Assembly (NCBI RefSeq): GCF_013004105.1 | Contig: NZ_CP053085.1 | Span: 2,542,001-2,606,000, forward strand | Direction of reading: 5' to 3' | Origin: Gemmatimonas groenlandica | GTDB taxonomy: Bacteria > Gemmatimonadota > Gemmatimonadetes > Gemmatimonadales > Gemmatimonadaceae | DNA: 64,000 bases | In this document: in pieces, positions 1 to 64,000 of the stretch | How positions within the stretch are numbered: the stretch's first letter is position 1 | Layout of the letters: each line of letters begins with the position of its first letter | Program-made: the position numbers and the translations under genes | The notes under the pieces: generated by a model | Told to the model about the DNA's origin: nothing | What the model saw: only the letters and a program-made list of their open reading frames with translations | Database searches by the model: none

Positions 1-279
1 GAGGTGTCGGCGAGTTTCGCGGCAAAACCCTACCCTTTTCGATCGCGACCCGTGATCGAGGATGTCCTCGACATAAAGACCCTGCACCGCCTGCTGACTG
101 AAGGCGGCTACGATTGCATCCGCCTTCTGCCGTGTGGCCATCCGGTTGGCCAGATTGAGAAGGTACTCGTCCAGACGATCGATATCGGCATTGGTGCCAT
201 CCGGCGACGGAATGGCAGTCCGACTCTCGGGGAGGTGCCGGATCACCTCGTTGAACTGTGCGAGCCGAGCGCAGGCCAT
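1..279 (-). CDS. Uncharacterised protein, C-terminus outside window
   Basis: A minus-strand frame stays open for 93 codons from an ATG at 277-279 to the window edge. An in-frame TAG lies a short way upstream, so the start must be near here. The translation is helical in character (for example DEYLLNLANRMATRQ and QKADAIVAAF) with no motif I recognise. It would be transcribed away from the signalling island at 723-13730 and is separated from it by the hairpin at 471-494. I see no clear ribosome binding site. It could be a chance open frame, since GC-rich DNA keeps many frames open. Confidence 0.35.
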   Translation of the reverse strand, partial: MACARLAQFNEVIRHLPESRTAIPSPDGTNADIDRLDEYLLNLANRMATRQKADAIVAAFSQQAVQGLYVEDILDHGSRSKRVGFCRETRRHL

Positions 280-470
280 TGCCGGGTCTGCAGAGGTGGG
301 GTAGCAGTCATGAAGGGTGCCGGGCTATCGCGATCGATCGGATCGCGCGATCGCGTCCATTCGGGCGGGCGCCTCCGGACTTCGCGAGCGACAAGAGTCT
401 GCTCAGTACACGCGTTGCGACGGCGACGGATACGGGGTGTTTCCCGGACGCACCGAGCCCACCTCAGCAA

Positions 471-494
471 ACCGGCCCCCAACAGGGGGCCGGT
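471..494 (-). terminator. Strong hairpin, probable terminator
   Basis: Perfect 10-bp inverted repeat ACCGGCCCCC / GGGGGCCGGT with a 4-nt loop. On the minus strand it is followed by TTTGC, a short T-run. It sits about 230 bp beyond the stop of the receiver-GGDEF gene and so could end the minus-strand signalling operon. The plus-strand side has no T-run. Confidence 0.55.
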
Positions 495-532
495 GCTTGG
501 AGGGCTTATAGCGGAGCCGCTTCGCGGATCAG

Positions 533-641
533 CTGCACGACGTCGGAAAGGTCGGCATCCCGGATTCGATTTTCCTCAAGCGCGACTTCCGCACGCCGGA
601 TGGGACGGCACTTCGATCCAGCCGTCGTTGCCGCATTTTGA
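533..641 (+). pseudogene. Remnant of an HD-GYP c-di-GMP phosphodiesterase gene
   Basis: Reading the plus strand from 533 gives LHDVGKVGIPDSIFLK, the metal-binding HD signature region of HD-GYP phosphodiesterases. About 25 bp later and in another frame comes HFDPAVVAAF followed by a stop at 639-641, which is the family's usual C-terminal motif. In the intact HD-GYP protein at 4749-6407 about 100 residues, including the GYP motif, lie between these two stretches. The remnant therefore has an internal deletion of roughly 300 bp plus a frameshift and cannot encode an active enzyme. No open N-terminal part is visible upstream; the hairpin at 471-494 lies directly before it. Confidence 0.7.
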
Positions 642-722
642 ACGATTCTCGCGAGTGGTCTGCCTGCGCTCGCGTCCGAGCGGTAACGTTCCCACGATGG
701 CCTGCCCGGAACGCCGGTGGTG

Positions 723-1700
723 CTAGGCGGCGCTTTCACTCGGCTGCGGGACCGGCGCTCGCGCGACCTCTCGCTGCCGACGCCGTGCCGACTTCTCTTC
801 ATACATTCGCGCGTCGGCCTCGGCGACCAGCTCCGTCAGTGAAAGAGTCGACGACAAGACGTGCCGCACAAAGCCAAAACTGATCGACAGTTCAAACGCT
901 GGCGTCCAAGCGAGATTTTGCGCAGCTAGATGATGCCGGATACGCCAGGCGATATCCCGTTCGGCGTGCAACGGCACGTCGACTGCCAGAACGACAAACT
1001 CGTCGCCGCCCAGACGCGCGATCACGTCCGACGCACGAAACGCGCGGCTGAGTACGCTGCCGACTGCCTGGATCGCGCGATCCCCTGCCTCGTGACCGAA
1101 TTGGTCATTGATCGACTTGAGCCCGTCAAGATCCGCATACATCAACAGCACCTGGGTGTCGGCCGGGTACTCGCGAATTCGCTGCGAGCCGAGGAGGTGA
1201 AACCCCCGTCGGTTCTTGAGGCCGGTGAGTTCGTCCGTCACCGAGAGGCGCCGAATTTCCTCGAGCAGTGCGGCCCGCTGCCGTGCGTAGCGCAGCGCCC
1301 GCTCCAGTACAGGACCCGTGATCTCCTGCTTCACGAGGTACTCGGCTGCGCCCGCCCGCAGGGCCGCGAGATCGGTGTCCCGGTCTTCGACACCGGTGAG
1401 GAGCAGGATGGGAGTGCGACATCCAAACTCGGCGGCGGCGGTGAGAAGCTCGAGGCCGGTGCGGGCGCCAAGCTGGCAATCGAGCAGGCAGACGTCATGT
1501 GCCTCACGACGGAGCGCCGCTAATCCAGTTTCGTAGCTATCGGTCCACTCGAGCGAGAACAAGGCGCCCGGCACACGGTCGAGCAGCGTCCACGTGAGCA
1601 AAAAGTCGTCGATATCATCTTCAATGAGGAGAACCCGAATGGGCCGATGGACGTCCTCACCGTCGTTCGAGACGACCTCCGGAGCCTCAGTAACCAGCAC
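723..1700 (-). CDS. Response regulator with GGDEF diguanylate cyclase output
   Basis: Residues 20-140 form a receiver domain with acidic pocket EDD (27-29), phospho-acceptor Asp74 and Lys124. Residues 150-310 form a GGDEF domain with an intact GGDEF active site at 231-235. An RxxD product-inhibition site (R222-D225) lies five residues before it. The protein should make cyclic di-GMP from two GTP when phosphorylated, with product feedback. The layout matches WspR/PleD-type regulators. It starts with GTG and overlaps the preceding receiver gene by 14 nt, so the two are translationally linked. It is the last gene of the island, downstream of a histidine kinase and a single receiver. Confidence 0.9.
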   Translation of the reverse strand: MLVTEAPEVVSNDGEDVHRPIRVLLIEDDIDDFLLTWTLLDRVPGALFSLEWTDSYETGLAALRREAHDVCLLDCQLGARTGLELLTAAAEFGCRTPILLLTGVEDRDTDLAALRAGAAEYLVKQEITGPVLERALRYARQRAALLEEIRRLSVTDELTGLKNRRGFHLLGSQRIREYPADTQVLLMYADLDGLKSINDQFGHEAGDRAIQAVGSVLSRAFRASDVIARLGGDEFVVLAVDVPLHAERDIAWRIRHHLAAQNLAWTPAFELSISFGFVRHVLSSTLSLTELVAEADARMYEEKSARRRQREVARAPVPQPSESAA

Positions 1701-2157
1701 GCGACCCCGCCCTGGTGGGAAGTTCGACCATCTGGAACCAGTAGCGATCCAAGACCTGCATCACGCCCACCAACCCATTGAACGACACCGGTTTCATGAT
1801 GAACGAGTTGGCGCCGAGCTCGTAGGTCCGCAAAATGTCCTCCTCGTCTTTCGATGTCGTCAGCACGACGACAGGAATGCTGCGCAGCGCCGGATCGGCC
1901 TTAATCTCGCGCAGCGCTTCGCGTCCGTCCTTGCGCGGCATATTAAGGTCGAGGAGGATGAGGCCGGGCCTCGGCGCGGAGCCATGCTCGGCGTATCGTC
2001 CACGACCATGCAGATACTCGAGCAACTCTTCCCCGTCCTCGACGAACTGCAACAGATTGGCGACTCGACTCCGCTCGAACGCATCCCGCGCCAACTGCCG
2101 GTCATCTGCGTCATCCTCAGCCATCAGGATGACGGTAGGTCGAAAGGTGGGATTCAC
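1687..2157 (-). CDS. Single-domain response regulator (Rcp1-like)
   Basis: A 156-residue stand-alone receiver. It shows the acidic pair in MAEDDADD, the phospho-acceptor Asp in ILLDLNMPRKDG, the Thr in VVLTTSKDE and the Lys in FIMKPVSF. The long form with an aromatic tail (DRYWFQMVEL) resembles the Rcp1 family that partners phytochrome-like histidine kinases, and the gene directly upstream is such a kinase. The GTG start overlaps the kinase stop as GTGA. There is no output domain, so it probably acts by protein contact or as a phosphate shuttle to the receiver-GGDEF protein that follows. Confidence 0.88.
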   Translation of the reverse strand: MNPTFRPTVILMAEDDADDRQLARDAFERSRVANLLQFVEDGEELLEYLHGRGRYAEHGSAPRPGLILLDLNMPRKDGREALREIKADPALRSIPVVVLTTSKDEEDILRTYELGANSFIMKPVSFNGLVGVMQVLDRYWFQMVELPTRAGSRAGY

Positions 2158-3968
2158 GCCGTCGCTCCCTGTCCGCTGTCGTGAACGGGCAGCCGCACGA
2201 TGAACGTCGTCCCGACGCCCACCGTGCTTGTTGCCGTGATGTTGCCTCCGTGCCGTTCCACGATCTTGCGGCAGATAGCGAGTCCCATGCCCGTGCCGTC
2301 GAACACTCCGCGGCCATGCAGGCGCTGAAACGGATTGAAGATCCGGTCGAGAAATTTCTCGTCGAAGCCGATGCCGTTATCCTCCACCGCGATGCGGCAC
2401 CAGCGTCCGGTCGGCAACCCCCTGGTGTCCGTGCCGTCCTCTAGCCGGGCCCGGACGTCGACCATCGGCGGAATGCCTTCGCGATGAAACTTCAGCGCGT
2501 TGCCGATGAGATTCTGCAGGAGCTGGCGGCACTGCATCTGGTCAGCCAGCATGACCACCGGCAGATCGAGCGAGAGCCGTGCGCCTGGCTGCTGCATCAG
2601 GACGTCCAAATCGCGCCGGACGTCCTCCGCGATCTCGTTGAGGTCAACCGGCCGTAATGGATTGGGCTTGGTGGCGACGCGTGAAAACGACAAGAGATCC
2701 GAGATGAGATCCTGCATACGGCGTGCAGCATCGCGCATGCGAGACAGATAGTGTTGGCCAGGTCCGGCCAATGCCGCGTCGTAGTCTTCGAGCAGACGGT
2801 CACCAAATGCCTGAATCTTTCGCAGCGGCTCCTGAAGGTCATGCGACGCCACATACGCGAACTGCTCGAGCTCCTGATTCGATCGCGCCAACTCCCGACG
2901 CTGCCGTTCGAGCTCTGCCTCCACAGCGCGTCGATCGGTCACGTCGCGCGAATTCGCGATAATTCCGTTGATGGCTGGATTATTGACCAGATTCGTGCCG
3001 AGTGACTCAAGGACTCGCCAGGAACCGTCGGCATGGCGAAAGCGAAACTCGATCGTCACGCCCATGTTCGGAACCGACATCACTTGCTCCAGTGCACGCT
3101 TGACGCTCGTGCGGTCATCGGGATGCACGTAGTCAAAGAGCGACGCGCCCACGAGCTGCTGATGCGCGTATCCAAGCACCCGTGCGACGGACGGGCTCTC
3201 GTAGCTGATCGTGCCGTCGCCGCTCAGGATGGTCACGACGTCGGCAGCACGCTCGATCATCGAACGAAAGCGCTCCTCGCTGCGCAGCAGCGCAGCCTTT
3301 GCCTGGACGCGTTCGCGCGCGGCAAGGGCCCGTGACAGCAAGTCGGCGACCGACCCCGCGAAGGACTGTTCGTCGTCGGTCCACTCGCGAGGGCCCCCGA
3401 TGTGTTCGAGGCACACGACGCCCGTCAGCACGCCATTCGCCCACACGGGCGCGTCGAGCATCGATGTGATGCCGAGGGGAATAAGGTACGAATCGGCGAA
3501 CTCCGCCGTGCGCGGATCGGCTTGAGCGCAATGCGCCGCGACGATCCGCTCCGTTTCCATCGCCGTGAAGTACTTCGACAGGCCGGCTCGCGGCAATACC
3601 ATGCCGTGCGAATGTACTCCCGTCAGCGCATCGAACAGGTCGGCACAACGGATGCCGTCGCGCTCGTCGGCGGACATCCACACGCTGGCCCGCGCAACCG
3701 AGAGCGTCCGAGCGGCCGTCTCGGTGATCTCCGCGCCGGCCAGCGCCAGGTCGCCACTTTCAAGTCGGCTGCTCCGCGCGAGTGCAGCAAGTGCAGCACG
3801 CTGTCGATGGAGTCGGCTGTGCGCGCGCTCCAGCGCACCGCCGCGCCGCGTGAACGGCTCATCGGCACTGAGGGCTTCGGCATTATTCGCGTCACCGGCG
3901 ACCGCCGGATCGAGGGGGGGGCTCACCGCTGCGGCGGCGAGCAGTGGAACGAGGCTACTTCTTGGCAT
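2154..3968 (-). CDS. GAF-PAS sensor histidine kinase
   Basis: Positions below count from the longer TTG start at 4055. A GAF domain spans about 105-250 and a PAS domain about 255-375 (ITIEFRFRHADGSW style). A HisKA domain follows with phospho-acceptor His405 in YVASHDLQEPLRK, and an HATPase domain with N-box Asn519, DNGIGF at 559 and GTGMGLAI at 587. The DLQEPLRK form is typical of phytochrome-type and bacteriophytochrome-like kinases, but I see no chromophore Cys signature. I chose the ATG at 3966-3968 (603 aa). Neither start has a good ribosome binding site. No convincing membrane segments: a cytoplasmic sensor. It is translationally coupled to the receiver downstream and lies 127 nt after the BLUF gene (40 nt with the TTG start). 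Confidence 0.85.
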   Translation of the reverse strand: MPRSSLVPLLAAAAVSPPLDPAVAGDANNAEALSADEPFTRRGGALERAHSRLHRQRAALAALARSSRLESGDLALAGAEITETAARTLSVARASVWMSADERDGIRCADLFDALTGVHSHGMVLPRAGLSKYFTAMETERIVAAHCAQADPRTAEFADSYLIPLGITSMLDAPVWANGVLTGVVCLEHIGGPREWTDDEQSFAGSVADLLSRALAARERVQAKAALLRSEERFRSMIERAADVVTILSGDGTISYESPSVARVLGYAHQQLVGASLFDYVHPDDRTSVKRALEQVMSVPNMGVTIEFRFRHADGSWRVLESLGTNLVNNPAINGIIANSRDVTDRRAVEAELERQRRELARSNQELEQFAYVASHDLQEPLRKIQAFGDRLLEDYDAALAGPGQHYLSRMRDAARRMQDLISDLLSFSRVATKPNPLRPVDLNEIAEDVRRDLDVLMQQPGARLSLDLPVVMLADQMQCRQLLQNLIGNALKFHREGIPPMVDVRARLEDGTDTRGLPTGRWCRIAVEDNGIGFDEKFLDRIFNPFQRLHGRGVFDGTGMGLAICRKIVERHGGNITATSTVGVGTTFIVRLPVHDSGQGATA

Positions 3969-4095
3969 CAGGGGTCTGCAGCATCGCGACCAGCGCGATG
4001 GTAAACGGAAAGCCCGGAACAGTCGGGCGGCATGAGCACGCAATGGGTCCTGCAATCGAGCGCGAGACTTAGATGTCGCGAGTGACGGGCGTGCG

Positions 4096-4530
4096 TCAGC
4101 CGTGACGTGCCGGTAGGAGGCGCCGAAATTCGCGCAACACGGTCAGGGCGCGCTGTCCCGCTTCGACTTGCCCGAGCCCCTCACTGAGCGCGGCCGACAC
4201 GCGGGCCCGATCGTCCGCGGTGCCCGCCGTGTCGAGGTCAAGCGCCCCCATATACCAGCGCGGAAAGAGGCGCTGCGGTGCCGGTGCATGGATCAGCACG
4301 CGCACGTCGGTGTGCCGCGGGTCGATCGCGATACGCTTCATCAGTGCATCCAGGATACGGGCGCGCCCTTCCAGCAACTGCAGAAATGTGCCAGCGCTGT
4401 AGAGCAGCATGCCGGTTACGGCCACGGAATGATTTCGTGCTGCACTTTCTGCGGTCAGCGTGCGCAAATCATCCGTCGTGACGCGCTGGGTTGAGTGGCT
4501 CGTGTATAACAGGTGCGCGAGATAAGTCAT
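4096..4530 (-). CDS. BLUF-domain blue-light sensor
   Basis: The first 100 residues are a BLUF flavin-binding domain. All residues of the photocycle are present: Tyr9 (LLYTS), Asn33 (ARNHSV), Gln51 (FLQLLEG), Trp92 and Met94 (RWYMG). These line up almost number for number with the short cyanobacterial BLUF protein Slr1694 (Tyr8, Asn32, Gln50, Trp91, Met93). BLUF proteins bind FAD and shift hydrogen bonding around Gln in blue light. The remaining 45 residues look helical and carry no enzymatic output, so signalling must be through a partner. The gene sits between a c-di-GMP phosphodiesterase and a histidine kinase. The 218 bp upstream could hold its promoter but I see no clear consensus there. 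Confidence 0.9.
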   Translation of the reverse strand: MTYLAHLLYTSHSTQRVTTDDLRTLTAESAARNHSVAVTGMLLYSAGTFLQLLEGRARILDALMKRIAIDPRHTDVRVLIHAPAPQRLFPRWYMGALDLDTAGTADDRARVSAALSEGLGQVEAGQRALTVLREFRRLLPARHG

Positions 4531-4748
4531 GGGATCGCTCGGCCGGCGGCGGAAACGCTATCGGAGCGCGCGTTGCCGCGTAGAAACTCGGTCGCCGACG
4601 CGGAGACGAGATGCTTGGGCGCCCCGTACCCGGCTCTTCGGTTACGCATCAGTCGGCAATTCCGAAAAGCGAGCCGATCGTCGCCGTACCGCGAGCGAAT
4701 CAACCGACCGCCGCAGCGCCGTGCCGTCTGTCGTGACGCGCTCACCGA

Positions 4749-6407
4749 CTAACTCGCACGTGAGTGCATGGCAATCGCTGCGAAGGCGACGAATTCCGTG
4801 CTATCCCCCGCAACATCCATCTGCGCCGCGTCGCGTGATGCGACTAGAGGAAAAATAAAGTCTTCCGATGGGTTCAACTCCGTCGAGGCAGGTCGCCGTG
4901 CGAGATCGTTCGCCTGCACACGCATGAACGCGGCGACCACGGTCGGGTCGAAGTGTGAGCCGGCACCCTCGCGTAAGAAGGCGAGCGCGCGATCGACTGG
5001 CCATGCGGGCCGGTACGGTCGTGCATTCGCGAGCGCATCGTAGGCATCCGCGACCGCGACTATCCGTGCACCCAACGGGATCTCCGTCCCGGCGAGTTGG
5101 CGCGGATAACCGGTGCCGTCCCAACGCTCGTGATGCGCATGGGCGATCTGTTCGGCGAGACGAACGACGGGCGCGTTGCCACCGGACAGGAGCGCGGCTC
5201 CGAGCGCGGCGTGGGCTTGCATCTGCTCGCGTTCCTTCGCAGTCAACGGGCCCTCCTTGAGGAGAATAGCGTCCGGAACTCCGATCTTGCCGACGTCGTG
5301 GAGCGGAGCGGCTTGGCGGATGAGCTCGACCTCGGCAGGTGCCCATCCGAGCTCGTGTGCGATGAGCGCGGAGAGCTCACCGACGCGGCGCGTATGCAGA
5401 CCGGTCTCATCGTCGCGGACCTCCCCGGCGCGCGCGAGTCGCGCCAGTACCTCAGCCTGCGATGCACGCAGGCCGGCCTCGCTCGCTTCGAGTGCGGCGG
5501 CCGCCTGCCTCCGTGCGCTGATGTCTTCGATCACTTCGATGAAGTAAGCCGGCTCACCCGCGTCGTCGCGTACGAGCGAAACCGTGAGCAGGCCCCAGAC
5601 GGCGTGCCCATCGCGATGCCGATAGCACTTCTCACGCTGGTACCACATCACCACGCCGGTGAGCAGACCCGAGATCTGCGTAGCCTCCTCCGACTCGTCA
5701 GCGTCGTGATCGAAGTCTCGCGCAGTGCGCGTCTGTAGTTCGTGGTACGCATAGCCGAGAGTCTCGCAGAGTCGGCGATTGACGTGCAGCCAGCGGCCGT
5801 CCAGCCCGACGTGCGCAATGCCGACCGCCGCCTGCTCAAACGTTGCGCGAAATCGCTCTTCCGCGAGACCTGCATCTCGGCGAGCGACGGTCGCTTCACC
5901 GGCGTTCACGCGCGCCTCAATTTCTGCACTCGCAATGGAAGCGAGGTCGCGTAACGCTGCGATCTCGGCATTCGACCACACCCGCGGCTCCGTGTCTACC
6001 GCGCAGAACGATCCCAGCGTCCGACCGTCGGAGAGGGTGATGGGGGCGCCGGCATAGGCTCGAACCTGATGTGCCCTCACGCCGGGATGATCGCACACTA
6101 CCGCATGCGCCTGCGCATCGTCGAGAACGAGCTCCTTTCCGGAACCCACGACGTAGCGACAGAGCGAGTGCGACAAAGGCACCCCCCGCTGCGCCGCTAA
6201 TGTGCCGGTGAGCCCCTGGGCGCTCGTGATGACCTGATGCTCATCGGTCAGGAGCGACAAGAGTATCATGGGCGTGCCGAGAAGACTGGAGGCGAGCCGT
6301 GTAAGGCGGTCCAGTGCTTGATCCGGTACCCGCTCCGCGAGCAGGCCGCTGTGCGTGAGAGCAGCGAGGCGATTGGGGTCACGCAACACATCGTCGTGAG
6401 AGGACAT
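4749..6407 (-). CDS. GAF-PAS-HD-GYP cyclic di-GMP phosphodiesterase
   Basis: The 552-residue protein has an N-terminal GAF domain (about 22-165, with LGSFCAVDTEPR), a PAS domain with PAC segment (about 182-300) and a C-terminal HD-GYP domain (about 320-500). HD-GYP hallmarks are complete: HTRRVGELS, the HD pair at 370-371 in LHDVGKIGVPD, and HHERWDGTGYP at 425-435. The family hydrolyses c-di-GMP to pGpG or GMP with a di-metal centre. The protein has no membrane segment. It lies 57 nt downstream of the CheX-like gene and opposes the receiver-GGDEF enzyme further on. Confidence 0.92.
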   Translation of the reverse strand: MSSHDDVLRDPNRLAALTHSGLLAERVPDQALDRLTRLASSLLGTPMILLSLLTDEHQVITSAQGLTGTLAAQRGVPLSHSLCRYVVGSGKELVLDDAQAHAVVCDHPGVRAHQVRAYAGAPITLSDGRTLGSFCAVDTEPRVWSNAEIAALRDLASIASAEIEARVNAGEATVARRDAGLAEERFRATFEQAAVGIAHVGLDGRWLHVNRRLCETLGYAYHELQTRTARDFDHDADESEEATQISGLLTGVVMWYQREKCYRHRDGHAVWGLLTVSLVRDDAGEPAYFIEVIEDISARRQAAAALEASEAGLRASQAEVLARLARAGEVRDDETGLHTRRVGELSALIAHELGWAPAEVELIRQAAPLHDVGKIGVPDAILLKEGPLTAKEREQMQAHAALGAALLSGGNAPVVRLAEQIAHAHHERWDGTGYPRQLAGTEIPLGARIVAVADAYDALANARPYRPAWPVDRALAFLREGAGSHFDPTVVAAFMRVQANDLARRPASTELNPSEDFIFPLVASRDAAQMDVAGDSTEFVAFAAIAMHSRAS

Positions 6408-6464
6408 CAGGTGGCACCGAAACTGAAATTGAACGGTCTATGGAAGACGGCGCTCTTCCACTGC

Positions 6465-6950
6465 TTACGCCGCGAGCACGCGCACGTCGCGCCGAAAGAC
6501 ACCGACGTGCACCTGCGAACCCACACACTCGAACGCACACAGCGCGAGTTCCTGCCGATCAGGCATCCCGATGCGGAACTCCTTTCCGTCGACCACCCAC
6601 GGTAGACTCAGGGTGGCCGGTGCAACGAGGACCGATTTGAGATTTCCACCGATCATATTGGCGATCTCGCCGACGACGACGACGATATCGTCGTACGTCA
6701 AATCCTCGCCGCGTACATTCATCAGGGTCAGCGCGCACGCCCTGGCGATGCTCGGCGTCATCTGCACCGTGATCATGCCGCTCCATGCACCATCGAAGGC
6801 AACCACACCTGTGTAGCTGCTGGTCTCGCTGGCGCTGAACGGCAATACGCTGCTGGGGCGAATCGGAAGCCCGAGCATGGTGTCGAACAGGTCGACGATA
6901 CTCGATTCCACGGCATCGTGAAGACCTACGGGTGCAGCATCATGCGACAT
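6465..6950 (-). CDS. cheX: CheX/CheC-like CheY-phosphate phosphatase
   Basis: The core reads GVVAFDGAWSGMITVQM followed by the family motif ExxNxxxGN in GEIANMIGGNLKS, which in CheX and CheC holds the Glu and Asn that dephosphorylate CheY-P. The chosen ATG (MSHDAAP) overlaps the cheR end by 11 nt; a longer form would start at 6998. It is the last gene of the tightly packed che operon. CheZ is not seen in the window, so this is the likely signal-termination phosphatase. One ExxN helix is clear; I cannot see a second, which favours CheX over CheC. Confidence 0.75.
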   Translation of the reverse strand: MSHDAAPVGLHDAVESSIVDLFDTMLGLPIRPSSVLPFSASETSSYTGVVAFDGAWSGMITVQMTPSIARACALTLMNVRGEDLTYDDIVVVVGEIANMIGGNLKSVLVAPATLSLPWVVDGKEFRIGMPDRQELALCAFECVGSQVHVGVFRRDVRVLAA

Positions 6951-7803
6951 GCAGTTGTCCTCGGCCGATCGGCGCATCGGTGGTAAGTTGATAGGCAATG
7001 CCCTTGTGCCCGGTGACTCGGCGAAGCGAGTTGTCGATCATCAGCGTCGTTTCGGCCGAGCCCAGCATCAGATATCCGTGCGCCGGCATCAGCTCTCGGC
7101 AGCGCGCAAGAATCTCGCGCTTCGTCTCGACGTCGAAGTAAATGAGCACATTGCGCATCATCACGACGTCGCACTTGCCCAGCGCGGGCCATCGTTCGAG
7201 CAGATTCAGCTCACGAAACTCGACCATCTGTCGAATGTCCTCGCGCAGCTGCCATTGCGCTCCCTGCCGGGTGAAGTACTTGACGAGGAGTGGCGCCGGC
7301 AAGCCGCGGTTGACTTCGAGTTGCGAGAAGAGTCCCTCGCGCGCACGGGCGAGCACGGGGCGAGATAGATCAGTGGCGATGAACTTGATCTTCCAGTCCA
7401 CGAGATCCGGGAAGTGTTCCCGGATGAGCATGGCGACGCTGAACGGCTCCTGTCCGGTAGATGCAGCCGCGCACCAGATGGTCAGCGAGCGATCGTTTCG
7501 TCGGCGCGCGATCACGTCCGGCAAGATCACCGTGCGCAGCATCTCGAATGGATGAATGTCGCGGAAGAAGCTCGTTTCGTTGGTGGTAAGCGCCTCCTGG
7601 ACCTCCTTGTTCAGAGCCCCGGGAAGCCTTTTCATCAACGCGGCGGCCATCGCGTCGAGTGACGCAAAGCCGTGGGCGCGAGCAACAGGTACGAGGCGCG
7701 ACTCCACCAAGTACTCCTTGTCCGCGTCGAGAACGATGCCGGTATGGGTTTCGGCGAAGGTTCGGAAGAAGCGAAAGGTTTGGTCCGTCATTAGGGAGCT
7801 CAT
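6940..7803 (-). CDS. cheR: Chemotaxis protein methyltransferase CheR
   Basis: A 287-residue class I methyltransferase. It has the N-terminal all-helical domain and TNETSFFRD, the residues that contact receptor and substrate in CheR. The SAM-binding region is IWCAAASTGQEPFSVAM, followed by the acidic IATDLS and the catalytic-domain motif VMMRNVLIYFD. It methylates receptor glutamates using S-adenosylmethionine, acting against CheB for adaptation. Its start overlaps the cheB stop as ATGA. The soluble receptor at 9294-10907 is the obvious substrate. Confidence 0.93.
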   Translation of the reverse strand: MSSLMTDQTFRFFRTFAETHTGIVLDADKEYLVESRLVPVARAHGFASLDAMAAALMKRLPGALNKEVQEALTTNETSFFRDIHPFEMLRTVILPDVIARRRNDRSLTIWCAAASTGQEPFSVAMLIREHFPDLVDWKIKFIATDLSRPVLARAREGLFSQLEVNRGLPAPLLVKYFTRQGAQWQLREDIRQMVEFRELNLLERWPALGKCDVVMMRNVLIYFDVETKREILARCRELMPAHGYLMLGSAETTLMIDNSLRRVTGHKGIAYQLTTDAPIGRGQLHVA

Positions 7804-8912
7804 GTCATAACCTCTGAACGTCGCATGGGAGTGGTCGGTCGATTTGCACGGGGCCGAAAATGCCCGTCGATTTCGCGAGCCATGTCGTCGAGCTCGACAA
7901 TGCGATCCGCTGCGTCACTCGCCACGACTGCCCCGGGCATACCCCAGACGACGGAAGAGCTCTCATCCTGCGCAAAAACCGTTGCTCCGGCGGACCGGAG
8001 GAGCGTCGCACCAGCGGCCCCATCACGTCCCATGCCGGTCAGCACAACGGCGAGCGCGTCTCCTCCGTACGCGGCGTGCACCGCCCTGAACATCACGTCG
8101 ACCGCGGGACGGCATGAATGCTCGGGGGGGCCATCTCCGAGAGCGATGTATACGTGCCCTCCGTCGCGACGCAGGCCGAGATGGCGATCTCCGGGCGCGA
8201 CCCACGCCACCCCCGGAACGAGGCGCGCGCCGCTCTCCGCCTCGCGTACCTCCAGCGGTGAGAGCTGCGAGAGGCGCTCGGCAAGCATACGCGTGAACAT
8301 CGGTGGCATGTGTTGCGTGATCAGAACGGGAACAGGAAAGTCCGCAGGCAGCGCTGCCATGATGGTCGCCAGCGCCTTGGGCCCACCGGTGGATGTGCCG
8401 ATCGCTGCCACACGCGGCGTTCGACGCGCAGGATTCACTGTTGCCTTCGTTGCCAGCTTGGAGGGGTTCGGGCGCGCGCGTTCTGACGCAGCCGTTTGGC
8501 GAGACGGTGCACAAAGCGCGAGGATCCGCGATTCGAGCTCCTGTCGCACCCGCTGCCGGGCGATCAACAAGTCACCGCACTCCGAAGGCTTCAGTACGAG
8601 TTCACTCGCCCCGCGCGAAAGCGCCTGGACCGCCAGTACGGCTGTGCCGTCGGTGATACTCGAAAAGACGATGATCGGAAGGCGCGGATGCGTCTTGCGA
8701 AGCGCGACGATAGCATCCAGGCCGTTCATCTCCGGCATCTCCACGTCCATGATGACCACATCCGGAGACAGCTGTTCCACCTTTTGGAGTGCGAGGCGGC
8801 CGTTCGCTGCCGATCCGATCACGTCGATGTTGACACAGTCGCTGAGCGCGAGCGTTACCAGGCGCCGCATCGCGACGGAGTCGTCGACGACCAGGGCTCG
8901 AATTTTCAGCAC
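7800..8912 (-). CDS. cheB: Protein-glutamate methylesterase CheB
   Basis: An N-terminal receiver domain (phospho-acceptor Asp56 in VVIMDVEMPEMNG) is joined by a linker (about 135-165) to a methylesterase domain. The catalytic triad is visible: Ser174 in IGTSTGGP, His201 in ITQHMPP and Asp297 in LTGMGRDG. It removes methyl groups from, or deamidates, receptor glutamates when phosphorylated by CheA. It overlaps cheY by 7 nt and cheR by 4 nt. Length (370 aa) is normal for the family. Confidence 0.94.
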   Translation of the reverse strand: MLKIRALVVDDSVAMRRLVTLALSDCVNIDVIGSAANGRLALQKVEQLSPDVVIMDVEMPEMNGLDAIVALRKTHPRLPIIVFSSITDGTAVLAVQALSRGASELVLKPSECGDLLIARQRVRQELESRILALCAPSRQTAASERARPNPSKLATKATVNPARRTPRVAAIGTSTGGPKALATIMAALPADFPVPVLITQHMPPMFTRMLAERLSQLSPLEVREAESGARLVPGVAWVAPGDRHLGLRRDGGHVYIALGDGPPEHSCRPAVDVMFRAVHAAYGGDALAVVLTGMGRDGAAGATLLRSAGATVFAQDESSSVVWGMPGAVVASDAADRIVELDDMAREIDGHFRPRANRPTTPMRRSEVMT

Positions 8913-9286
8913 GGCAGACTCTCGATCACGTTGAGCTGAAGCAACTTGTCACGCAGCATGTCGCCGTTGAACGGCTTCATGACCCATTCGTTGGCGCCAC
9001 AAGCAAGAGCCTCCTGCATTTGGGCAGGATCGGTCTCGCTCGTTACCATCACAACCCGTACGTCGGCGTTGGCTGTGTTCGCCCTCATAGCGCGCACAAA
9101 GTCGATGCCATTCATGACCGGCATGTTCCAGTCGACGAGGACCACGGTGGGTTGCTCCGACGCGCCCAGCATGCCGAGGGCCTCGAGTCCGTTGGCGGCG
9201 TATCGCGGCTCGAGGCCGAAGGACGTGACCATCCGACCAATCAACGTGCGGATGGCGCGCGAGTCATCGATGATGAGAGCGTACAT
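8906..9286 (-). CDS. cheY: Chemotaxis response regulator CheY
   Basis: A 126-residue receiver with the acidic pair in IIDDSRAIR, phospho-acceptor Asp52 in VLVDWNMPVMNG, Thr in VVMVTSETD and Lys in WVMKPFNGD. The operon position between receptor and cheB supports a CheY role. The target may be the flagellar switch, or another output since no flagellar genes are in the window. It starts 7 nt after the receptor gene stop. Confidence 0.9.
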   Translation of the reverse strand: MYALIIDDSRAIRTLIGRMVTSFGLEPRYAANGLEALGMLGASEQPTVVLVDWNMPVMNGIDFVRAMRANTANADVRVVMVTSETDPAQMQEALACGANEWVMKPFNGDMLRDKLLQLNVIESLPC

Positions 9287-9293
9287 GGGCGTC

Positions 9294-10907
9294 TCAGTTG
9301 AATTGGGCGAGAACCGACTGCAGATACGCGGCCATCTCGGTCAGCTGCGCAGCACTTTCCATAGTCTTCGTCGCCCCTCGGGACGTCTCGACGGCCGCTT
9401 GGGCCACACCGACGATGTTTCCTGCAATTTCCGACGAGCCCTTCGCCGCTTCGGCCACGTTGCGACTCATTTCCGTGGTCGTGGCGGTCTGCTCCTCGAC
9501 GGCACTCGCAATCGTGGTCTGAATGTCCGCGATGCGATTGATGATCTCACCGATTTCACGGATCGCGCTGACAGCTCCTGCTGTATCCGTCTGGATCGCG
9601 TCGATCTTCTGGGAGATGTCCTCCGTTGCCTTCGCCGTCTCCTTCGCGAGCTCCTTGACCTCATTCGCGACGACGGCGAAGCCCTTCCCCGCTTCTCCAG
9701 CTCGAGCGGCTTCGATGGTGGCATTCAATGCGAGGAGATTGGTCTGCTGCGCGATTGACGTAATCACCTTCACCACCTTCCCGATCTCAGCACTGGATTC
9801 ACCGAGCTTGGCAACAAGGCCGTTGGTGGAATCCGCCACACGTACAGCATGCGACGCCACTTTGCTCGCTTCCGACGCATTGAGCGCAATTTCACGGATC
9901 GACGCACTCATTTCCTCGGTACCCGTCGCAACGGTGACCACGTTGTTGCTGACCTGTTCAGAAGCCGCCGTCACGACGTTGGCTTGCGCACTCGTTTCCT
10001 CGGCGCTCGCGCTCATCGACTGACTTGCCGTGGTCAGTTCGTCCGCGGCGACGGACAGCTGCGCCGCACTTTCGGTGACGGTCTTGAGCAGCAGGCGCTG
10101 CTGAACGGCATTTGATACCTCCCGGGCGTACTTCACGATCTTGTACGGCTTGCCGTTCAGGTCATAAATGGGATTGTACGAGGCGTTGATCCAGACTTCG
10201 TTCCCGCTTTTCCCGATCCGGCGGAATTCGCCAGCTTTGAATTCACCGGTGGCCAGGTCGCCCCAGAATTGTGCGTATGTCGGCAAGGCGGCTTCGGCGG
10301 GATCCATGAACATCCGATGATGCTTGCCACGAATCTCGTCGAGGGAATAGCCGAGCGCGTTCAGGAAGTGATGGTTGGCGTCGATGATGGTGCCGTCGAC
10401 GTGAAACGAGATGACCGCCTGGGCCTTGCTGATGGCGGCGATCTGCCCCTCGAAGTCCGCATTTCTGAGCTTCGCCACGGTGACATCGTTTGCGAACTTC
10501 ACGATCTTGAACGGCCTTCCGTTCAGGTCGAAGACGGGATTGTACGAGGCGTCGATCCAAACCTCACGGCCACCCTTGCCGATCCGCTTGTATTCCGCCT
10601 TCTCGAATTCACCACGACCCAGCTTCTCCCAAAATCGGCGGTAGTCTTCGCTCTGCGCATAGGCCGGCTCGACGAACATCCGGTGATGACGACCCTGGAT
10701 CTCGTCAAGCGAATAGCCAAGCGCGTGGAGAAAGTTGTCATTGGCCGTGATAACCGTACCATCAAGATCGAACTCGATAATCGCCTGCACTCGGTCCAGT
10801 GCGGCCAGGGATGCCTGCAGTGCATGCTGATCGACCTTGGACGCGGCCGAGCGTGGAGTGGTCGTGCCAACGGACCGACGGCTGGTGGGACGGACAGACG
10901 TTGCCAT
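9294..10907 (-). CDS. Soluble chemoreceptor with tandem PAS domains
   Basis: Two PAS domains (about 35-140 and 155-265) are followed by a methyl-accepting signalling domain. The hairpin tip has the conserved core around [20 protein letters not shown]. No transmembrane segment or HAMP domain is visible, so the receptor is cytoplasmic. The two PAS repeats are clearly related: both contain [10 protein letters not shown] or [19 protein letters not shown](D/N)ASYNP and IVK. That indicates a gene-internal duplication. The layout matches BdlA and Aer-like soluble receptors, where PAS binds heme, FAD or another redox or gas ligand. Ligand identity cannot be read from sequence. It sits between cheW and cheY. 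Confidence 0.92.
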
Positions 10908-10942
10908 GATGCGATTTCCTCGGAATTGGGGAGAGAGTTGGA

Positions 10943-11383
10943 TTAGATGGTGGCCGTCGTGACGGCGACGGCCCGATCGGTTTGCAGCGCGAGCAGGAGA
11001 CCAGTGTCGAGCTTGTAGACCCCCGCGAGGAGGTCGCGGACGGATGGCTCGATGGATTCGGGTACGCGCTCGAAGTCGCGCGGGTCGACCTCGATGACAT
11101 CTTCGATCGAATCCACCATGAGGCTCACCGCCCCGTCGTCTCCCCGCACCACCACGTGCATCGGCTCGTGCTCGGACAGACGCGATGTCAGCCCAAGCCG
11201 CCGACGAAGGTCGATGGCGGTCACGATCTGGCCGCGCAAATTGATGAGCCCTTCGACAGACGAAGGAGCAAGCGGAACACTGGTGATTTCCAGTGAACGA
11301 ATGACCTCTTGGACGCGCTGCACGTCGATGCCGAGAAAGAGGTCGTCGACTCGGAACGTGCAGAACTGTGTTGTCTCAGGCAT
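10943..11383 (-). CDS. cheW: Chemotaxis coupling protein CheW
   Basis: A single CheW domain ([39 protein letters not shown], then [11 protein letters not shown]). It links the receptor to CheA. I chose the ATG at 11381-11383 because GAGG lies 8 nt before it; it overlaps the cheA stop by 8 nt. In-frame starts further upstream (11398 and 11461) lie deeper inside cheA and lack a ribosome binding site. About 146 residues, normal for CheW. Confidence 0.9.
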
Positions 11384-13730
11384 GGGCGGCCTCGTCATGG
11401 TGGACGGTGTCAAGGGACGCCGGCAGTCGACCGTCAAGCGTGGCGAGCAACGATTGCACATCGAGCACGTCAGTGACTCGCCCCTGAATCACGGCCGTTC
11501 TGGCAACCATGCCGGTACCTGACGCACCGACGGTGTCCATTTCTACGGCAACCACGTCAAGGATGCGCTGCACGGCGAAGCCGATCGACCGCGTGGAATC
11601 CTCATAGACGATGAGCGGCATGGACTCCGCTCGACCGAGCGATGGGATGATGCCCTCGAGCATCTCGTCGAGCCGGACGACGGGCAGGATGCGCTTACGA
11701 TACTGGACGACCTCCTGCGATCCGGTCCACTCGATCTGACTGGACCGAATCTCCTCGAGTCGCGCGATCGCATCGAGCGGAAAGGCTACGATATGGGTGT
11801 CGTCGACGGCTACCAGCAGGAGCTGCTGTGAGTGCGCTTCCTGCGCCCGCTGATCAACGCGGCTCTCGGCTTGGCGATCGCCCCTGGCCAACAAGCCGCG
11901 TGATTGCGCCAGCCCGTGGACATCCAAGATCAGCGCGACGCGTCCATCGCCCATGATTGTGGCACCGGCGAATGCGGCGATGCCCTTGAGCTGAACACTC
12001 AGCGGCTTCACGACAATTTCTTCCGTGTCGTTGATGGCATCGACGATGACACCGAATGCCGTTCCTTCGGCCTGCACCACAACGATGTTGGTGACATCGT
12101 CCGTGGACTTGCCGCAGTGACGATCAACGCCGAGCGCTTCGGTCAGCGTGATCAACGGGAGAAGTCGACCGCGTAGCCGGAGAACCGGCGCATCGTAGAC
12201 GCGCTCGATGCGCGCGACGGCGTCAGCGCCCTCGAGCCGCACCAGCTCGAGCAGATTGACTTGCGGGATGACGAACCGACTTCCTCCCGTGGTCACGATC
12301 AGCCCGGGAATAATCGCCAGCGTGAGAGGGATCTTGATGCGGAGTGTGGTACCATTCCCCACGACACTCGAGACCTCGAGCGAACCGCCGATGCGCTCGA
12401 TATTGGTGCGCACGACATCCATGCCCACGCCGCGCCCCGACACGTTGGTGACGGTTTTTGCGGTGGAGAGACCAGCGTGGAAGATGAGGTGGAGTGCCTC
12501 GCGATCCGACATCTGCGCCGCTGCATCAGCGCGCACCGCGCCCATCGAGATCGCCTTGGCTTTGATGGCCTCGGGGTCGATGCCTCGCCCGTCATCGCGG
12601 ATTTCGATGTTGACTTTGCCGCCCTCATGGAACGCTCGGATGATGAGTCGGCCCTCAGGGCTTTTCCCATGGCGGACACGCTCGATCGGCGTTTCGACGC
12701 CGTGGTCGACGGCATTCCGCACGATGTGCGTCAGTGGGTCTTTGATTGCCTCGATGATCGTCTTGTCGAGTTCTGTCTCGGCGCCGGCCATCTCGAGCAC
12801 CACTTGCTTTCCGCATGCCTGTGCAAGATCGCGCACGACGCGCGGAAACTTGTTCCACACGTTGCCGATGGGCTGCATCCGGGTCTTCATGACCCCTTCC
12901 TGCAGTTCGGTCGTGATCAGGTTCAGTCGTTGGGTCGTTCCCGTGTGCGCGGCGGCGTCAAAACGACCATCCGATTGCAGCAGTTGGTTACGCGCGAGCA
13001 CCAACTCACCGACCAAGTTCATCAACTTGTCGAGTAGCGCGACATCAACCCGTATGGAGGAGTCCGCGATCGCGCTTGACTTGATGTCGACGTTGTTTTC
13101 CTGGACGTCCAGTGCCTCACGAACAGCGGCGGGTGACGTGTAGCCACGCTGCACGAGAATCTCTCCGAGCAGGGCGTCGGATTGCTCCTGCTCATGGAGG
13201 GCGGCGGATACGTCGCTGGCGGTGACGTCGCCGCGCGCGACCATCAGCTCGCCGATTGGAGGATGTGTCCCCTCGGCCGTTTCTGAGGTCGGCATGGACG
13301 CTGCAGCGGCAGCGGCAGCGCCGTGGGCGTCAGCGTGCTCGCGAGTGAGCGCGGTGAGCCGAGCGATGAGCGCCTGAAACGTGGGCTCGCCGTCGGTGCC
13401 AGTTTGCTCGATGAGGTTCAACATCAAGCGGATGGCGTCGACCAAGGCGAGGAGCGCATCCACCACCTCCGGCGTCACTGCGGTCGTGCCGTCTCGCAGC
13501 TCTACCAGCAGGTTCTCGCCAACATGCGTCACCGACTCCAACACGGAAAACCCGAGAAAGCCGCAGGTGCCTTTCAGCGTGTGCACACATCGAAAGATCC
13601 GTCCGATGCGCTCCGCGTCAGGGCCTTCTCGTTCCAGGTCCATCAGGTCTTGGTCCACCTGATCGAGTCCCTCGAGACTTTCGATCAAGAAGTCCTTGAC
13701 GATTTCGGCGGTGTCGTTGACTCCGTCCAT
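11376..13730 (-). CDS. cheA: Chemotaxis histidine kinase CheA with two CheW-like domains
   Basis: A 784-residue kinase. The HPt domain at 1-110 carries phospho-acceptor His50 in VHTLKGTCGFLG. Residues about 155-212 hold two short repeats (PIGELMVARGDVTASDV and LGEILVQRGYTSPAAV) of the MshEN/GspE-N type. Dimerisation runs about 225-300. The catalytic domain has HIVRNAVDHG at 335, DDGRGID at 379 and GRGVGMDVV at 432. A regulatory CheW-like domain (about 475-610) is followed by a second one (about 640-770). Standard CheA has one. No CheY-binding P2 domain is recognisable; the repeats occupy that place. It is the first gene of the che operon, with a dyad upstream at 13759-13785. Confidence 0.94.
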   Translation of the reverse strand: MDGVNDTAEIVKDFLIESLEGLDQVDQDLMDLEREGPDAERIGRIFRCVHTLKGTCGFLGFSVLESVTHVGENLLVELRDGTTAVTPEVVDALLALVDAIRLMLNLIEQTGTDGEPTFQALIARLTALTREHADAHGAAAAAAASMPTSETAEGTHPPIGELMVARGDVTASDVSAALHEQEQSDALLGEILVQRGYTSPAAVREALDVQENNVDIKSSAIADSSIRVDVALLDKLMNLVGELVLARNQLLQSDGRFDAAAHTGTTQRLNLITTELQEGVMKTRMQPIGNVWNKFPRVVRDLAQACGKQVVLEMAGAETELDKTIIEAIKDPLTHIVRNAVDHGVETPIERVRHGKSPEGRLIIRAFHEGGKVNIEIRDDGRGIDPEAIKAKAISMGAVRADAAAQMSDREALHLIFHAGLSTAKTVTNVSGRGVGMDVVRTNIERIGGSLEVSSVVGNGTTLRIKIPLTLAIIPGLIVTTGGSRFVIPQVNLLELVRLEGADAVARIERVYDAPVLRLRGRLLPLITLTEALGVDRHCGKSTDDVTNIVVVQAEGTAFGVIVDAINDTEEIVVKPLSVQLKGIAAFAGATIMGDGRVALILDVHGLAQSRGLLARGDRQAESRVDQRAQEAHSQQLLLVAVDDTHIVAFPLDAIARLEEIRSSQIEWTGSQEVVQYRKRILPVVRLDEMLEGIIPSLGRAESMPLIVYEDSTRSIGFAVQRILDVVAVEMDTVGASGTGMVARTAVIQGRVTDVLDVQSLLATLDGRLPASLDTVHHDEAAHA

Positions 13731-13758
13731 TAGTCGCTCCGCTGCGTCGCGGGTTAAT

Positions 13759-13785
13759 GTTTACGCTCATTTACTACAAGTAAAC
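13759..13785. promoter_or_regulatory. Inverted repeat upstream of cheA
   Basis: GTTTAC and GTAAAC are separated by 15 nt, starting 28 nt upstream of the cheA start codon. The stretch is AT-rich compared with its surroundings, as expected for a promoter and operator region of the che operon. No convincing paired -35 and -10 elements can be named, and no regulator is assigned. Confidence 0.35.
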
Positions 13786-13855
13786 GCTTGTGTACTTATG
13801 GACGAGAGTCTTTCATTCCGGTAACCAAACTGCTCAATTTCGGATTGGGGAATGC

Positions 13856-13890
13856 AAAAGCCCCCGACGCGCTATTGCACGGCGGGGGCT
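13856..13890 (-). terminator. Rho-independent terminator of the TetR gene
   Basis: AGCCCCCG / CGGGGGCT stem with a 16-nt loop, followed on the minus strand by TTTT. It lies 24 nt beyond the stop of the TetR gene and separates it from the che operon promoter. Confidence 0.75.
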
Positions 13891-13913
13891 CCAAGTAGTT
13901 GCTATTTATTACT

Positions 13914-14621
13914 TTAGACTACTGGAGCCCATCTCGTAATCGCGTCGACAATACACACCAACAAGCTCCGGAATGGCTCATTATCCTCGCCTTCTGGCAC
14001 GAGCTGACCGAAAATCTCCGAGAGTCCCGATATCCCGAGGGCGATCGACAACAGCGCAGCCGCTCTAGCCTCGGGGTGCGAGCGGCCCTGGGCCCGAATA
14101 CTCGAGATGAGCGGTTTCAGCAGTAGTCCAGCGACACGGTCACTAACCATGGTTCGAGCGGCCAAACTCGGCGTCGAGCGCAGAAGGAGGAGTGTGGGAT
14201 CGAACGGGGACCGCTCGGATTCGGCGGAGACCGCCGGATCTGCAGAGGCGATGTTCGCGACGACTTCTCCAAGTGGCCCGTGTAGTCTCGCTGAGACCCG
14301 GGCGCCGGTCCCTTTCGGATCCTCGCCTCGTCGCCGATCTAAATCGGCCGGGTCGGGGTCTGACTCGAGCGACTGTCGAAAGAGCTCGGCCTTCGTACCG
14401 AAGTACCGATTGACGAGCGATGCCGTGACTCCCGCCCGCGCCGCGATTTCTCGAACGCCAACCATGTCATACGGCCGCTCCGCCCAGAGTTGGCGAGCGG
14501 CGCGACGGATCGCCAACCGGGTCAGTTCCGCGTTCCGCCGCGGCGACGCTCGGGAAACGCGTACTGGAGTGGAACTCATCTCGGCCGAAGCCGACGGTGT
14601 TTGAAAGCCCATGCCCAACAC
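13914..14621 (-). CDS. TetR/AcrR family transcriptional regulator
   Basis: The N-terminal helix-turn-helix is clear (LAIRRAARQLWAERPYD, VGVREIAARAGVTASLVNRYFG, then TKAELFR). A C-terminal ligand-binding half follows (about 95-225) with no recognisable ligand signature. I chose the GTG at 14621 because GGGAG lies 6 nt before it; ATG codons at 14612 and 14579 are alternatives. A dyad and -10-like TATGAT just upstream (14664-14687) suggest autoregulation. The gene has its own terminator. Its target operon is unknown; the GNAT-like gene upstream is in the same orientation and would share control. Confidence 0.85.
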   Translation of the reverse strand: MLGMGFQTPSASAEMSSTPVRVSRASPRRNAELTRLAIRRAARQLWAERPYDMVGVREIAARAGVTASLVNRYFGTKAELFRQSLESDPDPADLDRRRGEDPKGTGARVSARLHGPLGEVVANIASADPAVSAESERSPFDPTLLLLRSTPSLAARTMVSDRVAGLLLKPLISSIRAQGRSHPEARAAALLSIALGISGLSEIFGQLVPEGEDNEPFRSLLVCIVDAITRWAPVV

Positions 14622-14663
14622 TAGCGGCTCCCGCTTGAAAGTGACAACTGCCGATCCTACTTA

Positions 14664-14687
14664 GGACTGTAAGTCCAATATCATATT
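14664..14687 (-). promoter_or_regulatory. Probable TetR operator and -10 element
   Basis: GGACT-GTA-AGTCC (14664-14676) is a perfect short dyad. It abuts AATATCATATT (14677-14687), which on the minus strand contains TATGAT, one mismatch from a sigma-70 -10 box. The dyad would cover the transcription start of the TetR gene, the usual arrangement for autorepression. The -35 is not clear. Confidence 0.4.
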
Positions 14688-15220
14688 CTGCCTGTCGCCG
14701 GCCGTTCCTCAGGCCCGTCGGCGTAGACGAAGACAACCTCGTGCTCGTCGGCGAAAGCGATTTCCAACGAAAGGGAGTGGCAGGCTTGTAAGAGCGTGTG
14801 GTCGCTTTGAGACGCCCGCACCTTTGCCACAAGGACGAGGTCACTCGCCTCGAGCAGAATTCGGCTCAGTATCCGCTCGTATAGTTCAAGGGTTCGCCAA
14901 CCGGCACGGAGCTGAATGGCGAGTACTTCGATGTGCGGCACATGCTTGTCAAGCCAGATGCTGCCCACGGGCAACCCGCCCGCTTCTACGATACTGATGA
15001 CCGACTGGTCGAAGAGGCGTACGAACGAGAGATCCGAACTCGAATCCTGCACTACGGCCTTAGAAAAGGTCGGATCGTCATTCCAGAGTTCCCTGAGAAC
15101 CGCCTCATCGCTTCCCTCACAGGGACGGAGAGTGCACGACAGGAGAACGGCAGTCGGTGTGGCTCGAACGGGCCTCATTTCAGCGCGAGGATTTTTACTG
15201 TCAGTCCTTTTCGATCCCAT
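14681..15220 (-). CDS. GNAT-like protein of unknown substrate
   Basis: About 179 residues from the ATG at 15218-15220. After a basic N-terminus come TLRPCEGSDEAVLRELW, then VGSIWLDKHVPHIEVLAIQ and LELYERILSRILLEAS. The order and hydrophobic pattern resemble the Gcn5-related N-acetyltransferase fold. The acetyl-CoA loop (R/QxxGxG/A) is not recognisable, so an active enzyme is not assured. A perfect TTGACA -35 hexamer (15299-15304, minus strand) lies about 80 nt upstream, but no good -10 follows. The region upstream is AT-richer than its surroundings. It could be an accessory or transferred gene; function unknown. Confidence 0.5.
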   Translation of the reverse strand: MGSKRTDSKNPRAEMRPVRATPTAVLLSCTLRPCEGSDEAVLRELWNDDPTFSKAVVQDSSSDLSFVRLFDQSVISIVEAGGLPVGSIWLDKHVPHIEVLAIQLRAGWRTLELYERILSRILLEASDLVLVAKVRASQSDHTLLQACHSLSLEIAFADEHEVVFVYADGPEERPATGRI

Positions 15221-15410
15221 TTCTCGTCGTATTGGAGTCAGTTCGTCCTCGAAATCGGCAACGCCGAGTCTGCCAAGGTTTCTAGACAAGGGATAAAATG
15301 TCAACATGTTTACATTCACTTTGTGATTAACATTCTCTCATTGGTGAACTTGTTTTCGCCTTTGCGCGCGAACTCGACGAGCGGCGGCGGAACCACGGTG
15401 GAACCAACGC

Positions 15411-15446
15411 AAAACCGCCGGCCTCAAGCGATCGAGGCCGGCGGTT
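15411..15446 (-). terminator. Terminator of the tRNA operon
   Basis: A 13-bp perfect stem AACCGCCGGCCTC / GAGGCCGGCGGTT with an 8-nt loop, followed on the minus strand by a T-run (TTTT). It lies 30 nt downstream of tRNA-Gly. Confidence 0.85.
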
Positions 15447-15475
15447 AAGTCGTTTAAAATCAACGATGAAACAAG

Positions 15476-15548
15476 AGCGGGAGACGGGACTCGAACCCGC
15501 GACATCAAGCTTGGAAGGCTAGCGCTCTACCAACTGAGCTACTCCCGC
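15476..15548 (-). tRNA. tRNA-Gly (anticodon TCC)
   Basis: The acceptor stem GCGGGAG/CTCCCGC, D-arm AGCTCAGTTGGTAGAGC, anticodon loop CTTCCAA and T-arm GCGGGTTCGAGTCCCGT are all present. The discriminator is T and CCA is not encoded. The second anticodon-stem pair is a T-T mismatch. It is last in a Thr-Tyr-Gly operon. Confidence 0.95.
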
Positions 15549-15590
15549 GTTCTTCTATGCTACCCGCTGGAATGACCAGCGGTCCTGCAG

Positions 15591-15673
15591 TGGTGGGGGA
15601 AGGATTCGAACCTTCGAAGGCTTGCGCCGACAGATTTACAGTCTGTTCTCGTTGGCCACTTGAGTACCCCACC
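15591..15673 (-). tRNA. tRNA-Tyr (anticodon GTA)
   Basis: Acceptor stem GGTGGGG/CCCCACC, anticodon loop CTGTAAA and a long class II variable arm are present, as expected for bacterial tRNA-Tyr. The discriminator is A; CCA is not encoded. It is the middle gene of the tRNA operon. Confidence 0.95.
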
Positions 15674-15724
15674 GGGGGCTCTCTCCGACGCGCCATTGCG
15701 GGCGCGGCTGCCGAGCTTTGAAAG

Positions 15725-15797
15725 AGCTGACGGTCGGGATTGAACCGACGACCTGCTGATTACAAATCAGCTGCTCTACCAACTGAGCTACGTCAGC
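15725..15797 (-). tRNA. tRNA-Thr (anticodon TGT)
   Basis: Acceptor stem GCTGACG/CGTCAGC, D-arm AGCTCAGTTGGTAGAGC, anticodon loop TTTGTAA and T-arm GTCGGTTCAATCCCGAC. The discriminator is T; CCA is not encoded. It is first in the operon. The order Thr(TGT)-Tyr-Gly(TCC) is the same as in the conserved tRNA cluster before tuf in many bacteria. Confidence 0.95.
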
Positions 15798-15890
15798 AGA
15801 ACGGGCATACCGCCCACTCCGGACAAGACGAGCAGGATAATCCGACGGGGCCCCGAATTCAAGCAGCCCCGCGCGGATACCCGATGGGAT

Positions 15891-17297
15891 TTACCCCTTC
15901 CGCCAGCGGGTCCCCTCGGGGCCGTCCTCGATCAGGATGCCGCGGGCGGTCAGTTCGGCCCGCGCCGCATCGGCCGCCGCGAAATCCCGGCGCTCGCGGG
16001 CCGCACGACGAGCCTCCAGTCGCTCCTCGACCCAGGCGGCCAATTCCGCGTCGACCTCTTGCTCCGGCACGAGGTCCAGCACGCTATCCATGAGCCGGAA
16101 GGCGGCCCGGGCCCGCTCCAGCGCCGGGAGGTCGGTACCCTGTTCGTCGAGCTCCTTGTTGGCTTCGCTGATGAACGTGAACAGCGCGGCCAACGCCTCC
16201 GGGGCGTTGAGGTCGTCGAACAACGCCTCCAGAAACGCCTTCTCGGCCTTCGTGGCGGCGTCGGCGAGCGCCGCGGTGCCCGACGTGGCTTCGGACAGCC
16301 GCCGCGCAAACGCGCCGATGCGATTCACCGCCGCTCGCGACTGCTCGAGGGAGTCGTCGCCCAGGTTCAGCTGCTTGCGATAGTGCGCGTTGAAGACAAA
16401 ATGGCGATACACCGTGCCGCTGATGCCCTGATCGCGCATCTCGACGACGTTGGCGACGTTGCCGACCCGCTTGGCCATCTTGGCACCGTCGGTGAGCAGG
16501 AACTCCCCGTGGCACCAGCAGCGGGCGAACTGCTTACCGGTGGCCGCTTCCGACTGCGCGATTTCGTCTTCGTGATGCGGGAAGATGAGATCGATGCCGC
16601 CGGCATGCAGATCGAAGGTTTCACCGAGGTACTTCATGGCCATGGCGGAGCACTCGAGGTGCCATCCCGGGCGTCCGCGGCCCCATGGCGAATCCCAGGC
16701 GGCGCCGGTGGCTTCGTCTTCCGGCTTGGCCGCTTTCCAAAGCGCGAAGTCCTGCGCGTTTTCTTTGGCGTACTCATCCTGTGCCACGCGCGCGCCGGCG
16801 CGGATCTCACGCTTGTCGAGCTGCGACAGCTTGCCGTAGTCGGGGAAGCGATCGATCGCGAAGTACACGGAGCCATCGTCGGCGATGTACGCCACGTTGT
16901 TGGCCACCAGACGCGCCACCAGCGCGATCATCTCGGGGATGTGCTCGGTAGCCTTCGGATACCGCTCCGCATCTTCGATACGGAGATACCGCCGGTCACG
17001 ATGAAAGAGCTCCGTGAACGGCTCCGTCACCTCGAGAATGTTGGCGCCGGTCGCAGCCGCCTTCCGAATGATCTTGTCGTCGACGTCGGTCAGGTTCATG
17101 ACCTGCTCGACCTGCCAGCCGGCCAAGCGAATGACACGCCGCAGCAGATCCTCGAAGAGAAACGTGCGGAAATTGCCCAGGTGTGCCGGGTTATAGACCG
17201 TCGGCCCACACGTGTACATGCGCACCGTCTGTCCATCGGCGGGTGCGAACGGCTCGACGCGGCGCGCGAGCGTGTTGTACAGGCGGAATTCAGGCAT
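15891..17297 (-). CDS. cysS: Cysteinyl-tRNA synthetase
   Basis: Class I aminoacyl-tRNA synthetase, 468 residues (normal). It has the zinc Cys in MYTCGPTVYN and the HIGH-type motif PAHLGN. Also present are FPHHEDEIAQSE and the KMSKS-type motif in KMAKRVGN. The C-terminal helical anticodon domain ends in the typical GILIEDGPEGTRWR. It charges tRNA-Cys with cysteine in the cytoplasm. The gene ends 94 nt before the tRNA operon on the same strand. It stands divergent to the secreted-protein gene at 17437 with 139 bp between the starts. Confidence 0.96.
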   Translation of the reverse strand: MPEFRLYNTLARRVEPFAPADGQTVRMYTCGPTVYNPAHLGNFRTFLFEDLLRRVIRLAGWQVEQVMNLTDVDDKIIRKAAATGANILEVTEPFTELFHRDRRYLRIEDAERYPKATEHIPEMIALVARLVANNVAYIADDGSVYFAIDRFPDYGKLSQLDKREIRAGARVAQDEYAKENAQDFALWKAAKPEDEATGAAWDSPWGRGRPGWHLECSAMAMKYLGETFDLHAGGIDLIFPHHEDEIAQSEAATGKQFARCWCHGEFLLTDGAKMAKRVGNVANVVEMRDQGISGTVYRHFVFNAHYRKQLNLGDDSLEQSRAAVNRIGAFARRLSEATSGTAALADAATKAEKAFLEALFDDLNAPEALAALFTFISEANKELDEQGTDLPALERARAAFRLMDSVLDLVPEQEVDAELAAWVEERLEARRAARERRDFAAADAARAELTARGILIEDGPEGTRWRKG

Positions 17298-17436
17298 CGG
17301 CGTGAAAGCGGGCGTGGTGCGGATAGGGTTCCCGTTCGGGATTTCCTTCTGGGATCTCCCGACGATTTCTTGCGTTCGTTGAATGTAGAAGGTAAGTCAC
17401 CCATGTTGCTCCCCCACTTCCACCCGGACCGTCTCC

Positions 17437-18051
17437 ATGATGCTTCGCCAGGATCGCCCACGCGTTCTCTCGCGCGTTTCCACCGTTGTCGGCATCGGCG
17501 CCCTCGTGGCGGTCGCCATGGCGGCGCGCAGTCAGGGTGGCCAGCAGGCCACACCGCCGTCGGCTCCGCAGCCGCCGGTGGCCGCGCCGAGTGCAGCGCC
17601 GGCCGCTACCGACTCGACCATGCAGGACTCCACCCAGCGTGCAGACACCACGGCGAAGGCCGACTCGATGCTGGCCATGCCCGACAGCATGATGATGCAG
17701 CATACGGCGGCCGCACCGGCCCCTCAGGCGTCGGCCATGTGGCCGGTAGACCCGGTGACCGGTCAGACGATCATCAACGGCGAGCCGGTCGTCGGCCGCG
17801 TGTTCATCATGCAGAAGACGGACGGCACGGTGAAGCTGGGCAAGTGGCAGGCGCAGTACGATGGAGAGCCGACCGCGCCCGAGGCCGCGAACGTGGGGAG
17901 CTCGTACACCGTGCCTGCGCCAGAACACACGCGCCGCATGCGCGGCATCATGATTCAGTCGACGCTGTGGTCGATCGATGGGAAGCGGTCGGCGCGTGAG
18001 CGTCGCCACTACCGTCCCCAGACCACAGGCGCGGCACTGGGCCAGCAGTAA
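17437..18051 (+). CDS. Secreted protein with low-complexity N-terminus, function unknown
   Basis: Residues 10-32 form a hydrophobic signal segment. About 65 residues rich in Ala, Pro, Thr, Asp and Met follow, then a conserved-looking module of about 100 residues (PVTGQTIINGEPVVGRVF, KLGKWQAQYDGE, MRGIMIQSTLWSIDGKRS). I do not recognise the family. The N-terminal linker suggests an envelope-anchored or periplasmic domain. The C-terminal 104 bp overlap the convergent gene at 17948, so one of the two 3' ends may be wrong; the positively charged tail here looks plausible as coding. Confidence 0.65.
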   Translation: MMLRQDRPRVLSRVSTVVGIGALVAVAMAARSQGGQQATPPSAPQPPVAAPSAAPAATDSTMQDSTQRADTTAKADSMLAMPDSMMMQHTAAAPAPQASAMWPVDPVTGQTIINGEPVVGRVFIMQKTDGTVKLGKWQAQYDGEPTAPEAANVGSSYTVPAPEHTRRMRGIMIQSTLWSIDGKRSARERRHYRPQTTGAALGQQ

Positions 18052-18712
18052 GTCGCTCAGCATTCGCTGGACCTCGGCGGGGCGTCCTGACACTGTGCAG
18101 GCGCCCCGCTCGCAGTTCAAATAGACGAATACTGCGTGATGGCTCGACGGGGGTGTCCGTCGCGTCGGTCGCGTACCACGCGGACGGCTCGTGCGCCGAC
18201 TGCACCGGCGGCGCATGCGATGCGCGGTAGCAACCCGCAGCGCGTGGCGGACAGGCGATCACGACGCCGTCGCGGCGCTCGTGCGCTTGTCGGCCCCATC
18301 GCCGCCATTCGGCGGCTTCACGCGGCGTGAGGACACCGGCACGTGTCGCGCGCAGCAAGTACAGCGTGCGTGATGCGGGGGCCGTCGATAGCACGCGCGC
18401 GTCCTGCCAGCCGCGCGTGATTGCCTCTACGGCATCGACGTGCAGGGCGGCACGCCGAATCCGAAGTCCGGGCGCGGCATCGCGTACGGAGCGCACGTAT
18501 CGATGCTGCGGCGAATGCTCGCGTCCCGCCAGCGCCGCAAGCAGCATGGATTGACCGAGCGCCTCGGGCGCCTGAAGTAAGAGCAGCTCGCCGGCGTGAA
18601 TGCGCAGCGTCACGTCATCGAGCACGCGGACGCTGACGGCGCAGCGTCCGGGAATGCCGGCCGAGATTTCAGCGCTCGCGCGCGCCAGCGAAAGCAAATG
18701 TGGATGCGTCAT
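17948..18712 (-). CDS. ABC-ATPase-like protein lacking catalytic residues
   Basis: The fold of an ABC transporter ATPase can be followed along the whole 254 residues. LDDVTLRIHAGELLLLQAP matches the strand before Walker A, but the P-loop reads APEALGQSML with no GKS/T. LYLLRATRAGVLTP (117-130) aligns with the Walker B and D-loop pattern LLLLDEPTAGLDP, with the Asp and Glu replaced by Arg and Ala. FELRAGRL near 198 matches the family's late strand. ATP hydrolysis is therefore not expected. It starts 36 nt after the DUF1611 gene on the same strand and is probably co-transcribed. The reading frame is intact, so it may be a maintained pseudoenzyme. Confidence 0.6.
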   Translation of the reverse strand: MTHPHLLSLARASAEISAGIPGRCAVSVRVLDDVTLRIHAGELLLLQAPEALGQSMLLAALAGREHSPQHRYVRSVRDAAPGLRIRRAALHVDAVEAITRGWQDARVLSTAPASRTLYLLRATRAGVLTPREAAEWRRWGRQAHERRDGVVIACPPRAAGCYRASHAPPVQSAHEPSAWYATDATDTPVEPSRSIRLFELRAGRLHSVRTPRRGPANAERLTAGPVPRLWSGDGSGDAHAPTASHRSTTASTES

Positions 18713-18747
18713 GGACGACACGATGTTGCCGTGTCGTCCAGCGCGTG

Positions 18748-19839
18748 TCACCCGATCATTGCGGGCGGGCTCAAAACATTGCGTTCGGACACACGCTCCA
18801 CGTGAAACGCGGCGATGGCCTCGGCGATGACCAGTGGTTCGTAGCGCACGGGATCGGTCGTGGGCAAGCCGGTCTCGGACCGCACGCGCTCGACCGCGAG
18901 GCGGGCCTCGCGATCGTCGAGGTCGAAGGTGTTGAGCGCAATCGCGATCACCGGCGACGGCCGAAGGGGCTCCATGGCCGCCTCGTACAATCGGATCATC
19001 TCGCTGAGCGACGGGATCGAGACCCAGGGATTGCGATGTATCGAGGTGCGTGACGGTTGCGCACAGAGCACCATGGCGTGCGGCAATGCGCCGTGCATCA
19101 GCCCGAGCGTTACGCCGGAGTAGGCGGGATGAATGATCGATCCCTGCCCTTCCACCAACACGATATCCGCCTCGGCCGCCGCCTCGATCGTGAGCGACTC
19201 GGCGGCGCCGGCGATGAAATCGGCTATGACGGCGTCCACCGCGATCCCGCGACCTTCCACCAGAATCCCAGTCTGTCCCGTGGCCGCGAAATTCACGCGA
19301 TGCCCGAGTTGCCGTACGGACGATTGCACCTGGAGCTGCGCGGTCATCTTCCCGATGTTGCAATCCGTGCCCACGGTGAGCACCACCGTCGCCTCAACGT
19401 CGCGCACGCGACCGGACGCCACTTCGAGTCCTGAGGGCATCCGCCGCAGGTCACGAATCGTCGCACCCGAAACCGCGGCGAGTGCGGCGAACTCGGGGTC
19501 GTCACCGAGCATCGTGTGCAGGCCGCTCCAGACATCGAGTCCGGCGCGCAACGCGTCGCAGACGATGGAGCGCCACGCGTCGGGGAACTGTCCGCCGGCG
19601 GGCGCGATGCCGATCAGTAGCGCATTGGGCAGATGGATCATGCCGGCCGCGAAGCTGTCGACGACCGGAATGTTGCCACCAAACCCAAGCACGTCCTGCG
19701 CCTTGCGACCGGCCGTTCTACTATCGAGAACGGCGGCCACCTCATCCGGCACATAGCGGATGCAGGCGTTTGCTGTCTTGGAGCTGAGCGGGCCGAAGCT
19801 GCCTTCGGCGAGGATCAGAAAGCGACGCGACAGAGCCAT
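18748..19839 (-). CDS. DUF1611 family P-loop protein (DgcN-like)
   Basis: About 363 residues. The C-terminal NTPase-like half shows VVLTVGTDCNIGKMTAQLQV (a P-loop variant), ATGQTGILVEGRGIAVD and EADIVLVEGQGSIIHPAYSG, the marks of the DUF1611 family. An N-terminal Rossmann-like domain precedes it (FGGNIPVVDSFA, LIGIAPAGG). Characterised DgcN members take part in D-glutamate metabolism, usually beside a DgcA-type dipeptide epimerase. No such gene is here, so the substrate is not assigned. I chose the ATG at 19839 by family shape; a GTG at 19860 is possible and neither has a clear ribosome binding site. Confidence 0.8.
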   Translation of the reverse strand: MALSRRFLILAEGSFGPLSSKTANACIRYVPDEVAAVLDSRTAGRKAQDVLGFGGNIPVVDSFAAGMIHLPNALLIGIAPAGGQFPDAWRSIVCDALRAGLDVWSGLHTMLGDDPEFAALAAVSGATIRDLRRMPSGLEVASGRVRDVEATVVLTVGTDCNIGKMTAQLQVQSSVRQLGHRVNFAATGQTGILVEGRGIAVDAVIADFIAGAAESLTIEAAAEADIVLVEGQGSIIHPAYSGVTLGLMHGALPHAMVLCAQPSRTSIHRNPWVSIPSLSEMIRLYEAAMEPLRPSPVIAIALNTFDLDDREARLAVERVRSETGLPTTDPVRYEPLVIAEAIAAFHVERVSERNVLSPPAMIG

Positions 19840-19942
19840 GATGCGGAGGGGCGAATTCACCGACGGCGGCCCCTGATAGGGAGCCGCCGTCGGCGACCGG
19901 AAGGGAAACCGGTAATCTACCGCTGAGCCACGATCTCGCGAA

Positions 19943-20872
19943 TTACGACCTCGGCTGAATGCTGCTGAGCCGTTCGATTTCCGCGATCAATTCCGCTTCT
20001 CCCGTCTTGGCCTGTTCCTTAGCGGCGGCCGCAGCGGCTTGGGCGGCAGCGGCCTGAGCGGCGGCAGCGGCTTGAGCAGCAGCGACCGCGGCGGCATCCG
20101 GACCCGCGGCGAGCTGCGCTGGCGCGGCGGCCGAGGCCGCCTCGGTAGCTCCAGCGGCGAGTTGACGCGAGGCGGCCGGTGCACCGGCGCCCAGCATGCC
20201 CATACGCTGCTTGAGCTGCAGCAACTGCTGATCGGCATTCACGCCGCCCGACGCACGCTCGAGCTGCTTGAACTCGCCGGCCAGCCGATCGCCGCTGAAC
20301 TCCTCGTCAATCTCCTGGGCCGCCTGCAGCTGCCGCTCGTTGGCCGTGATCTTCTCTTCCATGCGGTTGAACGCATCGAACGCCGAATTGTCGGAGAGTC
20401 CGGACATCGTCTGCGAGATACGCGCCTGCGCCTCAGCACGACGTTGACGGGCGAGCAGCAGATTCTTCTTGCGCTTCGCTTCTTCGATCTTGTCGTTCAG
20501 GTCACGGAGCGACTGCTTGAGCTTCTCCGTTTCCATGCGGTGCGTTTCCCACGTGCTGGCGAGCTGCTGGCCATGCTCGAGGTGTTCCTGCCCGCGAAGT
20601 AGCGCCTGCTTCGCGAGATCGTCGCGGCCCTCCTGCACGGCGAGCATGGCCCGCCGCTCCCATTCGTCGGCCAGCTTGAATTCAGCGTCGGCCTGATCCT
20701 TCAGGCGCTTTTCGTCAGCGATGGACGCGGCAACCTGCTGCTTGGCCTTGGCCAACTGGTTGCGCATGTCGACGATGATCTGATTGAGCATCTTCTCGGG
20801 GTTTTCCGCCGAGGAAATGAGCTCATTCAGATTCGACTTGATGAGAGTCGAAAGACGATCGAAGATACCCAT
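19943..20872 (-). CDS. pspA: PspA/IM30 family membrane-stress protein
   Basis: It starts MGIFDRLSTLIKSNLNELIS, the amphipathic N-terminal helix of PspA/Vipp1. A long coiled coil (about 25-220) rich in Glu, Lys and Gln follows, as expected for ESCRT-III-like membrane-remodelling proteins. Residues about 240-290 are an Ala-rich low-complexity linker of near-repeats, ending in a short helix (ELIAEIERLSS). At 309 residues it is longer than E. coli PspA (222) because of this tail; C-terminal extensions are known in Vipp1-type members. It lies 3 nt downstream of a YbjN-like gene, with which it is probably co-transcribed. Confidence 0.92.
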   Translation of the reverse strand: MGIFDRLSTLIKSNLNELISSAENPEKMLNQIIVDMRNQLAKAKQQVAASIADEKRLKDQADAEFKLADEWERRAMLAVQEGRDDLAKQALLRGQEHLEHGQQLASTWETHRMETEKLKQSLRDLNDKIEEAKRKKNLLLARQRRAEAQARISQTMSGLSDNSAFDAFNRMEEKITANERQLQAAQEIDEEFSGDRLAGEFKQLERASGGVNADQQLLQLKQRMGMLGAGAPAASRQLAAGATEAASAAAPAQLAAGPDAAAVAAAQAAAAAQAAAAQAAAAAAKEQAKTGEAELIAEIERLSSIQPRS

Positions 20873-20875
20873 GGT

Positions 20876-21280
20876 TCAGCGAGCCTCGCGGAAGGCGGCC
20901 AGCTCACGAAGATGCGATGTGAGCGAGAGAGTCATGCTTTCGTACGACGCGAGAAATTCCTCGAAATCGAGATGCGCGAGTTCGAGTGCCTCGGTCAGTA
21001 CGACGTTTTCCTGGTCGATGCCGTAGGAGCCGTGCAGCAGGTCGCTGGCATTGAGCTCGAGCAGCCGCCGGTTGAGCGCGGCCTGATCGGACGCCTCGGC
21101 CGGGAGTGGCATCACCTTCACCCGGAGCAACACCACGGGCGGATTGTGCGTGACCACCACATCGAATTCCAGCGCGCCACTCGGGCGCACGAGCCACAGC
21201 CCCGGCTCCAGTTCTTGATGGGAGGCGCCGTCGGCACTCAGTCGATCGAGGAATGCCTCGATATCTTCTCGCGTGACCAT
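20876..21280 (-). CDS. YbjN/CesT-like small protein
   Basis: About 134 residues from the ATG at 21278-21280, which has AAGGAA 6 nt upstream. The pattern MVTREDIEAFLDRL, LWLVRPSGALEFDVVVTHNPPVVLLRVKVM, then LLELNASDLLHGSYGIDQENVVL is typical of the YbjN and type III chaperone-like fold. Close coupling to pspA suggests an accessory role in envelope stress. No catalytic residues are evident. Confidence 0.7.
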   Translation of the reverse strand: MVTREDIEAFLDRLSADGASHQELEPGLWLVRPSGALEFDVVVTHNPPVVLLRVKVMPLPAEASDQAALNRRLLELNASDLLHGSYGIDQENVVLTEALELAHLDFEEFLASYESMTLSLTSHLRELAAFREAR

Positions 21281-21380
21281 GTTCGATTCCTTGAGGTTCG
21301 GATATCGGTCCGTACGGCGGTGCCCGCCAAATCGTTTCGTCAGGTGTGTCGAATTGTACCGCTGAAGTATGGCCATCGCA

Positions 21381-22352
21381 TCATCTGCCTAGCAAATCCG
21401 CTCCTGGACAGTGTCCGCGATAGAGCTTCGCGCCGCGCCCCTCGTTCACCAGCATCAGCCGGCCATCGGGAAGCCAGGTGACGCCCTCGGCATTCCGTTC
21501 GCCCGGTGGAACGGCGCAGCGGGCCATCTGCGCTCCAGGTCGTCCGGTCACGGGGTCGGCATCGAAGACATACACCGAGCCGTACGTGAGGATCGCGAGC
21601 CGACGCCGCCCGCCGGGCATGACGGCCGACAGTGAGGCGTCGGTCACCCAATCGCGCGACACCGACGTACCCGGCACGATCGGCAGCGAATCGATCCACT
21701 CGGCCGTCGCGACGGCATTGACGGACCACGCCGCGGCCGCCACGCGATACAGTTGCGAGGCGCGCAATTGCCCGCTGGCGTCAGGATTCGGACGCTTGGT
21801 GGCGAACCAGAGGCTCGTATCAGGTGCGACCCACATCGCTTCGACGTCGCGCGCTCCACCGGGATAGACGATGCGCAGCGATGCAGGAGCTTCGGTGTCA
21901 CGCGCGCTCGTGACCGGCGCGGCTACGCGCCATACGCGCACCTCTGCGCGCGCCGCATAGTTGTCGCCCACGTCACCGATATACAGACACAATCCGTTGG
22001 CGCATGGACCGAGCGCGATCGCTTCCCAGTCGGTATTCTCGGCGCCTCGTACGCGGACCGTGCCGAGCGATACGCCGGTCGAGTCATACGCGTATAGCGT
22101 CGCCGCGTTGCCGCGATCATTCTGCGACCAGAACACGCCCGGCTCGGTCACACTCGCCGCAACTCCGGAGGCTTCAGTGAGACGTGAATCACCGAACGCA
22201 CCCGTGCGCACCAGTTCGCGGAGTGGCGGCTCTCCCGGCACCGTCCAGCGGTCCTGCTTGGGTTTCGCGGAGTTACTCTCCTTCTCGCCGCCGGTGCAGG
22301 CGTTCGCGAACGCCAGCGCGAGCAGGAGCAGTGAGCCGGCTCGCATCCGCAT
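21381..22352 (-). CDS. Secreted lipoprotein, beta-propeller-like
   Basis: A signal peptide (MRMRAGSLLLLALAFANAC) ends in a Cys that could be lipidated, though the residue at -3 is not the usual Leu. The 323-residue protein then has repeated strand patterns (GVFWSQNDRGNAATLYAYD, WEAIALGPCANGLCLYIGDVGDN, GVTWLPDGRLMLVNEGRGA). These recall SdiA-regulated/NHL-type or SMP-30-like propellers. Enzymatic residues cannot be assigned. It ends the serine dehydratase gene group, starting 4 nt after sdaAA. Confidence 0.7.
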   Translation of the reverse strand: MRMRAGSLLLLALAFANACTGGEKESNSAKPKQDRWTVPGEPPLRELVRTGAFGDSRLTEASGVAASVTEPGVFWSQNDRGNAATLYAYDSTGVSLGTVRVRGAENTDWEAIALGPCANGLCLYIGDVGDNYAARAEVRVWRVAAPVTSARDTEAPASLRIVYPGGARDVEAMWVAPDTSLWFATKRPNPDASGQLRASQLYRVAAAAWSVNAVATAEWIDSLPIVPGTSVSRDWVTDASLSAVMPGGRRRLAILTYGSVYVFDADPVTGRPGAQMARCAVPPGERNAEGVTWLPDGRLMLVNEGRGAKLYRGHCPGADLLGR

Positions 22353-22356
22353 GCAA

Positions 22357-23241
22357 TCAGGCACCCGCGCGCTTGATCTCGTATAGACGTTCTTTGGCCA
22401 GCCGACGCCCGGTCGGCGTCGCGGCGAGTCCGCCACCAGCCGTTTCGCGGTAACGCACGTCCATGTTTGCACCGATTTCGCCCATCGTGTCGATGACCTC
22501 GTCGGCCGGTATGGCGAACTCGATGCCCGCCATGGCCATTTCGATGGCCGCCATCGCGATCGCGGCACCGGTCGCGTTGCGGAACACGCAAGGGAGTTCG
22601 ACGAGACCGCCGAGCGGGTCGCACACCAGACCAAGCGTACCCTGCTGCGCGAGTGCCGTGGCGTGTCCGACCTGTCGCGGTGAGCCGCCCAGCATCTCCA
22701 CGGCTGCCCCTGCAGCCATTCCCGCCGCCGCACCAGTCTCGGCCTGACATCCACCTTCGGCGCCTGACAGCGAGGCCCGTTCCGCGACGACCGCGCCGAT
22801 CAGTCCCGCCGTCGCGAGCGCGTCAATGACCCGCTCGTCGTCGATGCCACGCGCGTTCGCAATGCCGGTGAGCACCGCCGGCAACACGCCGGCGCCACCA
22901 GCGGTCGGTGCCGCGACAATGACGCCCATTGCCGCGTTCACTTCCTGCACCGCAATGGCGCGCGCGAGCACGTCGCGGAACGGCGTGTTGGCCAGCGGAC
23001 CATCCGGACCGGTGCGCAGCTTGGCGGCGTCACCGCCAACCAAACCCGACGACGACTTGAGATCGCCGATCATGCCGCGGTCGACCGCTTCACGCATCAC
23101 CACCAGCGCGCGCCGCAGCGCATCGCGGATGCTCTCCACGGTGCGCCCCTGATCCTTCGCCTCGGCCTCGAGGGCGACCTTCGAGAGGGTCACACCGCGC
23201 GCTTCCGCGTCGCGAATGGCGTCAGCTAACGCTTTATACAT
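22357..23241 (-). CDS. sdaAA: L-serine dehydratase, iron-sulfur alpha subunit
   Basis: Three conserved cysteines that ligate the [4Fe-4S] cluster are visible in EGGCQAE, GLVCDPLGG and VELPCVFRN. The glycine-rich stretch around APTAGGAGVLPAV is the substrate-binding region of the family. The protein forms the alpha chain of the two-subunit type L-serine ammonia-lyase that gives pyruvate and ammonia. The ATG at 23239-23241 overlaps the beta-subunit stop as TGATG, so the two are coupled. Length (294 aa) is normal for the split form. Confidence 0.93.
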   Translation of the reverse strand: MYKALADAIRDAEARGVTLSKVALEAEAKDQGRTVESIRDALRRALVVMREAVDRGMIGDLKSSSGLVGGDAAKLRTGPDGPLANTPFRDVLARAIAVQEVNAAMGVIVAAPTAGGAGVLPAVLTGIANARGIDDERVIDALATAGLIGAVVAERASLSGAEGGCQAETGAAAGMAAGAAVEMLGGSPRQVGHATALAQQGTLGLVCDPLGGLVELPCVFRNATGAAIAMAAIEMAMAGIEFAIPADEVIDTMGEIGANMDVRYRETAGGGLAATPTGRRLAKERLYEIKRAGA

Positions 23242-23909
23242 CAGGCACTCACCTTGTCGAGACGGAACGCCCACTTCACCCAGCTGAGCGCGCGGATCGC
23301 ATCGCGAACAGACTCATCGGGTTGCTCGTCGACCTCGATGACCATGAAGGCATCACCACCGCGCTCCTTTCTCGAGAGCTTGAGCGTGGCAATGTTGCAG
23401 CTCGCATCGGCGAGAATGCCCGCGATACGGGCGACGGATCCTTTCACATCTTCGGCCACGAGTACGATGGTGTGCAGGTTGCCCGGAATCTCCACCGGGT
23501 ACCCATCGATCTCGGTGATCATGATGCGTCCGGCGCCGAGCGACGCACCGACCATCTGCGCCGTGCGGTCGCCGCGGTCGAGCGTGATGCGAACGGTATT
23601 GGGGTGCGCATCATCACCAAGCGACGTTTTCTCGAACTGATAGTCGAGTCCTTCACGCTCCATGATGTCGAGCGCGGTGCGCAGGCGTTCGTCGTCGGGG
23701 CGAAATCCCATGAGGCCGCCTACGATCGCCTTGTCGGTACCGTGCCCTTCACCGGTTCGGGCAAAGGACCCATGCAATTCGATGTGGGCCTTTTCGGGCG
23801 TGCCACCGACCAGACAGCGCGCGAGGAGTCCGAGGCGGCACGCACCTGCAGTATGCGAGCTGCTCGGTCCGACCATAACGGGACCGATGATATCGAGGAG
23901 AGAGACCAT
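23241..23909 (-). CDS. sdaAB: L-serine dehydratase beta subunit with ACT domain
   Basis: It starts MVSLLDIIGPVMVGPSSSHT, the substrate-binding signature of serine dehydratase beta chains. FARTGEGHGTDKAIVGGLMG follows. Residues about 145-222 form an ACT regulatory domain (HTIVLVAEDVKGSVARIAGIL, then NIATLKLSRKERG) which in this family senses serine. It is the promoter-proximal gene of an sdaAB-sdaAA-lipoprotein group. Confidence 0.93.
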   Translation of the reverse strand: MVSLLDIIGPVMVGPSSSHTAGACRLGLLARCLVGGTPEKAHIELHGSFARTGEGHGTDKAIVGGLMGFRPDDERLRTALDIMEREGLDYQFEKTSLGDDAHPNTVRITLDRGDRTAQMVGASLGAGRIMITEIDGYPVEIPGNLHTIVLVAEDVKGSVARIAGILADASCNIATLKLSRKERGGDAFMVIEVDEQPDESVRDAIRALSWVKWAFRLDKVSA

Positions 23910-23946
23910 GCGGGGAATCTACTTGCGGTCGGTGCCGTACAACAGA

Positions 23947-23983
23947 AAGCAGGCGCCCGGCGATACTCGCCGGACGCCTGCTT
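23947..23983 (-). terminator. Terminator after the PEP-CTERM gene
   Basis: AAGCAGGCG-C-CCGGCG / CGCCGG-A-CGCCTGCTT forms a 16-pair stem with one mismatch and a 5-nt loop. On the minus strand it ends in TTT. It lies 24 nt beyond the PEP-CTERM stop and upstream of sdaAB. Confidence 0.8.
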
Positions 23984-24006
23984 CAGACCTGCGTCACAGC
24001 GCGTGA

Positions 24007-24660
24007 TTACGCGTTGTTGCGACGACGGCGCGCCATCATGCCCAAGCCAGCGAGGCCCGAGGCCATCAGGATGTACGTGCCCGGCTCGGGGACTACCGTG
24101 GAGACGTTCGAGATCTCAAAGCGCAGGTCGTTGTAGTCGAAGTCTGAGATCGGCACGATGGTACCCGAGCGGTCCTCGAAGCTGAAGGCTGTCGTGAAGG
24201 TTCCTCCGCCCGATGCTGCCAAGCCGGAGCCGGCTGAAACAGCCATGTGGAGAGCGTTGTCAGGATTCCGCGATGCGAGGCCGCTGTAGAACCTGAAGTT
24301 GGTGAACGTCGGCCCTACGCCCTGCGTCGTGTTGGTTAAACGAAAGAACACGTTTTGCCCTGAGGAGACATTCCCGATCTGCATTTGCGTGCCGGGCGCC
24401 GAGGCGCCTACACCGTTGTTAGTGAACAGATCTGTCCACGTACCGGCTGCGTTAAAGCTGCCGATAGCGCCGATCTGGTAGGCCAAAGTGCTGCGATCTG
24501 CGGCCTCGGAGCCAACAAAGCGCACCGTGACGATGCTGTTGTTTCCGAGGAAATCCACGGCCGTCGGGACCTGCGCGCTCACGCTCGCTGCGCTACCGGC
24601 GACGAACAGCGACGCGGCGGCGAGACGGTGCATTGAACGAACTAGGGATGTGAGCTGCAT
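24007..24660 (-). CDS. PEP-CTERM sorting-signal exported protein
   Basis: A signal peptide (about 1-26, ending SAASVSAQ) is followed by a 165-residue beta-rich domain with no catalytic motif. The C-terminus has VPEPGTY, a hydrophobic helix and RRRRNNA, the three parts of a PEP-CTERM signal recognised by exosortase (EpsH/XrtA). Such proteins are exported and linked to exopolysaccharide or biofilm matrix. The ATG at 24658-24660 begins the signal peptide; the longer frame upstream adds a non-signal-like stretch. The gene is monocistronic with its own terminator. The 260 bp between it and uvrA hold no gene I can support. Confidence 0.88.
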   Translation of the reverse strand: MQLTSLVRSMHRLAAASLFVAGSAASVSAQVPTAVDFLGNNSIVTVRFVGSEAADRSTLAYQIGAIGSFNAAGTWTDLFTNNGVGASAPGTQMQIGNVSSGQNVFFRLTNTTQGVGPTFTNFRFYSGLASRNPDNALHMAVSAGSGLAASGGGTFTTAFSFEDRSGTIVPISDFDYNDLRFEISNVSTVVPEPGTYILMASGLAGLGMMARRRRNNA

Positions 24661-24920
24661 TTGGATTGCTCTCTCGGTTGGAAGTCTCTGTGCGACTGCA
24701 GTGCGCAATCGTGACGTCAACCACACTAGAGCAATAGCCGTGCCCCATCTACGATAGCGTGATGCATTGTCCCGTCCGCTTCACACGGTGACATATCGCA
24801 CGTTGATCGGACGCGACGCCGTCACACTCGGCATCGACAATTCATTGCAAGAATTTTGACCTACTGCAATTGGCAAAATGCGATGCAGCCTCGCGACTGC
24901 TCGTGCAACGCCGCCAGCGC

Positions 24921-27833
<2,913 letters not shown>

Positions 27834-27977
27834 AGTCTCTGAAGGTGCGGGGACCCGACGGGCAAGACAACCCCGCCAGCGTGCGAATCGGGGCCAGTGC
27901 CGAAACGTTCCCCGGGTCCGGAATGCGGATTGCCGCGAAGAAGTTGCGTCGGGGTCCCGCTTGATCGTCCTGCGGGC

Positions 27978-28733
27978 ATGATCGAGATCAGTTCGCTCTG
28001 CAAGCGCTACGGGTCCTTCACGGCCGTGCGCTCCCTGGATTTGGTGGTACCCTCCGGCGAGCTCTTCGGGTTTCTCGGACCGAACGGCGCTGGCAAGACC
28101 ACCACCATGCGCATGATCGCCGGCATCCTGCAGCCGACCGCCGGTTCGGTCCGGATTGCCGGCCACGACCTGCGAGTCGATCCGCTGGCCGCGAAAAAGG
28201 CACTGGGCTTCATTCCCGACCGGCCATTCATCTACGAAAAGCTCACCGGGATCGAGTTCCTGCGCTTCAGCGCAGGTTTGTACGGGGAGCAGGGTCCGGA
28301 GGTCGAGAAGCGGGGACAGGAGTTGTTGGCACTGTTCGACCTCGAGGCGTGGCGGGACGAGCTGGTGGAGAGCTACAGCCACGGCATGCGCCAGAAGCTG
28401 ATCATCGCCAGCGCCTTTGTGCACCGGCCGGCGGTGATCGTGGTGGATGAACCCATGGTCGGACTCGACCCCAAATCCTCCAAGATTCTCAAGGATCTGT
28501 TCCGCGAGTACACGCGCCGCGGACACACGGTCATGATGTCCACCCACACCCTGGAAATCGCCGAGGGCATGTGTGATCGCATCGGGATCATGCAGCGTGG
28601 CGAACTGGTGGCGTGCGGCACGATGGACGAGCTACGTCGGACGTCGGGTGAGGACGACGCGCTCGAAGACATCTTCCTCCGCCTCACCGGCGATCACGTG
28701 GCGCGCGAGCTGATCGAGGTGCTGGATGCCTGA
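27978..28733 (+). CDS. ABC transporter ATP-binding protein
   Basis: A 251-residue ATPase with Walker [12 protein letters not shown], a signature-like [13 protein letters not shown], Walker [14 protein letters not shown] and the switch His in [10 protein letters not shown]. It starts at the ATG at 27978-27980 and overlaps the permease gene by 8 nt. The family (ABC-2/DrrA-CcmA-like) energises export of drugs, lipids or polysaccharide precursors; the cargo is unknown. Confidence 0.93.
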
Positions 28734-30441
28734 GGCGGCGGCACCCGTCGCATCGTTGCCGGCGACGACCGCGTGGCAACTGCTGGAGCCCAAGTGGCAG
28801 ATGGCGCGACACCGCATGCGCCGGCACGAGAAGGGCGACATCCGTCGCATGCTCGTGGTGGCCACGCTCGGCGCACTCTTCTGGCTAGCCGCGTTCGCGA
28901 TTTCACTCAAGCTGCTGCGCTACTTCCGCAGCGCCGAGGATATCGGTGCGCTGCTGGCCGCCAAGCTGCTGTCGATGATCCTGTTGTCGTTCGGTTCCAT
29001 CCTCTTGTTGTCGAACACGATCGCGGCCCTCTCGAACTTCTTTCTCGCTCGCGATCTCGATCAACTCGCCGCCGCACCGATTCGCGCTGGTGCGTTGTAT
29101 CGTGCGCGATTGCTGGAAACAGCGCTGCATTCGAGTTGGATGGTGGCGCTGCTCCTGATTCCGCTCGTGGCCGCGTACGGCGTGGCCTACAAGGCGAACG
29201 CGTCGTTCGTGCTCTTCGCGACCGCCGTACTCGTGCCGTTTCTGATGATCCCCGCTGCCGCGGGATCGACGGTCACTCTCCTGTTGGTGAACGTGTTCCC
29301 GGCGCGTCGCACGCGCGACCTCCTCAGTGTGATCACGGCAATGGCCGTGTGCGGTCTCGTGCTGATGTTCCGCGCCGCCCGTCCCGAGCAGCTGGCGCGT
29401 CCGGAGGGCTTTCAGAACTTCGTGCAGTTCATCGCCGCGCTGGATACGCCGTCGTCTCCGTGGCTGCCGAGTGAGTGGGTGGCCGAGTCGATCGTGAAGT
29501 TTCTCGATGGGCGAAGTGTGTGGTCGCCGATGCTGCGCCTGTGGGGCGTCGCGACCCTGTTGATTGTGGTCGGCCAGCTGCTGCACGGTCGCGGATGGCA
29601 CCGCGCGTACAGCATGGCCCAGGAAGGGGCGAATTCGCGGGCGAAGCAGCGCACAGGACGGCCGTTCCTGGACCGCATGCTGTCTTTCCTTGGCACCACG
29701 CGGCGAGAACTCGTGCTGAAAGAACTTCGCGTATTCATGCGCGACAGTACCCAATGGTCACAGCTGGTCATGCTCGCCGTGTTGCTGGTGGTGTACGTCG
29801 CGAACGTGCGGTATCTGCCGTTGTCGGGCGCCGGCATGACGGAGCTCCTGCGCAACGTGATTCCGTTCCTGAATCTCGCCTTGGCTGGCTTCGTACTCGC
29901 GTCGATCGCGGCGCGGTTCGTGTTTCCGAGTGTCAGTCTCGAAGGACGCGCGCTCTGGCTCCTGCGTTCGAGCCCCCTGCGCATGTCGGACCTGCTCTGG
30001 GCGAAGTTCTGGGTGGGCGCGGTGCCGCTGCTGATGCTGGCCTTGGTGCTGGTCGGATGCACGAACCTGATGCTCGGCGTCCGGACCTTCGTGCACATCG
30101 TGTCGCTGACGGCGATCACGGCACTGGTGTTCCCGCTCACGGCGCTGGCGCTGAGCTACGGCACGTTCTATCCGCAGTTCGACACGGAGAATGCCGCCCA
30201 GATCCCGACGTCGTTCGGCGGACTGCTGTTCATGATGACGGCCATCGTGTTGATCGGTGCGGTGGCCTATCTCACCGGTCGGCCGGCCGCGCGATTCGTG
30301 GTGGCCGAGCACTTCGGGTGGGCACGCACGCCGACTGACATGCTACTCCCGTTCGCGCTGGCCGCCACCGCCTGTGTGGCGGCCACGGTGGCCCCACTCA
30401 TGATGGCTCGTCGTCGGCTGGACGCGACCGAACGGGCCTGA
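28726..30441 (+). CDS. ABC-2-like transporter permease
   Basis: A 571-residue membrane protein with about twelve hydrophobic segments in two halves (roughly 40-240 and 350-565). The cytoplasmic link includes FLDRMLSFLGTTRRELVLKELRVFMRD. The pattern ARDLDQLAAAPI and SLEGRALWLLRSSPL recurs in large ABC-2-type exporters of the putative ABC exporter family. It overlaps and follows the ATPase gene, so the two form one exporter. Confidence 0.85.
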   Translation: MPEAAAPVASLPATTAWQLLEPKWQMARHRMRRHEKGDIRRMLVVATLGALFWLAAFAISLKLLRYFRSAEDIGALLAAKLLSMILLSFGSILLLSNTIAALSNFFLARDLDQLAAAPIRAGALYRARLLETALHSSWMVALLLIPLVAAYGVAYKANASFVLFATAVLVPFLMIPAAAGSTVTLLLVNVFPARRTRDLLSVITAMAVCGLVLMFRAARPEQLARPEGFQNFVQFIAALDTPSSPWLPSEWVAESIVKFLDGRSVWSPMLRLWGVATLLIVVGQLLHGRGWHRAYSMAQEGANSRAKQRTGRPFLDRMLSFLGTTRRELVLKELRVFMRDSTQWSQLVMLAVLLVVYVANVRYLPLSGAGMTELLRNVIPFLNLALAGFVLASIAARFVFPSVSLEGRALWLLRSSPLRMSDLLWAKFWVGAVPLLMLALVLVGCTNLMLGVRTFVHIVSLTAITALVFPLTALALSYGTFYPQFDTENAAQIPTSFGGLLFMMTAIVLIGAVAYLTGRPAARFVVAEHFGWARTPTDMLLPFALAATACVAATVAPLMMARRRLDATERA

Positions 30442-30499
30442 CGGCGCACGGTCGTCCCGCTTTGTTCTTTCCGGTGTCCGGCCACTAGGTTCTTGCGCG

Positions 30500-31336
30500 A
30501 TGGCCACACGACGCCCTGCCCCGATCGACCTGACGGTCGTACCTGCTGCCGCGACGGCGTTTCGCCGTCGGCTGCACGCCTGGTTCAAGAAGCATTCGCG
30601 TGACTTGCCCTGGCGGCAGACGCGCGACCCGTACCGGATCCTGGTGTCGGAGCTGATGCTCCAGCAGACCCAGGTCTCGCGCGTCCTCGATTTCTATCGC
30701 CGCTTTCTCGATCGTTTTCCCGATCTCTATTCGCTTGCCGACGCACGGCCGAAGAAGGTCATGGAGGCGTGGGAGGGGCTGGGCTACTACGCCCGCGCGC
30801 GCAATCTGCACGCGCTCGCGAAGCATGTGACCACCGAGCAGGATGGTGTGATCCCGAGCGAACCGATCGCGCTGCGCGAACTGCCCGGTGTCGGTGCCTA
30901 CACCGCCGGTGCGGTGGCCTCGTTCGCGTATGAGAAGCGTGCCGCCTTGGTGGACACCAACGTGGCCCGTGTGCTGCAACGCGTTTTCGCGCCGCACCTG
31001 CATCCAAAATCGGGGCCCGGCCTGAAGCAGTTGTGGCTCATCGCCGAGCAGCTGCTACCCCGTACGGGCAAGACCACGTGGACGCACAATCAGGCGCTGA
31101 TGGAGCTGGGCGCGCTGGTGTGCACGGCGCGGGTGCCTCGGTGCGGGATCTGCCCAGTGAAAGCCGGCTGCGCCACGTTTCCGTTGTTGGAAGCGGCCGA
31201 ACGCGACGCGGCCGAACCCGAGGCGCTCAACGCATCTGCGCCGCTCACCCCGAAGGGCAAGCGGCGCAGTGTGCGGGCGAAGAAGCCGATGACGAAATCG
31301 ACTACGAAATCGACAGCGAGCGGATCACGCGGTTGA
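30500..31336 (+). CDS. mutY: A/G-specific adenine glycosylase, short form
   Basis: The catalytic Glu51 in SELMLQQTQVSRV, the helix-hairpin-helix LPGVGAYTAGAV and catalytic Asp152 in VDTNVARVL are present. The [4Fe-4S] ligands Cys208, 215, 218 and 224 have the MutY spacing C-x6-C-x2-C-x5-C. It removes adenine mispaired with 8-oxoguanine. At 278 residues it lacks the C-terminal Nudix-like domain of MutY (about 350 aa) that reads 8-oxoguanine; residues 230-278 are a Lys/Arg-rich tail instead. The last 35 bp overlap the convergent nuclease gene. Confidence 0.9.
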   Translation: MATRRPAPIDLTVVPAAATAFRRRLHAWFKKHSRDLPWRQTRDPYRILVSELMLQQTQVSRVLDFYRRFLDRFPDLYSLADARPKKVMEAWEGLGYYARARNLHALAKHVTTEQDGVIPSEPIALRELPGVGAYTAGAVASFAYEKRAALVDTNVARVLQRVFAPHLHPKSGPGLKQLWLIAEQLLPRTGKTTWTHNQALMELGALVCTARVPRCGICPVKAGCATFPLLEAAERDAAEPEALNASAPLTPKGKRRSVRAKKPMTKSTTKSTASGSRG

Positions 31337-34262
31337 GCATGGTGCGGATCGGTGCAGCCTGCAGTTCCGTGAGTCCGCGGCTGCGCACCAGCGCATCGAG
31401 CTCATTGATCAGCGCTTCAAGCTGATTCATCGCCGCGGTTTCGTTGCCGCGACGGATCGAGTTGGCCGCTGCACCGAGCTTGGCATTGAGCGAGTTCAAC
31501 ACGCCTTTATTCACGCGGCCGGTGCCGGCAAGCGCGTCGATCATGATGGCTGTGTTGTCGAGCGCCTGCGCCGGCGAGAGCACCGTGGCCGTGGTCGTTA
31601 CCGTGTCGGCGAGCCCGCGAATGTCGGTGGCGATCAGACGCACCGTGAACACGCCCGACGTGGTGTACACGTGCGAGGTGTTCACGCCGGAGGCCGTGGT
31701 GCCGTCACCGAAGCTCCAGGCGTAGGTGAGCGCGTCCCCGTCGGGATCGGTGGACGCCGACGCCGACATGGCTACGGATTCGTCTTCGATGGAGTTGAAC
31801 GGACCGTTCACCACCGCGACCGGCGGCTTGGTGTTGCTCTCGAGTGCGATCTCGAGGTCGTTGCGCAGGAGGCTGAGCAGATCGTAGCCACTCAGCGCCT
31901 CGACGGAATCGACCGTGGTCTTGTACGTCGCCCACGGGACGTTACGGATACCGGCCACGTTCGGCATCACGACGGCCACGATCTCGGCCGCATCGAGCGA
32001 CGTGACATTGGCGAGTCCCTGATTGCGCGGCAGGATCACGGCGACCTTCCACACATACTCGGGGATCACGATCTTGCCTTCGTTCTTGACCGTACCCTTG
32101 TTGCCGGCCACGCCGGCCACGATGAACACTTCCTTGTTGCTGCTCTGGGCGCGTGCGCCGAGATCGTTCTCCAGCGCTGCCCACGGACCCTGATTATTGT
32201 CGGCGGCCTGCGGCACGATGTTGCTGAAGTAGAACGTGCGTGCGTTGTCGAGCGAGCCCGTGGTACGGTCGAACGAGCGCGCCAGGTGGCCGCGATCGAT
32301 GCCATAGCCGGCGATGGCGCCAGCGCCGGTGTAGTCGGCCGTGGTGTAGCGCGGATAGTCGGCCGGCAGCGCCGGATCGTAGGTGAAGCAATCGCAGCGA
32401 TCGAAGGAACCGATGTGCGTCGCCTCGAGATTGTACGCGACCCAGTTCGGTGTGTTGCGCGTCTTGCTGTACGACACGGTGAACTGCGGGCGCTCGATGA
32501 TGAAGTCATCAGCGGGCGTGCCGTCGAACGGCGTGCCGAACTCCGTGTTGTTGCCGTAGGCGGCGGTGTTGCCGGCGGTCGCGACGTCGATGGGCAACGA
32601 GTACGTCGCGCTCGAGAGGCCGTCGGCCGTCGTGGCGCGGAGCACCGCAGTGCCGACCGCGAGGCCGGTGATGACGCCGTTCGCATCAATGCTGGCGATA
32701 GCTGGCGTATCGCTGTTCCAGAGAATCGTGCCCGGAACGGCCACGCCCAGGCGCGACGCATTGGCGAAAATCTGATCCTGGAAGCCGACCGGAAGCGCGG
32801 GGTCCGCCGGTACACGACCGGAGAAGCTGAACGCCGTTCGCAGCACGCCGGGCGTACGCCCGTTACAGCCGCCGAAGTTCTCCAGGCCGGCGCTCCACGT
32901 GTTGGCGAGTGAGCGCTGCAGCGAGTTGCCTACGCCCGGCGCCGGATCTTCCTTCGCAATGATGTCGATAGACGGGATACCGGCCGCCGGTCCGTCGGTC
33001 GCAGTGAAGGCGCCTTCGTACGACAGGAATTCAACCACGGTGCCCTGCGCATTCACGAGGGCGATGCCATCGGGCGAACCGTTCTGAATGCCGTCGGTCG
33101 GATACTCGAAGTACAACACGCCGCGGCCGCTGCAGGTGGACGCCACGATACCGCTCAACACGCGGGTGTTGTACACCGTGCCACCGTTGCCGTTGTACAG
33201 CAGCAGCTGCCATCCGCTGAGGTTGGTTCCAGCCGGCGCTTCGATTTCGATCGCTTCGCCGACGTCAGTATTGGCGTTGTCGTAGTGGACTTCACTGATG
33301 CGCACGGCGGGCAACGACGCCGCTTCGGTCACGGTCATCGTGGCCGTACTGGCTACGCCGTTGGCCGCCGTGGCGGTGATCGTCGTGGTGCCGATATCGA
33401 GCGCCGTAGCCACGCCGGTCGTGCTGATGCTGGCGACGAGCGGGGCGCTCGAGCTCCACGTGATCGTCGGGTTGGACACGGTAAGGCCATTCGCATCGGT
33501 CGCCACGGCCGTGAAGGTGCGGGTGCCACCGATCGGCGTCGACGCGGTGGCCGGCGTGACTACGATCGTTGTGATCGGACCGACGACGGGGCCGGATGCA
33601 CAGAGCACCGGCGTCGTCGCGCTGTTGCGCGGCGCGGCGGCACCCGTGGTGAAGTCGACGGCGTTGTTACGCGTCCATGCGCAGCCGTTGGTGGCGCGGA
33701 GGGCCGCGGTGCTGTTGGAAAGCGTCGCGGTGTTGTCGCTGGCAGGGCAGCTTGTTGGGCCGTAGCCGACGCGATCTACGACGTCAGGGCCATCGGGGCA
33801 TGTGCCGGTCTGCGCAGCCAGTGTTGACACCAGCACAATCTTCCCGCTCGTGCCGCTCATGGTGATCGTGCCCGCAGCATCTGGAGTGGGAAGATTCGTC
33901 GTTCCCCCCGTCCCCGCCGCTTCCTGCACGAGATAGTAGCCGCCTGCCGGGATCGTGCCGGACAACGGCGTGGTCGACGACACGGCATTGGCCGACGACG
34001 CGTACTGCACACTCCATCCCGCCACGCTCACCGACGACGAGCCGGTGTTGTGCAGCTCGATAAAATCGTTTTTGTAGACCGAGCCGCCATTGCCGCCGCC
34101 ACCATAGATCTGGCTGATCACGACCGACGGTCGCGTGGACGTCACCGAGAAGCGCGGCGCCGACGGTGTCGCCGCGTCAGGCGTGACGACGTCAGCGCTC
34201 GAACACGCCGAGGCAACGAGGGCCAGCGCGAACAGCGCGGCGCGGGATGGGCGAGATCTCAT
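31302..34262 (-). CDS. Secreted modular lipoprotein with DNA/RNA non-specific endonuclease domain
   Basis: A 986-residue protein. The signal peptide ends in a lipobox (LVASAC, Cys20). Lamin-tail-like domains lie at about 46-160 (VVISQIYGGGGN, NDFIELHN) and 318-470 (VRISEVHYDN). Ig-like BIG2 domains lie at about 230-312 and 505-560. The nuclease domain at about 585-800 has the catalytic DRGH at 656-659 in GYGIDRGHLARSF and the metal-site region FYFSNIVPQAADNNQGPW. A PKD domain (about 812-895, FGDGTTASGVNTSHVY) and a helical C-terminal module follow. It probably degrades extracellular nucleic acid at the cell surface for nutrients. The ATG at 34260-34262 gives the signal peptide. Confidence 0.9.
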   Translation of the reverse strand: MRSRPSRAALFALALVASACSSADVVTPDAATPSAPRFSVTSTRPSVVISQIYGGGGNGGSVYKNDFIELHNTGSSSVSVAGWSVQYASSANAVSSTTPLSGTIPAGGYYLVQEAAGTGGTTNLPTPDAAGTITMSGTSGKIVLVSTLAAQTGTCPDGPDVVDRVGYGPTSCPASDNTATLSNSTAALRATNGCAWTRNNAVDFTTGAAAPRNSATTPVLCASGPVVGPITTIVVTPATASTPIGGTRTFTAVATDANGLTVSNPTITWSSSAPLVASISTTGVATALDIGTTTITATAANGVASTATMTVTEAASLPAVRISEVHYDNANTDVGEAIEIEAPAGTNLSGWQLLLYNGNGGTVYNTRVLSGIVASTCSGRGVLYFEYPTDGIQNGSPDGIALVNAQGTVVEFLSYEGAFTATDGPAAGIPSIDIIAKEDPAPGVGNSLQRSLANTWSAGLENFGGCNGRTPGVLRTAFSFSGRVPADPALPVGFQDQIFANASRLGVAVPGTILWNSDTPAIASIDANGVITGLAVGTAVLRATTADGLSSATYSLPIDVATAGNTAAYGNNTEFGTPFDGTPADDFIIERPQFTVSYSKTRNTPNWVAYNLEATHIGSFDRCDCFTYDPALPADYPRYTTADYTGAGAIAGYGIDRGHLARSFDRTTGSLDNARTFYFSNIVPQAADNNQGPWAALENDLGARAQSSNKEVFIVAGVAGNKGTVKNEGKIVIPEYVWKVAVILPRNQGLANVTSLDAAEIVAVVMPNVAGIRNVPWATYKTTVDSVEALSGYDLLSLLRNDLEIALESNTKPPVAVVNGPFNSIEDESVAMSASASTDPDGDALTYAWSFGDGTTASGVNTSHVYTTSGVFTVRLIATDIRGLADTVTTTATVLSPAQALDNTAIMIDALAGTGRVNKGVLNSLNAKLGAAANSIRRGNETAAMNQLEALINELDALVRSRGLTELQAAPIRTMLNRVIRSLSIS

Positions 34263-34338
34263 GGGTACCGGTGCAGAAGTGCGAGTGTAGAGGTAGAGCC
34301 ATATGGTAGCGACGCAACAAATCCATTGTAAGGAATAG

Positions 34339-34376
34339 AAAAGCGGCGTGACGGTGATGTTACCCGTCACGCCGCT
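34339..34376 (-). terminator. Terminator of the cytochrome c maturation operon
   Basis: AGCGGCGTGACGG / CCGTCACGCCGCT, a 13-bp perfect stem with 9-nt loop, is followed on the minus strand by TTTT. It lies about 125 bp beyond the CcmI-like gene and upstream of the nuclease gene. I see no gene in the 125 bp between. Confidence 0.85.
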
Positions 34377-34501
34377 GAGACCGTCAAACGACTACTACAC
34401 AAGAGCTTACGAGCGGGACGAAACGCATGAAATATGCCCCATGCGAGATATCCGTGACGCTCTATTCCGCTCCGGGAACGCGCGGTGACGCCCGCCGCGA
34501 T

Positions 34502-35104
34502 TCAGGCCGCCGCGAGCTGATCGCCGCAGCCGCTGCAGAAGCGGGACCCGACCAAATCCACGCTTGTGCCGCACTTCGCGCAGGCGCCCGGCAGGTAACG
34601 TCCACAGCTCGAGCAGAACGTCGCGTCGGGCTCCGGCCGCGGGCCGCACACGCCGCAGGAGCGCTGATTCTCGCGCGCCCGACGGATCGCCGCTTCCACG
34701 GGGTCGGCGGCGTCGGCAGGGCTCAAAGCCACGATGGCCACGGCGACCGGAGCCGCCGCCGCATCCCGCACGTCGGCCGCACGTAACTCCGCCAGCGCTT
34801 CGCGCGTGTACCGCGTCTTGAGCTCGGCGTAGTCGCTGTCCGATAGCTTACCGGTCTCGCGATCAAACTCGATTTCGCGAAGCGCGGCCACGGCACCGTC
34901 CAGCTGCTCTTCTGCTCGGCCCGAGCGCTTGGCCCGCGCAGCCTTCACGCGCGCCGCTTCCGTCGCCGCTTTCTTGTCGTCGTCCGCCCGCACTTCGGCC
35001 TCACCGCTCAACAGCGGCGAGAGGACCAGCGTGAGGGCGCCAAGAGCCAGCACCGTCCCCAGGACCAGCGGAACGGAGCCTTCCGGCATCGCGACCAGCG
35101 ACAT
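34502..35104 (-). CDS. CcmI-like membrane protein with zinc-ribbon C-terminus
   Basis: Residues about 12-33 form a membrane helix. Residues 60-110 contain LREIEFDRETGKLSDSDYAELK, the typical cytochrome c biogenesis CcmI/CycH pattern. A further hydrophobic Ala/Val stretch follows. The last 50 residues hold CGVC, CSSCG, CAKCG and CSGCG, which makes two zinc-ribbon units not found in standard CcmI. TPR repeats of full CcmI are missing. The start overlaps the CcmH stop as TGATG. It probably assists CcmH and CcmF in presenting apocytochrome or in complex assembly. Confidence 0.65.
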   Translation of the reverse strand: MSLVAMPEGSVPLVLGTVLALGALTLVLSPLLSGEAEVRADDDKKAATEAARVKAARAKRSGRAEEQLDGAVAALREIEFDRETGKLSDSDYAELKTRYTREALAELRAADVRDAAAAPVAVAIVALSPADAADPVEAAIRRARENQRSCGVCGPRPEPDATFCSSCGRYLPGACAKCGTSVDLVGSRFCSGCGDQLAAA

Positions 35105-35757
35105 CAGCGCTCCTCCCGCAAGGCCGCCTGGAGGCGCGCCAATTCATCGGGCGTCGCATCGATCGACGTGTCGATCTCCACCGGCGCCGAGGCACGCTTG
35201 GCCGCCGCCACGTCGGCATTCCGACGCCAGCCGCGCAGCAGCGCGCCGATCGCAACGGCACCGAGCGCGATCGCGGCAAACGGCGCAAACCAGGCCAGCA
35301 AGTTGAACCCCTGCTTCCGCGGCTGCATGAGGATGAAGTCCCCGTACGTCTGCGTCATCGCGGCCATGATTTCGTCGGCGTTGTAGCCGCCTTCCACCAG
35401 CCGCTGAATATCGCCGTGCACCGCTGGGGAGATGCCACAATTGAAATCGGTCGTGCGGCACGTGTAGATGTCGAGCGTGCACGGACACGGACAGGCGAGG
35501 TTACGCTCGAACGCTTCGAGTTGCTTCTCGTCCATCTGCTTCACGGCGTTCGACTTGGCCGGTCGCACCACCGGCTTGTACGAATCGGAGGTCATCTCTT
35601 CGCCGCCGGGCGCGGTCGCGGCCTGCGGCGTGGCGGCGTCCTGCGCCCACCCCGTACGCGCCAGTACCAGCGACCCGACGGCGATCACGGCAACCGATCC
35701 CGCGCGAGAGAGAAACTCCCGGCGTGAGCCGCCCGACGATTCGCGTACCGTGCTCAC
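35104..35757 (-). CDS. ccmH: CcmH-like protein with Tat signal
   Basis: The N-terminus SRREFLSRAGSVAVIAVGSL is a twin-arginine signal (RR at 12-13). The mature part has LACPCPC then CRTTDFNCGISP, in the place of the LRCxxCQ motif of CcmH/CycL. After it come HGDIQRLVEGGYNADEI and YGDFILMQP, both standard in the family, and a single membrane helix (about 150-172). CcmH reduces apocytochrome c thiols before heme attachment. Five Cys (89, 91, 93, 100, 107) instead of two suggest altered redox or metal chemistry. Coupled to ccmF by an ATGA overlap. Confidence 0.82.
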   Translation of the reverse strand: MSTVRESSGGSRREFLSRAGSVAVIAVGSLVLARTGWAQDAATPQAATAPGGEEMTSDSYKPVVRPAKSNAVKQMDEKQLEAFERNLACPCPCTLDIYTCRTTDFNCGISPAVHGDIQRLVEGGYNADEIMAAMTQTYGDFILMQPRKQGFNLLAWFAPFAAIALGAVAIGALLRGWRRNADVAAAKRASAPVEIDTSIDATPDELARLQAALREER

Positions 35758-37790
35758 GCGCCCGCCCCGACCAACGTCATGGTCGACTCCGACGGCAGTT
35801 CCGCCACGTAGCCACCTTCACGCTCCGCTCGGACTGCTTGCGGCCACATCACGATCAATCCACCGAACGCCATGATGATGCCGCCGAACCACACCCACCA
35901 CACCAGCGGGTTGAAGTTGATGTGAATCGCCGCCGTTTCCCGGTCGACCGCTCCGGTGAACACGAGATACACATCTTGCTTCGGCGACTCGAGAATGCCG
36001 ACTTCGGTGGACGGCTCGAACGTGGGCTCGCCCGCGGCGTTCACGTGCTGACGCTTCTCGCTCGAGAGGATCCCCATGCTCTTGCCGTCGCGCGTGACAC
36101 TGAACGACGCGGCCACGACCCGACGGTTGAGCTGCTCGAACGACGAGATGCCCTGACTCGTGAACACCCACTCGCTGCCGTACGAATCCTTCGCCTTCAC
36201 CGACTCGCCAGCCTTGAGCGTGGCCGTGAGGTCCTTCTTGAACATCAGACCGGCGAAGGCGCAGAAGAGAATGACCACGCCGAAGTGCACGATATAGCCG
36301 CCGTAGCGACGACGGTTGCGGCCGATCAGGCGCATGGAGGCGCCGAACAAGCCCTCGCCGTACATCCGGCGACGCGCGCCGATGCCCTTGACGAACTCCT
36401 GAATGATCGTGCCGAAGACGAAACCGGCCAGCAGGTACGACACCAGCGCATACATCTGGCGCATGCCCATCGCGAACAGCACCGCGAAGGTGACCACGCC
36501 GGAGATGACCGGCCAAGTGAACTGCCGCTTGAGATTCGAAATGGATGCGCGACGCCACGCGATCAGCGGGCCGATGCCGGTGAGCGCGAGCAGCAGCAGA
36601 CCGAGCGGGCCATTGACCGCATTAAAGAACGGCGGACCCACCGTGATCTTGTCGCCCTTCACCCACTCGCTGAGAATCGGGAAGAGCACCCCCCACAGCG
36701 TGGCGAAGCAGATACCGACCAGCACGAGGTTGTTGTACAAGAACGCCGCCTCGCGGCTCACCATGCTTTCGAGTTCGGCGTTCGCCTGCAGATCGTTCAG
36801 GCGCGTGGACACGAGATACGCGGTGCTGATCGCGGCGACGATGAGGAAGCCGAGGAACCAGTCACCCACGGGCGACTGCGCGAAGGCATGGACGCTCTCG
36901 ATGATGCCGCTACGCGTGATGAACGTGCCGAGGATCGTGAGCAGGAACGACATCGCCACCAGTGTCACGTTCCACTTGCGCAGCATGCCGCGCTTTTCCT
37001 GGATCATGATGCTGTGCAGGAACGCCGTGATCGTGAGCCAGGGCAGGAACGACGAATTCTCGACGGCATCCCAAGCCCAGTAGCCGGCCCAGCCGAGTTC
37101 TACGTACGCCCACCACATACCAAGCACGATGCCGATGGTCAGGAAGAACCACGACAGCAACGCCCAACGGCGAACGGCACCAAGCCACTGCGTGTCGAGT
37201 TTTCGGGTGACCAGTGCGCCGATCGCGAAGGCGAACGGAATCGCCGTGCCGACAAGCCCTAGATAGAGCATCGGCGGATGGATCGCCATGCCCGGATTCT
37301 GCAGCTGCGGATTCATGCCGCGACCTTCGGGCGGAATCCAATCGAGGCGCTCGTACGGATTGGCGCCGAAGCACATCGTCATCAGGAAGAACAGGCAGAT
37401 GATGCCCAAGGTCCCGGTGACATACGGCATCATGGCGCGATTCGTCTTGCGATTCGAAAAGACCGCGATCGCCGAATACGTGGTCAGAATCAACGCCCAG
37501 AACAGCATCGACCCGGACTGCCCGGCCCAGAAGGCCGTGAACGTATAGATCTTCGGCAGGTTCGAGCTCGTGTACGAGGCCACGAACTTGATCGAGAAGT
37601 CGTGCATGAAGAGGGCGGTCCACAACCCGATGGACGCGAGCAACGTGAACCCGAACGTTGCGTACAGCGCCCGCTCACCGCTCTTCACAAGGTCAGGGCG
37701 CCCCTGCAGGCCCCCGGAGAACGACACGGTAGTCGTCCAGGCCGCCATCAACAGGGCGACCCAGAGCGACAATTCACCAACGAGAATCAT
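35754..37790 (-). CDS. ccmF: Cytochrome c heme lyase subunit CcmF
   Basis: A 678-residue polytopic membrane protein with about 14-15 hydrophobic segments. The periplasmic tryptophan-rich (WWD) motif reads GMWWAYVELGWAGYWAWD. Upstream lies the family's FWAGQSGSMLFWAL and NPGMAIHPPMLYLG. CcmF takes heme from CcmE and joins it to CxxCH of apocytochrome c. It is followed by ccmH with 4-nt overlap and preceded by ccmE 33 nt upstream. ccmA, ccmB, ccmC and ccmG are not in the window. Confidence 0.95.
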   Translation of the reverse strand: MILVGELSLWVALLMAAWTTTVSFSGGLQGRPDLVKSGERALYATFGFTLLASIGLWTALFMHDFSIKFVASYTSSNLPKIYTFTAFWAGQSGSMLFWALILTTYSAIAVFSNRKTNRAMMPYVTGTLGIICLFFLMTMCFGANPYERLDWIPPEGRGMNPQLQNPGMAIHPPMLYLGLVGTAIPFAFAIGALVTRKLDTQWLGAVRRWALLSWFFLTIGIVLGMWWAYVELGWAGYWAWDAVENSSFLPWLTITAFLHSIMIQEKRGMLRKWNVTLVAMSFLLTILGTFITRSGIIESVHAFAQSPVGDWFLGFLIVAAISTAYLVSTRLNDLQANAELESMVSREAAFLYNNLVLVGICFATLWGVLFPILSEWVKGDKITVGPPFFNAVNGPLGLLLLALTGIGPLIAWRRASISNLKRQFTWPVISGVVTFAVLFAMGMRQMYALVSYLLAGFVFGTIIQEFVKGIGARRRMYGEGLFGASMRLIGRNRRRYGGYIVHFGVVILFCAFAGLMFKKDLTATLKAGESVKAKDSYGSEWVFTSQGISSFEQLNRRVVAASFSVTRDGKSMGILSSEKRQHVNAAGEPTFEPSTEVGILESPKQDVYLVFTGAVDRETAAIHINFNPLVWWVWFGGIIMAFGGLIVMWPQAVRAEREGGYVAELPSESTMTLVGAGA

Positions 37791-37823
37791 GGGGCCTCGC
37801 GCTTACGCGCAGGCGCGCGACAG

Positions 37824-38279
37824 CTACGCGCGGGGGGTTGCCGACGTGCCCTGCTTGTAGCCGGGCGTGTCCTTGTACTTCTCGGGAGCGTTCTCGTAGC
37901 GCGACGCACACTTGGCCAGCAGCGTAGTAGCCTGGAAGGTGCCGTTGGCATCGAGTCGGCCCTCGACCACGACGTCCACACCATCGGTGAACGTATCCGG
38001 CGCGATGCCGCGGTATTGCACGTCGTACACTTTGGTGCCGTCGGTCATCTTGAACGTGAGCGAACGTCCCGACGGGTCACGCACGATCGTGCCGCTGACG
38101 ACACGGGCGCCGACCTTCACACCCGTATTCACGAAGCGCGGGTTCTCGGAGACTTTGCTCGCGAGCTCGCCCGGCGTGAGATAATAGGTAGCCGTCTCGT
38201 CGATCGAGCTGGCCATCAGATAGCCGGCGGTGCCCAGCACCAGCACGCCGCCGAACAGAAATTTGTTTCGAGCTTTCAC
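37824..38279 (-). CDS. ccmE: Heme chaperone CcmE, cysteine type
   Basis: One N-terminal membrane helix (about 6-22) is followed by the OB-fold (YYLTPGELAS, VSGTIVRDPSGRSLTFKMTDG, VDVVVEGRLDANGTF). In place of the usual heme-binding LAKHDENY the sequence reads LLAKCASRY: Cys124 takes the His position and Tyr128 keeps the +4 Tyr. This CxxxY form is known from CcmE of some sulfate reducers and archaea, where heme is carried on Cys. The GTG start at 38277-38279 has GAGGA 8 nt upstream. The protein passes heme to CcmF, encoded next. Confidence 0.9.
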   Translation of the reverse strand: MKARNKFLFGGVLVLGTAGYLMASSIDETATYYLTPGELASKVSENPRFVNTGVKVGARVVSGTIVRDPSGRSLTFKMTDGTKVYDVQYRGIAPDTFTDGVDVVVEGRLDANGTFQATTLLAKCASRYENAPEKYKDTPGYKQGTSATPRA

Positions 38280-38369
38280 GGGACCCGTCCTCGTCGTCCG
38301 GATGGTGTTCGTAGAAGATAGCTGCGGGACGGTCGTGCGGCAGCTACGGCGCAAACGATCTCGAGAAGC

Positions 38370-39851
38370 TCAGAGTGCCCGATCGGTGTCACGGGCCCAA
38401 CTCAGGGCACCACGGACCGCCCGTCTCCAGCCGGCATATCCCGCCGTCGCTGTCGCGTCGCCGGTAGGGATGAACCGTGTGAAATGACGCCCGGCCAGAA
38501 ACTCATCCCCGTTGGCCCAGAGCCCCACGGCCAAACCAGCCAAACCGGCCGCGCCCATCGCCGTGGTCTCCACGATGTCGGGACGCTCGACCGGCACCCC
38601 AAGCACGTCGGCCTGGAACTGCATGAGCCAGTCGTTGGCGGTGGCGCCGCCGTCAACGCGCAACCGGTCGAACGGGACCCCACCCTGTGTACGCATGTCC
38701 CCCAAGACATCGTTGGTCGCGTAGGCCATGGCCTCGAGCGCCGCGCGAGCGAAATGCGCGCGCGTGGACCCGCGGGTAAGGCCGACGATCGTGCCGCGGG
38801 CGTTCGGCTCCCAGTCGGGCGCGCCCAAGCCGACCAGAGCCGGCACGAAATACACGCCGTCGTTGCTATCGAGCGAACGCGCCAGCCCTTCCGTCTCGCT
38901 ACTGTCGGCGATTATGCCCAAGCCGTCACGCAGCCACTGGACCGCGGCGCCGGCGATGAAGATCGACGCCTCGAGCGCATACACCGGGTTCCCGCGCTCA
39001 TCACAAGCAATCGTGGTCAGCAAACCCGTCGCACTCTGTGGACGCACGGTGCCCGTGTTGAGCAGCAGGAACGCCCCAGTACCATAGGTGTTCTTGCCGC
39101 TCCCGGTGTGCCAACCGCCCTGCCCGAAGAGCGCCGCCTGCTGGTCGCCGGCGATACCCATGATCGGGATCTCGTGGCCGAGCACGGAGGCCACGGCCGT
39201 GCCGATCAAACCGCTCGAGGGCACGATGCGCGGCAGCAGGTCGGCCGGTACACCGAACAGGGCGCACAGCTCGGGCGACCACGCATGTGTACCGAGATCG
39301 TACAGCATCGTTCTCGACGCATTCGTATGGTCAGTCACATGCGACTCGCCGCCGGTGAGATGCCATACCAGCCAACTGTCGATCGTGCCGGCCGCCAACT
39401 CACCGCGTTTCGCCCGCTCGCGCATGCCCGGCTGCTGCAGCAGCCACTCGAGCTTCGTCGCGCTGAAGTACGGGTCCGTCACCAGTCCCGTCTTCTCCGC
39501 GATCATCGCCGCCTGCGGCGCCAGCTCGAGACAGCGATCGGCGGTGCGGCGGTCCTGCCACACGATGGCGTGATGCACCGCCCGTCCTGTGGCGCGCTCC
39601 CACACCACAATCGTTTCGCGCTGATTGGTGATCCCGATGACGATCGGGTCCACGCCGGCGTCGGCGATCGCTTCACGAGCGGCAGCTACGGTGCGATCGA
39701 GAATTTCGTGGGCGTCGTGTTCCACCCACCCCGGCTGAGGGTAGTACTGCGTAATCTCGCGATACGCGCGTCCGAGGATCCGTCCGTTCTGACCTATCAC
39801 GAGGCAGGTCGTGCCCGTCGTGCCCTGGTCGATGGCTAGTACGCACGTCAT
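38370..39851 (-). CDS. glpK: Glycerol kinase
   Basis: FGGY-family kinase, 493 residues (normal). The N-terminal ATPase-core loop is AIDQGTTGTTCLV. Glycerol-binding residues lie in ITNQRETIVVW, and the adenosine-binding region contains GGATANDWLMQFQADVLG. It phosphorylates glycerol to glycerol-3-phosphate in the cytoplasm. No glpF or glpD is adjacent. It is 7 nt downstream of mtnA on the same strand. Confidence 0.96.
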   Translation of the reverse strand: MTCVLAIDQGTTGTTCLVIGQNGRILGRAYREITQYYPQPGWVEHDAHEILDRTVAAAREAIADAGVDPIVIGITNQRETIVVWERATGRAVHHAIVWQDRRTADRCLELAPQAAMIAEKTGLVTDPYFSATKLEWLLQQPGMRERAKRGELAAGTIDSWLVWHLTGGESHVTDHTNASRTMLYDLGTHAWSPELCALFGVPADLLPRIVPSSGLIGTAVASVLGHEIPIMGIAGDQQAALFGQGGWHTGSGKNTYGTGAFLLLNTGTVRPQSATGLLTTIACDERGNPVYALEASIFIAGAAVQWLRDGLGIIADSSETEGLARSLDSNDGVYFVPALVGLGAPDWEPNARGTIVGLTRGSTRAHFARAALEAMAYATNDVLGDMRTQGGVPFDRLRVDGGATANDWLMQFQADVLGVPVERPDIVETTAMGAAGLAGLAVGLWANGDEFLAGRHFTRFIPTGDATATAGYAGWRRAVRGALSWARDTDRAL

Positions 39852-39858
39852 AGGCAGC

Positions 39859-40869
39859 TCATACGCCGGTGGCTCCGGAAAAGGGCGGCTTCACGAAGCC
39901 GCGATCGGTGAGGTAACCGCTGATGAGTTCGCGCGGCGTCACGTCGAATGCCGGGTTCCATACCCGAGCACCCAGCGGAAGGTCGCCGAGTTCGTCGGCG
40001 TGGCGATGCTCGATCTCGATGTCGGCGCCGGTGGGCGTGGCCGCATCGATCGTACTCCACGGCGCCGCCACATAGAAGGGAATGCCGTGTTCGCGGGCGG
40101 CGAGCGCCACGCCGTAGGTGCCCACCTTGTTGGCGACATCGCCGTTGGCCGTAATCCGGTCGGCGCCCACGATAACGAGATCCACCGCCCCACTACGCAG
40201 CAGTGACGCCGCCGCGCCATCGGGCAGCACGGTGACGGGAATGCCGGCGCGCTGCAGTTCCCACGCCGTAAGTCGGGCCCCCTGACGCAGGGGGCGCGTT
40301 TCGTCGGCGTACACGTGCACCCGACGGCCTTGCCCGTGAGCGAGATGCACGGGAGCGAGCGCGGTGCCGATGCCGGCCGTGGCCAGCGAACCCGCATTGC
40401 AGTGGGTGAGCACCCGCGCACCGTCGGGAATGAGCTCGAGACCGAACTGGCCGATGGCCTCGCACATGGCCACATCCTCGGTGCGGATCGCCTCCGCGTC
40501 GGCCCGCAGCGCGGCAAGCAACGCGCCATCGTCCACGCCCGCCGCCACCACGAGCAGGCGATTCACGGCCCACGACAGATTCACCGCCGTGGGGCGTGCC
40601 GCGATGAGCCGCTCGGCGTAGTTCGCCAACTCCGCCCGCGCGCGATCGCCGTGCCCCTCACTTTCGTGATGGAGCGCCACCGCCAGCCCGATGGCGGCCG
40701 CGACGCCGATGGCCGGCGCGCCGCGAACGGCCAGGGTGCGAATGGCGTCGATCACCTCATCGAGCGTGACGAGGTCCCGCATCACCTCGGCGCCGGGGAG
40801 GTGACGTTGATCAAGAATGCGGAGCGCGCGATGGTCGGGCGACCATCCGACGGCGAGGAGGGGAAGCAC
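39859..40869 (-). CDS. mtnA: Methylthioribose-1-phosphate isomerase
   Basis: The eIF2B-related MtnA pattern is present: ALRILDQRHLPG, AIRTLAVRGAPAIGVAAAIG, LTHCNAGSLATAG and VDLVIVGADRITANGDVANKVGTY. It converts 5-methylthioribose-1-phosphate to the ribulose form in methionine salvage. I chose the GTG at 40867-40869 because the family normally begins close to the ALRILDQ stretch; a longer frame to 40932 would add 21 untypical residues. No other salvage genes are nearby. Confidence in function is high, in start moderate. Confidence 0.92.
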   Translation of the reverse strand: MLPLLAVGWSPDHRALRILDQRHLPGAEVMRDLVTLDEVIDAIRTLAVRGAPAIGVAAAIGLAVALHHESEGHGDRARAELANYAERLIAARPTAVNLSWAVNRLLVVAAGVDDGALLAALRADAEAIRTEDVAMCEAIGQFGLELIPDGARVLTHCNAGSLATAGIGTALAPVHLAHGQGRRVHVYADETRPLRQGARLTAWELQRAGIPVTVLPDGAAASLLRSGAVDLVIVGADRITANGDVANKVGTYGVALAAREHGIPFYVAAPWSTIDAATPTGADIEIEHRHADELGDLPLGARVWNPAFDVTPRELISGYLTDRGFVKPPFSGATGV

Positions 40870-40960
40870 GGGCCAAACGTAGCAGGCCGGAGCGTCGATG
40901 CCAGCGTCCCGTGTAGATTTCACGCTCCGCACTTTTCACCCCGCTTTGCACCCGTCCGCC

Positions 40961-41740
40961 ATGTCCTATCAGTTCCTGAGCTTCGACGTCTCCGACCGCA
41001 TCGCCACGATCACGGTCAACCGTCCGGACAAGCTGAACGCGCTCAACGATGCCACCATCGCCGAGCTCGGGGTGGCCATCGATGAAGCCAACGCGCGCGA
41101 CGACGTGGGCGCGGTGCTGCTCACGGGAGCGGGCCGTGCGTTCGTGGCGGGCGCGGATATCTCGGAGCTCGAAAGCCAGTCGCCGCTGGAGGCGCAGCGC
41201 CGAGCCCGGGCTGGTCAGGTGATCTTCCGGCGCTTCGAGACGAGCCCCAAGCCCACCATCGCGGCCATCAATGGATTCGCCCTCGGCGGCGGCTGTGAGC
41301 TGGCGATGGCCTGTCACATGCGCATCGCGAGCGAGAAGGCGAAGCTCGGCCAGCCCGAAGCCAAGCTCGGCATCGTGCCGGGGTACGGTGGCACGCAACG
41401 CCTGCCCCGCTTGATCGGACGTGGCGCCGCGCTGCGCCTGCTGCTTACGGGCGACATGATCGACGCGGCCGAAGCGCATCGACTTGGCCTGGTGGATCAG
41501 GTCACGACGCCCGACGAGCTGATCACCACCGTGCGCGCCGTACTCACGAGCATGCTGGCCAACGCGCCGCTCGCGATCGCCGGCTGCATCGAGGCGGTGA
41601 ACCGCGGACAGGATGTCCCGCTTGAAGAGGGGTGCACGATCGAGTCCGACTTCTTCGGCTTGCTCTCCAGCACGGCCGACATGAAGGAAGGGATGCGCGC
41701 GTTCCTCGAGAAGCGCCCTCCCCACTTCACCGGGCGCTGA
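40961..41740 (+). CDS. Enoyl-CoA hydratase/crotonase family protein
   Basis: A 259-residue crotonase. The oxyanion-hole segments are AGRAFVAGADISEL and GFALGGGCELAMACH. The two catalytic glutamates of hydratases are in place in GCELAM and GQPEAKLGIVPGYGGTQRLPRL. It probably hydrates short-chain enoyl-CoA in fatty acid or butanoate metabolism. It stands divergent to mtnA and 13 nt upstream of recF, an unusual company for recF. Confidence 0.92.
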   Translation: MSYQFLSFDVSDRIATITVNRPDKLNALNDATIAELGVAIDEANARDDVGAVLLTGAGRAFVAGADISELESQSPLEAQRRARAGQVIFRRFETSPKPTIAAINGFALGGGCELAMACHMRIASEKAKLGQPEAKLGIVPGYGGTQRLPRLIGRGAALRLLLTGDMIDAAEAHRLGLVDQVTTPDELITTVRAVLTSMLANAPLAIAGCIEAVNRGQDVPLEEGCTIESDFFGLLSSTADMKEGMRAFLEKRPPHFTGR

Positions 41741-41753
41741 TCGCACCGACGAC

Positions 41754-42898
41754 GTGCTCGCCCGCCTGGTCGCCAAGGACTACCGCAATTTCACGCAGCT
41801 CGACCTCGAGGTCCCCTCGACCGGGCTCGTGATCATTGGCGAGAACGGTCACGGCAAAACGAACCTGCTTGAAGCCGTCGCGTATCTCGCGTTGCTGCGA
41901 TCGTTTCGCGGCGCGCGAGACGCTGACGTCGTGCGCTTTGGTGCACCAGCGTTTCACGTGCGCGCCGAGCTGACGCACCCATCGGCGTTCAACACCGTGA
42001 CCGTCGGCTTCGAACGCAACACGCGACGCAAACGGGCGACGCTCGACGGCGTGGAGCAGCCGCGTCTCACCAGCGCGCTCGGCGCGGTGCCGTCGGTAGA
42101 ATTCTCGCCGGCCGATGTGGCGCTGGTGGCCGGTGGCCCCAGTGAGCGTCGTCACTATCTCGACGTCATGCTCGCGCTGTCATCGCGGGCGTATCTTCAG
42201 GCGCTGCAGTTGTATCGCGGCGCGCTGCTGCGTCGCAACGCGGCGCTTCGTACGGCGCAGCGCGACGGGGCGCGTAGCGCCGAGCACGAAGCGCGGGTAA
42301 GCGTGTGGGAGCCGGCGATGGCCGAACACGGCGGCTTCGTGGCGGCCACGCGGCATGCGTTCGTGCGCGACCACACCGAGCGGTTCACGCAGCTCTCGGC
42401 CGCCATCGGCGAGCGACAAGCGGTGGTCATGAAGTACGCGGCCACCGGCGGTGAGACGTCGGACGAGCAGCTCACGAGCGCAGACGCGCAGGCCGACGCG
42501 TATCGTCGGGCCTATGCGCAGCAGCGCACGCAGGAGCTGCGTCGTGGCGTCACGTTGGTTGGACCGCATCGCGACGATCTTCAGTTGCTGTTGGGCGGTC
42601 GTGATCTGCGCACGTTCGGATCGGCTGGACAACAGCGTAGCGCGGCGATCGCGCTTCGACTGCTTGAGCTGGCCACGCTGCGCGATGCCGTTGGTTATCC
42701 GCCCCTGTTGCTGCTGGATGATCCCTTCGCCGAGCTTGACCTCGGACGGGCGGGCCGCGTGTTGGCGTTGCTCGAAGATTCGGGCGCCTCGCAGGTATTG
42801 TTGGCGGTGCCGCGCGTGGACGACATTCCGGCGGCGTTCACGCGCCTCGAGCAGCGCTCAATGTGTGACGGCTTGCTGCAGCCGCTGGCGAGTCCTTC

Positions 42899-42902
<4 letters not shown>
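41754..42902 (+). CDS. recF: DNA replication and repair protein RecF
   Basis: SMC-like ATPase with Walker A GENGHGKTNLLEA, then FRGARDADVVRFG, AGGPSERRHYLDVML and the C-terminal signature and Walker B in SAGQQRSAAIALRLLE and LLLLDDPFAELD. RecF loads RecA at gaps with RecO and RecR. It starts with GTG at 41754. The stop overlaps the DUF721 gene start (ATGA). 382 residues is normal. Confidence 0.95.
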
Positions 42903-45329
<2,427 letters not shown>

Positions 45330-45412
45330 CAACTCGTGACTCGAAACGTTCACTCAAAACCCGGCACTCACGTGAGTGTCGGGTTTTGAGTTTAAGTCCC
45401 GAGTCGTGAGTG
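45330..45412. repeat. 80-bp palindromic repeat, copy 1 (gyrB terminator side)
   Basis: The 40-bp core 45352-45391 folds into a near-perfect hairpin: ACTCAAAACCCG, one mismatch, CACTCA, then the mirror. An outer stem pairs GACTCG on the left with CGAGTC on the right. The core is identical to the core of copy 2 at 47027-47066. It begins directly after the gyrB stop and probably ends gyrB transcription as well. Confidence 0.85.
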
Positions 45413-45425
45413 CAAACTCAGCACC

Positions 45426-45446
45426 CCGAACTTTTACTCAAAACCC
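45426..45446. repeat. Partial copy (left half) of the palindromic repeat
   Basis: These 21 bp are identical to 47017-47037, the left arm of copy 2, and continue with CTCACG after a short divergence. The right half is missing. It lies 14 bp beyond copy 1. Confidence 0.75.
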
Positions 45447-45463
45447 AAAACTCACGTTTGCTT

Positions 45464-46909
45464 TTACCGCCCAAACGGATTCGAGAACCGTACATCCGTC
45501 AGGAACGTGTTGTCCGTGAGCGTCCCGAGGAACGCCACAAGCGACGCACGCTCGGCCGCCGACAGATTGAGCCGCAATGGCGGCCCATTGCCTCCGCCGC
45601 CGCCACGCAAGCGGTTGTCGAGCCCCGGATTGTTCTGCACGCCCGAGTCGTAGAACGCGATCACCTGCTCCAGTGTCTGGAAGCGACCATCGTGCATGTA
45701 TGGCGGGCGCACGGCGATGTTGCGCAACGATGGTGCTTTGAAGCGGCCGTTGCCCGCGCCGGCATCGGTGATCGTGGCGTCGAGGCCGGTGTTGTGCACA
45801 CCGTCGCTGATGTGCGCATTGGTGCCATGACAGCGCGCGCATCCGGCGCGGCCGTTGAACAGATCCTGGCCGGCCAGCTCCTGCGCGGTGAACGTGGCGG
45901 CGAAGTTGGGCACACCGTTCACGCCAAACGCGCGATCGAACTTCGAGTTCACCGACACCAGCGATCGCACGAACTGCGAGAGGGCGAGACTCACACGATC
46001 ACTCGTGATCTCGCTCGTGCCGAAGGCGGCGCTGAAGAGCGCCGGGTAGTACGTGGTCGCCGACAGCTTGGCGATCACGTTCGGCAACGTCATCCCCATC
46101 TCGGTGGCGTCCTGAATCGGCTGCAGCACCTGCGCTTCCAAGCTTGCCGCACGTTCATCCCAGAAGAATCTCGCGCTCGCATAGAAGCGTGAGTTGGCCA
46201 GCCCCATGCTGTGGCGCCCGGTGAATCCGCCGGCGAAGCCGTGGCTGAGTCGCGACGTGTCGGAAAAGGCGAACTGCTGCTGGTGGCACGAGCTGCACGA
46301 CACGCGGTCGTTGGCCGAGAGCCGGCGATCATAGAACAACACGCGGCCGAGCGTGGCACCGGCGTTGGTCGTGATGTTCGATGCCGGGGTGTTGTCGGCA
46401 CCGATCGGACTGCCGGCGTTCGGTGCAGCCTGCGAGAAATGGCGCGGCAGCGGGTTGCTGGCGTCGGAATACAGGTGAGTCGTGGCCGGCAACGTCGGTG
46501 CGGTGAGATCACCGGCAAACACCACGATCGCGAAGCTGTGCGACGCGCTGCTGCCGCTGTTATCCCGCGCCGTGATCGTCACGGTGTACACACCGGGATT
46601 ACTGGCCGTGCCCGAGATGGTGCCATTGGCCGCCGTCATGCCAGTGACCGCCGGCGTGAACGATACGGTGTACGTGAGCCCCGACTTTCGCGGATCGCTG
46701 AACGCCGTGCCGGCCTTGGTCGCGTCGTACGCGAACGGCACGCCAACCATCGCCGCCTGCGTGCTATTCGGCGACACGACGCTCACCGCGTCCGTACTCG
46801 GTGTGACCGTAGGGGTATCGATTGCAGCAGGGCTCGTCGTCGCATCGCCGGCGCACGCGCCGATCGCGAGCGAAGCCGTGAGAAGAGCGATCAGTCTGAC
46901 GTGGCGCAT
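45464..46909 (-). CDS. Di-heme cytochrome c peroxidase (MauG family) lipoprotein
   Basis: The signal peptide ends in lipobox AIGAC (Cys19). A putative-Ig/cadherin-like domain follows (about 45-132, with GTISGTASNPGVYTVTITARD). The catalytic part (about 150-481) has two heme sites, CSSCH at 205-209 and CARCH at 357-361, and the family motifs GRVLFYDRRLS, GGFTGRHSMGLAN and APSLRNIAVRPPYMHDGRFQTLEQV. It reduces hydrogen peroxide, or acts as a MauG-like oxidase, in the periplasm or on the outer membrane. It needs the cytochrome c maturation system encoded at 34502-38279. It is flanked on both sides by the palindromic repeat. Confidence 0.92.
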   Translation of the reverse strand: MRHVRLIALLTASLAIGACAGDATTSPAAIDTPTVTPSTDAVSVVSPNSTQAAMVGVPFAYDATKAGTAFSDPRKSGLTYTVSFTPAVTGMTAANGTISGTASNPGVYTVTITARDNSGSSASHSFAIVVFAGDLTAPTLPATTHLYSDASNPLPRHFSQAAPNAGSPIGADNTPASNITTNAGATLGRVLFYDRRLSANDRVSCSSCHQQQFAFSDTSRLSHGFAGGFTGRHSMGLANSRFYASARFFWDERAASLEAQVLQPIQDATEMGMTLPNVIAKLSATTYYPALFSAAFGTSEITSDRVSLALSQFVRSLVSVNSKFDRAFGVNGVPNFAATFTAQELAGQDLFNGRAGCARCHGTNAHISDGVHNTGLDATITDAGAGNGRFKAPSLRNIAVRPPYMHDGRFQTLEQVIAFYDSGVQNNPGLDNRLRGGGGGNGPPLRLNLSAAERASLVAFLGTLTDNTFLTDVRFSNPFGR

Positions 46910-47006
46910 GGCGGGATTCTCGGGCGTGGAGATCGTGCACTGGCATTCTCATGTTGTGATCCTGAACACCGACAATGCGGCTGAACCCTACGCCCGAGCG
47001 GTTTGA

Positions 47007-47086
47007 ACCCAGAACTCCGAACTTTTACTCAAAACCCGGCACTCACGTGAGTGTCGGGTTTTGAGTTGAGGTCCGGAGTTATGGGT
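47007..47086. repeat. 80-bp palindromic repeat, copy 2
   Basis: Core 47027-47066 is identical over 40 bp to copy 1. The outer arms ACCCAGAACTCCGAAC and the mirror GTCCGGAGTTATGGGT pair over most positions. The arms differ in sequence from those of copy 1 but remain self-complementary. It lies between the 5' end of the peroxidase gene and the terminator at 47095-47128. Confidence 0.85.
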
Positions 47087-47094
47087 ACAAATAC

Positions 47095-47128
47095 AAAAAG
47101 GGTGCGGGATCGCATTGATCCCGCACCC
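47095..47128 (-). terminator. Terminator of the small membrane protein gene
   Basis: GGGTGCGGGATC / GATCCCGCACCC, a perfect 12-bp stem with a 5-nt loop, is followed on the minus strand by TTTTT. It lies 26 nt beyond the stop of the gene at 47154. Confidence 0.9.
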
Positions 47129-47153
47129 CTTCCACTTATGACCAGCGCCCGTA

Positions 47154-47399
47154 TTACGGCGTGAGGTACACGCCCTTCGCTTCACGCGAGAGCTGCTTCG
47201 AGAAGTTCAGCGCGACGATGATCAGCGCCGTGAAGATGAACGTGAACGCGATATAGCAGATCGTCGTAACGGTTGGCTCCATACCGCCCGTCGGGCTCGG
47301 AGTCGCGATGTACATCAGCAGCCCATATAACCCGAGCAGTGGCAGCACGGCGGCGGCGGCCACGAGACTGAGCAGACTGTTCGTCTTCGGAGCGATCAT
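47154..47399 (-). CDS. Small two-helix membrane protein, function unknown
   Basis: An 81-residue protein with two hydrophobic segments (about 8-33 and 45-66) and a basic C-terminus (FSKQLSREAKG). No family recognised. The gene has a strong terminator of its own, which supports that it is real. It stands 75 bp downstream of the thymidine phosphorylase gene on the same strand. Confidence 0.65.
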   Translation of the reverse strand: MIAPKTNSLLSLVAAAAVLPLLGLYGLLMYIATPSPTGGMEPTVTTICYIAFTFIFTALIIVALNFSKQLSREAKGVYLTP

Positions 47400-47474
47400 G
47401 GTATGGCGACGGGGACGCGAGGCGTCAGTGATCGAAAGGCAGCCGATTTACGGCCGAGCTGGAAGGTATTCGGT

Positions 47475-48803
47475 CTAGTCGTACAGTTCCACCCCCGCCT
47501 CAGTGACCCGGTGCGAGATCAGCGGCAAGGGGGGCTCGGCCTCTTCGCCGATGATGATCGAGCGGCGCAGGGCCGCCACACCGGTATCCACTCCGGCTCG
47601 ATCCTTCGCGAATATCGTCGCCAGGGGCTCTCCCGCCCGCACGATGTCACCCGGCCGGGCGGTGATCACGAAGCCCACGCTGTGGTCCACGCCGTCTTCG
47701 ACCTTCGTTCGCTGTCCACCTAGCTCGGTGATGCCGCGGCCGATCGCCCTGGGCTCCACCTGCGCGATCACGCCGTCGCGGGGCGCCAAATACAGCTCGC
47801 ACTCGGCGGCCTGCGGCAAGATCGATGGATCGTCGACGACTTTTGGGTCGCCGCCCTGGGCCGCGATGATCTCCTGGAACTTGGCCGCCGCCCGCCCGCT
47901 TGAAATGGCGACCTCCATGCGGCGTAGAGCGTCATCGCGGTCCGTGGCCACCCCGGCCAGTACCAGCATCTCCGCACCGAGCGCGTAGGTGACCTTCATG
48001 AGATCAGGCGGGCCCTCACCGCGGAGCGCCATGATCGACTCCTCGACTTCGAGGGCGTTGCCGCAGGCCCGACCAAGAGGCCGGTCCATCGCGGTAATCA
48101 GCGCCACGACGGGGCAGCCATGGTCGGCCCCGAGCGCGATCATGGTGCGGGCCAAGGCGAGTCCGCGATCGAGTTCCGGCAGAAACGCCCCCGAGCCGCG
48201 TTTCACATCGAGCACAAGCCCCGTGAGGCCCTCGGCGAGCTTTTTCGACATGATGCTCGCGGAGATCAGCGGAATGCTCTCCACGGTCGCGGTGGCGTCG
48301 CGCAACGCATACAGACGGCGGTCGGCCGGTGCGATCTCGCGCGTCTGGCCGATCAGCGCACAACCGATCCGTTCCAGCTGCTCCGTGGCACGGGCCAACG
48401 AGAGATCGGTACGAAAACCGGGGATCGATTCGAGCTTGTCGAGGGTACCGCCCGTATGCCCCAGTCCGCGACCCGACATCATGGGCACCGCGACGCCGAG
48501 GCACGCGACCAGCGGTGCCAGAACGAGCGACACCTTGTCTCCTACGCCACCGGTGGAATGTTTGTCGACCCGTGCCATCGTCAGATGGTCGAGATCGAGC
48601 ATCGCGCCGCTGTGCAGCATGGCATCGGTGAGCGCGCCGATCTCGTCGCGATCAAGCCCGTTGAAGTAGATGGCCATCGCCAGGGCAGCCATCTGGTAGT
48701 CCGGAACCTCGTCTGTCGCGTACTGCGACATGAGCGTGCGCCACTCAGCGGGAGTAATTCGACCGCCGTCGCGCTTTCGCTCGATCAGCGCGCGTGCCAA
48801 CAT
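47475..48803 (-). CDS. deoA: Thymidine/pyrimidine-nucleoside phosphorylase
   Basis: The family signature SGRGLGHTGGTLDKLES is exact. The phosphate-binding stretch DKHSTGGVGDKVSLVLAP is present, as are KRGSGAFLP and the C-terminal barrel-sandwich (GFVITARPGDIVRAGEPLATIFAK). It cleaves thymidine, deoxyuridine or uridine with phosphate. Substrate range (deoA versus pdp) cannot be settled from sequence. 442 residues is normal. Its start lies only 9 nt from that of the divergent TPR gene. Confidence 0.93.
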   Translation of the reverse strand: MLARALIERKRDGGRITPAEWRTLMSQYATDEVPDYQMAALAMAIYFNGLDRDEIGALTDAMLHSGAMLDLDHLTMARVDKHSTGGVGDKVSLVLAPLVACLGVAVPMMSGRGLGHTGGTLDKLESIPGFRTDLSLARATEQLERIGCALIGQTREIAPADRRLYALRDATATVESIPLISASIMSKKLAEGLTGLVLDVKRGSGAFLPELDRGLALARTMIALGADHGCPVVALITAMDRPLGRACGNALEVEESIMALRGEGPPDLMKVTYALGAEMLVLAGVATDRDDALRRMEVAISSGRAAAKFQEIIAAQGGDPKVVDDPSILPQAAECELYLAPRDGVIAQVEPRAIGRGITELGGQRTKVEDGVDHSVGFVITARPGDIVRAGEPLATIFAKDRAGVDTGVAALRRSIIIGEEAEPPLPLISHRVTEAGVELYD

Positions 48804-48812
48804 AGAGTGCTC

Positions 48813-49637
48813 ATGATGCAGCCAACCTACATCCTCGCCGTCCGCACCGCACGCCGATGGGCGCTTGGACTCACCGTCGGGGCCGCATCGGTCGCGCTGT
48901 CGGCACTGCTATTCGCTCCGCGCGTCCTCGTGGCGCAGAGCGTGAGCGATCTGCTCAGCGCGGGCGATCGGGAGAGCGTCGCACGTCGGCCGTCGGCCGC
49001 ACTCGGCAACTACGAGCGGGCGGTGAAGGCGGAGCCGACGTCCTATGTGGCGCTGTGGAAGTCTGCGCGCGAAGCCGTGGACCTCGGCGAGTTCGAGAAG
49101 AATCCCGAAACGCGCACCGGGCTGTACGCGCGCGCGACCGACTACGCAAGACGGGCGGTCGCGGCCAATGGGAACGATGCCGAAGGGCATTTTCAGTTGG
49201 CGCGTGCGGTCGGCCGCACCGCACTGGCGGCGAATCCGCGCGAGCGCGTGAAGTACGCACTCGAAGTGCGTGACGAGGCGCTGCGGGCGCTACAGCTGCA
49301 CCCCAAACATCCCGGAGCGCTGCACGTGCTTGGCGTCTGGAATGCCGAGGTGATGCGACTGAGCGGGTTCTCGCGCGCGATCGCCAAGACCTTTCTCGGC
49401 GGTCAGGTTCTGGGAAGCGCGAGCTGGGCGGAAGCCGTCCGGTACATGGAGCTCGCCGTTGTGGCGGAGCCCAATCGACTGGTGCACGATTTGGACCTCG
49501 CGCGCGTGTACCGCGACGCCGGGCGTCGGAACGAAGCGCGCAGCGCCTACCAGGCCGCACTGCGCGCTCCGATCCAAGACGCGAACGATGATCAGTACCG
49601 CAAGCTCGCCGACGAGGAGCTGAAGAAGCTCAAGTAG
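48813..49637 (+). CDS. Exported TPR protein
   Basis: A signal peptide (about 12-42, ending RVLVAQS) is followed by TPR-like helices (about 55-270). It includes AALGNYERAVKAEPTSYVALWKSAR, AVAANGNDAEGHFQLARAVG and the final LDLARVYRDAGRRNEARSAYQAALR. The protein resembles periplasmic TPR scaffolds of the Fis1/RMD-like type. The initiation codon is ATGATG at 48813. The 9 bp to the divergent deoA start mean its promoter must lie inside deoA. Confidence 0.8.
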   Translation: MMQPTYILAVRTARRWALGLTVGAASVALSALLFAPRVLVAQSVSDLLSAGDRESVARRPSAALGNYERAVKAEPTSYVALWKSAREAVDLGEFEKNPETRTGLYARATDYARRAVAANGNDAEGHFQLARAVGRTALAANPRERVKYALEVRDEALRALQLHPKHPGALHVLGVWNAEVMRLSGFSRAIAKTFLGGQVLGSASWAEAVRYMELAVVAEPNRLVHDLDLARVYRDAGRRNEARSAYQAALRAPIQDANDDQYRKLADEELKKLK

Positions 49638-49652
49638 GCAAGGTCCGCGCGT

Positions 49653-49952
49653 TTACCACGGCGCGACATCACGAGCACGATCACGGACGCGCACGGCCGC
49701 TTTGCGACCCTCCTTCATGCCCCGACGCGCCATACGACGCGCCGATTCGTCGGCATCATCCCACCATTCGGAGAGCGTGTCGCCGCCCTGCTCCGCCAGG
49801 CGCCGCGCATTGCGTCGGAGTTGGCGACGGGTCTGCTCGCCGGTCGCCGGTGCCATCAGCAATGCCGCGCCGGCACCAATCGCAGCGCCGATGAGAAGTC
49901 CAAGGCCGAGTGCACGGCCATCCATTCGATCTCGCTTACCGCTGTTGAACAT
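49653..49952 (-). CDS. YtxH-domain small membrane protein
   Basis: A 99-residue protein. LGLGLLIGAAIGAGAALLMAP is the N-terminal helix with the Gly/Ala-rich YtxH pattern, followed by TGEQTRRQLRRNARRLAEQGG and an amphipathic basic helix region. AGG lies 5 nt before the ATG at 49950-49952. YtxH proteins are linked to general stress responses; mechanism unknown. Confidence 0.8.
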   Translation of the reverse strand: MFNSGKRDRMDGRALGLGLLIGAAIGAGAALLMAPATGEQTRRQLRRNARRLAEQGGDTLSEWWDDADESARRMARRGMKEGRKAAVRVRDRARDVAPW

Positions 49953-49990
49953 GCGACCTCCCGCGCCGGAGCGCGTGAATCGTTCGGTGA

Positions 49991-52060
<2,070 letters not shown>

Positions 52061-52139
52061 GACCGATTCACTCCCGGCACCATCCATCACGTCTCCCCCG
52101 CTTGACGTGACCCCTTCATTGCGCGAGCGTCACGGGAAC

Positions 52140-52685
52140 ATGAGCACTTCGCTTCCTTTCCTGACCACCCGCACCGTCACGGTGCCGGTCGAATTCTTCG
52201 ACGGGCTCCGCCGGTCTACGCAGCTGGCACATCCTGCCGTTCCGGTCGACGCCGTTCGTGACGCCGGCTACGTGGCAGGACAGGCGCTGTTCGATCATTT
52301 TTCGGCGTGGCTGGCGGATCGTAGCGAGCATGGTCCCGATGATCTGCTCGACAGTCGATTTCCGATCCTGCTGCGCGAGTACTTCTTCGAGATCGGCTGG
52401 GGGCTGGTCCAGCTCTCGTCGCTGAGCGAAGCGGTCATGGTGCTCGACGCCAACAACTGGGGCGAAGCGGCGGCCGAGGCCAGCGGCTGCCCCGTTTCGA
52501 CCGGGCTCTTCGCCGGCTTTTTCGGACGGTTGGCCGACGCACCGATCTCGGTGCTCGAGGTCACCCCTGATTCCGCCGCCGAGGGGCAGTGCCGTTTCCT
52601 GCTCGGCTCGGTCGACGTGCTGAATTACGTCTGGGAAGCGATGGAACGCGGCATTCCATACGATCGGGCGGCGACCAGCGCCTGA
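52140..52685 (+). CDS. V4R-like (hydrocarbon-binding fold) protein
   Basis: About 181 residues from the ATG at 52140. The second half reads ASGCPVSTGLFAGFFGRL, then ISVLEVTPDSAAEGQCRFLLGS. This is the pattern of V4R domains (the 4-vinyl reductase family), where a Cys-containing strand and an xGxxxCxF/R ending are common. V4R domains bind small hydrophobic or porphyrin-like ligands and often act as sensors. There is no output domain. Family assignment is from pattern only. Confidence 0.55.
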   Translation: MSTSLPFLTTRTVTVPVEFFDGLRRSTQLAHPAVPVDAVRDAGYVAGQALFDHFSAWLADRSEHGPDDLLDSRFPILLREYFFEIGWGLVQLSSLSEAVMVLDANNWGEAAAEASGCPVSTGLFAGFFGRLADAPISVLEVTPDSAAEGQCRFLLGSVDVLNYVWEAMERGIPYDRAATSA

Positions 52686-52706
52686 TTGGCGCTGGCTGGA
52701 GTCGGC

Positions 52707-53240
52707 TCAGACCTCCGGGATGAGCCCCGCGTACTTCGGGTTGGGCTGGAGCTCCCCGTCGATCAGAATTTCGCGGTCCCATGGCAATACGATCATGCTC
52801 TGGGTCGCCAGCGCGAAGTAATCCGGGGCAAAACTGCCCGTCTTGAAGCTGACCGCGGTGCGCACTTCTTTGGCGCCCCCGTTTCCCACCGCCCCGACGG
52901 CCAAGCGCATCGTCTGCCCGGAGTCACAGGTCTCGTCCACGACGAGCACGCGCTTGCCCCGCACTTCGAGCGGCGCCGCACCGAACACCGCCGGTGTTTC
53001 GCGCACCTGGGACGCGCTGTAGCGACGCGACACCAGAATCGAGTGGAACGGCAGGTCGAGAATGGCCGCGACGGCGGCGCCAGGCACGACGCCGGCCGTC
53101 GCGATACCGACGACGAGCTCGGGGGTCCACTCGCGCGCCACGCGCACGGCGAGGGCGCGGGCCAGCTCCCCGAAGAGTGGCCAATCCACGATCATCACGC
53201 CCTTCGACGGGTCAGGTGCGTACGGCTGGGGTGCGGTCAT
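52707..53240 (-). CDS. Phosphoribosyltransferase (Gpt/Hpt-like)
   Basis: A 177-residue type I phosphoribosyltransferase. The PRPP loop reads VLVVDETCDSGQTM, preceded by VVGIATAGVVPGAAVA and the flexible region around ILVSRRYSASQ. WDREILIDGE near the end fits the xanthine/guanine phosphoribosyltransferase group. It probably salvages a purine base. The ATG at 53238-53240 is chosen by length and domain boundaries. Convergent with the V4R-like gene. Confidence 0.85.
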   Translation of the reverse strand: MTAPQPYAPDPSKGVMIVDWPLFGELARALAVRVAREWTPELVVGIATAGVVPGAAVAAILDLPFHSILVSRRYSASQVRETPAVFGAAPLEVRGKRVLVVDETCDSGQTMRLAVGAVGNGGAKEVRTAVSFKTGSFAPDYFALATQSMIVLPWDREILIDGELQPNPKYAGLIPEV

Positions 53241-53419
53241 CGTGGTGCTCCGGTAGTGGGATCCCGCAGTGTACACCGAGTGTAGCCCCACTAGGGGAAT
53301 GCAGCAACGCGGATTCCCCGGACAACACGCACGGCAACTTGTTGGCAACGCGCTGTGCCGATAGCTTAGCGCATCGATCGCAGCTCTCCTTTTTTCTTTC
53401 TCCGATCCACTGCGAGCGC

Positions 53420-53923
53420 ATGACTTGGTGGCGCCGCCTCGTGGGCGGCTCGTCCGGGCGCGATCCGCGCCACACGGACTTCCTGGCTGAAGCGCTCGAT
53501 CTCGAGTCGCGCGGCGATTATGCAAATGCCTTGACGTCGTATCGTCTCGCCCTGCGCGAGCGGCCCGACGACCTCGGCGTGTTGCAGAACATCGCGATCG
53601 CGTTCTCGAAGACCGGGCAGCCCGAAGAGGCCATTCGGACGTATCGTCGCGCCCTGCAACTCGATGCAGAATCGCCGGGGGCCCACTATGGCCTGGCGTT
53701 TCTGCTCCTGAAGCGGGGAGACACGGCGCACGCCGCAATGCATCTCGAGTCGTTCCTCCAATTCAGTACCGAGCAGGACCCGACGTCCGCACGGTTCCGT
53801 GCCCACGCCGAGCGTACGCTGGCCCAATTGCAGGGTGCCCCGGACGATGCAGACGGCCAGTATCAGGATCCATCGGCGCGCTCCGGCGATGATGATGGAT
53901 CGGCCTACACGGACGAGGGCTGA
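53420..53923 (+). CDS. TPR protein upstream of ParA
   Basis: A 167-residue protein with about three tetratricopeptide repeats (EALDLESRGDYANALTSYRLAL, GVLQNIAIAFSKTGQPEEAIRTYRRAL, AHYGLAFLLLKRGDTAHAAMHLE) and an acidic tail. It is cytoplasmic, with no signal peptide. It ends 1 nt before the ParA gene and is surely co-transcribed. The T-rich stretch CCTTTTTTCTTTC lies about 30 bp upstream of the start. Confidence 0.85.
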   Translation: MTWWRRLVGGSSGRDPRHTDFLAEALDLESRGDYANALTSYRLALRERPDDLGVLQNIAIAFSKTGQPEEAIRTYRRALQLDAESPGAHYGLAFLLLKRGDTAHAAMHLESFLQFSTEQDPTSARFRAHAERTLAQLQGAPDDADGQYQDPSARSGDDDGSAYTDEG

Positions 53924-53924
53924 C

Positions 53925-54704
53925 GTGGGACGCGTGCTCTCCATCGTGAGCCAGAAGGGTGGCGTCGGGAAGACGACCACCGCCGTGAATCTGGCGGTCG
54001 CGTTCGCGCGCCGTGGGCTCAAGACGCTCTTGATCGACGCCGACCCACAGGGTGCGGTACGGTACGGCGTCGGCCTGCGCCGCGGGCACCCCACGGTCGG
54101 GTTCGATGACTATCTGCGAGGCGAGAAAGCGCTGCGCGAAGTGATCCTGCCCACCGCGCTGCCGTGGCTGCGGGTGATTCTCGCCGGAAGCGTCAGCGAA
54201 TCGGCCGACCACTCGGACTTTCAGCATCGCGTCGGCGAGAGCACGGTGCTCGCCGATCTGCTCGCCATGGCCCGCGAACGCTGTCACGTGGTGGTGGTCG
54301 ATACGCCGCCGGGGCTCGGGGCCATCACGCGTCGCGTGCTCGCCGCGAGTCAGCACGTGGTCGTGCCTCTGCAGTGCGAGCCGCTCGCGTTGCAGACCAC
54401 GCCGCAGATTCTGCGCGCCATTCAGGACGTGATCAGCATCAACGACGAGCTCACGCTCGAAGGCATTCTGCTCACGATGTTCGAAGCGGGGAATCCGGCG
54501 TCGGAACGTGTCGTGCACTACGTGCGCGAACATCTCCCACAGCATCTCGTGTTCGACACCCCGATTCCGCGCACGCCCGCCACCGCCGACGCCTTCGCCG
54601 CCGGTCAGCCGGTGGTGTTGCGTAATCCCGCCGACGCGGCGAGCCAGGCCTACGTGAACATCGCCACGCGCCTCGCCGAGCGCCTCGCCGAGCGCTTCGC
54701 GTGA
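53925..54704 (+). CDS. ParA/MinD-family ATPase
   Basis: The deviant Walker A KGGVGKTTTAVNLA is at residues 11-24, preceded by LSIVSQ. Walker A-prime is LLIDADPQGAVRYG and Walker B VVVVDTPPGLGAI. I chose the GTG at 53925 because GAGGG lies 6 nt before it; three in-tandem ATGs from 53889 are alternatives inside the TPR gene. It may position cell components, such as chemosensory arrays, plasmids or chromosomes. No parB follows, so a chromosome-partition role is not supported; the TPR neighbour may be its partner. Confidence 0.88.
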   Translation: MGRVLSIVSQKGGVGKTTTAVNLAVAFARRGLKTLLIDADPQGAVRYGVGLRRGHPTVGFDDYLRGEKALREVILPTALPWLRVILAGSVSESADHSDFQHRVGESTVLADLLAMARERCHVVVVDTPPGLGAITRRVLAASQHVVVPLQCEPLALQTTPQILRAIQDVISINDELTLEGILLTMFEAGNPASERVVHYVREHLPQHLVFDTPIPRTPATADAFAAGQPVVLRNPADAASQAYVNIATRLAERLAERFA

Positions 54705-55546
54705 CACCGTCGGTACGTGCGCGGCGTCGCGCCAGTTGGCTGCTCGTCTCGGCCGTCGTCGCCGCCACCGGCGTTGGTACGGCCTGCTCAGAAGTCGGGC
54801 TTGGACCGAATGAAGCAGCAGCGATCGAACTCGATCCGTTCCCGTCACCGTCGGTGGTGGTCGGCGACACGCTGCGCAACATCGATGGCGTCGCAACACC
54901 AGTGCGTGCCCGCGTGTTCAACGTACGCGGCGATCTGATCGACGACGCAGCGCCACGCTATTTGTACGCCGATTTCAACGTCGACTCGGCGCTCACGATC
55001 GATTCCGCCACCGGCATTGTCGTCGCGAAGAAGCTGGTGTCGGGCGACAAGCGCATCGCGGCGCGCATCGGCGGATCGCTGCAGGTGTTGCGCGGCATTC
55101 GTGTCACGACGCGACCCGACTCCGTCGACGGCGCGAACCTCACGGACATCCTCGGCACGAGCCTGCCGGACACCGGCCGCCGTGGTCTCGACAGCAACTC
55201 GACCAAGGCCCTCACCGTCACGGTGCGGCATCGCGATTCGACGGCGTTGACCGGTGTGCGCTCGTGGCCCGTGCGGTTCGAGTTGCTGAATCCGGCCAAC
55301 CCCACCAACGATACCACGGCGGCGGCGTACCTGATCGACGATCAGGGACGCGCCAGCACGATCGACACGACCGATGACAGCGGTGTCGCCGGGCGCCGCG
55401 TGCGTGTGCGCGCCCTGCGGTTTCCAAGCGGTGCGGCCGTGGAGTCGGTGGTGGTCCGCGCAACCGTGACCTACAAGGGGAAGCCGCTCAAGGGATCGCC
55501 GGTTCGGGTCACCGCCCCGGTACGTCGCGGGTCCGGATCGTCCTGA
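54701..55546 (+). CDS. Secreted lipoprotein with Ig-like fold, function unknown
   Basis: A 281-residue protein starting with GTG (overlapping the parA stop as GTGA). The signal peptide ends in GVGTAC (Cys about 29). The rest is beta-rich and Asp/Thr-rich (ATPVRARVFNVRGDLIDDAAPRYL, TIDSATGIVVAKKLVSGDKRIAARI), typical of bacterial Ig-like lipoproteins. No catalytic motif. It is co-transcribed with the ParA and TPR genes. Confidence 0.7.
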   Translation: MTPSVRARRRASWLLVSAVVAATGVGTACSEVGLGPNEAAAIELDPFPSPSVVVGDTLRNIDGVATPVRARVFNVRGDLIDDAAPRYLYADFNVDSALTIDSATGIVVAKKLVSGDKRIAARIGGSLQVLRGIRVTTRPDSVDGANLTDILGTSLPDTGRRGLDSNSTKALTVTVRHRDSTALTGVRSWPVRFELLNPANPTNDTTAAAYLIDDQGRASTIDTTDDSGVAGRRVRVRALRFPSGAAVESVVVRATVTYKGKPLKGSPVRVTAPVRRGSGSS

Positions 55547-55654
55547 GGACTCCCGCCAGACGACGTCCGGGGGCAATTTCAGTTCATCCCACCTGGCGTC
55601 GCTCCGGTTCGTTGTGCCGATGCGCCTCTGCCCTGCCTTTCGCTCCAGTCGGAG

Positions 55655-57541
55655 ATGGCGATGACTTCGGTCGCGGCTGATTCCAATCCTGCCCTCAACG
55701 TGACGATGAACGGCCTGCCGGCCTCGTCACGCTATGCCTCCGGCGGACCGCGTCCACCACACGGCACGATCAACGCGCTGTTCTTCGACGCCGTGGAGCG
55801 GTTCGACCGCGCTGATGCGCTGAGTACCAAGGTACGCGGGGTGTGGGAGCCAATGTCCCACCGCACGATCATGGACCGCGTGCGACGCACGGCGCTCGGC
55901 CTCGCCGAGATGGGGATCGTCGCGCAGGATCGCGTGGCGATTCTATCGGAGAACCGCCCCGAGTGGCTGATCGCCGATTTCGCCTGCATCTGCAGCGCGA
56001 TCACCGACGTGCCGATTTATCCCACGCTTCCCGCCGATCAGCTGCCCTATCTGCTGAACAATTCGGGAGCCCGCGCCATCTTCGTGTCCAACGCCGATCA
56101 GGCGAAGAAGGTCGCGTCGATTCGCAGTGAAGTGCCGGGGCTGCAGTGGATCATCGGCTTCGCCGCGACGACCGCCGACGGCTGCGATCTCACGCTCGCC
56201 GAGATCGAGGCCAAGGGTGCCGCCGTCGACAACGCCGAGCGCGCGACCACGTTCAAGCGTGATGCGCTGGCGGTGACGCCGGACCAGCTCGTGACGCTGA
56301 TCTACACATCGGGCACGACGGGCAATCCGAAGGGCGTGATGCTCACGCAGGACAACCTGTATTCGAACGTCATCTCCACCAAGACGACGCTGCATGTAAG
56401 CACCAGCGACCTCGCGCTCAGCTTCCTTCCGCTCAGCCACATCTTCGAACGTACCGGCGACTACTTCCTGTTCTCGAACGGCGTACGTATCGCGTACGCC
56501 GAGTCGATCGACACCGTGCCGGTCAACATGAGCGAAGTGAAGCCGACCATGATGATGTCGGTGCCGCGACTGTACGAGAAGATCTACGCGCGCGTGGTGG
56601 AGAACGCCGTGGCGGGCGGGGGCCTCAAGAAGCGCATTTTCTTCTGGGCCAAGAACGTGGGAGAAAAGTGGGCCGACGAAAAGCTGGCGGGACGCGAACC
56701 CGGCGGCGTGCTCGCCATGCAGTACGCGCTGGCACAGAAGCTCGTGTTCTCCAAGCTCAAGGAACGCACCGGTGGGAACCTGCGCTTCTTCGTGTCCGGC
56801 GGTGCGCCACTCTCACCCGACATCGCGAAGTTCTTCTACTCGGCGGGATTGATCATTCTCGAAGGCTACGGTCTCACCGAGACGTCGCCGGTGATTTCGA
56901 CGAACACCTTCGAGAACTACCGGCTTGGCAGCGTGGGCCGACCGATTCCCGGCGTGGAAGTGATGATCGCCGCCGACGGCGAAATCCTCTCTCGCGGACC
57001 GCACATCATGCGCGGCTACTACAACCATCCTGAGGCGACGAAGGACGCCATTGACGAGGAGGGATGGTTTCACACCGGTGACATCGGCGAACTCACCGAC
57101 GGCTTCCTGCGCATCACCGATCGCAAGAAGGACATCATCGTGACGGCGGGCGGCAAGAACATTGCGCCACAGCCGATCGAGAACATGCTGCGGACCAACA
57201 AGTATGTGTCTCAGGCCGTCATGATCGGCGACAAACGCAAGTTTCCCATCGTACTCATCGTGCCGAACTGGGATCAGCTTGAGAAGTGGGCCGCCTCGCA
57301 GAGCATCGTGTGGACGAGCCGCGCCGAGCTGCTGGCCATGCCGACGATCAACGCGAAGATGGAAAAGGAAGTGAACGCGAAGCTCGAGGGCCTTGCGCAC
57401 TACGAGACGCCCAAGAAGATCGCCTTGCTGGAGCATGACTTCAGCGTAGAGCGCGGCGAACTCACGCCGACGCTCAAGGTGAAGCGCCGCGTCATCGACA
57501 AGAGCTACAAGCCACTCATCGACAGCTTGTACGAGGAGTAG
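55655..57541 (+). CDS. Long-chain acyl-CoA synthetase
   Basis: A 628-residue ANL-family enzyme with the AMP/P-loop motif LIYTSGTTGNPKGVM, GYGLTETSPVIS, GEILSRGPHIMRGYYNHPEAT, DGFLRITDRKKDIIVTAGGKNIAPQPIEN and a C-terminal lysine region (TLKVKRRVIDKSYK). It activates long-chain fatty acids with ATP and CoA. It is of the FadD15/AAE15-like long group. Upstream of it lie 108 bp without a gene. Convergent with the following gene, 2 nt apart. Confidence 0.93.
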   Translation: MAMTSVAADSNPALNVTMNGLPASSRYASGGPRPPHGTINALFFDAVERFDRADALSTKVRGVWEPMSHRTIMDRVRRTALGLAEMGIVAQDRVAILSENRPEWLIADFACICSAITDVPIYPTLPADQLPYLLNNSGARAIFVSNADQAKKVASIRSEVPGLQWIIGFAATTADGCDLTLAEIEAKGAAVDNAERATTFKRDALAVTPDQLVTLIYTSGTTGNPKGVMLTQDNLYSNVISTKTTLHVSTSDLALSFLPLSHIFERTGDYFLFSNGVRIAYAESIDTVPVNMSEVKPTMMMSVPRLYEKIYARVVENAVAGGGLKKRIFFWAKNVGEKWADEKLAGREPGGVLAMQYALAQKLVFSKLKERTGGNLRFFVSGGAPLSPDIAKFFYSAGLIILEGYGLTETSPVISTNTFENYRLGSVGRPIPGVEVMIAADGEILSRGPHIMRGYYNHPEATKDAIDEEGWFHTGDIGELTDGFLRITDRKKDIIVTAGGKNIAPQPIENMLRTNKYVSQAVMIGDKRKFPIVLIVPNWDQLEKWAASQSIVWTSRAELLAMPTINAKMEKEVNAKLEGLAHYETPKKIALLEHDFSVERGELTPTLKVKRRVIDKSYKPLIDSLYEE

Positions 57542-57543
57542 TC

Positions 57544-58182
57544 TTACTGGACCGATTCAGGTGCGCGCCGGCGGAGCTCGATCAGTCCGCTGGCGCGCAC
57601 GGTCGTTTCCGCGACCCACTCGACTTCATCACGCGCGAGCTCGCGCATGCCGGCGGGAATCGGTACATCGGCTGGCGCCACCAGACGGCCGCCCAGTCGA
57701 AGCGCCCGTGCCGCACTTTCGAGCAACGCGGGGCTGGCGTAGTCCTCGTCGACCGCAATGGCCGCCAGCGTTTCCACGCCGAGCGGTAGGCGATCAGCGA
57801 CCACGATGTGCGACACGCCAGGGGCATTCGTCGGGGCCCCGCTGTTGACCAGCAGCTGTGGCGCCGCTACAAACGACGCCAGCACGCCGCTGGCGGCCGC
57901 ATAGCGGCCAACCAGAGCCACTGGCAGCGGGCTCTCGGCGACGCCAAGCATCGCGGCCAGGCGAAGCACCATATCGCTGGTGTAGGGCTCGTCGTCGTCG
58001 ACGGGCTGGCGATCAGCGAAGAGCGCGACGCCGCCGGTGATCCGGTACTCCGCTGCACACACCGGACAGGCGAGCTCCGCCTCGAGCAGCTCCGGTCCCT
58101 CGGCGTGCGAGACCATGGCCACCAGCCAGCTTTCTTCGTGTGTGCCGGGACAGCGCAGGGCGTCGAGCAGATCGCGTTGCAT
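57544..58182 (-). CDS. Trm112-like zinc domain fused to a degenerate methyltransferase-like domain
   Basis: The N-terminus MQRDLLDALRCPGTHEESW and LACPVCAAEYRITGGVALFAD is a Trm112-type zinc-binding start, though only one CxxC is present. Residues about 90-205 have a methyltransferase-like strand order (GVSHIVVADRLPLG, ESAARALRLGGRLVAPADVPIP) without a glycine-rich SAM motif. Function unknown. It is separated by 19 nt from the SDR gene upstream, same strand, and is the last gene of the pterin operon. Confidence 0.55.
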   Translation of the reverse strand: MQRDLLDALRCPGTHEESWLVAMVSHAEGPELLEAELACPVCAAEYRITGGVALFADRQPVDDDEPYTSDMVLRLAAMLGVAESPLPVALVGRYAAASGVLASFVAAPQLLVNSGAPTNAPGVSHIVVADRLPLGVETLAAIAVDEDYASPALLESAARALRLGGRLVAPADVPIPAGMRELARDEVEWVAETTVRASGLIELRRRAPESVQ

Positions 58183-58201
58183 CCCGGAAGATAACGACGG
58201 A

Positions 58202-58912
58202 CTACGCCCGGCTGATGCGCACTTCGTCCACATTGACGTGCGGCGCTCGCGTGACCGCCCAGAGCACGGCATCAGCCACGTCTTCGGGGCGCAGCATGGA
58301 AACGCGGGGCGGGAAGCCGGGACGGTTGTCTGGATCGATGGGATCCCAGATCGGTGTGTCGGTGGCCGACGGTGCTACGAGCGTGGAGCGAATTCCGCTG
58401 CCGCGCAGCTCTTCACGCAACACTTCGTGAAGAGCACGGGCGCCGAACTTGCTGGCGGAGTAGGCGCCGTTGCCGCTGTAGATGCTGCGGTCGGCCACCG
58501 AGCCGATGGTAATCACATGGCCACGTCCGGCCGCGCGCATGAGCGGCACGAACGCATGCAGAAAGCGAAACGGCGCAAGCAGATTCGCCTGCAGCGTGTG
58601 CTCGAAATTCGCGGGCTCGGTGCTCTCGATGGCGCCGAGCGGGAACACCCCCGCGTTGTTTACGAGGAGCGACGGTCCCTCGGCGCCGTGCTGGAGAATG
58701 ACGCGCACGGCGCGCGCAACCGCGCCGGCATTCGTGACATCGCACGGCACTGCGACCGCGCCGCGACCGATCTCGTTGGCAGCCTGCGCAAGGTCGCCCT
58801 CAGAACGCGAGATCAAGAAGATTCGAGCACCCGCCGAGGCGAGTGCGGCGGACACCGCGCGGCCGATGCCGCGCGATGCCCCTGTCACCACGGCGGATAC
58901 GCCGTGGAGCAT
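58202..58912 (-). CDS. Short-chain dehydrogenase, candidate sepiapterin reductase
   Basis: A 236-residue classical SDR. The NADP-binding motif is TGASRGIG at about 11-18. NNAG, the catalytic Ser in TIGSVAD and the YSASK active-site motif are all present. It overlaps the folE stop as TGATG. In the tetrahydrobiopterin pathway the third enzyme after GTP cyclohydrolase I and PTPS is an SDR (sepiapterin reductase). The position supports that role; sequence alone cannot prove the substrate. Confidence 0.85.
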   Translation of the reverse strand: MLHGVSAVVTGASRGIGRAVSAALASAGARIFLISRSEGDLAQAANEIGRGAVAVPCDVTNAGAVARAVRVILQHGAEGPSLLVNNAGVFPLGAIESTEPANFEHTLQANLLAPFRFLHAFVPLMRAAGRGHVITIGSVADRSIYSGNGAYSASKFGARALHEVLREELRGSGIRSTLVAPSATDTPIWDPIDPDNRPGFPPRVSMLRPEDVADAVLWAVTRAPHVNVDEVRISRA

Positions 58913-59541
58913 CAGTACGACGCCGACGGGCCGTGCGCGAGGCGCAGAAACTCGCTCCGTGTTTTCGAGTCGTCACGAAACAGCCCGCGCAACGACGATG
59001 TTATCGTGCGCGAACTCTGCTTCTCCACGCCGCGCATCATCATGCACAGGTGCACCGCTTCAATCACGACGCCGACACCCTTGGGCTGCAGCACTTCGTC
59101 GAGCGCGTTGGCAATCTGTTCGCCGAGCCGCTCCTGCACCTGCAACCGACGCGCGAAGACTTCGACGACGCGCGGGAGCTTGGAGAGCCCGACGATCTTC
59201 CCGTTCGGGATGTACGCCACATGCACCTTGCCGAAGAACGGGAGCATGTGATGCTCGCACATCGAATACATCTCGATGTCACGTACCATCACCATGTTCT
59301 CGTGATTCTCCGCGAACATCGCGTCGCCGATGACCTGGCGCGCGTCGAGGTCGTAGCCGCGCGTCAGCCAAGCCATCGATTTCGCGACGCGGCTCGGCGT
59401 TTTGAGGAGACCGTCGCGCTCGGGATCTTCGCCCAGGAGTTCCAGTTGGCGCCGGATGAGCCCTTCGAATTCCACCTGCGTCGCGTTGTCCGTCTCCATG
59501 TCGTCGGGATCGACCGTCGCCATGCTTCCGCGCGCCGCCAT
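58912..59541 (-). CDS. folE: GTP cyclohydrolase I
   Basis: Zinc ligands Cys95, His98 (in [20 protein letters not shown]) and Cys166 ([10 protein letters not shown]) are present. [29 protein letters not shown] and [15 protein letters not shown] are family signatures. It converts GTP to 7,8-dihydroneopterin triphosphate. I chose the ATG at 59541; a second ATG at 59523 is equally likely and neither has a strong ribosome binding site. It lies between the PTPS and SDR genes. Confidence 0.95.
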
Positions 59542-59560
59542 TGTCGGTCGGATCACGTTC

Positions 59561-59974
59561 TTACTCCCCCTCGTAGTCGACATAATTATTTTCGGTTTCC
59601 CAGAGACGCAGCCGCACCAGTTTTCCGGGCGCCACGACGGGTTCCAGCACGCGCCACATGCCCACGACCACATTCTCCGTCGTCGGGTTCACGCCCTGCA
59701 TGTACGGCACGTCGATGTTGAAGTTGCGGTGGTCGGTGACATTGACCACATGCCGTTCCACCGTATCGCGCAGCATCCCGAGATCGATCACATACCCGGT
59801 GCGCTCGTCGATCGGCCCCTTGACCGAGACTTCGAGCGTGTAGTTGTGGCCGTGCCAGTTCGGGTTGTTGCACTTGCCGAACAGGCGGGTGTTCTCCTCG
59901 TCGGAGAGGGCGGGATTGTGCACGCGGTGGGCCGCGTTGAAGCGCAGCAGTCGCGTCGCGGTAACGATAGGCAT
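59561..59974 (-). CDS. 6-pyruvoyl-tetrahydropterin synthase-type protein
   Basis: A 137-residue T-fold enzyme. Zinc ligands His16, His41 and His43 are visible, and the catalytic Cys35 is in [13 protein letters not shown]. This C-x5-HGH spacing matches the eukaryotic 6-pyruvoyl-tetrahydropterin synthase, whereas QueD of queuosine synthesis has C-x3-[16 protein letters not shown] and the ETE motif near 126 also match. It is first in an operon with folE and an SDR. Tetrahydrobiopterin synthesis is thus more likely than queuosine. Start at the ATG at 59972-59974. Confidence 0.9.
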
Positions 59975-60069
59975 ACGGACCAAACAGTCCGAAAGGGGGA
60001 GAGGTTCCATCCCCAAACTCGTACTCCCGGTCCGCCACGGCAAGCAATCGGGGCGGGCGGTGGACACAC

Positions 60070-60097
60070 GAAAGCCCCGCCGATTGGCGGGGCTTTC
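60070..60097 (-). terminator. Terminator downstream of the 6S RNA candidate
   Basis: GAAAGCCCCGCC / GGCGGGGCTTTC, a perfect 12-bp stem with a 4-nt loop. No protein gene ends next to it on either strand; the only thing it can terminate on the minus strand is the RNA at 60098-60262. Confidence 0.85.
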
Positions 60098-60262
60098 GCA
60101 AAAGATACGGAACGAAGAGGAGGTCTTGAAGCCCAAAGAATACTGATAAGGTCCTCACCACGCGGTCGCCTTCCCCGCACTGGGGCATGACGTGAACGCA
60201 GTCTGTCGGACCTTTTCTTAGGACTTATCGGCTCAAGAGGTAATTCTCTCCGCCCCGCACAC
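60098..60262 (-). ncRNA. ssrS: Probable 6S RNA
   Basis: No protein reads well here. On the minus strand it folds as a long rod. GATAAG-TCC (60221-60229) pairs with GGA-C-CTTATC (60145-60154, one bulge). Next to it CTTGAGCC pairs with GGCTTCAAG around 60123-60133 and 60230-60237, and CGGA closes the base (60108-60111 with 60249-60252). The 5' strand CTTGAGCCGATAAG resembles the conserved CCTGAGCCGATA of E. coli 6S RNA, and GGCGACCGCGTGGTGAGGA resembles its GGTTGGTGAGCA side. A possible -10 GATACT (60269-60274) would place the start near 60262. 6S RNA binds RNA polymerase holoenzyme. A covariance search would settle this. Confidence 0.55.
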
Positions 60263-60348
60263 TGGTCGAGTATCGACACCGGACGGGCCGTACTACACGC
60301 CGATATTGTATATGGTGCGCCACGGCGCGCGCAATGCGAGATTACGGT

Positions 60349-60519
60349 ATGGACTTCTACATGCTTGCCGGAATCGTGATGCTCGTCGCGTGGGGCGGTA
60401 TCACATATACGACCGATGCCCCCGGTTGGATCCATCTGATGCTGACCGGTGGCGTCTTCCTCATCATCTGGCGAATCGTCGTGCGCGACACGCCCTCCGG
60501 TCCGGACCAGAAGCGCTAA
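60349..60519 (+). CDS. Small membrane protein (DUF5670/Lmo0937-like)
   Basis: A 56-residue protein with two hydrophobic helices (MDFYMLAGIVMLVAWGG and HLMLTGGVFLIIWRIV) around a short loop, and a charged tail (RDTPSGPDQKR). The layout matches the Lmo0937/DUF5670 family of tiny membrane proteins of unknown function. The ATG at 60349-60351 is chosen; an upstream ATG adds five residues. It is convergent with the GNAT gene and only 9 nt apart. Confidence 0.6.
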   Translation: MDFYMLAGIVMLVAWGGITYTTDAPGWIHLMLTGGVFLIIWRIVVRDTPSGPDQKR

Positions 60520-60528
60520 CGGACGGTT

Positions 60529-61506
60529 CTAGATCTCCCAGTTCGAGAGCACCATGCCCTCGACGGGAGGGATTTCAGTCCAGCCATAGGCGCTCATCCG
60601 TAGGTCCGTCCACCTCACCCGCGCGCCCAAGGCCACGAGAGTGCGGTACGCGTCCGGATAGTCGCCCTGCAATCGAATGGCGACGCGACGCGTGCCCGTC
60701 CGGCGCGCCAGATCCGCCAGATTGCCCAGCAACTGCGGCAGACTGCTTCGACGGGCCAGCACGAGCTTGAGGACGCGCAGTTCGTCCCGTGTCCGCCCCT
60801 CGACCAGCGGCGCCGTATGGCACACGGCGAAGCCGGTGGGCGCGTCGAGCGGCCCCATCAGAATGGTGTCACCCAGCGTTAAACGATCAGTGAGCTCGAG
60901 TTCACGCGTGAAGTCGTACCCCGGCATCACGCGCATCGTGAGCTCGCGGCACGCGGCAATCGCGGCTTCCTTTTCGAGTGCGGACAACCGCGACAGCAGC
61001 TCTGGGCCCCGCTCGCCGAGCGCCGCATCAAGCGTGAGCGTGACCGTGAGATGTCCGGGAATGAAGCCGAGATTCGAGTAGAAGCCGATGTTGTCCATCG
61101 TGCGTGGCATCGTCTCGAGTCCGATCACCTTCACCGACTGCTGACGCAGCCACCGCATGCCGCTCTGCACGATGATCTTGCCAAGTCCCGCGCCTTGGCT
61201 GTCGGGGCGGACGCACAGCGGCCCCATCCAGCCTTCGGTCCCCGAATGGTGGACGATGTTGAACGCGGCGATGCGCCCGCGTTCGTCGCGCCAGCACAAC
61301 GCACCGTCGCCCGCATCTTCGATCGCGTAGCGCCAGATCGCCGGATTGAGCGGCGGCACGCGCACGCCGGTCATACCGTCCTTCCGATAGCGCTCCGTGA
61401 ACGCCTCGGCGAACACCTCGTTGAGTTGCGGGATATCCTCGACGGTCGCCACCATCGGCCCCTCGAGCGGACGGGCACTGCGCCAAGTGCGCGACGACAC
61501 GGTCAC
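60529..61506 (-). CDS. GNAT family acetyltransferase, two-domain
   Basis: A 325-residue protein. The N-terminal GNAT half has GWMGPLCVRPDSQGAGLGKIIVQSGMRWL, which contains the acetyl-CoA motif QGAGLG, then NIGFYSNLGFIPG. The second half (about 180-325) is a degenerate GNAT-like or SCP2-like domain. I chose the GTG at 61504-61506, overlapping the sbcC stop as GTGA; the later ATG at 61455 would cut the first strand. Substrate unknown. Coupling to sbcC may be only by proximity. Confidence 0.85.
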   Translation of the reverse strand: MTVSSRTWRSARPLEGPMVATVEDIPQLNEVFAEAFTERYRKDGMTGVRVPPLNPAIWRYAIEDAGDGALCWRDERGRIAAFNIVHHSGTEGWMGPLCVRPDSQGAGLGKIIVQSGMRWLRQQSVKVIGLETMPRTMDNIGFYSNLGFIPGHLTVTLTLDAALGERGPELLSRLSALEKEAAIAACRELTMRVMPGYDFTRELELTDRLTLGDTILMGPLDAPTGFAVCHTAPLVEGRTRDELRVLKLVLARRSSLPQLLGNLADLARRTGTRRVAIRLQGDYPDAYRTLVALGARVRWTDLRMSAYGWTEIPPVEGMVLSNWEI

Positions 61507-63980
61507 GCTTCCGCCAGCGACAGCGTATCGCCACTGCCGGCCCCGAAGAGTTCGGTGTCGAGTGGCTCGTCGACCAACACGGGCGCGCTGGTGTGCACCA
61601 CACTGCACCCGCGCGTTTCGTCGAAACGCACCAGCAGCACACGATCGAGTCCTTCCCGGACCTGTTCGATGTGCGTAATCACGATGACCTGCTCGAATCG
61701 ATCATGCAGATGCCGCAGGAGTTCGACCACATTCGCCCGACGTGTTTCGTCGAGTGACCCGAACACTTCGTCGAGAATCAGCAAGGAAAATGCCTGTCCG
61801 GCCCGTTCGGCGATCATCTGCGAAATCGCCAGTCGCAGCACGAGATTGCAGAGATCTTCTTCGCCACCCGAGATCACGGGCTTGGGCAGCCCCTCTTCCA
61901 TCACGAGCACTTTGTACTCTTCGTCGAACTCCAGCGCACTATATCGTCCGTCGGTCAGTCCGTCGAGGAATCCGCTGGCGATTTCGGCCAGTTCCGGGCG
62001 CAGCTGGAAGTTGAGATCCGTGCGCAGATCGGTCAGCGCGCGATCGAGCTCATCATGCAGCTGCTTGTCCTTCTCGAGTGCATCGAGTGTTTCCTGCAGA
62101 CGCGCGAGATCGCGCCGGCCCTGCTCGGCGCTGTCGAGTGCCGCCCGCGCCCGCTCCGCTTCACCCGCTGCGCTGACGGCATCGAGCTCAGCACGGCGGG
62201 CCTCGGCGGCGGCGCGCTCATGCGCGTCACGTACGCGCTGATACGACGTGTCATCCATGCCGAGCGCGGTGCGCTGCCGTTCGAGCTCGACGACCTTCGT
62301 GCGCGCCGCATCGCGCAACACCGATACGCGCCCGCGCTCGGTGCGCGTGACATCCTCGCGCTCCACGAGCCCGCCCACCCGCGCCGCCTTCGTTTCAAGC
62401 TCCTGCAATCGCACCACGTCCTCGCGGAGCGCGCGATGCCGATGCGCATCGTAGCCCAGCGGCAACGCCGCCAGCTGCTCCGTGGCCTGTGCGAGTCGCG
62501 CGGCGAGATCGGTTCGCGAGTCGGCCACCTGCGTCGCCTCGACCAGCGCGTTCTGGATCCGCAGCAGCCTCCGCTCGGCGGCGGAGAGCTCCGTCTGCAT
62601 GGTGCGACGCTGCTCGTCCAACGCCTCGATGGCGGCCGGCACCGCGGCGAGCTGCTCGACGCGCTGGCGGTAGTAGTTGCCATCAATACGCACGGTCTCG
62701 ATCTGCTCGTTGAGCAGGTCGAGCACGCCCCGATACGACGCGCCGAGCGGCCGCCCGCAGGTCGGGCACGGTGACTCCTCGCCAAGTCCTTCGAGCGTAT
62801 CACGCTGCTCGGTCAACTCCGAGTACTGGCGTCGGAGGGCTTCGAGACGCGTCTCGGCTTCCTGTCCGTCCCTCGTCCAGGCTTTGCTCTCCGCGTCGAA
62901 CGTTCGCTCGACCTCGGTCAGTGTGCCACGAAGCGTCGTGATCTGCAGTTGCGTATCACGCTCCAGCGTCGGCGCCGATTCCAGTCGGGCGGCGCGCTCA
63001 GCGAGCTTGGCATCTTCCTCGGCCACCGTGCGCACGCGTTCCATGAGCGCCTGCCGACGCGCATCGGCCGCCGCGAGCTGCTCCAACGCTTCCAGTTCGG
63101 ACCGCAATGAGAGCAGCGGCAGAATGGCATGCCGCAACGGCGCGAGTTCGCGGTGCGCGAGCGCCACGGCATCGAGCTCGCGATCGAGCCGATCGACTTC
63201 GCGGGCGAAACCCATCGCCTCGCTCTCGGCCACGCGTAGCTCGGCCAGCAGCTGCTGCATCTGATCTCGCTGCGCCTGGGCATCGAGCCACTGCGGCGCG
63301 ACGGCGCTCAGCCGCTCGGACGTGCCGACGCGCGCGACTTCGGCTTCCGCTGCGCGCGTGCGCGCGACGGCGAGTCGCGCTTCCGCGTCGGCCACGCCGC
63401 GCCAGATGGCATCGGCGTCGGGCATGCCCTGTTTCAGTCCATTGATCTCGGCCATCAGCGCGCGACGACGCTCGCGCGCAATCTCCTGTGCTCCGCTGAT
63501 GCGGTCGTAACCCAGCACACGCGAGAGAAAGCGGGCCCGCTCCGCCGCACCGAGCGAGGCCATGACATCGAGCTCTTTCTGTCCGGTGAAGTACGTGTGA
63601 AAGAACTCGGAGCGCGTCATGCCGAGCCGCCGCTGCAGCAACTCCGTGGCGCCGGTGATCGTGTTGGCGATCGGCACATCGCCGCCGTCGAGAAAGACCT
63701 CGGCGTTCGTGAGGCCGCGCATCACCCGATAGCGGTGGCCGGCGAGCTCGAACTCCAGCTCCACCTTCACTGAGGCGCGCGGCGCCGCGCGCGAGAAGCG
63801 GATGGAATCGCGTGTGCCGCGCGCCGCCGGTGTGCCGTACAACGACCACGCGATCGCTTCCAGCAGCGTGGACTTGCCGGAGCCGTTGGGGCCGATGATG
63901 CCCGTCAGGCCGCGTTCGAATTCGATGCGGGTGTCGGCGTGCTGGCGGAAGTTCTGCAAACGGAGTGAGATCAGTCGCAT
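61503..63980 (-). CDS. sbcC: Exonuclease subunit SbcC (Rad50-like)
   Basis: An 825-residue SMC-like ATPase. Walker A GPNGSGKS is at 30-37, two long coiled coils at about 170-395 and 425-690, and the zinc hook CPTC at 405-408. The C-terminal signature SGGEEDLCNLVLRLAIS and Walker B LLILDEVFGSLDE follow. With SbcD it processes hairpins and DNA ends. It is shorter than E. coli SbcC (1048) but matches the compact form found in many phyla. The ATG at 63978-63980 has GGAGGG 9 nt upstream. Confidence 0.93.
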   Translation of the reverse strand: MRLISLRLQNFRQHADTRIEFERGLTGIIGPNGSGKSTLLEAIAWSLYGTPAARGTRDSIRFSRAAPRASVKVELEFELAGHRYRVMRGLTNAEVFLDGGDVPIANTITGATELLQRRLGMTRSEFFHTYFTGQKELDVMASLGAAERARFLSRVLGYDRISGAQEIARERRRALMAEINGLKQGMPDADAIWRGVADAEARLAVARTRAAEAEVARVGTSERLSAVAPQWLDAQAQRDQMQQLLAELRVAESEAMGFAREVDRLDRELDAVALAHRELAPLRHAILPLLSLRSELEALEQLAAADARRQALMERVRTVAEEDAKLAERAARLESAPTLERDTQLQITTLRGTLTEVERTFDAESKAWTRDGQEAETRLEALRRQYSELTEQRDTLEGLGEESPCPTCGRPLGASYRGVLDLLNEQIETVRIDGNYYRQRVEQLAAVPAAIEALDEQRRTMQTELSAAERRLLRIQNALVEATQVADSRTDLAARLAQATEQLAALPLGYDAHRHRALREDVVRLQELETKAARVGGLVEREDVTRTERGRVSVLRDAARTKVVELERQRTALGMDDTSYQRVRDAHERAAAEARRAELDAVSAAGEAERARAALDSAEQGRRDLARLQETLDALEKDKQLHDELDRALTDLRTDLNFQLRPELAEIASGFLDGLTDGRYSALEFDEEYKVLVMEEGLPKPVISGGEEDLCNLVLRLAISQMIAERAGQAFSLLILDEVFGSLDETRRANVVELLRHLHDRFEQVIVITHIEQVREGLDRVLLVRFDETRGCSVVHTSAPVLVDEPLDTELFGAGSGDTLSLAEA

Positions 63981-63983
63981 CCG

Positions 63984-64000
63984 TCAGCCCTCCAGCACAG
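63984..64000 (-). CDS. C-terminal end of upstream gene, probably sbcD
   Basis: On the minus strand codons GTG-CTG-GAG-GGC-TGA (VLEG and stop) lie just before sbcC. sbcD normally precedes and abuts sbcC, and the GGAGGG here would serve both as coding sequence and as the sbcC ribosome binding site. Only four codons are in the window, so the identity is by position only. Confidence 0.35.

Follow-up and report, generated by a model that had tools for sequence, protein, structure and literature searches.

Gemmatimonas groenlandica, a cultured, phototrophic and flagellated freshwater bacterium, carries a run of twelve minus-strand genes in which a che operon adjoins genes of c-di-GMP turnover and a BLUF gene. 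This raises the question whether the chemosensory array produces c-di-GMP as its output, as a preliminary description of the locus had proposed, or whether c-di-GMP acts on the array. The genes occupy positions 723-13730 of the 64-kb stretch of DNA that was analysed (the window).

Gene content and transcription signals

All twelve open reading frames were found to be open, and their Pfam domains agreed with those claimed. The che operon (6465-13730) has the order cheA-W-mcp-Y-B-R-X. The 784-residue product of cheA (11376-13730) is a P1(Hpt)-MshEN-type-P3-P4-P5-P5 protein by Pfam and NCBIfam NF053729, of which the second C-terminal CheW (P5) domain, detected by Pfam, had been overlooked. It is followed by cheW (10943-11461; Pfam CheW), which overlaps the 3' end of cheA if read from its earliest possible start, a chemoreceptor gene (9294-10907), cheY (8906-9286), cheB, encoding a receiver-methylesterase (7800-8912), cheR (6940-7803) and cheX (6465-6998), all assigned by Pfam. 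Behind cheX, across a gap of 57 bp, lies a gene for a GAF-PAS-HD-GYP protein (4749-6407), likely a c-di-GMP phosphodiesterase by Pfam HD_5 and its motifs. A gap of 218 bp, which like the first had been given correctly, separates it from a gene for a short BLUF protein of 144 residues (4096-4530; Pfam BLUF, 93.1 bits). Genes for a GAF-PAS histidine kinase (HK, 2154-4055), a single-receiver response regulator (RR, 1687-2157; 4-bp overlap with the HK gene) and a receiver-GGDEF protein (RR-GGDEF, 723-1700; 14-bp overlap with the RR gene) complete the run, again by Pfam domains.

On inspection of the residues that matter in these enzymes, the motifs of the HD-GYP, BLUF, HK, receiver and CheA proteins and the ExxN motif of CheX were all retained. 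The BLUF protein has the Tyr, Asn and Gln that presumably form the flavin site of the domain. In RR-GGDEF the phosphoacceptor, the active site with its GGDEF motif and the RxxD I-site are kept, in line with the intact inhibitory site previously described, and to judge from the GGDEF and HD-GYP motifs both a c-di-GMP synthase and a hydrolase are probably encoded, also as described. The receptor is PAS-PAS-MCP by Pfam and lacks any transmembrane-like stretch, its 19-residue hydropathy peaking at 1.03, which upholds the earlier view of a soluble, double-PAS receptor. We take this to be the architecture of BdlA, and the likeness is one of architecture. The claim that the window lacks flagellar genes held for the proteins that the search covered (FliP, FliQ, FliR, FlhB, FlhA and FliM): no homologue of the first five reached E <= 1e-4 anywhere in the 64 kb, and FliM is encoded at a single place in the genome, outside the window.

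A terminator-like hairpin found by eye (13848-13895, minus strand; stem -28 kcal/mol followed by TTTT, z -4.55) is absent from the list of a terminator consensus scan. Since it lies between a TetR gene and cheA, cheA should start its own transcript. The consensus scan, which gave fewer sites than in shuffled sequences, lists one minus-strand site inside the twelve genes, where the HK gene begins. A Sigma-70 scan returned two sites, both on the plus strand and without excess over chance. Base composition delineated no clear island in the window. The left flank contributes two damaged genes: one for GGDEF, interrupted by an internal stop, and one for HD-GYP, of which a remnant is left. The Rfam matches in the window are three tRNAs only.

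Relation to the flagellar-cluster che operon

The order cheA-W-mcp-Y-B-R-X recurs within the flagellar clusters of G. groenlandica itself (locus L039) and of congeners (L042-L045), flanked by fliP on one side and fliQ-fliR-flhB-flhA on the other; the preliminary description had overlooked this flagellar operon. The two operons of G. groenlandica share gene order, an MshEN-type CheA segment, two P5 domains, a PAS receptor and CheX. They differ in location, L039 taking the place between fliP and fliQ and the window copy being found away from the flagellar cluster. The window CheA is 59% identical to that of the flagellar copy and lacks the position-1 Arg in either MshEN motif, and the window CheY carries a Trp. 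In a CheA tree the window protein was placed as sister to the flagellar CheAs (support 99/98), and this grouping persisted when chosen rows of other phyla were added (99/97); a CheB+CheR tree gave the same sister placement (99/98). In the CheA tree the window protein has a long branch (0.51 versus 0.00-0.14). Two matches of the window/flagellar CheA type (E <= 1e-120) occurred in one of 30 congeneric genomes, that of G. groenlandica. Gene order and both trees show the window che operon to be a second, diverged copy of the operon in the Gemmatimonas flagellar cluster. A horizontal origin from Acidobacteria, which also have MshEN-CheA, is not favoured, as the window protein joined the flagellar Gemmatimonas CheAs with chosen acidobacterial rows added.

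At the CheY position matched to Tyr106 of E. coli, the window protein has Trp101, versus Tyr in 66/73 matches. CheY4 of V. cholerae, with a natural Trp there, did not bind FliM according to the portion of PMC3774744 consulted. In view of this precedent, Trp101 and the long CheA branch, the output of the window array may no longer be the flagellar motor.

An MshEN-type segment inside CheA

Between P1 and P3, at what we take to be the usual place of the P2 docking domain, CheA contains a segment that had likewise escaped the preliminary description. NCBIfam NF053729 matches residues 158-210 (13101-13259, minus strand, calculated from the residue numbering) with 44.3 bits against a cut-off of 38, and the segment consists of two motifs of 24 residues each, joined by a linker of 5. 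In a PDB sequence search PilF matched residues 146-209 (E 2e-6); Pfam T2SSE_N gave no match in the segment even at E 1. Among the c-di-GMP contacts of MshE (PMC5013675, in the part consulted), Gly3 and Gln24 in each motif and Leu21 in motif II were invariant in 17/17 aligned CheAs including that of the window (alignment A2, made without the near-duplicates L043, L107 and L109 and the weak L066-L069), and the window CheA has Gly3, Leu21 and Gln24 in both motifs. Its first Arg is replaced in both (Pro in motif I, Leu in motif II) and position 17 is Val, not Leu, in both; the motif II Arg is present in one of the two CheA copies of G. groenlandica and absent from the other, that of the window, and the orthologue in either of two other genomes (G218, G269) has an Arg in both motifs. 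Arg9 matters in MshE, as reported in the same part of PMC5013675. Since PilF K167L (PDB 8pe0), titled as c-di-GMP-bound, has Leu at both Arg positions too, loss of the Arg need not abolish binding.

The segment alone was predicted to form four helices (pLDDT 82, pTM 0.64), and a model that included P3 was weak (pTM 0.42). Alignment of the predicted structure to c-di-GMP-bound PilF GSPIIB and MshE gave Z 10.0-10.9 and rmsd 1.3-2.6 over 57-60 residues in the six best rows, where a Z below about 13 may reflect a common helical-bundle arrangement; the non-binder XpsE aligned as well (Z 7.8). Foldseek assigned a probability of 1.00 to PilF/MshE, yet the best E was 0.02 and none reached 0.001. The segment thus shares with the MshEN domains of V. 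cholerae MshE and T. thermophilus PilF GSPIIB the profile, the 24+5+24 layout, four helices and the conserved Gly and Gln, but is located inside a CheA, lacks the first Arg of both motifs and is a putative binder. MshEN profile matches were also obtained in CheAs filed under several phyla, including contigs filed as Acidobacteria and actinobacteria, and in L066-L069, four CheAs that are more distant and have MshEN-like halves, some of the contact residues are lost. An association of MshEN with CheA was already reported in 2016 (PMC5013675, same part), and the literature searched, covered in part, yielded no functional study of MshEN-CheA. It is thus more likely that c-di-GMP feeds into the window CheA than that it is the output of this kinase, although both motif arginines are lost.

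Neighbourhood of the che operon in relatives

A conserved twelve-gene island was rejected within the sample: in nine other Gemmatimonadota loci with the operon (L039, L042-L045, L049-L051 and L058, the last of which has the receptor gene ahead of the others; L051 ends shortly past cheX) no HD-GYP, BLUF, RR or GGDEF match followed cheX. The HD-GYP/BLUF/HK/RR/RR-GGDEF set was thus not found behind the che operon in the sampled relatives, contrary to the expectation of a conserved neighbourhood. L050 has a histidine kinase past cheX and L058 one directly behind it, both only 32-34% identical to the window HK, and among the best 80 of 583 loci L175 has GGDEF and HD-GYP genes on the opposite strand beyond cheB. 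Among the loci sampled, an HD-GYP gene directly behind cheX occurred in this genome only. Within 118 genomes of the family, the matches listed included no homologue above 45% for RR-GGDEF (E <= 1e-40) and none above 53%, and that for the core only, for HK (E <= 1e-70); the HK-RR pair recurs in L103 and L104, with no GGDEF gene adjoining in these short loci.

Under random placement, the chance of an HD-GYP gene within 100 bp of a che cluster is about 0.001 (a post hoc figure), and that of a GGDEF gene within 6 kb is about 0.23. GGDEF/HD-GYP genes lay near MshEN-CheA in 4/22 cases versus 3/86 (Fisher 0.03), the window being one of the four (3/21 without it); this count left out L107 and L109 as repeats of L043 and L047, as well as L040 and L041, G. 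groenlandica loci with other CheA classes, and its flanks are in part truncated by contig ends.

BLUF genes beside che genes

In 119 genomes of the family, 5/22 BLUF matches lay within about 1 kb of, and divergent from, another two-P5 cheA, and all five of these genomes have reaction-centre genes. A BLUF-che association in Gemmatimonadaceae is real, in an arrangement other than that of the window. The window BLUF is 31-37% identical to these cheA-linked BLUFs, which are 45-59% identical among themselves. These identities do not support orthology, and because of them the pairing in the window probably arose separately from that in relatives; a BLUF tree, in which the window branch is very long, was given no weight. 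Of 80 named loci (the best 80 of 583), many of which end before or soon past cheX, one, the Planctomycetota che operon L124, has a BLUF gene right after cheX. For one of the four BLUF genes of this genome to lie within 3 kb of one of its four che clusters, the chance is about 0.04.

The combination of a Che operon, BLUF and both c-di-GMP enzymes had been regarded as unusual. In Spongiibacter nanhainus, according to the sections of PMC8805636 consulted, a BLUF gene precedes a che/MotAB cluster, and the che genes no longer responded to blue light once it was deleted, so that a BLUF gene adjoining a che cluster has a precedent; in the window, by contrast, the HD-GYP gene stands between che and BLUF, and HK, RR and RR-GGDEF follow. 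Similarly, the short BLUF protein PapB of Rhodopseudomonas palustris acts with the c-di-GMP phosphodiesterase PapA (PMC8846402, in the portion consulted), a pair resembling that of the window except that PapA has an EAL domain, the neighbouring phosphodiesterase here is HD-GYP and its contact with BLUF is putative.

Possible functions of the locus

A same-strand RR-GGDEF with phosphoacceptor, active site and I-site would fit the circuit originally proposed, in which CheA phosphorylates the receiver-GGDEF protein and array activity raises c-di-GMP, and the Wsp system likewise combines, within a single region, Che proteins with a receiver-GGDEF protein. In Wsp, CheA is fused to a receiver and the receptor is membrane-bound. 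Pfam finds no receiver domain in the window CheA, the receptor is soluble, CheY and CheX are encoded in the operon, which itself copies the flagellar-cluster operon, and four genes separate cheX from an RR-GGDEF gene that overlaps the RR gene, which in turn overlaps the gene of the accompanying HK; nor does the tail follow the che operon in sampled relatives. We therefore regard a Wsp-like output as very doubtful. A link between array and c-di-GMP may well exist, but through the MshEN-type module of CheA and the HD-GYP gene 57 bp behind cheX. The part of the original reading that joined BLUF to che stood for the family, in which the arrangement differs from that of the window. A further reading, in which BLUF acts directly on the receptor, CheY or CheA and so brings swimming under the control of blue light, would agree with the cheA-linked BLUFs of the five reaction-centre genomes, with L124 and with the Spongiibacter deletion (PMC8805636, sections as above), but is unlikely in view of the low identity to those BLUFs, the position of the gene beyond the HD-GYP gene and the 218-bp gap, and the chance of about 0.04 for such proximity.

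Two or three unrelated signalling modules, neighbours by chance in a signalling-rich, rearranging region, would account for a tail that is not found as a set in sampled relatives, for the damaged genes of the left flank and for a GGDEF gene within 6 kb of che. Against this stand twelve codirectional genes, a single listed internal minus-strand terminator-like site in a scan with fewer sites than shuffles, and an HD-GYP gene just 57 bp behind cheX, which leave this explanation a small but real chance. Best overall, with about an even chance of being right, is a second-copy che array that reads c-di-GMP, next to a light/c-di-GMP module.

In such an array, the families of the proteins suggest that the soluble PAS receptor and CheW would set CheA activity in the cytoplasm, CheA would phosphorylate CheY, CheX would dephosphorylate it and CheR/CheB would adapt the receptor. 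If still bound by the MshEN-type module, c-di-GMP might modulate transfer from P1 to CheY and CheB, because the module sits at the place of P2; the array would then read c-di-GMP rather than produce it. The HD-GYP gene is probably co-transcribed with che, and its product, by lowering c-di-GMP, would exert feedback on CheA. BLUF-HK-RR-RR-GGDEF would be a neighbouring module in which HK drives both receivers and the BLUF protein adds a blue-light input through protein contact. A fully closed loop, derived from a copied and drifted flagellar che operon, in which light sets c-di-GMP, c-di-GMP gates CheA via MshEN and the array tunes the swimming of a phototroph, with a dedicated, co-transcribed HD-GYP and an adjoining BLUF-driven kinase and cyclase, is quite improbable.

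To our knowledge, known links between c-di-GMP and chemotaxis act on the receptor, CheR or the motor. A CheA with an internal module of c-di-GMP-binding type would, if it binds, offer c-di-GMP direct entry into the kinase, and the flagellar che operons of several Gemmatimonas also encode a CheA of MshEN type. The two CheA copies of G. groenlandica, with and without the motif II Arg, allow a clean comparison.

Second copy of the flagellar-cluster che operon

The stretch at 723-13730 of the window was filled by twelve minus-strand ORFs, in which every gene and, by domain search, every domain named in the preliminary description was recovered, and active-site motifs were intact in the proteins checked by motif inspection. 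The observation of the gene stretch is thus confirmed, and its interpretation is partly supported. The family referred to below is Gemmatimonadaceae. The source genome is a single contig of 5,179,092 bp and contains reaction-centre genes; Gemmatimonas groenlandica TET16 is described as an aerobic anoxygenic phototroph (PMC7844134), and electron micrographs have shown that its cells bear flagella (PMC9862903).

Four CheA loci were found in the source genome. One of them, at position 3208159 of the contig, is a complete cheA-W-mcp-Y-B-R-X operon lying within the flagellar cluster between fliP and fliQ-fliR-flhB-flhA, with FliM encoded 3 kb upstream, and the window operon (6465-13730, minus strand) has the same gene order. 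The same insertion into the flagellar cluster was complete in the loci L042, L043, L044 and L045, and in L047 fliP is followed by cheA, where the contig ends. A tree of 32 CheA cores placed the window CheA as sister to the six flagellar copies (support 99/98), with a branch length of 0.51 as against 0.00-0.14 for these six. Adding selected sequences from Acidobacteria, Planctomycetota and Actinobacteria left the grouping in place (99/97), and a tree of CheB and CheR (23 rows) likewise placed the window next to the flagellar group (99/98). Among 30 congeneric genomes, many of them incomplete, CheA was matched at E <= 1e-120 in 13 and FliM in 26; two CheA matches were found in the source genome only. 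Judged by gene order and the trees, the che part of the window is a second copy of the flagellar-cluster che operon. Since its closest kin sit in flagellar clusters, the lack of flagellar genes around it does not by itself indicate a non-motile output.

The product of the window cheY (8906-9286) carries Trp101 at the position matched, through the KPF motif, to E. coli Tyr106. In the best CheY matches, taken from 73 of 111 loci (a few loci being duplicated), this position is Tyr in 66 of 73, Leu in four, Trp in two and Phe in one. E. coli CheY Y106W is reported as hyperactive, and V. cholerae CheY4, in which Trp occurs naturally at this site, as not binding FliM (PMC3774744). Trp101 is a warning that this operon copy may no longer act on the motor. 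A strong terminator-like hairpin, which is not among the sites of the terminator scan, lies between the TetR gene and cheA, and therefore transcription of the che operon is expected to start from a separate promoter. Three tRNA genes (Gly, Tyr, Thr; 15475-15797, minus strand) lie 1.7 kb upstream of cheA.

MshEN-type segment in CheA

Residues 158-210 of the window CheA, between the Hpt and dimerisation domains, were assigned to an MshE-related c-di-GMP-binding domain type (NCBIfam). A search profile built from eight of these CheAs matched further CheAs on contigs filed as Acidobacteria, Terriglobia, Proteobacteria, Acidimicrobiaceae and actinobacteria. Across 17 of these CheAs, chosen for alignment, Gly3 and Gln24 were invariant in both motifs and Leu21 in the second, positions that touch c-di-GMP in MshE (PMC5013675). 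In the CheAs of L066-L069 the segment was present as halves or in a weaker form and the contact residues were not all kept; L066 (15-4220), from a distant phylum member, has a receiver-HD-GYP gene directly before its cheA with MshEN-like halves. The CheA of L049 (1895-4189) seems, by eye, to have only the MshEN tail, a possible partial loss.

Structure prediction for the segment gave four helices arranged like those of c-di-GMP-bound PilF GSPIIB and MshE, which made up the six best structural alignments (Z 10.0-10.9; the best unrelated row reached 5.4), a range in which, by the aligner's own caution (Z < ~13), helical bundles can share a common arrangement. XpsE, which does not bind, was also aligned (Z 7.8), and the best Foldseek E-value was 0.02. 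The putative assignment is carried by the sequence evidence rather than by the fold match. The window CheA keeps the 24+5+24 layout, with Pro and Leu at the motif Arg positions; the CheA encoded in the flagellar cluster of the source genome retains the second Arg, and the CheAs of L044 and L045 retain both. This loss weakens the case for c-di-GMP binding by the window CheA but would not end it, because a PilF K167L entry, c-di-GMP-bound according to its title, has Leu at both places; no paper behind this entry was found in the literature search. CheA was already among the MshEN-bearing proteins named by Wang et al. (2016; PMC5013675), and a limited literature search found no functional study of MshEN in CheA.

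From the protein families, soluble PAS receptor, CheW and CheA would form a cytoplasmic array in which CheA would phosphorylate CheY, with resetting by CheX, CheB and CheR. C-di-GMP would act on CheA via the MshEN-type segment, HD-GYP would lower c-di-GMP, and the BLUF-HK-RR-RR-GGDEF group would increase or adjust its level in response to light. An array with c-di-GMP as output had been proposed in the preliminary description; Che and c-di-GMP may well be linked, more likely at the kinase input, and the Wsp-like output is not supported.

Linkage and conservation of the tail genes

The HD-GYP gene (4749-6407) follows cheX after a 57-bp gap without a terminator-like site. Under random placement, applied post hoc, the chance that one of the eight HD_5 matches of the source genome lies within 100 bp of one of the four che clusters was ~0.001, compared with 0.04 for BLUF within 3 kb and 0.23 for GGDEF within 6 kb of a che cluster. 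The HK (2154-4055), RR (1687-2157) and RR-GGDEF (723-1700) genes overlap one another and form one unit. Gene-order comparison, suggested earlier as a check, did not recover this tail in relatives: no HD-GYP, BLUF, RR or GGDEF gene was found after cheX in nine other Gemmatimonadota loci with the operon, of which L051 ends there. A distant histidine kinase (32-34% identical) is located behind cheX in L050 and L058, the short loci L103 and L104 have HK-RR pairs with no GGDEF seen alongside, and neither RR-GGDEF nor HK had a close homologue among the matches listed from 118 family genomes. Decayed c-di-GMP genes adjoin the twelve-gene stretch: an HD-GYP remnant at ~518-662 (plus strand), which has lost the part between its HD-motif piece and its C-terminal piece, and, immediately left of the window, a GGDEF gene interrupted by a stop codon (L187, 13182-13670, minus strand).

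BLUF genes beside che operons

BLUF was matched 22 times in 15 of 119 family genomes. Five of these genes (L052, L053, L055, L057 and L061, in the phototrophic relatives G039, G281, G184, G243 and G134 of the same family) are divergent from and adjoin cheA of another, two-P5 che operon; no MshEN segment was seen there. The sixth che-associated match is that of the window (4096-4530); around the remaining 16, some on short contigs, no cheA, cheW or receptor gene was seen. The five BLUF-linked CheAs form one clade with that of G249, which has no adjoining BLUF (100/99), and therefore the five pairs may trace to one event. The window BLUF is 31-37% identical to the cheA-linked ones, which share 45-59% among themselves. 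Reaction-centre genes were detected in 23 of 118 genomes, including 12 of the 15 with BLUF (Fisher about 5e-8, two genome draws being treated as one set). In L124, a named Planctomycetota contig, BLUF adjoins cheX of an operon of the same order (one of 80 loci, many cut near cheX). A che/MotAB cluster of Spongiibacter nanhainus has a BLUF gene in front of it, and deleting this BLUF gene is reported to have abolished the blue-light response of the cluster genes (PMC8805636). Given the family pairs, L124 and Spongiibacter nanhainus, BLUF-che adjacency is recurrent and already published, in several arrangements. For the window, a light link is plausible, but separate. The divergent BLUF-cheA arrangement of the phototrophic relatives is a recurrent light-chemosensory pair worth separate study. 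Two related BLUFs, 73% identical and each adjoining a GGDEF gene, were observed in the source genome (L076, ~6813-8487) and in G304 (L086, ~7850-9800).

What the first reader, a model, noticed from the sequence alone, without database searches (positions are those of the whole stretch)
37824..38279. CcmE with Cys at the heme-binding position, in a system that also has CcmH and CcmI-like genes
CcmE carries CASRY in place of HDENY. Cys-type CcmE is known from some sulfate reducers and archaea, typically in reduced systems lacking CcmH. Here it sits with CcmF and a modified CcmH. This looks like an intermediate or hybrid form of system I.
Basis: partly seen in the sequence, partly recalled or inferred. 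Interest (0 to 1): 0.65.

Follow-up and report, generated by a model that had tools for sequence, protein, structure and literature searches.

The report
Cysteine-type CcmE with Tat-type CcmH
This Gemmatimonas-like bacterium attaches heme to its cytochromes with the already known cysteine version of the Ccm machine, but its CcmH partner has an unusual cluster of five cysteines and a twin-arginine export signal, an arrangement found across this part of its phylum that I did not find described.

Summary
On the minus strand, 37824-38279 encodes an intact CcmE whose heme-binding position is Cys124 (KCASRY). It is the only CcmE in a complete 5.18 Mb chromosome, and ccmF, ccmH and a CcmI-like gene follow in one tight operon. 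A complete ccmABCD lies elsewhere in the genome, and there is no ResB.

The interpretation needs changing. Cys-CcmE with CcmH is not exceptional: a 2011 review reports CcmH in about a third of bacteria with this 'System I*'. In 146 genomes of this phylum I count 103 Cys-only, 39 His-only and 3 with both systems. In a CcmF tree the Cys partners form one group (SH-aLRT 89), so this is an inherited lineage rather than a recent hybrid.

What I did not find described is the CcmH. The canonical CxxC is replaced by CxCxC...C...C in 55 of 62 Cys-type operons with an adjacent CcmH, and in 0 of 30 His-type. In families f1 and f2 it carries a twin-arginine motif (48 of 53, against 1 of 35 canonical CcmH). 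The CcmI-like protein keeps only the N-terminal part and ends in a zinc ribbon. I rate this a new variant of a known kind.

The parts
37824..38279 (-). ccmE, Cys-type heme chaperone, 151 aa, GTG start
   Evidence: PF03100 98 bits; only CcmE in genome; start supported by aligned relatives
37908..37910 (-). codon of Cys124, at the heme-binding position (KCASRY; E. coli KHDENY)
35754..37790 (-). ccmF, heme lyase with WWD domain; heme-ligand histidines H171, H259, H301, H502 invariant in both CcmE types
   Evidence: PF01578 + PF16327; alignment of 89 typed CcmF; 6ZMQ match
35104..35757 (-). ccmH variant, 217 aa: Tat-like signal, five-Cys cluster, C-terminal membrane helix; no CxxC
   Evidence: PF03918 66 bits; alignment; AF2 model and 2HL7 match
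35710..35727 (-). twin-arginine motif SRREFL of CcmH (residues 11-16)
   Evidence: sequence; motif in 48 of 53 class b CcmH of families f1 and f2
35437..35493 (-). Cys cluster of CcmH, residues 89, 91, 93, 100, 107 (CPCPCTLDIYTCRTTDFNC)
   Evidence: conserved in families f1, f2, f3
34502..35104 (-). CcmI-like membrane protein, 200 aa: N-terminal TM helix and CcmI loop, then zinc ribbon in place of TPR
   Evidence: DZR 32 bits; TIGR03142 20.8 bits, below its 29.3 cut-off; alignment
34526..34657 (-). double zinc ribbon, eight Cys in four CxxC pairs

Best explanation
This is the organism's single, complete, ordinary-purpose cytochrome c maturation system, of the Cys-type (System I*) lineage. Proposed working: CcmABCD, encoded elsewhere beside hemC/hemD, brings heme to the outer face. 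CcmC loads it onto Cys124 of CcmE, by thioether or thiolate rather than the N-His bond of E. coli. Holo-CcmE passes heme to the WWD site of CcmF, which attaches it to CxxCH apocytochromes with CcmH. What is distinctive is the accessory half. CcmH keeps the CcmH helical domain and C-terminal membrane anchor, but has lost the thiol-exchange CxxC and gained a CxCxC...C...C cluster. In this family it is predicted to leave the cell by the Tat route, i.e. folded. CcmI is reduced to its membrane helix and cytoplasmic-loop part and ends in a zinc ribbon. I infer that CcmH here acts mainly as the structural partner of CcmF that positions apocytochrome, with thiol reduction supplied by DsbD/CcdA-type proteins, and that its Cys cluster is structural or metal-binding. 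Shown here: gene content, residues, conservation, lineage, Tat motif. Inferred: all chemistry, topology and the roles of CcmH and the zinc ribbon.
For: Only CcmE, only CcmH, no ResB/System II, CcmC and a full ccmABCD at 282.6-285.1 kb next to hemD/hemC. Thirteen cytochrome c domains need maturing; three DsbD/CcdA-type hits; TatC present. CcmF: four ligand histidines invariant in 67 Cys-type and 22 His-type sequences, WWD present. Cys-type CcmE works experimentally in D. desulfuricans and M. acetivorans (PMC3601427, PMC9084895). Cys-type CcmF form one group including Bacillaceae (SH-aLRT 89). CcmH classes: 30 of 30 His-type canonical; Cys-type 55 class b, 2 class c, 5 canonical. Tat motif 48 of 53 against 1 of 35. 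CcmH fold kept: 2HL7, Z 6.4 over 70 residues.
Against: No experiment. The D. vulgaris Cys-type CcmE was reported to bind heme non-covalently (PMC3884852), so the bond is open. The Foldseek match of the CcmH model is weak (E 4.7) and Z 6.4 is middling, though it is the top hit and Pfam agrees. CcmI membership rests on a sub-threshold score. The Tat call is a motif, not a tested signal, and families f3 and f5 have class b CcmH without it.
Confidence: 0.85

Rival explanations
1. Metal- or cluster-bearing CcmH: the five-Cys cluster is loaded with a cofactor (Zn, Cu or Fe-S) in the cytoplasm, which is why CcmH goes through Tat, and this cofactor takes part in releasing heme from Cys-CcmE or in reducing apocytochrome.
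For: Tat motif and Cys cluster occur together in 48 of 53 class b CcmH of f1 and f2 and almost never in canonical CcmH; Tat commonly exports proteins folded with a cofactor (general knowledge); the cluster CxCxC-x6-C-x6-C is strongly conserved.
Against: f3 and f5 have the cluster without a Tat motif; Tat may simply serve fast-folding C-tail-anchored proteins; no metal site was modelled and I had no coordinates to measure Cys distances.
Confidence: 0.2
2. True hybrid or intermediate: a Cys-type CcmE was inserted recently into a His-type operon that kept its CcmH and CcmI.
For: CcmE is Cys-type while CcmH and CcmI-like genes are present; both system types live in this phylum and even in single genomes.
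Against: CcmF of Cys-type loci is a group of its own and tracks families; CcmH and CcmI of these loci also differ from those of His-type loci; the pattern is phylum-wide.
Confidence: 0.05
3. The Cys is neutral drift in a His-independent or redundant CcmE.
For: E. coli H130C CcmE still binds heme, though it does not transfer it (PMC9084895).
Against: Cys invariant with Tyr/Phe in over 100 genomes; sole CcmE in this genome.
Confidence: 0.03

Closest known systems
System I* (Cys-CcmE Ccm system of Desulfovibrio, archaea, some Chloroflexi and Firmicutes)
   Same: CxxxY CcmE as the sole chaperone, CcmABCD and CcmF; grouping of CcmF with a Bacillaceae CPSKY system
   Different: The tested D. desulfuricans system has no CcmH or CcmG (PMC3601427); here CcmH is present with a five-Cys cluster and Tat motif, the motif is C[AG]SRY rather than CPSKY, and CcmI carries a zinc ribbon
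Canonical System I of E. coli (CcmABCDEFGH)
   Same: CcmABCD, CcmE, CcmF and a CcmH-domain protein; same four CcmF histidines
   Different: Cys instead of His on CcmE; CcmH without CxxC; no TPR CcmI part; ccmABCD unlinked from ccmEFH; no ccmG in either ccm gene cluster
Bacillaceae plasmid ccm operon (Metabacillus pB218, Cytobacillus firmus p1)
   Same: Cys-CcmE, CcmF, CcmH without CxxC, and a short CcmI-loop protein in the same order
   Different: CPSKY motif, CcmH with two Cys only and no Tat motif, no zinc ribbon, ccmABC in the same cluster
His-type System I of other Gemmatimonadota
   Same: Same genes in the same phylum, in three cases in the same genome
   Different: KHS[NE]EY CcmE, canonical CxxC CcmH without Tat motif, CcmF grouping with Actinomycetota

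Membership tests
CcmE (PF03100) | OB-fold CcmE domain | tested here: met
   98 bits, cut-off 24.6; solved CcmE matched, e.g. 8ce8 E 6.5e-15
CcmE (PF03100) | heme-binding His in HxxxY | tested here: not met
   Cys124 in KCASRY
System I* (Cys-type CcmE system) | CxxxY CcmE as the genome's CcmE | tested here: met
System I* (Cys-type CcmE system) | CcmABC(D)F present | tested here: met
   CcmF; ccmABCD (CcmA over its cut-off, CcmB and CcmC below equivalog cut-offs, CcmD by position and a weak score)
System I* (Cys-type CcmE system) | absence of CcmH (original 2006 description; dropped in the 2011 review) | tested here: not met
   PF03918 66 bits; review PMC3601427 says absence is not characteristic
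System I* (Cys-type CcmE system) | heme bound covalently to the Cys and passed on | not testable with these tools
   needs protein chemistry
CcmH (PF03918) | CcmH helical domain | tested here: met
   66 bits, cut-off 25; top structural match 2HL7 Z 6.4, 70 residues, rmsd 3.2
CcmH (PF03918) | redox-active LRCxxC | tested here: not met
   LACPCPC...C...C
CcmI | N-terminal TM and loop region (TIGR03142) | tested here: inconclusive
   20.8 bits, cut-off 29.3; a 28-row profile gives only 10.7 bits to Cupriavidus CcmI
CcmI | C-terminal TPR domain | tested here: not met
   zinc ribbon instead
Tat substrate (CcmH) | S/T-R-R-x-F-L motif before a hydrophobic stretch | tested here: met
   SRREFL at residues 11-16; conserved; TatC in genome
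Tat substrate (CcmH) | export depends on TatC | not testable with these tools
   needs a reporter assay
System II (CcsBA/ResBC) | ResB/CcsB | tested here: not met
   no PF05140 in genome

The most novel reading that the evidence does not exclude
A Tat-exported, cofactor-bearing CcmH: the five-Cys cluster carries a metal or Fe-S centre inserted in the cytoplasm and works with the thiol-ligated heme of Cys-CcmE, replacing the CxxC thiol exchange of ordinary System I with a different reductive step.
Probability: 0.18. Interest if true: 0.75.

Novelty: new variant of a known kind. Interest (0 to 1): 0.47.

Why it matters
How a stable Cys-heme bond on CcmE is made and broken, and what CcmH does, are open questions of cytochrome c biogenesis. 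This phylum offers a natural comparison: closely related genomes run the Cys-type or the His-type system, three run both, and the Cys-type comes with canonical, two-Cys or five-Cys CcmH or with none found. The link between loss of CxxC in CcmH and Cys on CcmE, and the Tat signal on CcmH, can be tested directly. It also corrects the idea that Cys-type systems are reduced ones.

Tried and rejected
Recent hybrid: rejected on the CcmF trees. Second CcmE in the genome: none. System II backup: none. E for D in the WWD motif of CcmC as a marker of Cys-type: rejected, both occur in both types. CcmF VEL/EVL swap in the WWD region as a marker of CcmE type: it separates the two types in this phylum, but the Thermus 6ZMQ alignment and E. 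coli (recalled sequence) suggest it follows CcmF lineage. CcmH absent from f5: rejected, it lies outside the operon. The one genome-contig scan and the 396-genome relatives search (its query was typed with small errors at the N-terminus and should not be over-read) stayed inside the phylum, so CcmE type against CcmH class in other phyla rests on a few plasmid records. Plasmid search with this CcmH: no match. The structure search added no fold beyond the two solved CcmH. A DNA pattern for the motif found nothing because it was badly built. Two regex errors in the CcmE tally (L081, L267) were corrected. Full text of Goddard 2010 is not held.

Full report
What is there. 37824-38279 (minus) encodes a 151-aa CcmE with Cys124 and Tyr128 in LLAKCASRYENAP, Pfam CcmE 98 bits. 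The GTG start fits aligned relatives. Downstream on the same strand come ccmF (35754-37790), ccmH (35104-35757) and a 200-aa CcmI-like zinc-ribbon gene (34502-35104), with junctions of +33, -4 and -1 bp, i.e. one operon. The genome is a single 5.18 Mb contig. Named near relatives of the locus are Gemmatimonadota, including Gemmatimonas, Roseisolibacter and Longimicrobiaceae.

Completeness of the system. The genome has one CcmE, one CcmH, and two Cytochrom_C_asm proteins, CcmF and CcmC. ccmA, ccmB, ccmC and a ccmD-like gene lie together at about 282.6-285.1 kb beside hemD and hemC (CcmD by position and a weak TIGR04391 score only). No ResB. Thirteen cytochrome c domains pass the family cut-off, so the system has clients. 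Three DsbD/CcdA-type proteins could supply reductant. No ccmG was seen in either ccm cluster.

Distribution. PF03100 was found in 142 of 150 genomes of the phylum. I read the motif in all 142 plus four genomes added for families f8 and f10. Result: 103 genomes Cys-type only, 39 His-type only, 3 with both, 1 with an undetermined base (two misreads corrected). Cys motifs are KC[AG]S[RK][YF] and, in f8 and f10, KCPSKY; His motifs are KHS[NE]EY. Both types occur inside the window's own family. G010 and G074 hold two CcmF and two CcmC at the expected places, i.e. apparently two whole systems (G061 is fragmented but similar).

Lineage. A CcmF tree of 95 sequences separates His and Cys partners by a long, fully supported branch, and within the Cys side the families f1, f2, f3 and f6 are each one group. 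With outgroups all Cys partners, including f8, f10 and two Bacillaceae plasmid systems with CPSKY CcmE, form one group (SH-aLRT 89). E. coli, Cupriavidus and Ruegeria lie beside them, and the Gemmatimonadota His-type groups with Actinomycetota. This argues for an inherited Cys lineage and a second, unrelated His-type system in the phylum, against a recent hybrid. Support is from a quick tree and the root is unknown.

CcmF is ordinary where it matters. Positions H171, H259, H301 and H502, which line up with the two P-His and two TM-His heme ligands described for E. coli (PMC10746174; the residue correspondence is my own alignment and recall), are invariant in 67 Cys-type and 22 His-type sequences, and the WWD motif is present. 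So the lyase mechanism need not differ.

CcmH is not ordinary. Three Cys classes appear: (a) canonical LRCPVC; (b) CxCxC-x6-C-x6/7-C as in the window (residues 89, 91, 93, 100, 107); (c) SP[YF]CPG-x2-L-x2-CPS, which keeps only the second Cys of CxxC. In neighbourhoods where CcmH is adjacent, 30 of 30 His-type loci have class a; Cys-type loci have 55 class b, 2 class c (one of them with that Cys replaced by Gly) and 5 class a, the last all in f8 and f10. So loss of CxxC goes with Cys-CcmE, but not without exception and with few independent events; it is an association, not a rule. Bacillaceae Cys-type CcmH also lacks CxxC (PPGCTDSMTADYC), while His-type Pseudonocardia, Cupriavidus and Ruegeria keep it. 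In f5 no CcmH sits in the operon, but almost every genome has one elsewhere, class b or c in the eleven read. G121 and G097 have Cys-CcmE and no CcmH found; both are drafts.

Tat. The window CcmH begins MSTVRESSGGSRREFLSRAGSVAVIAVGSLVLARTGWAQ, a textbook twin-arginine pattern. The motif is in 48 of 53 class b CcmH of f1 and f2 (40 of 53 by a strict RRxF pattern), against 1 of 35 (0 of 35 strict) canonical ones and 0 of 2 in f3. TatC is present. The AF2 model (mean pLDDT 83) shows a signal helix, a CcmH-like helical domain (2HL7 Z 6.4 and 2KW0 Z 5.6; Foldseek E 4.7, weak) and a long C-terminal helix with the membrane span. A Tat-exported, C-tail-anchored CcmH did not turn up in the one literature search I made for it (four papers, titles and abstracts only).

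CcmI-like. The 200-aa protein has one N-terminal membrane helix and the ALREIEFDRETGKLSDxDY segment that scores 20.8 bits to CcmI TIGR03142 (cut-off 29.3), and ends in eight Cys in four CxxC pairs. A profile of it finds the short Bacillaceae protein just after ccmH at 37 bits and Cupriavidus CcmI at only 10.7 bits. By analogy with CcmI topology the ribbon would be cytoplasmic; this is inference.

Known or new. Cys-type CcmE ('System I*') is established: it works in Desulfovibrio genes moved to E. coli and in Methanosarcina, where C120 is needed for heme attachment. The 2011 review says one third of bacterial Cys-type systems contain CcmH and names delta-proteobacteria, Chloroflexi and Firmicutes. 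What I did not find described is the five-Cys Tat-type CcmH and the zinc-ribbon CcmI. Most of the literature behind subscription was not searchable.

Mechanism, with marks. Shown: gene content, residues, conservation, lineage, motif statistics. Established elsewhere for relatives: heme binding to the Cys of CcmE. Inferred: CcmABCD loads Cys124; CcmF accepts heme and ligates it to CxxCH; CcmH is a CcmF partner that positions apocytochrome without CxxC exchange; the Cys cluster is structural or metal-binding; Tat export reflects folding, perhaps with a cofactor, inside the cell.

Noticed in passing
L237:9001-9375 and L240:9001-9456: CcmE of Halobacterium noricense and Natronorubrum bangense plasmids ends VRAHEGE with neither CxxxY nor HxxxY, although a 2022 paper calls CxxxY universal in archaeal CcmE.
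   Followed up: no
L226, L227, L228, L229, L230, L231, L232: Several Cys-type f1 and f2 genomes carry an extra CcmH-like gene of the SPYCPG...CPS class away from the ccm operon.
   Followed up: partly
   Followed up: partly
L062:8284-10897: G121 (f1, 94% complete) has a Cys-type operon in which the zinc-ribbon gene follows ccmF directly and no CcmH is found in the genome.
   Followed up: partly
L054:6638-10907: In the window's genome ccmABCD sits directly upstream of hemD and hemC, far from ccmEFH.
   Followed up: no
window 45464-46909 (-): Di-heme cytochrome c protein (CSSCH and CARCH motifs), one of the likely clients of this Ccm system.
   Followed up: no
window 31302-34370 (-): 1022-aa secreted-looking protein that seems to hold Ig/PKD-like stretches and a nuclease-like part; judged by eye, not examined.
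   Followed up: no
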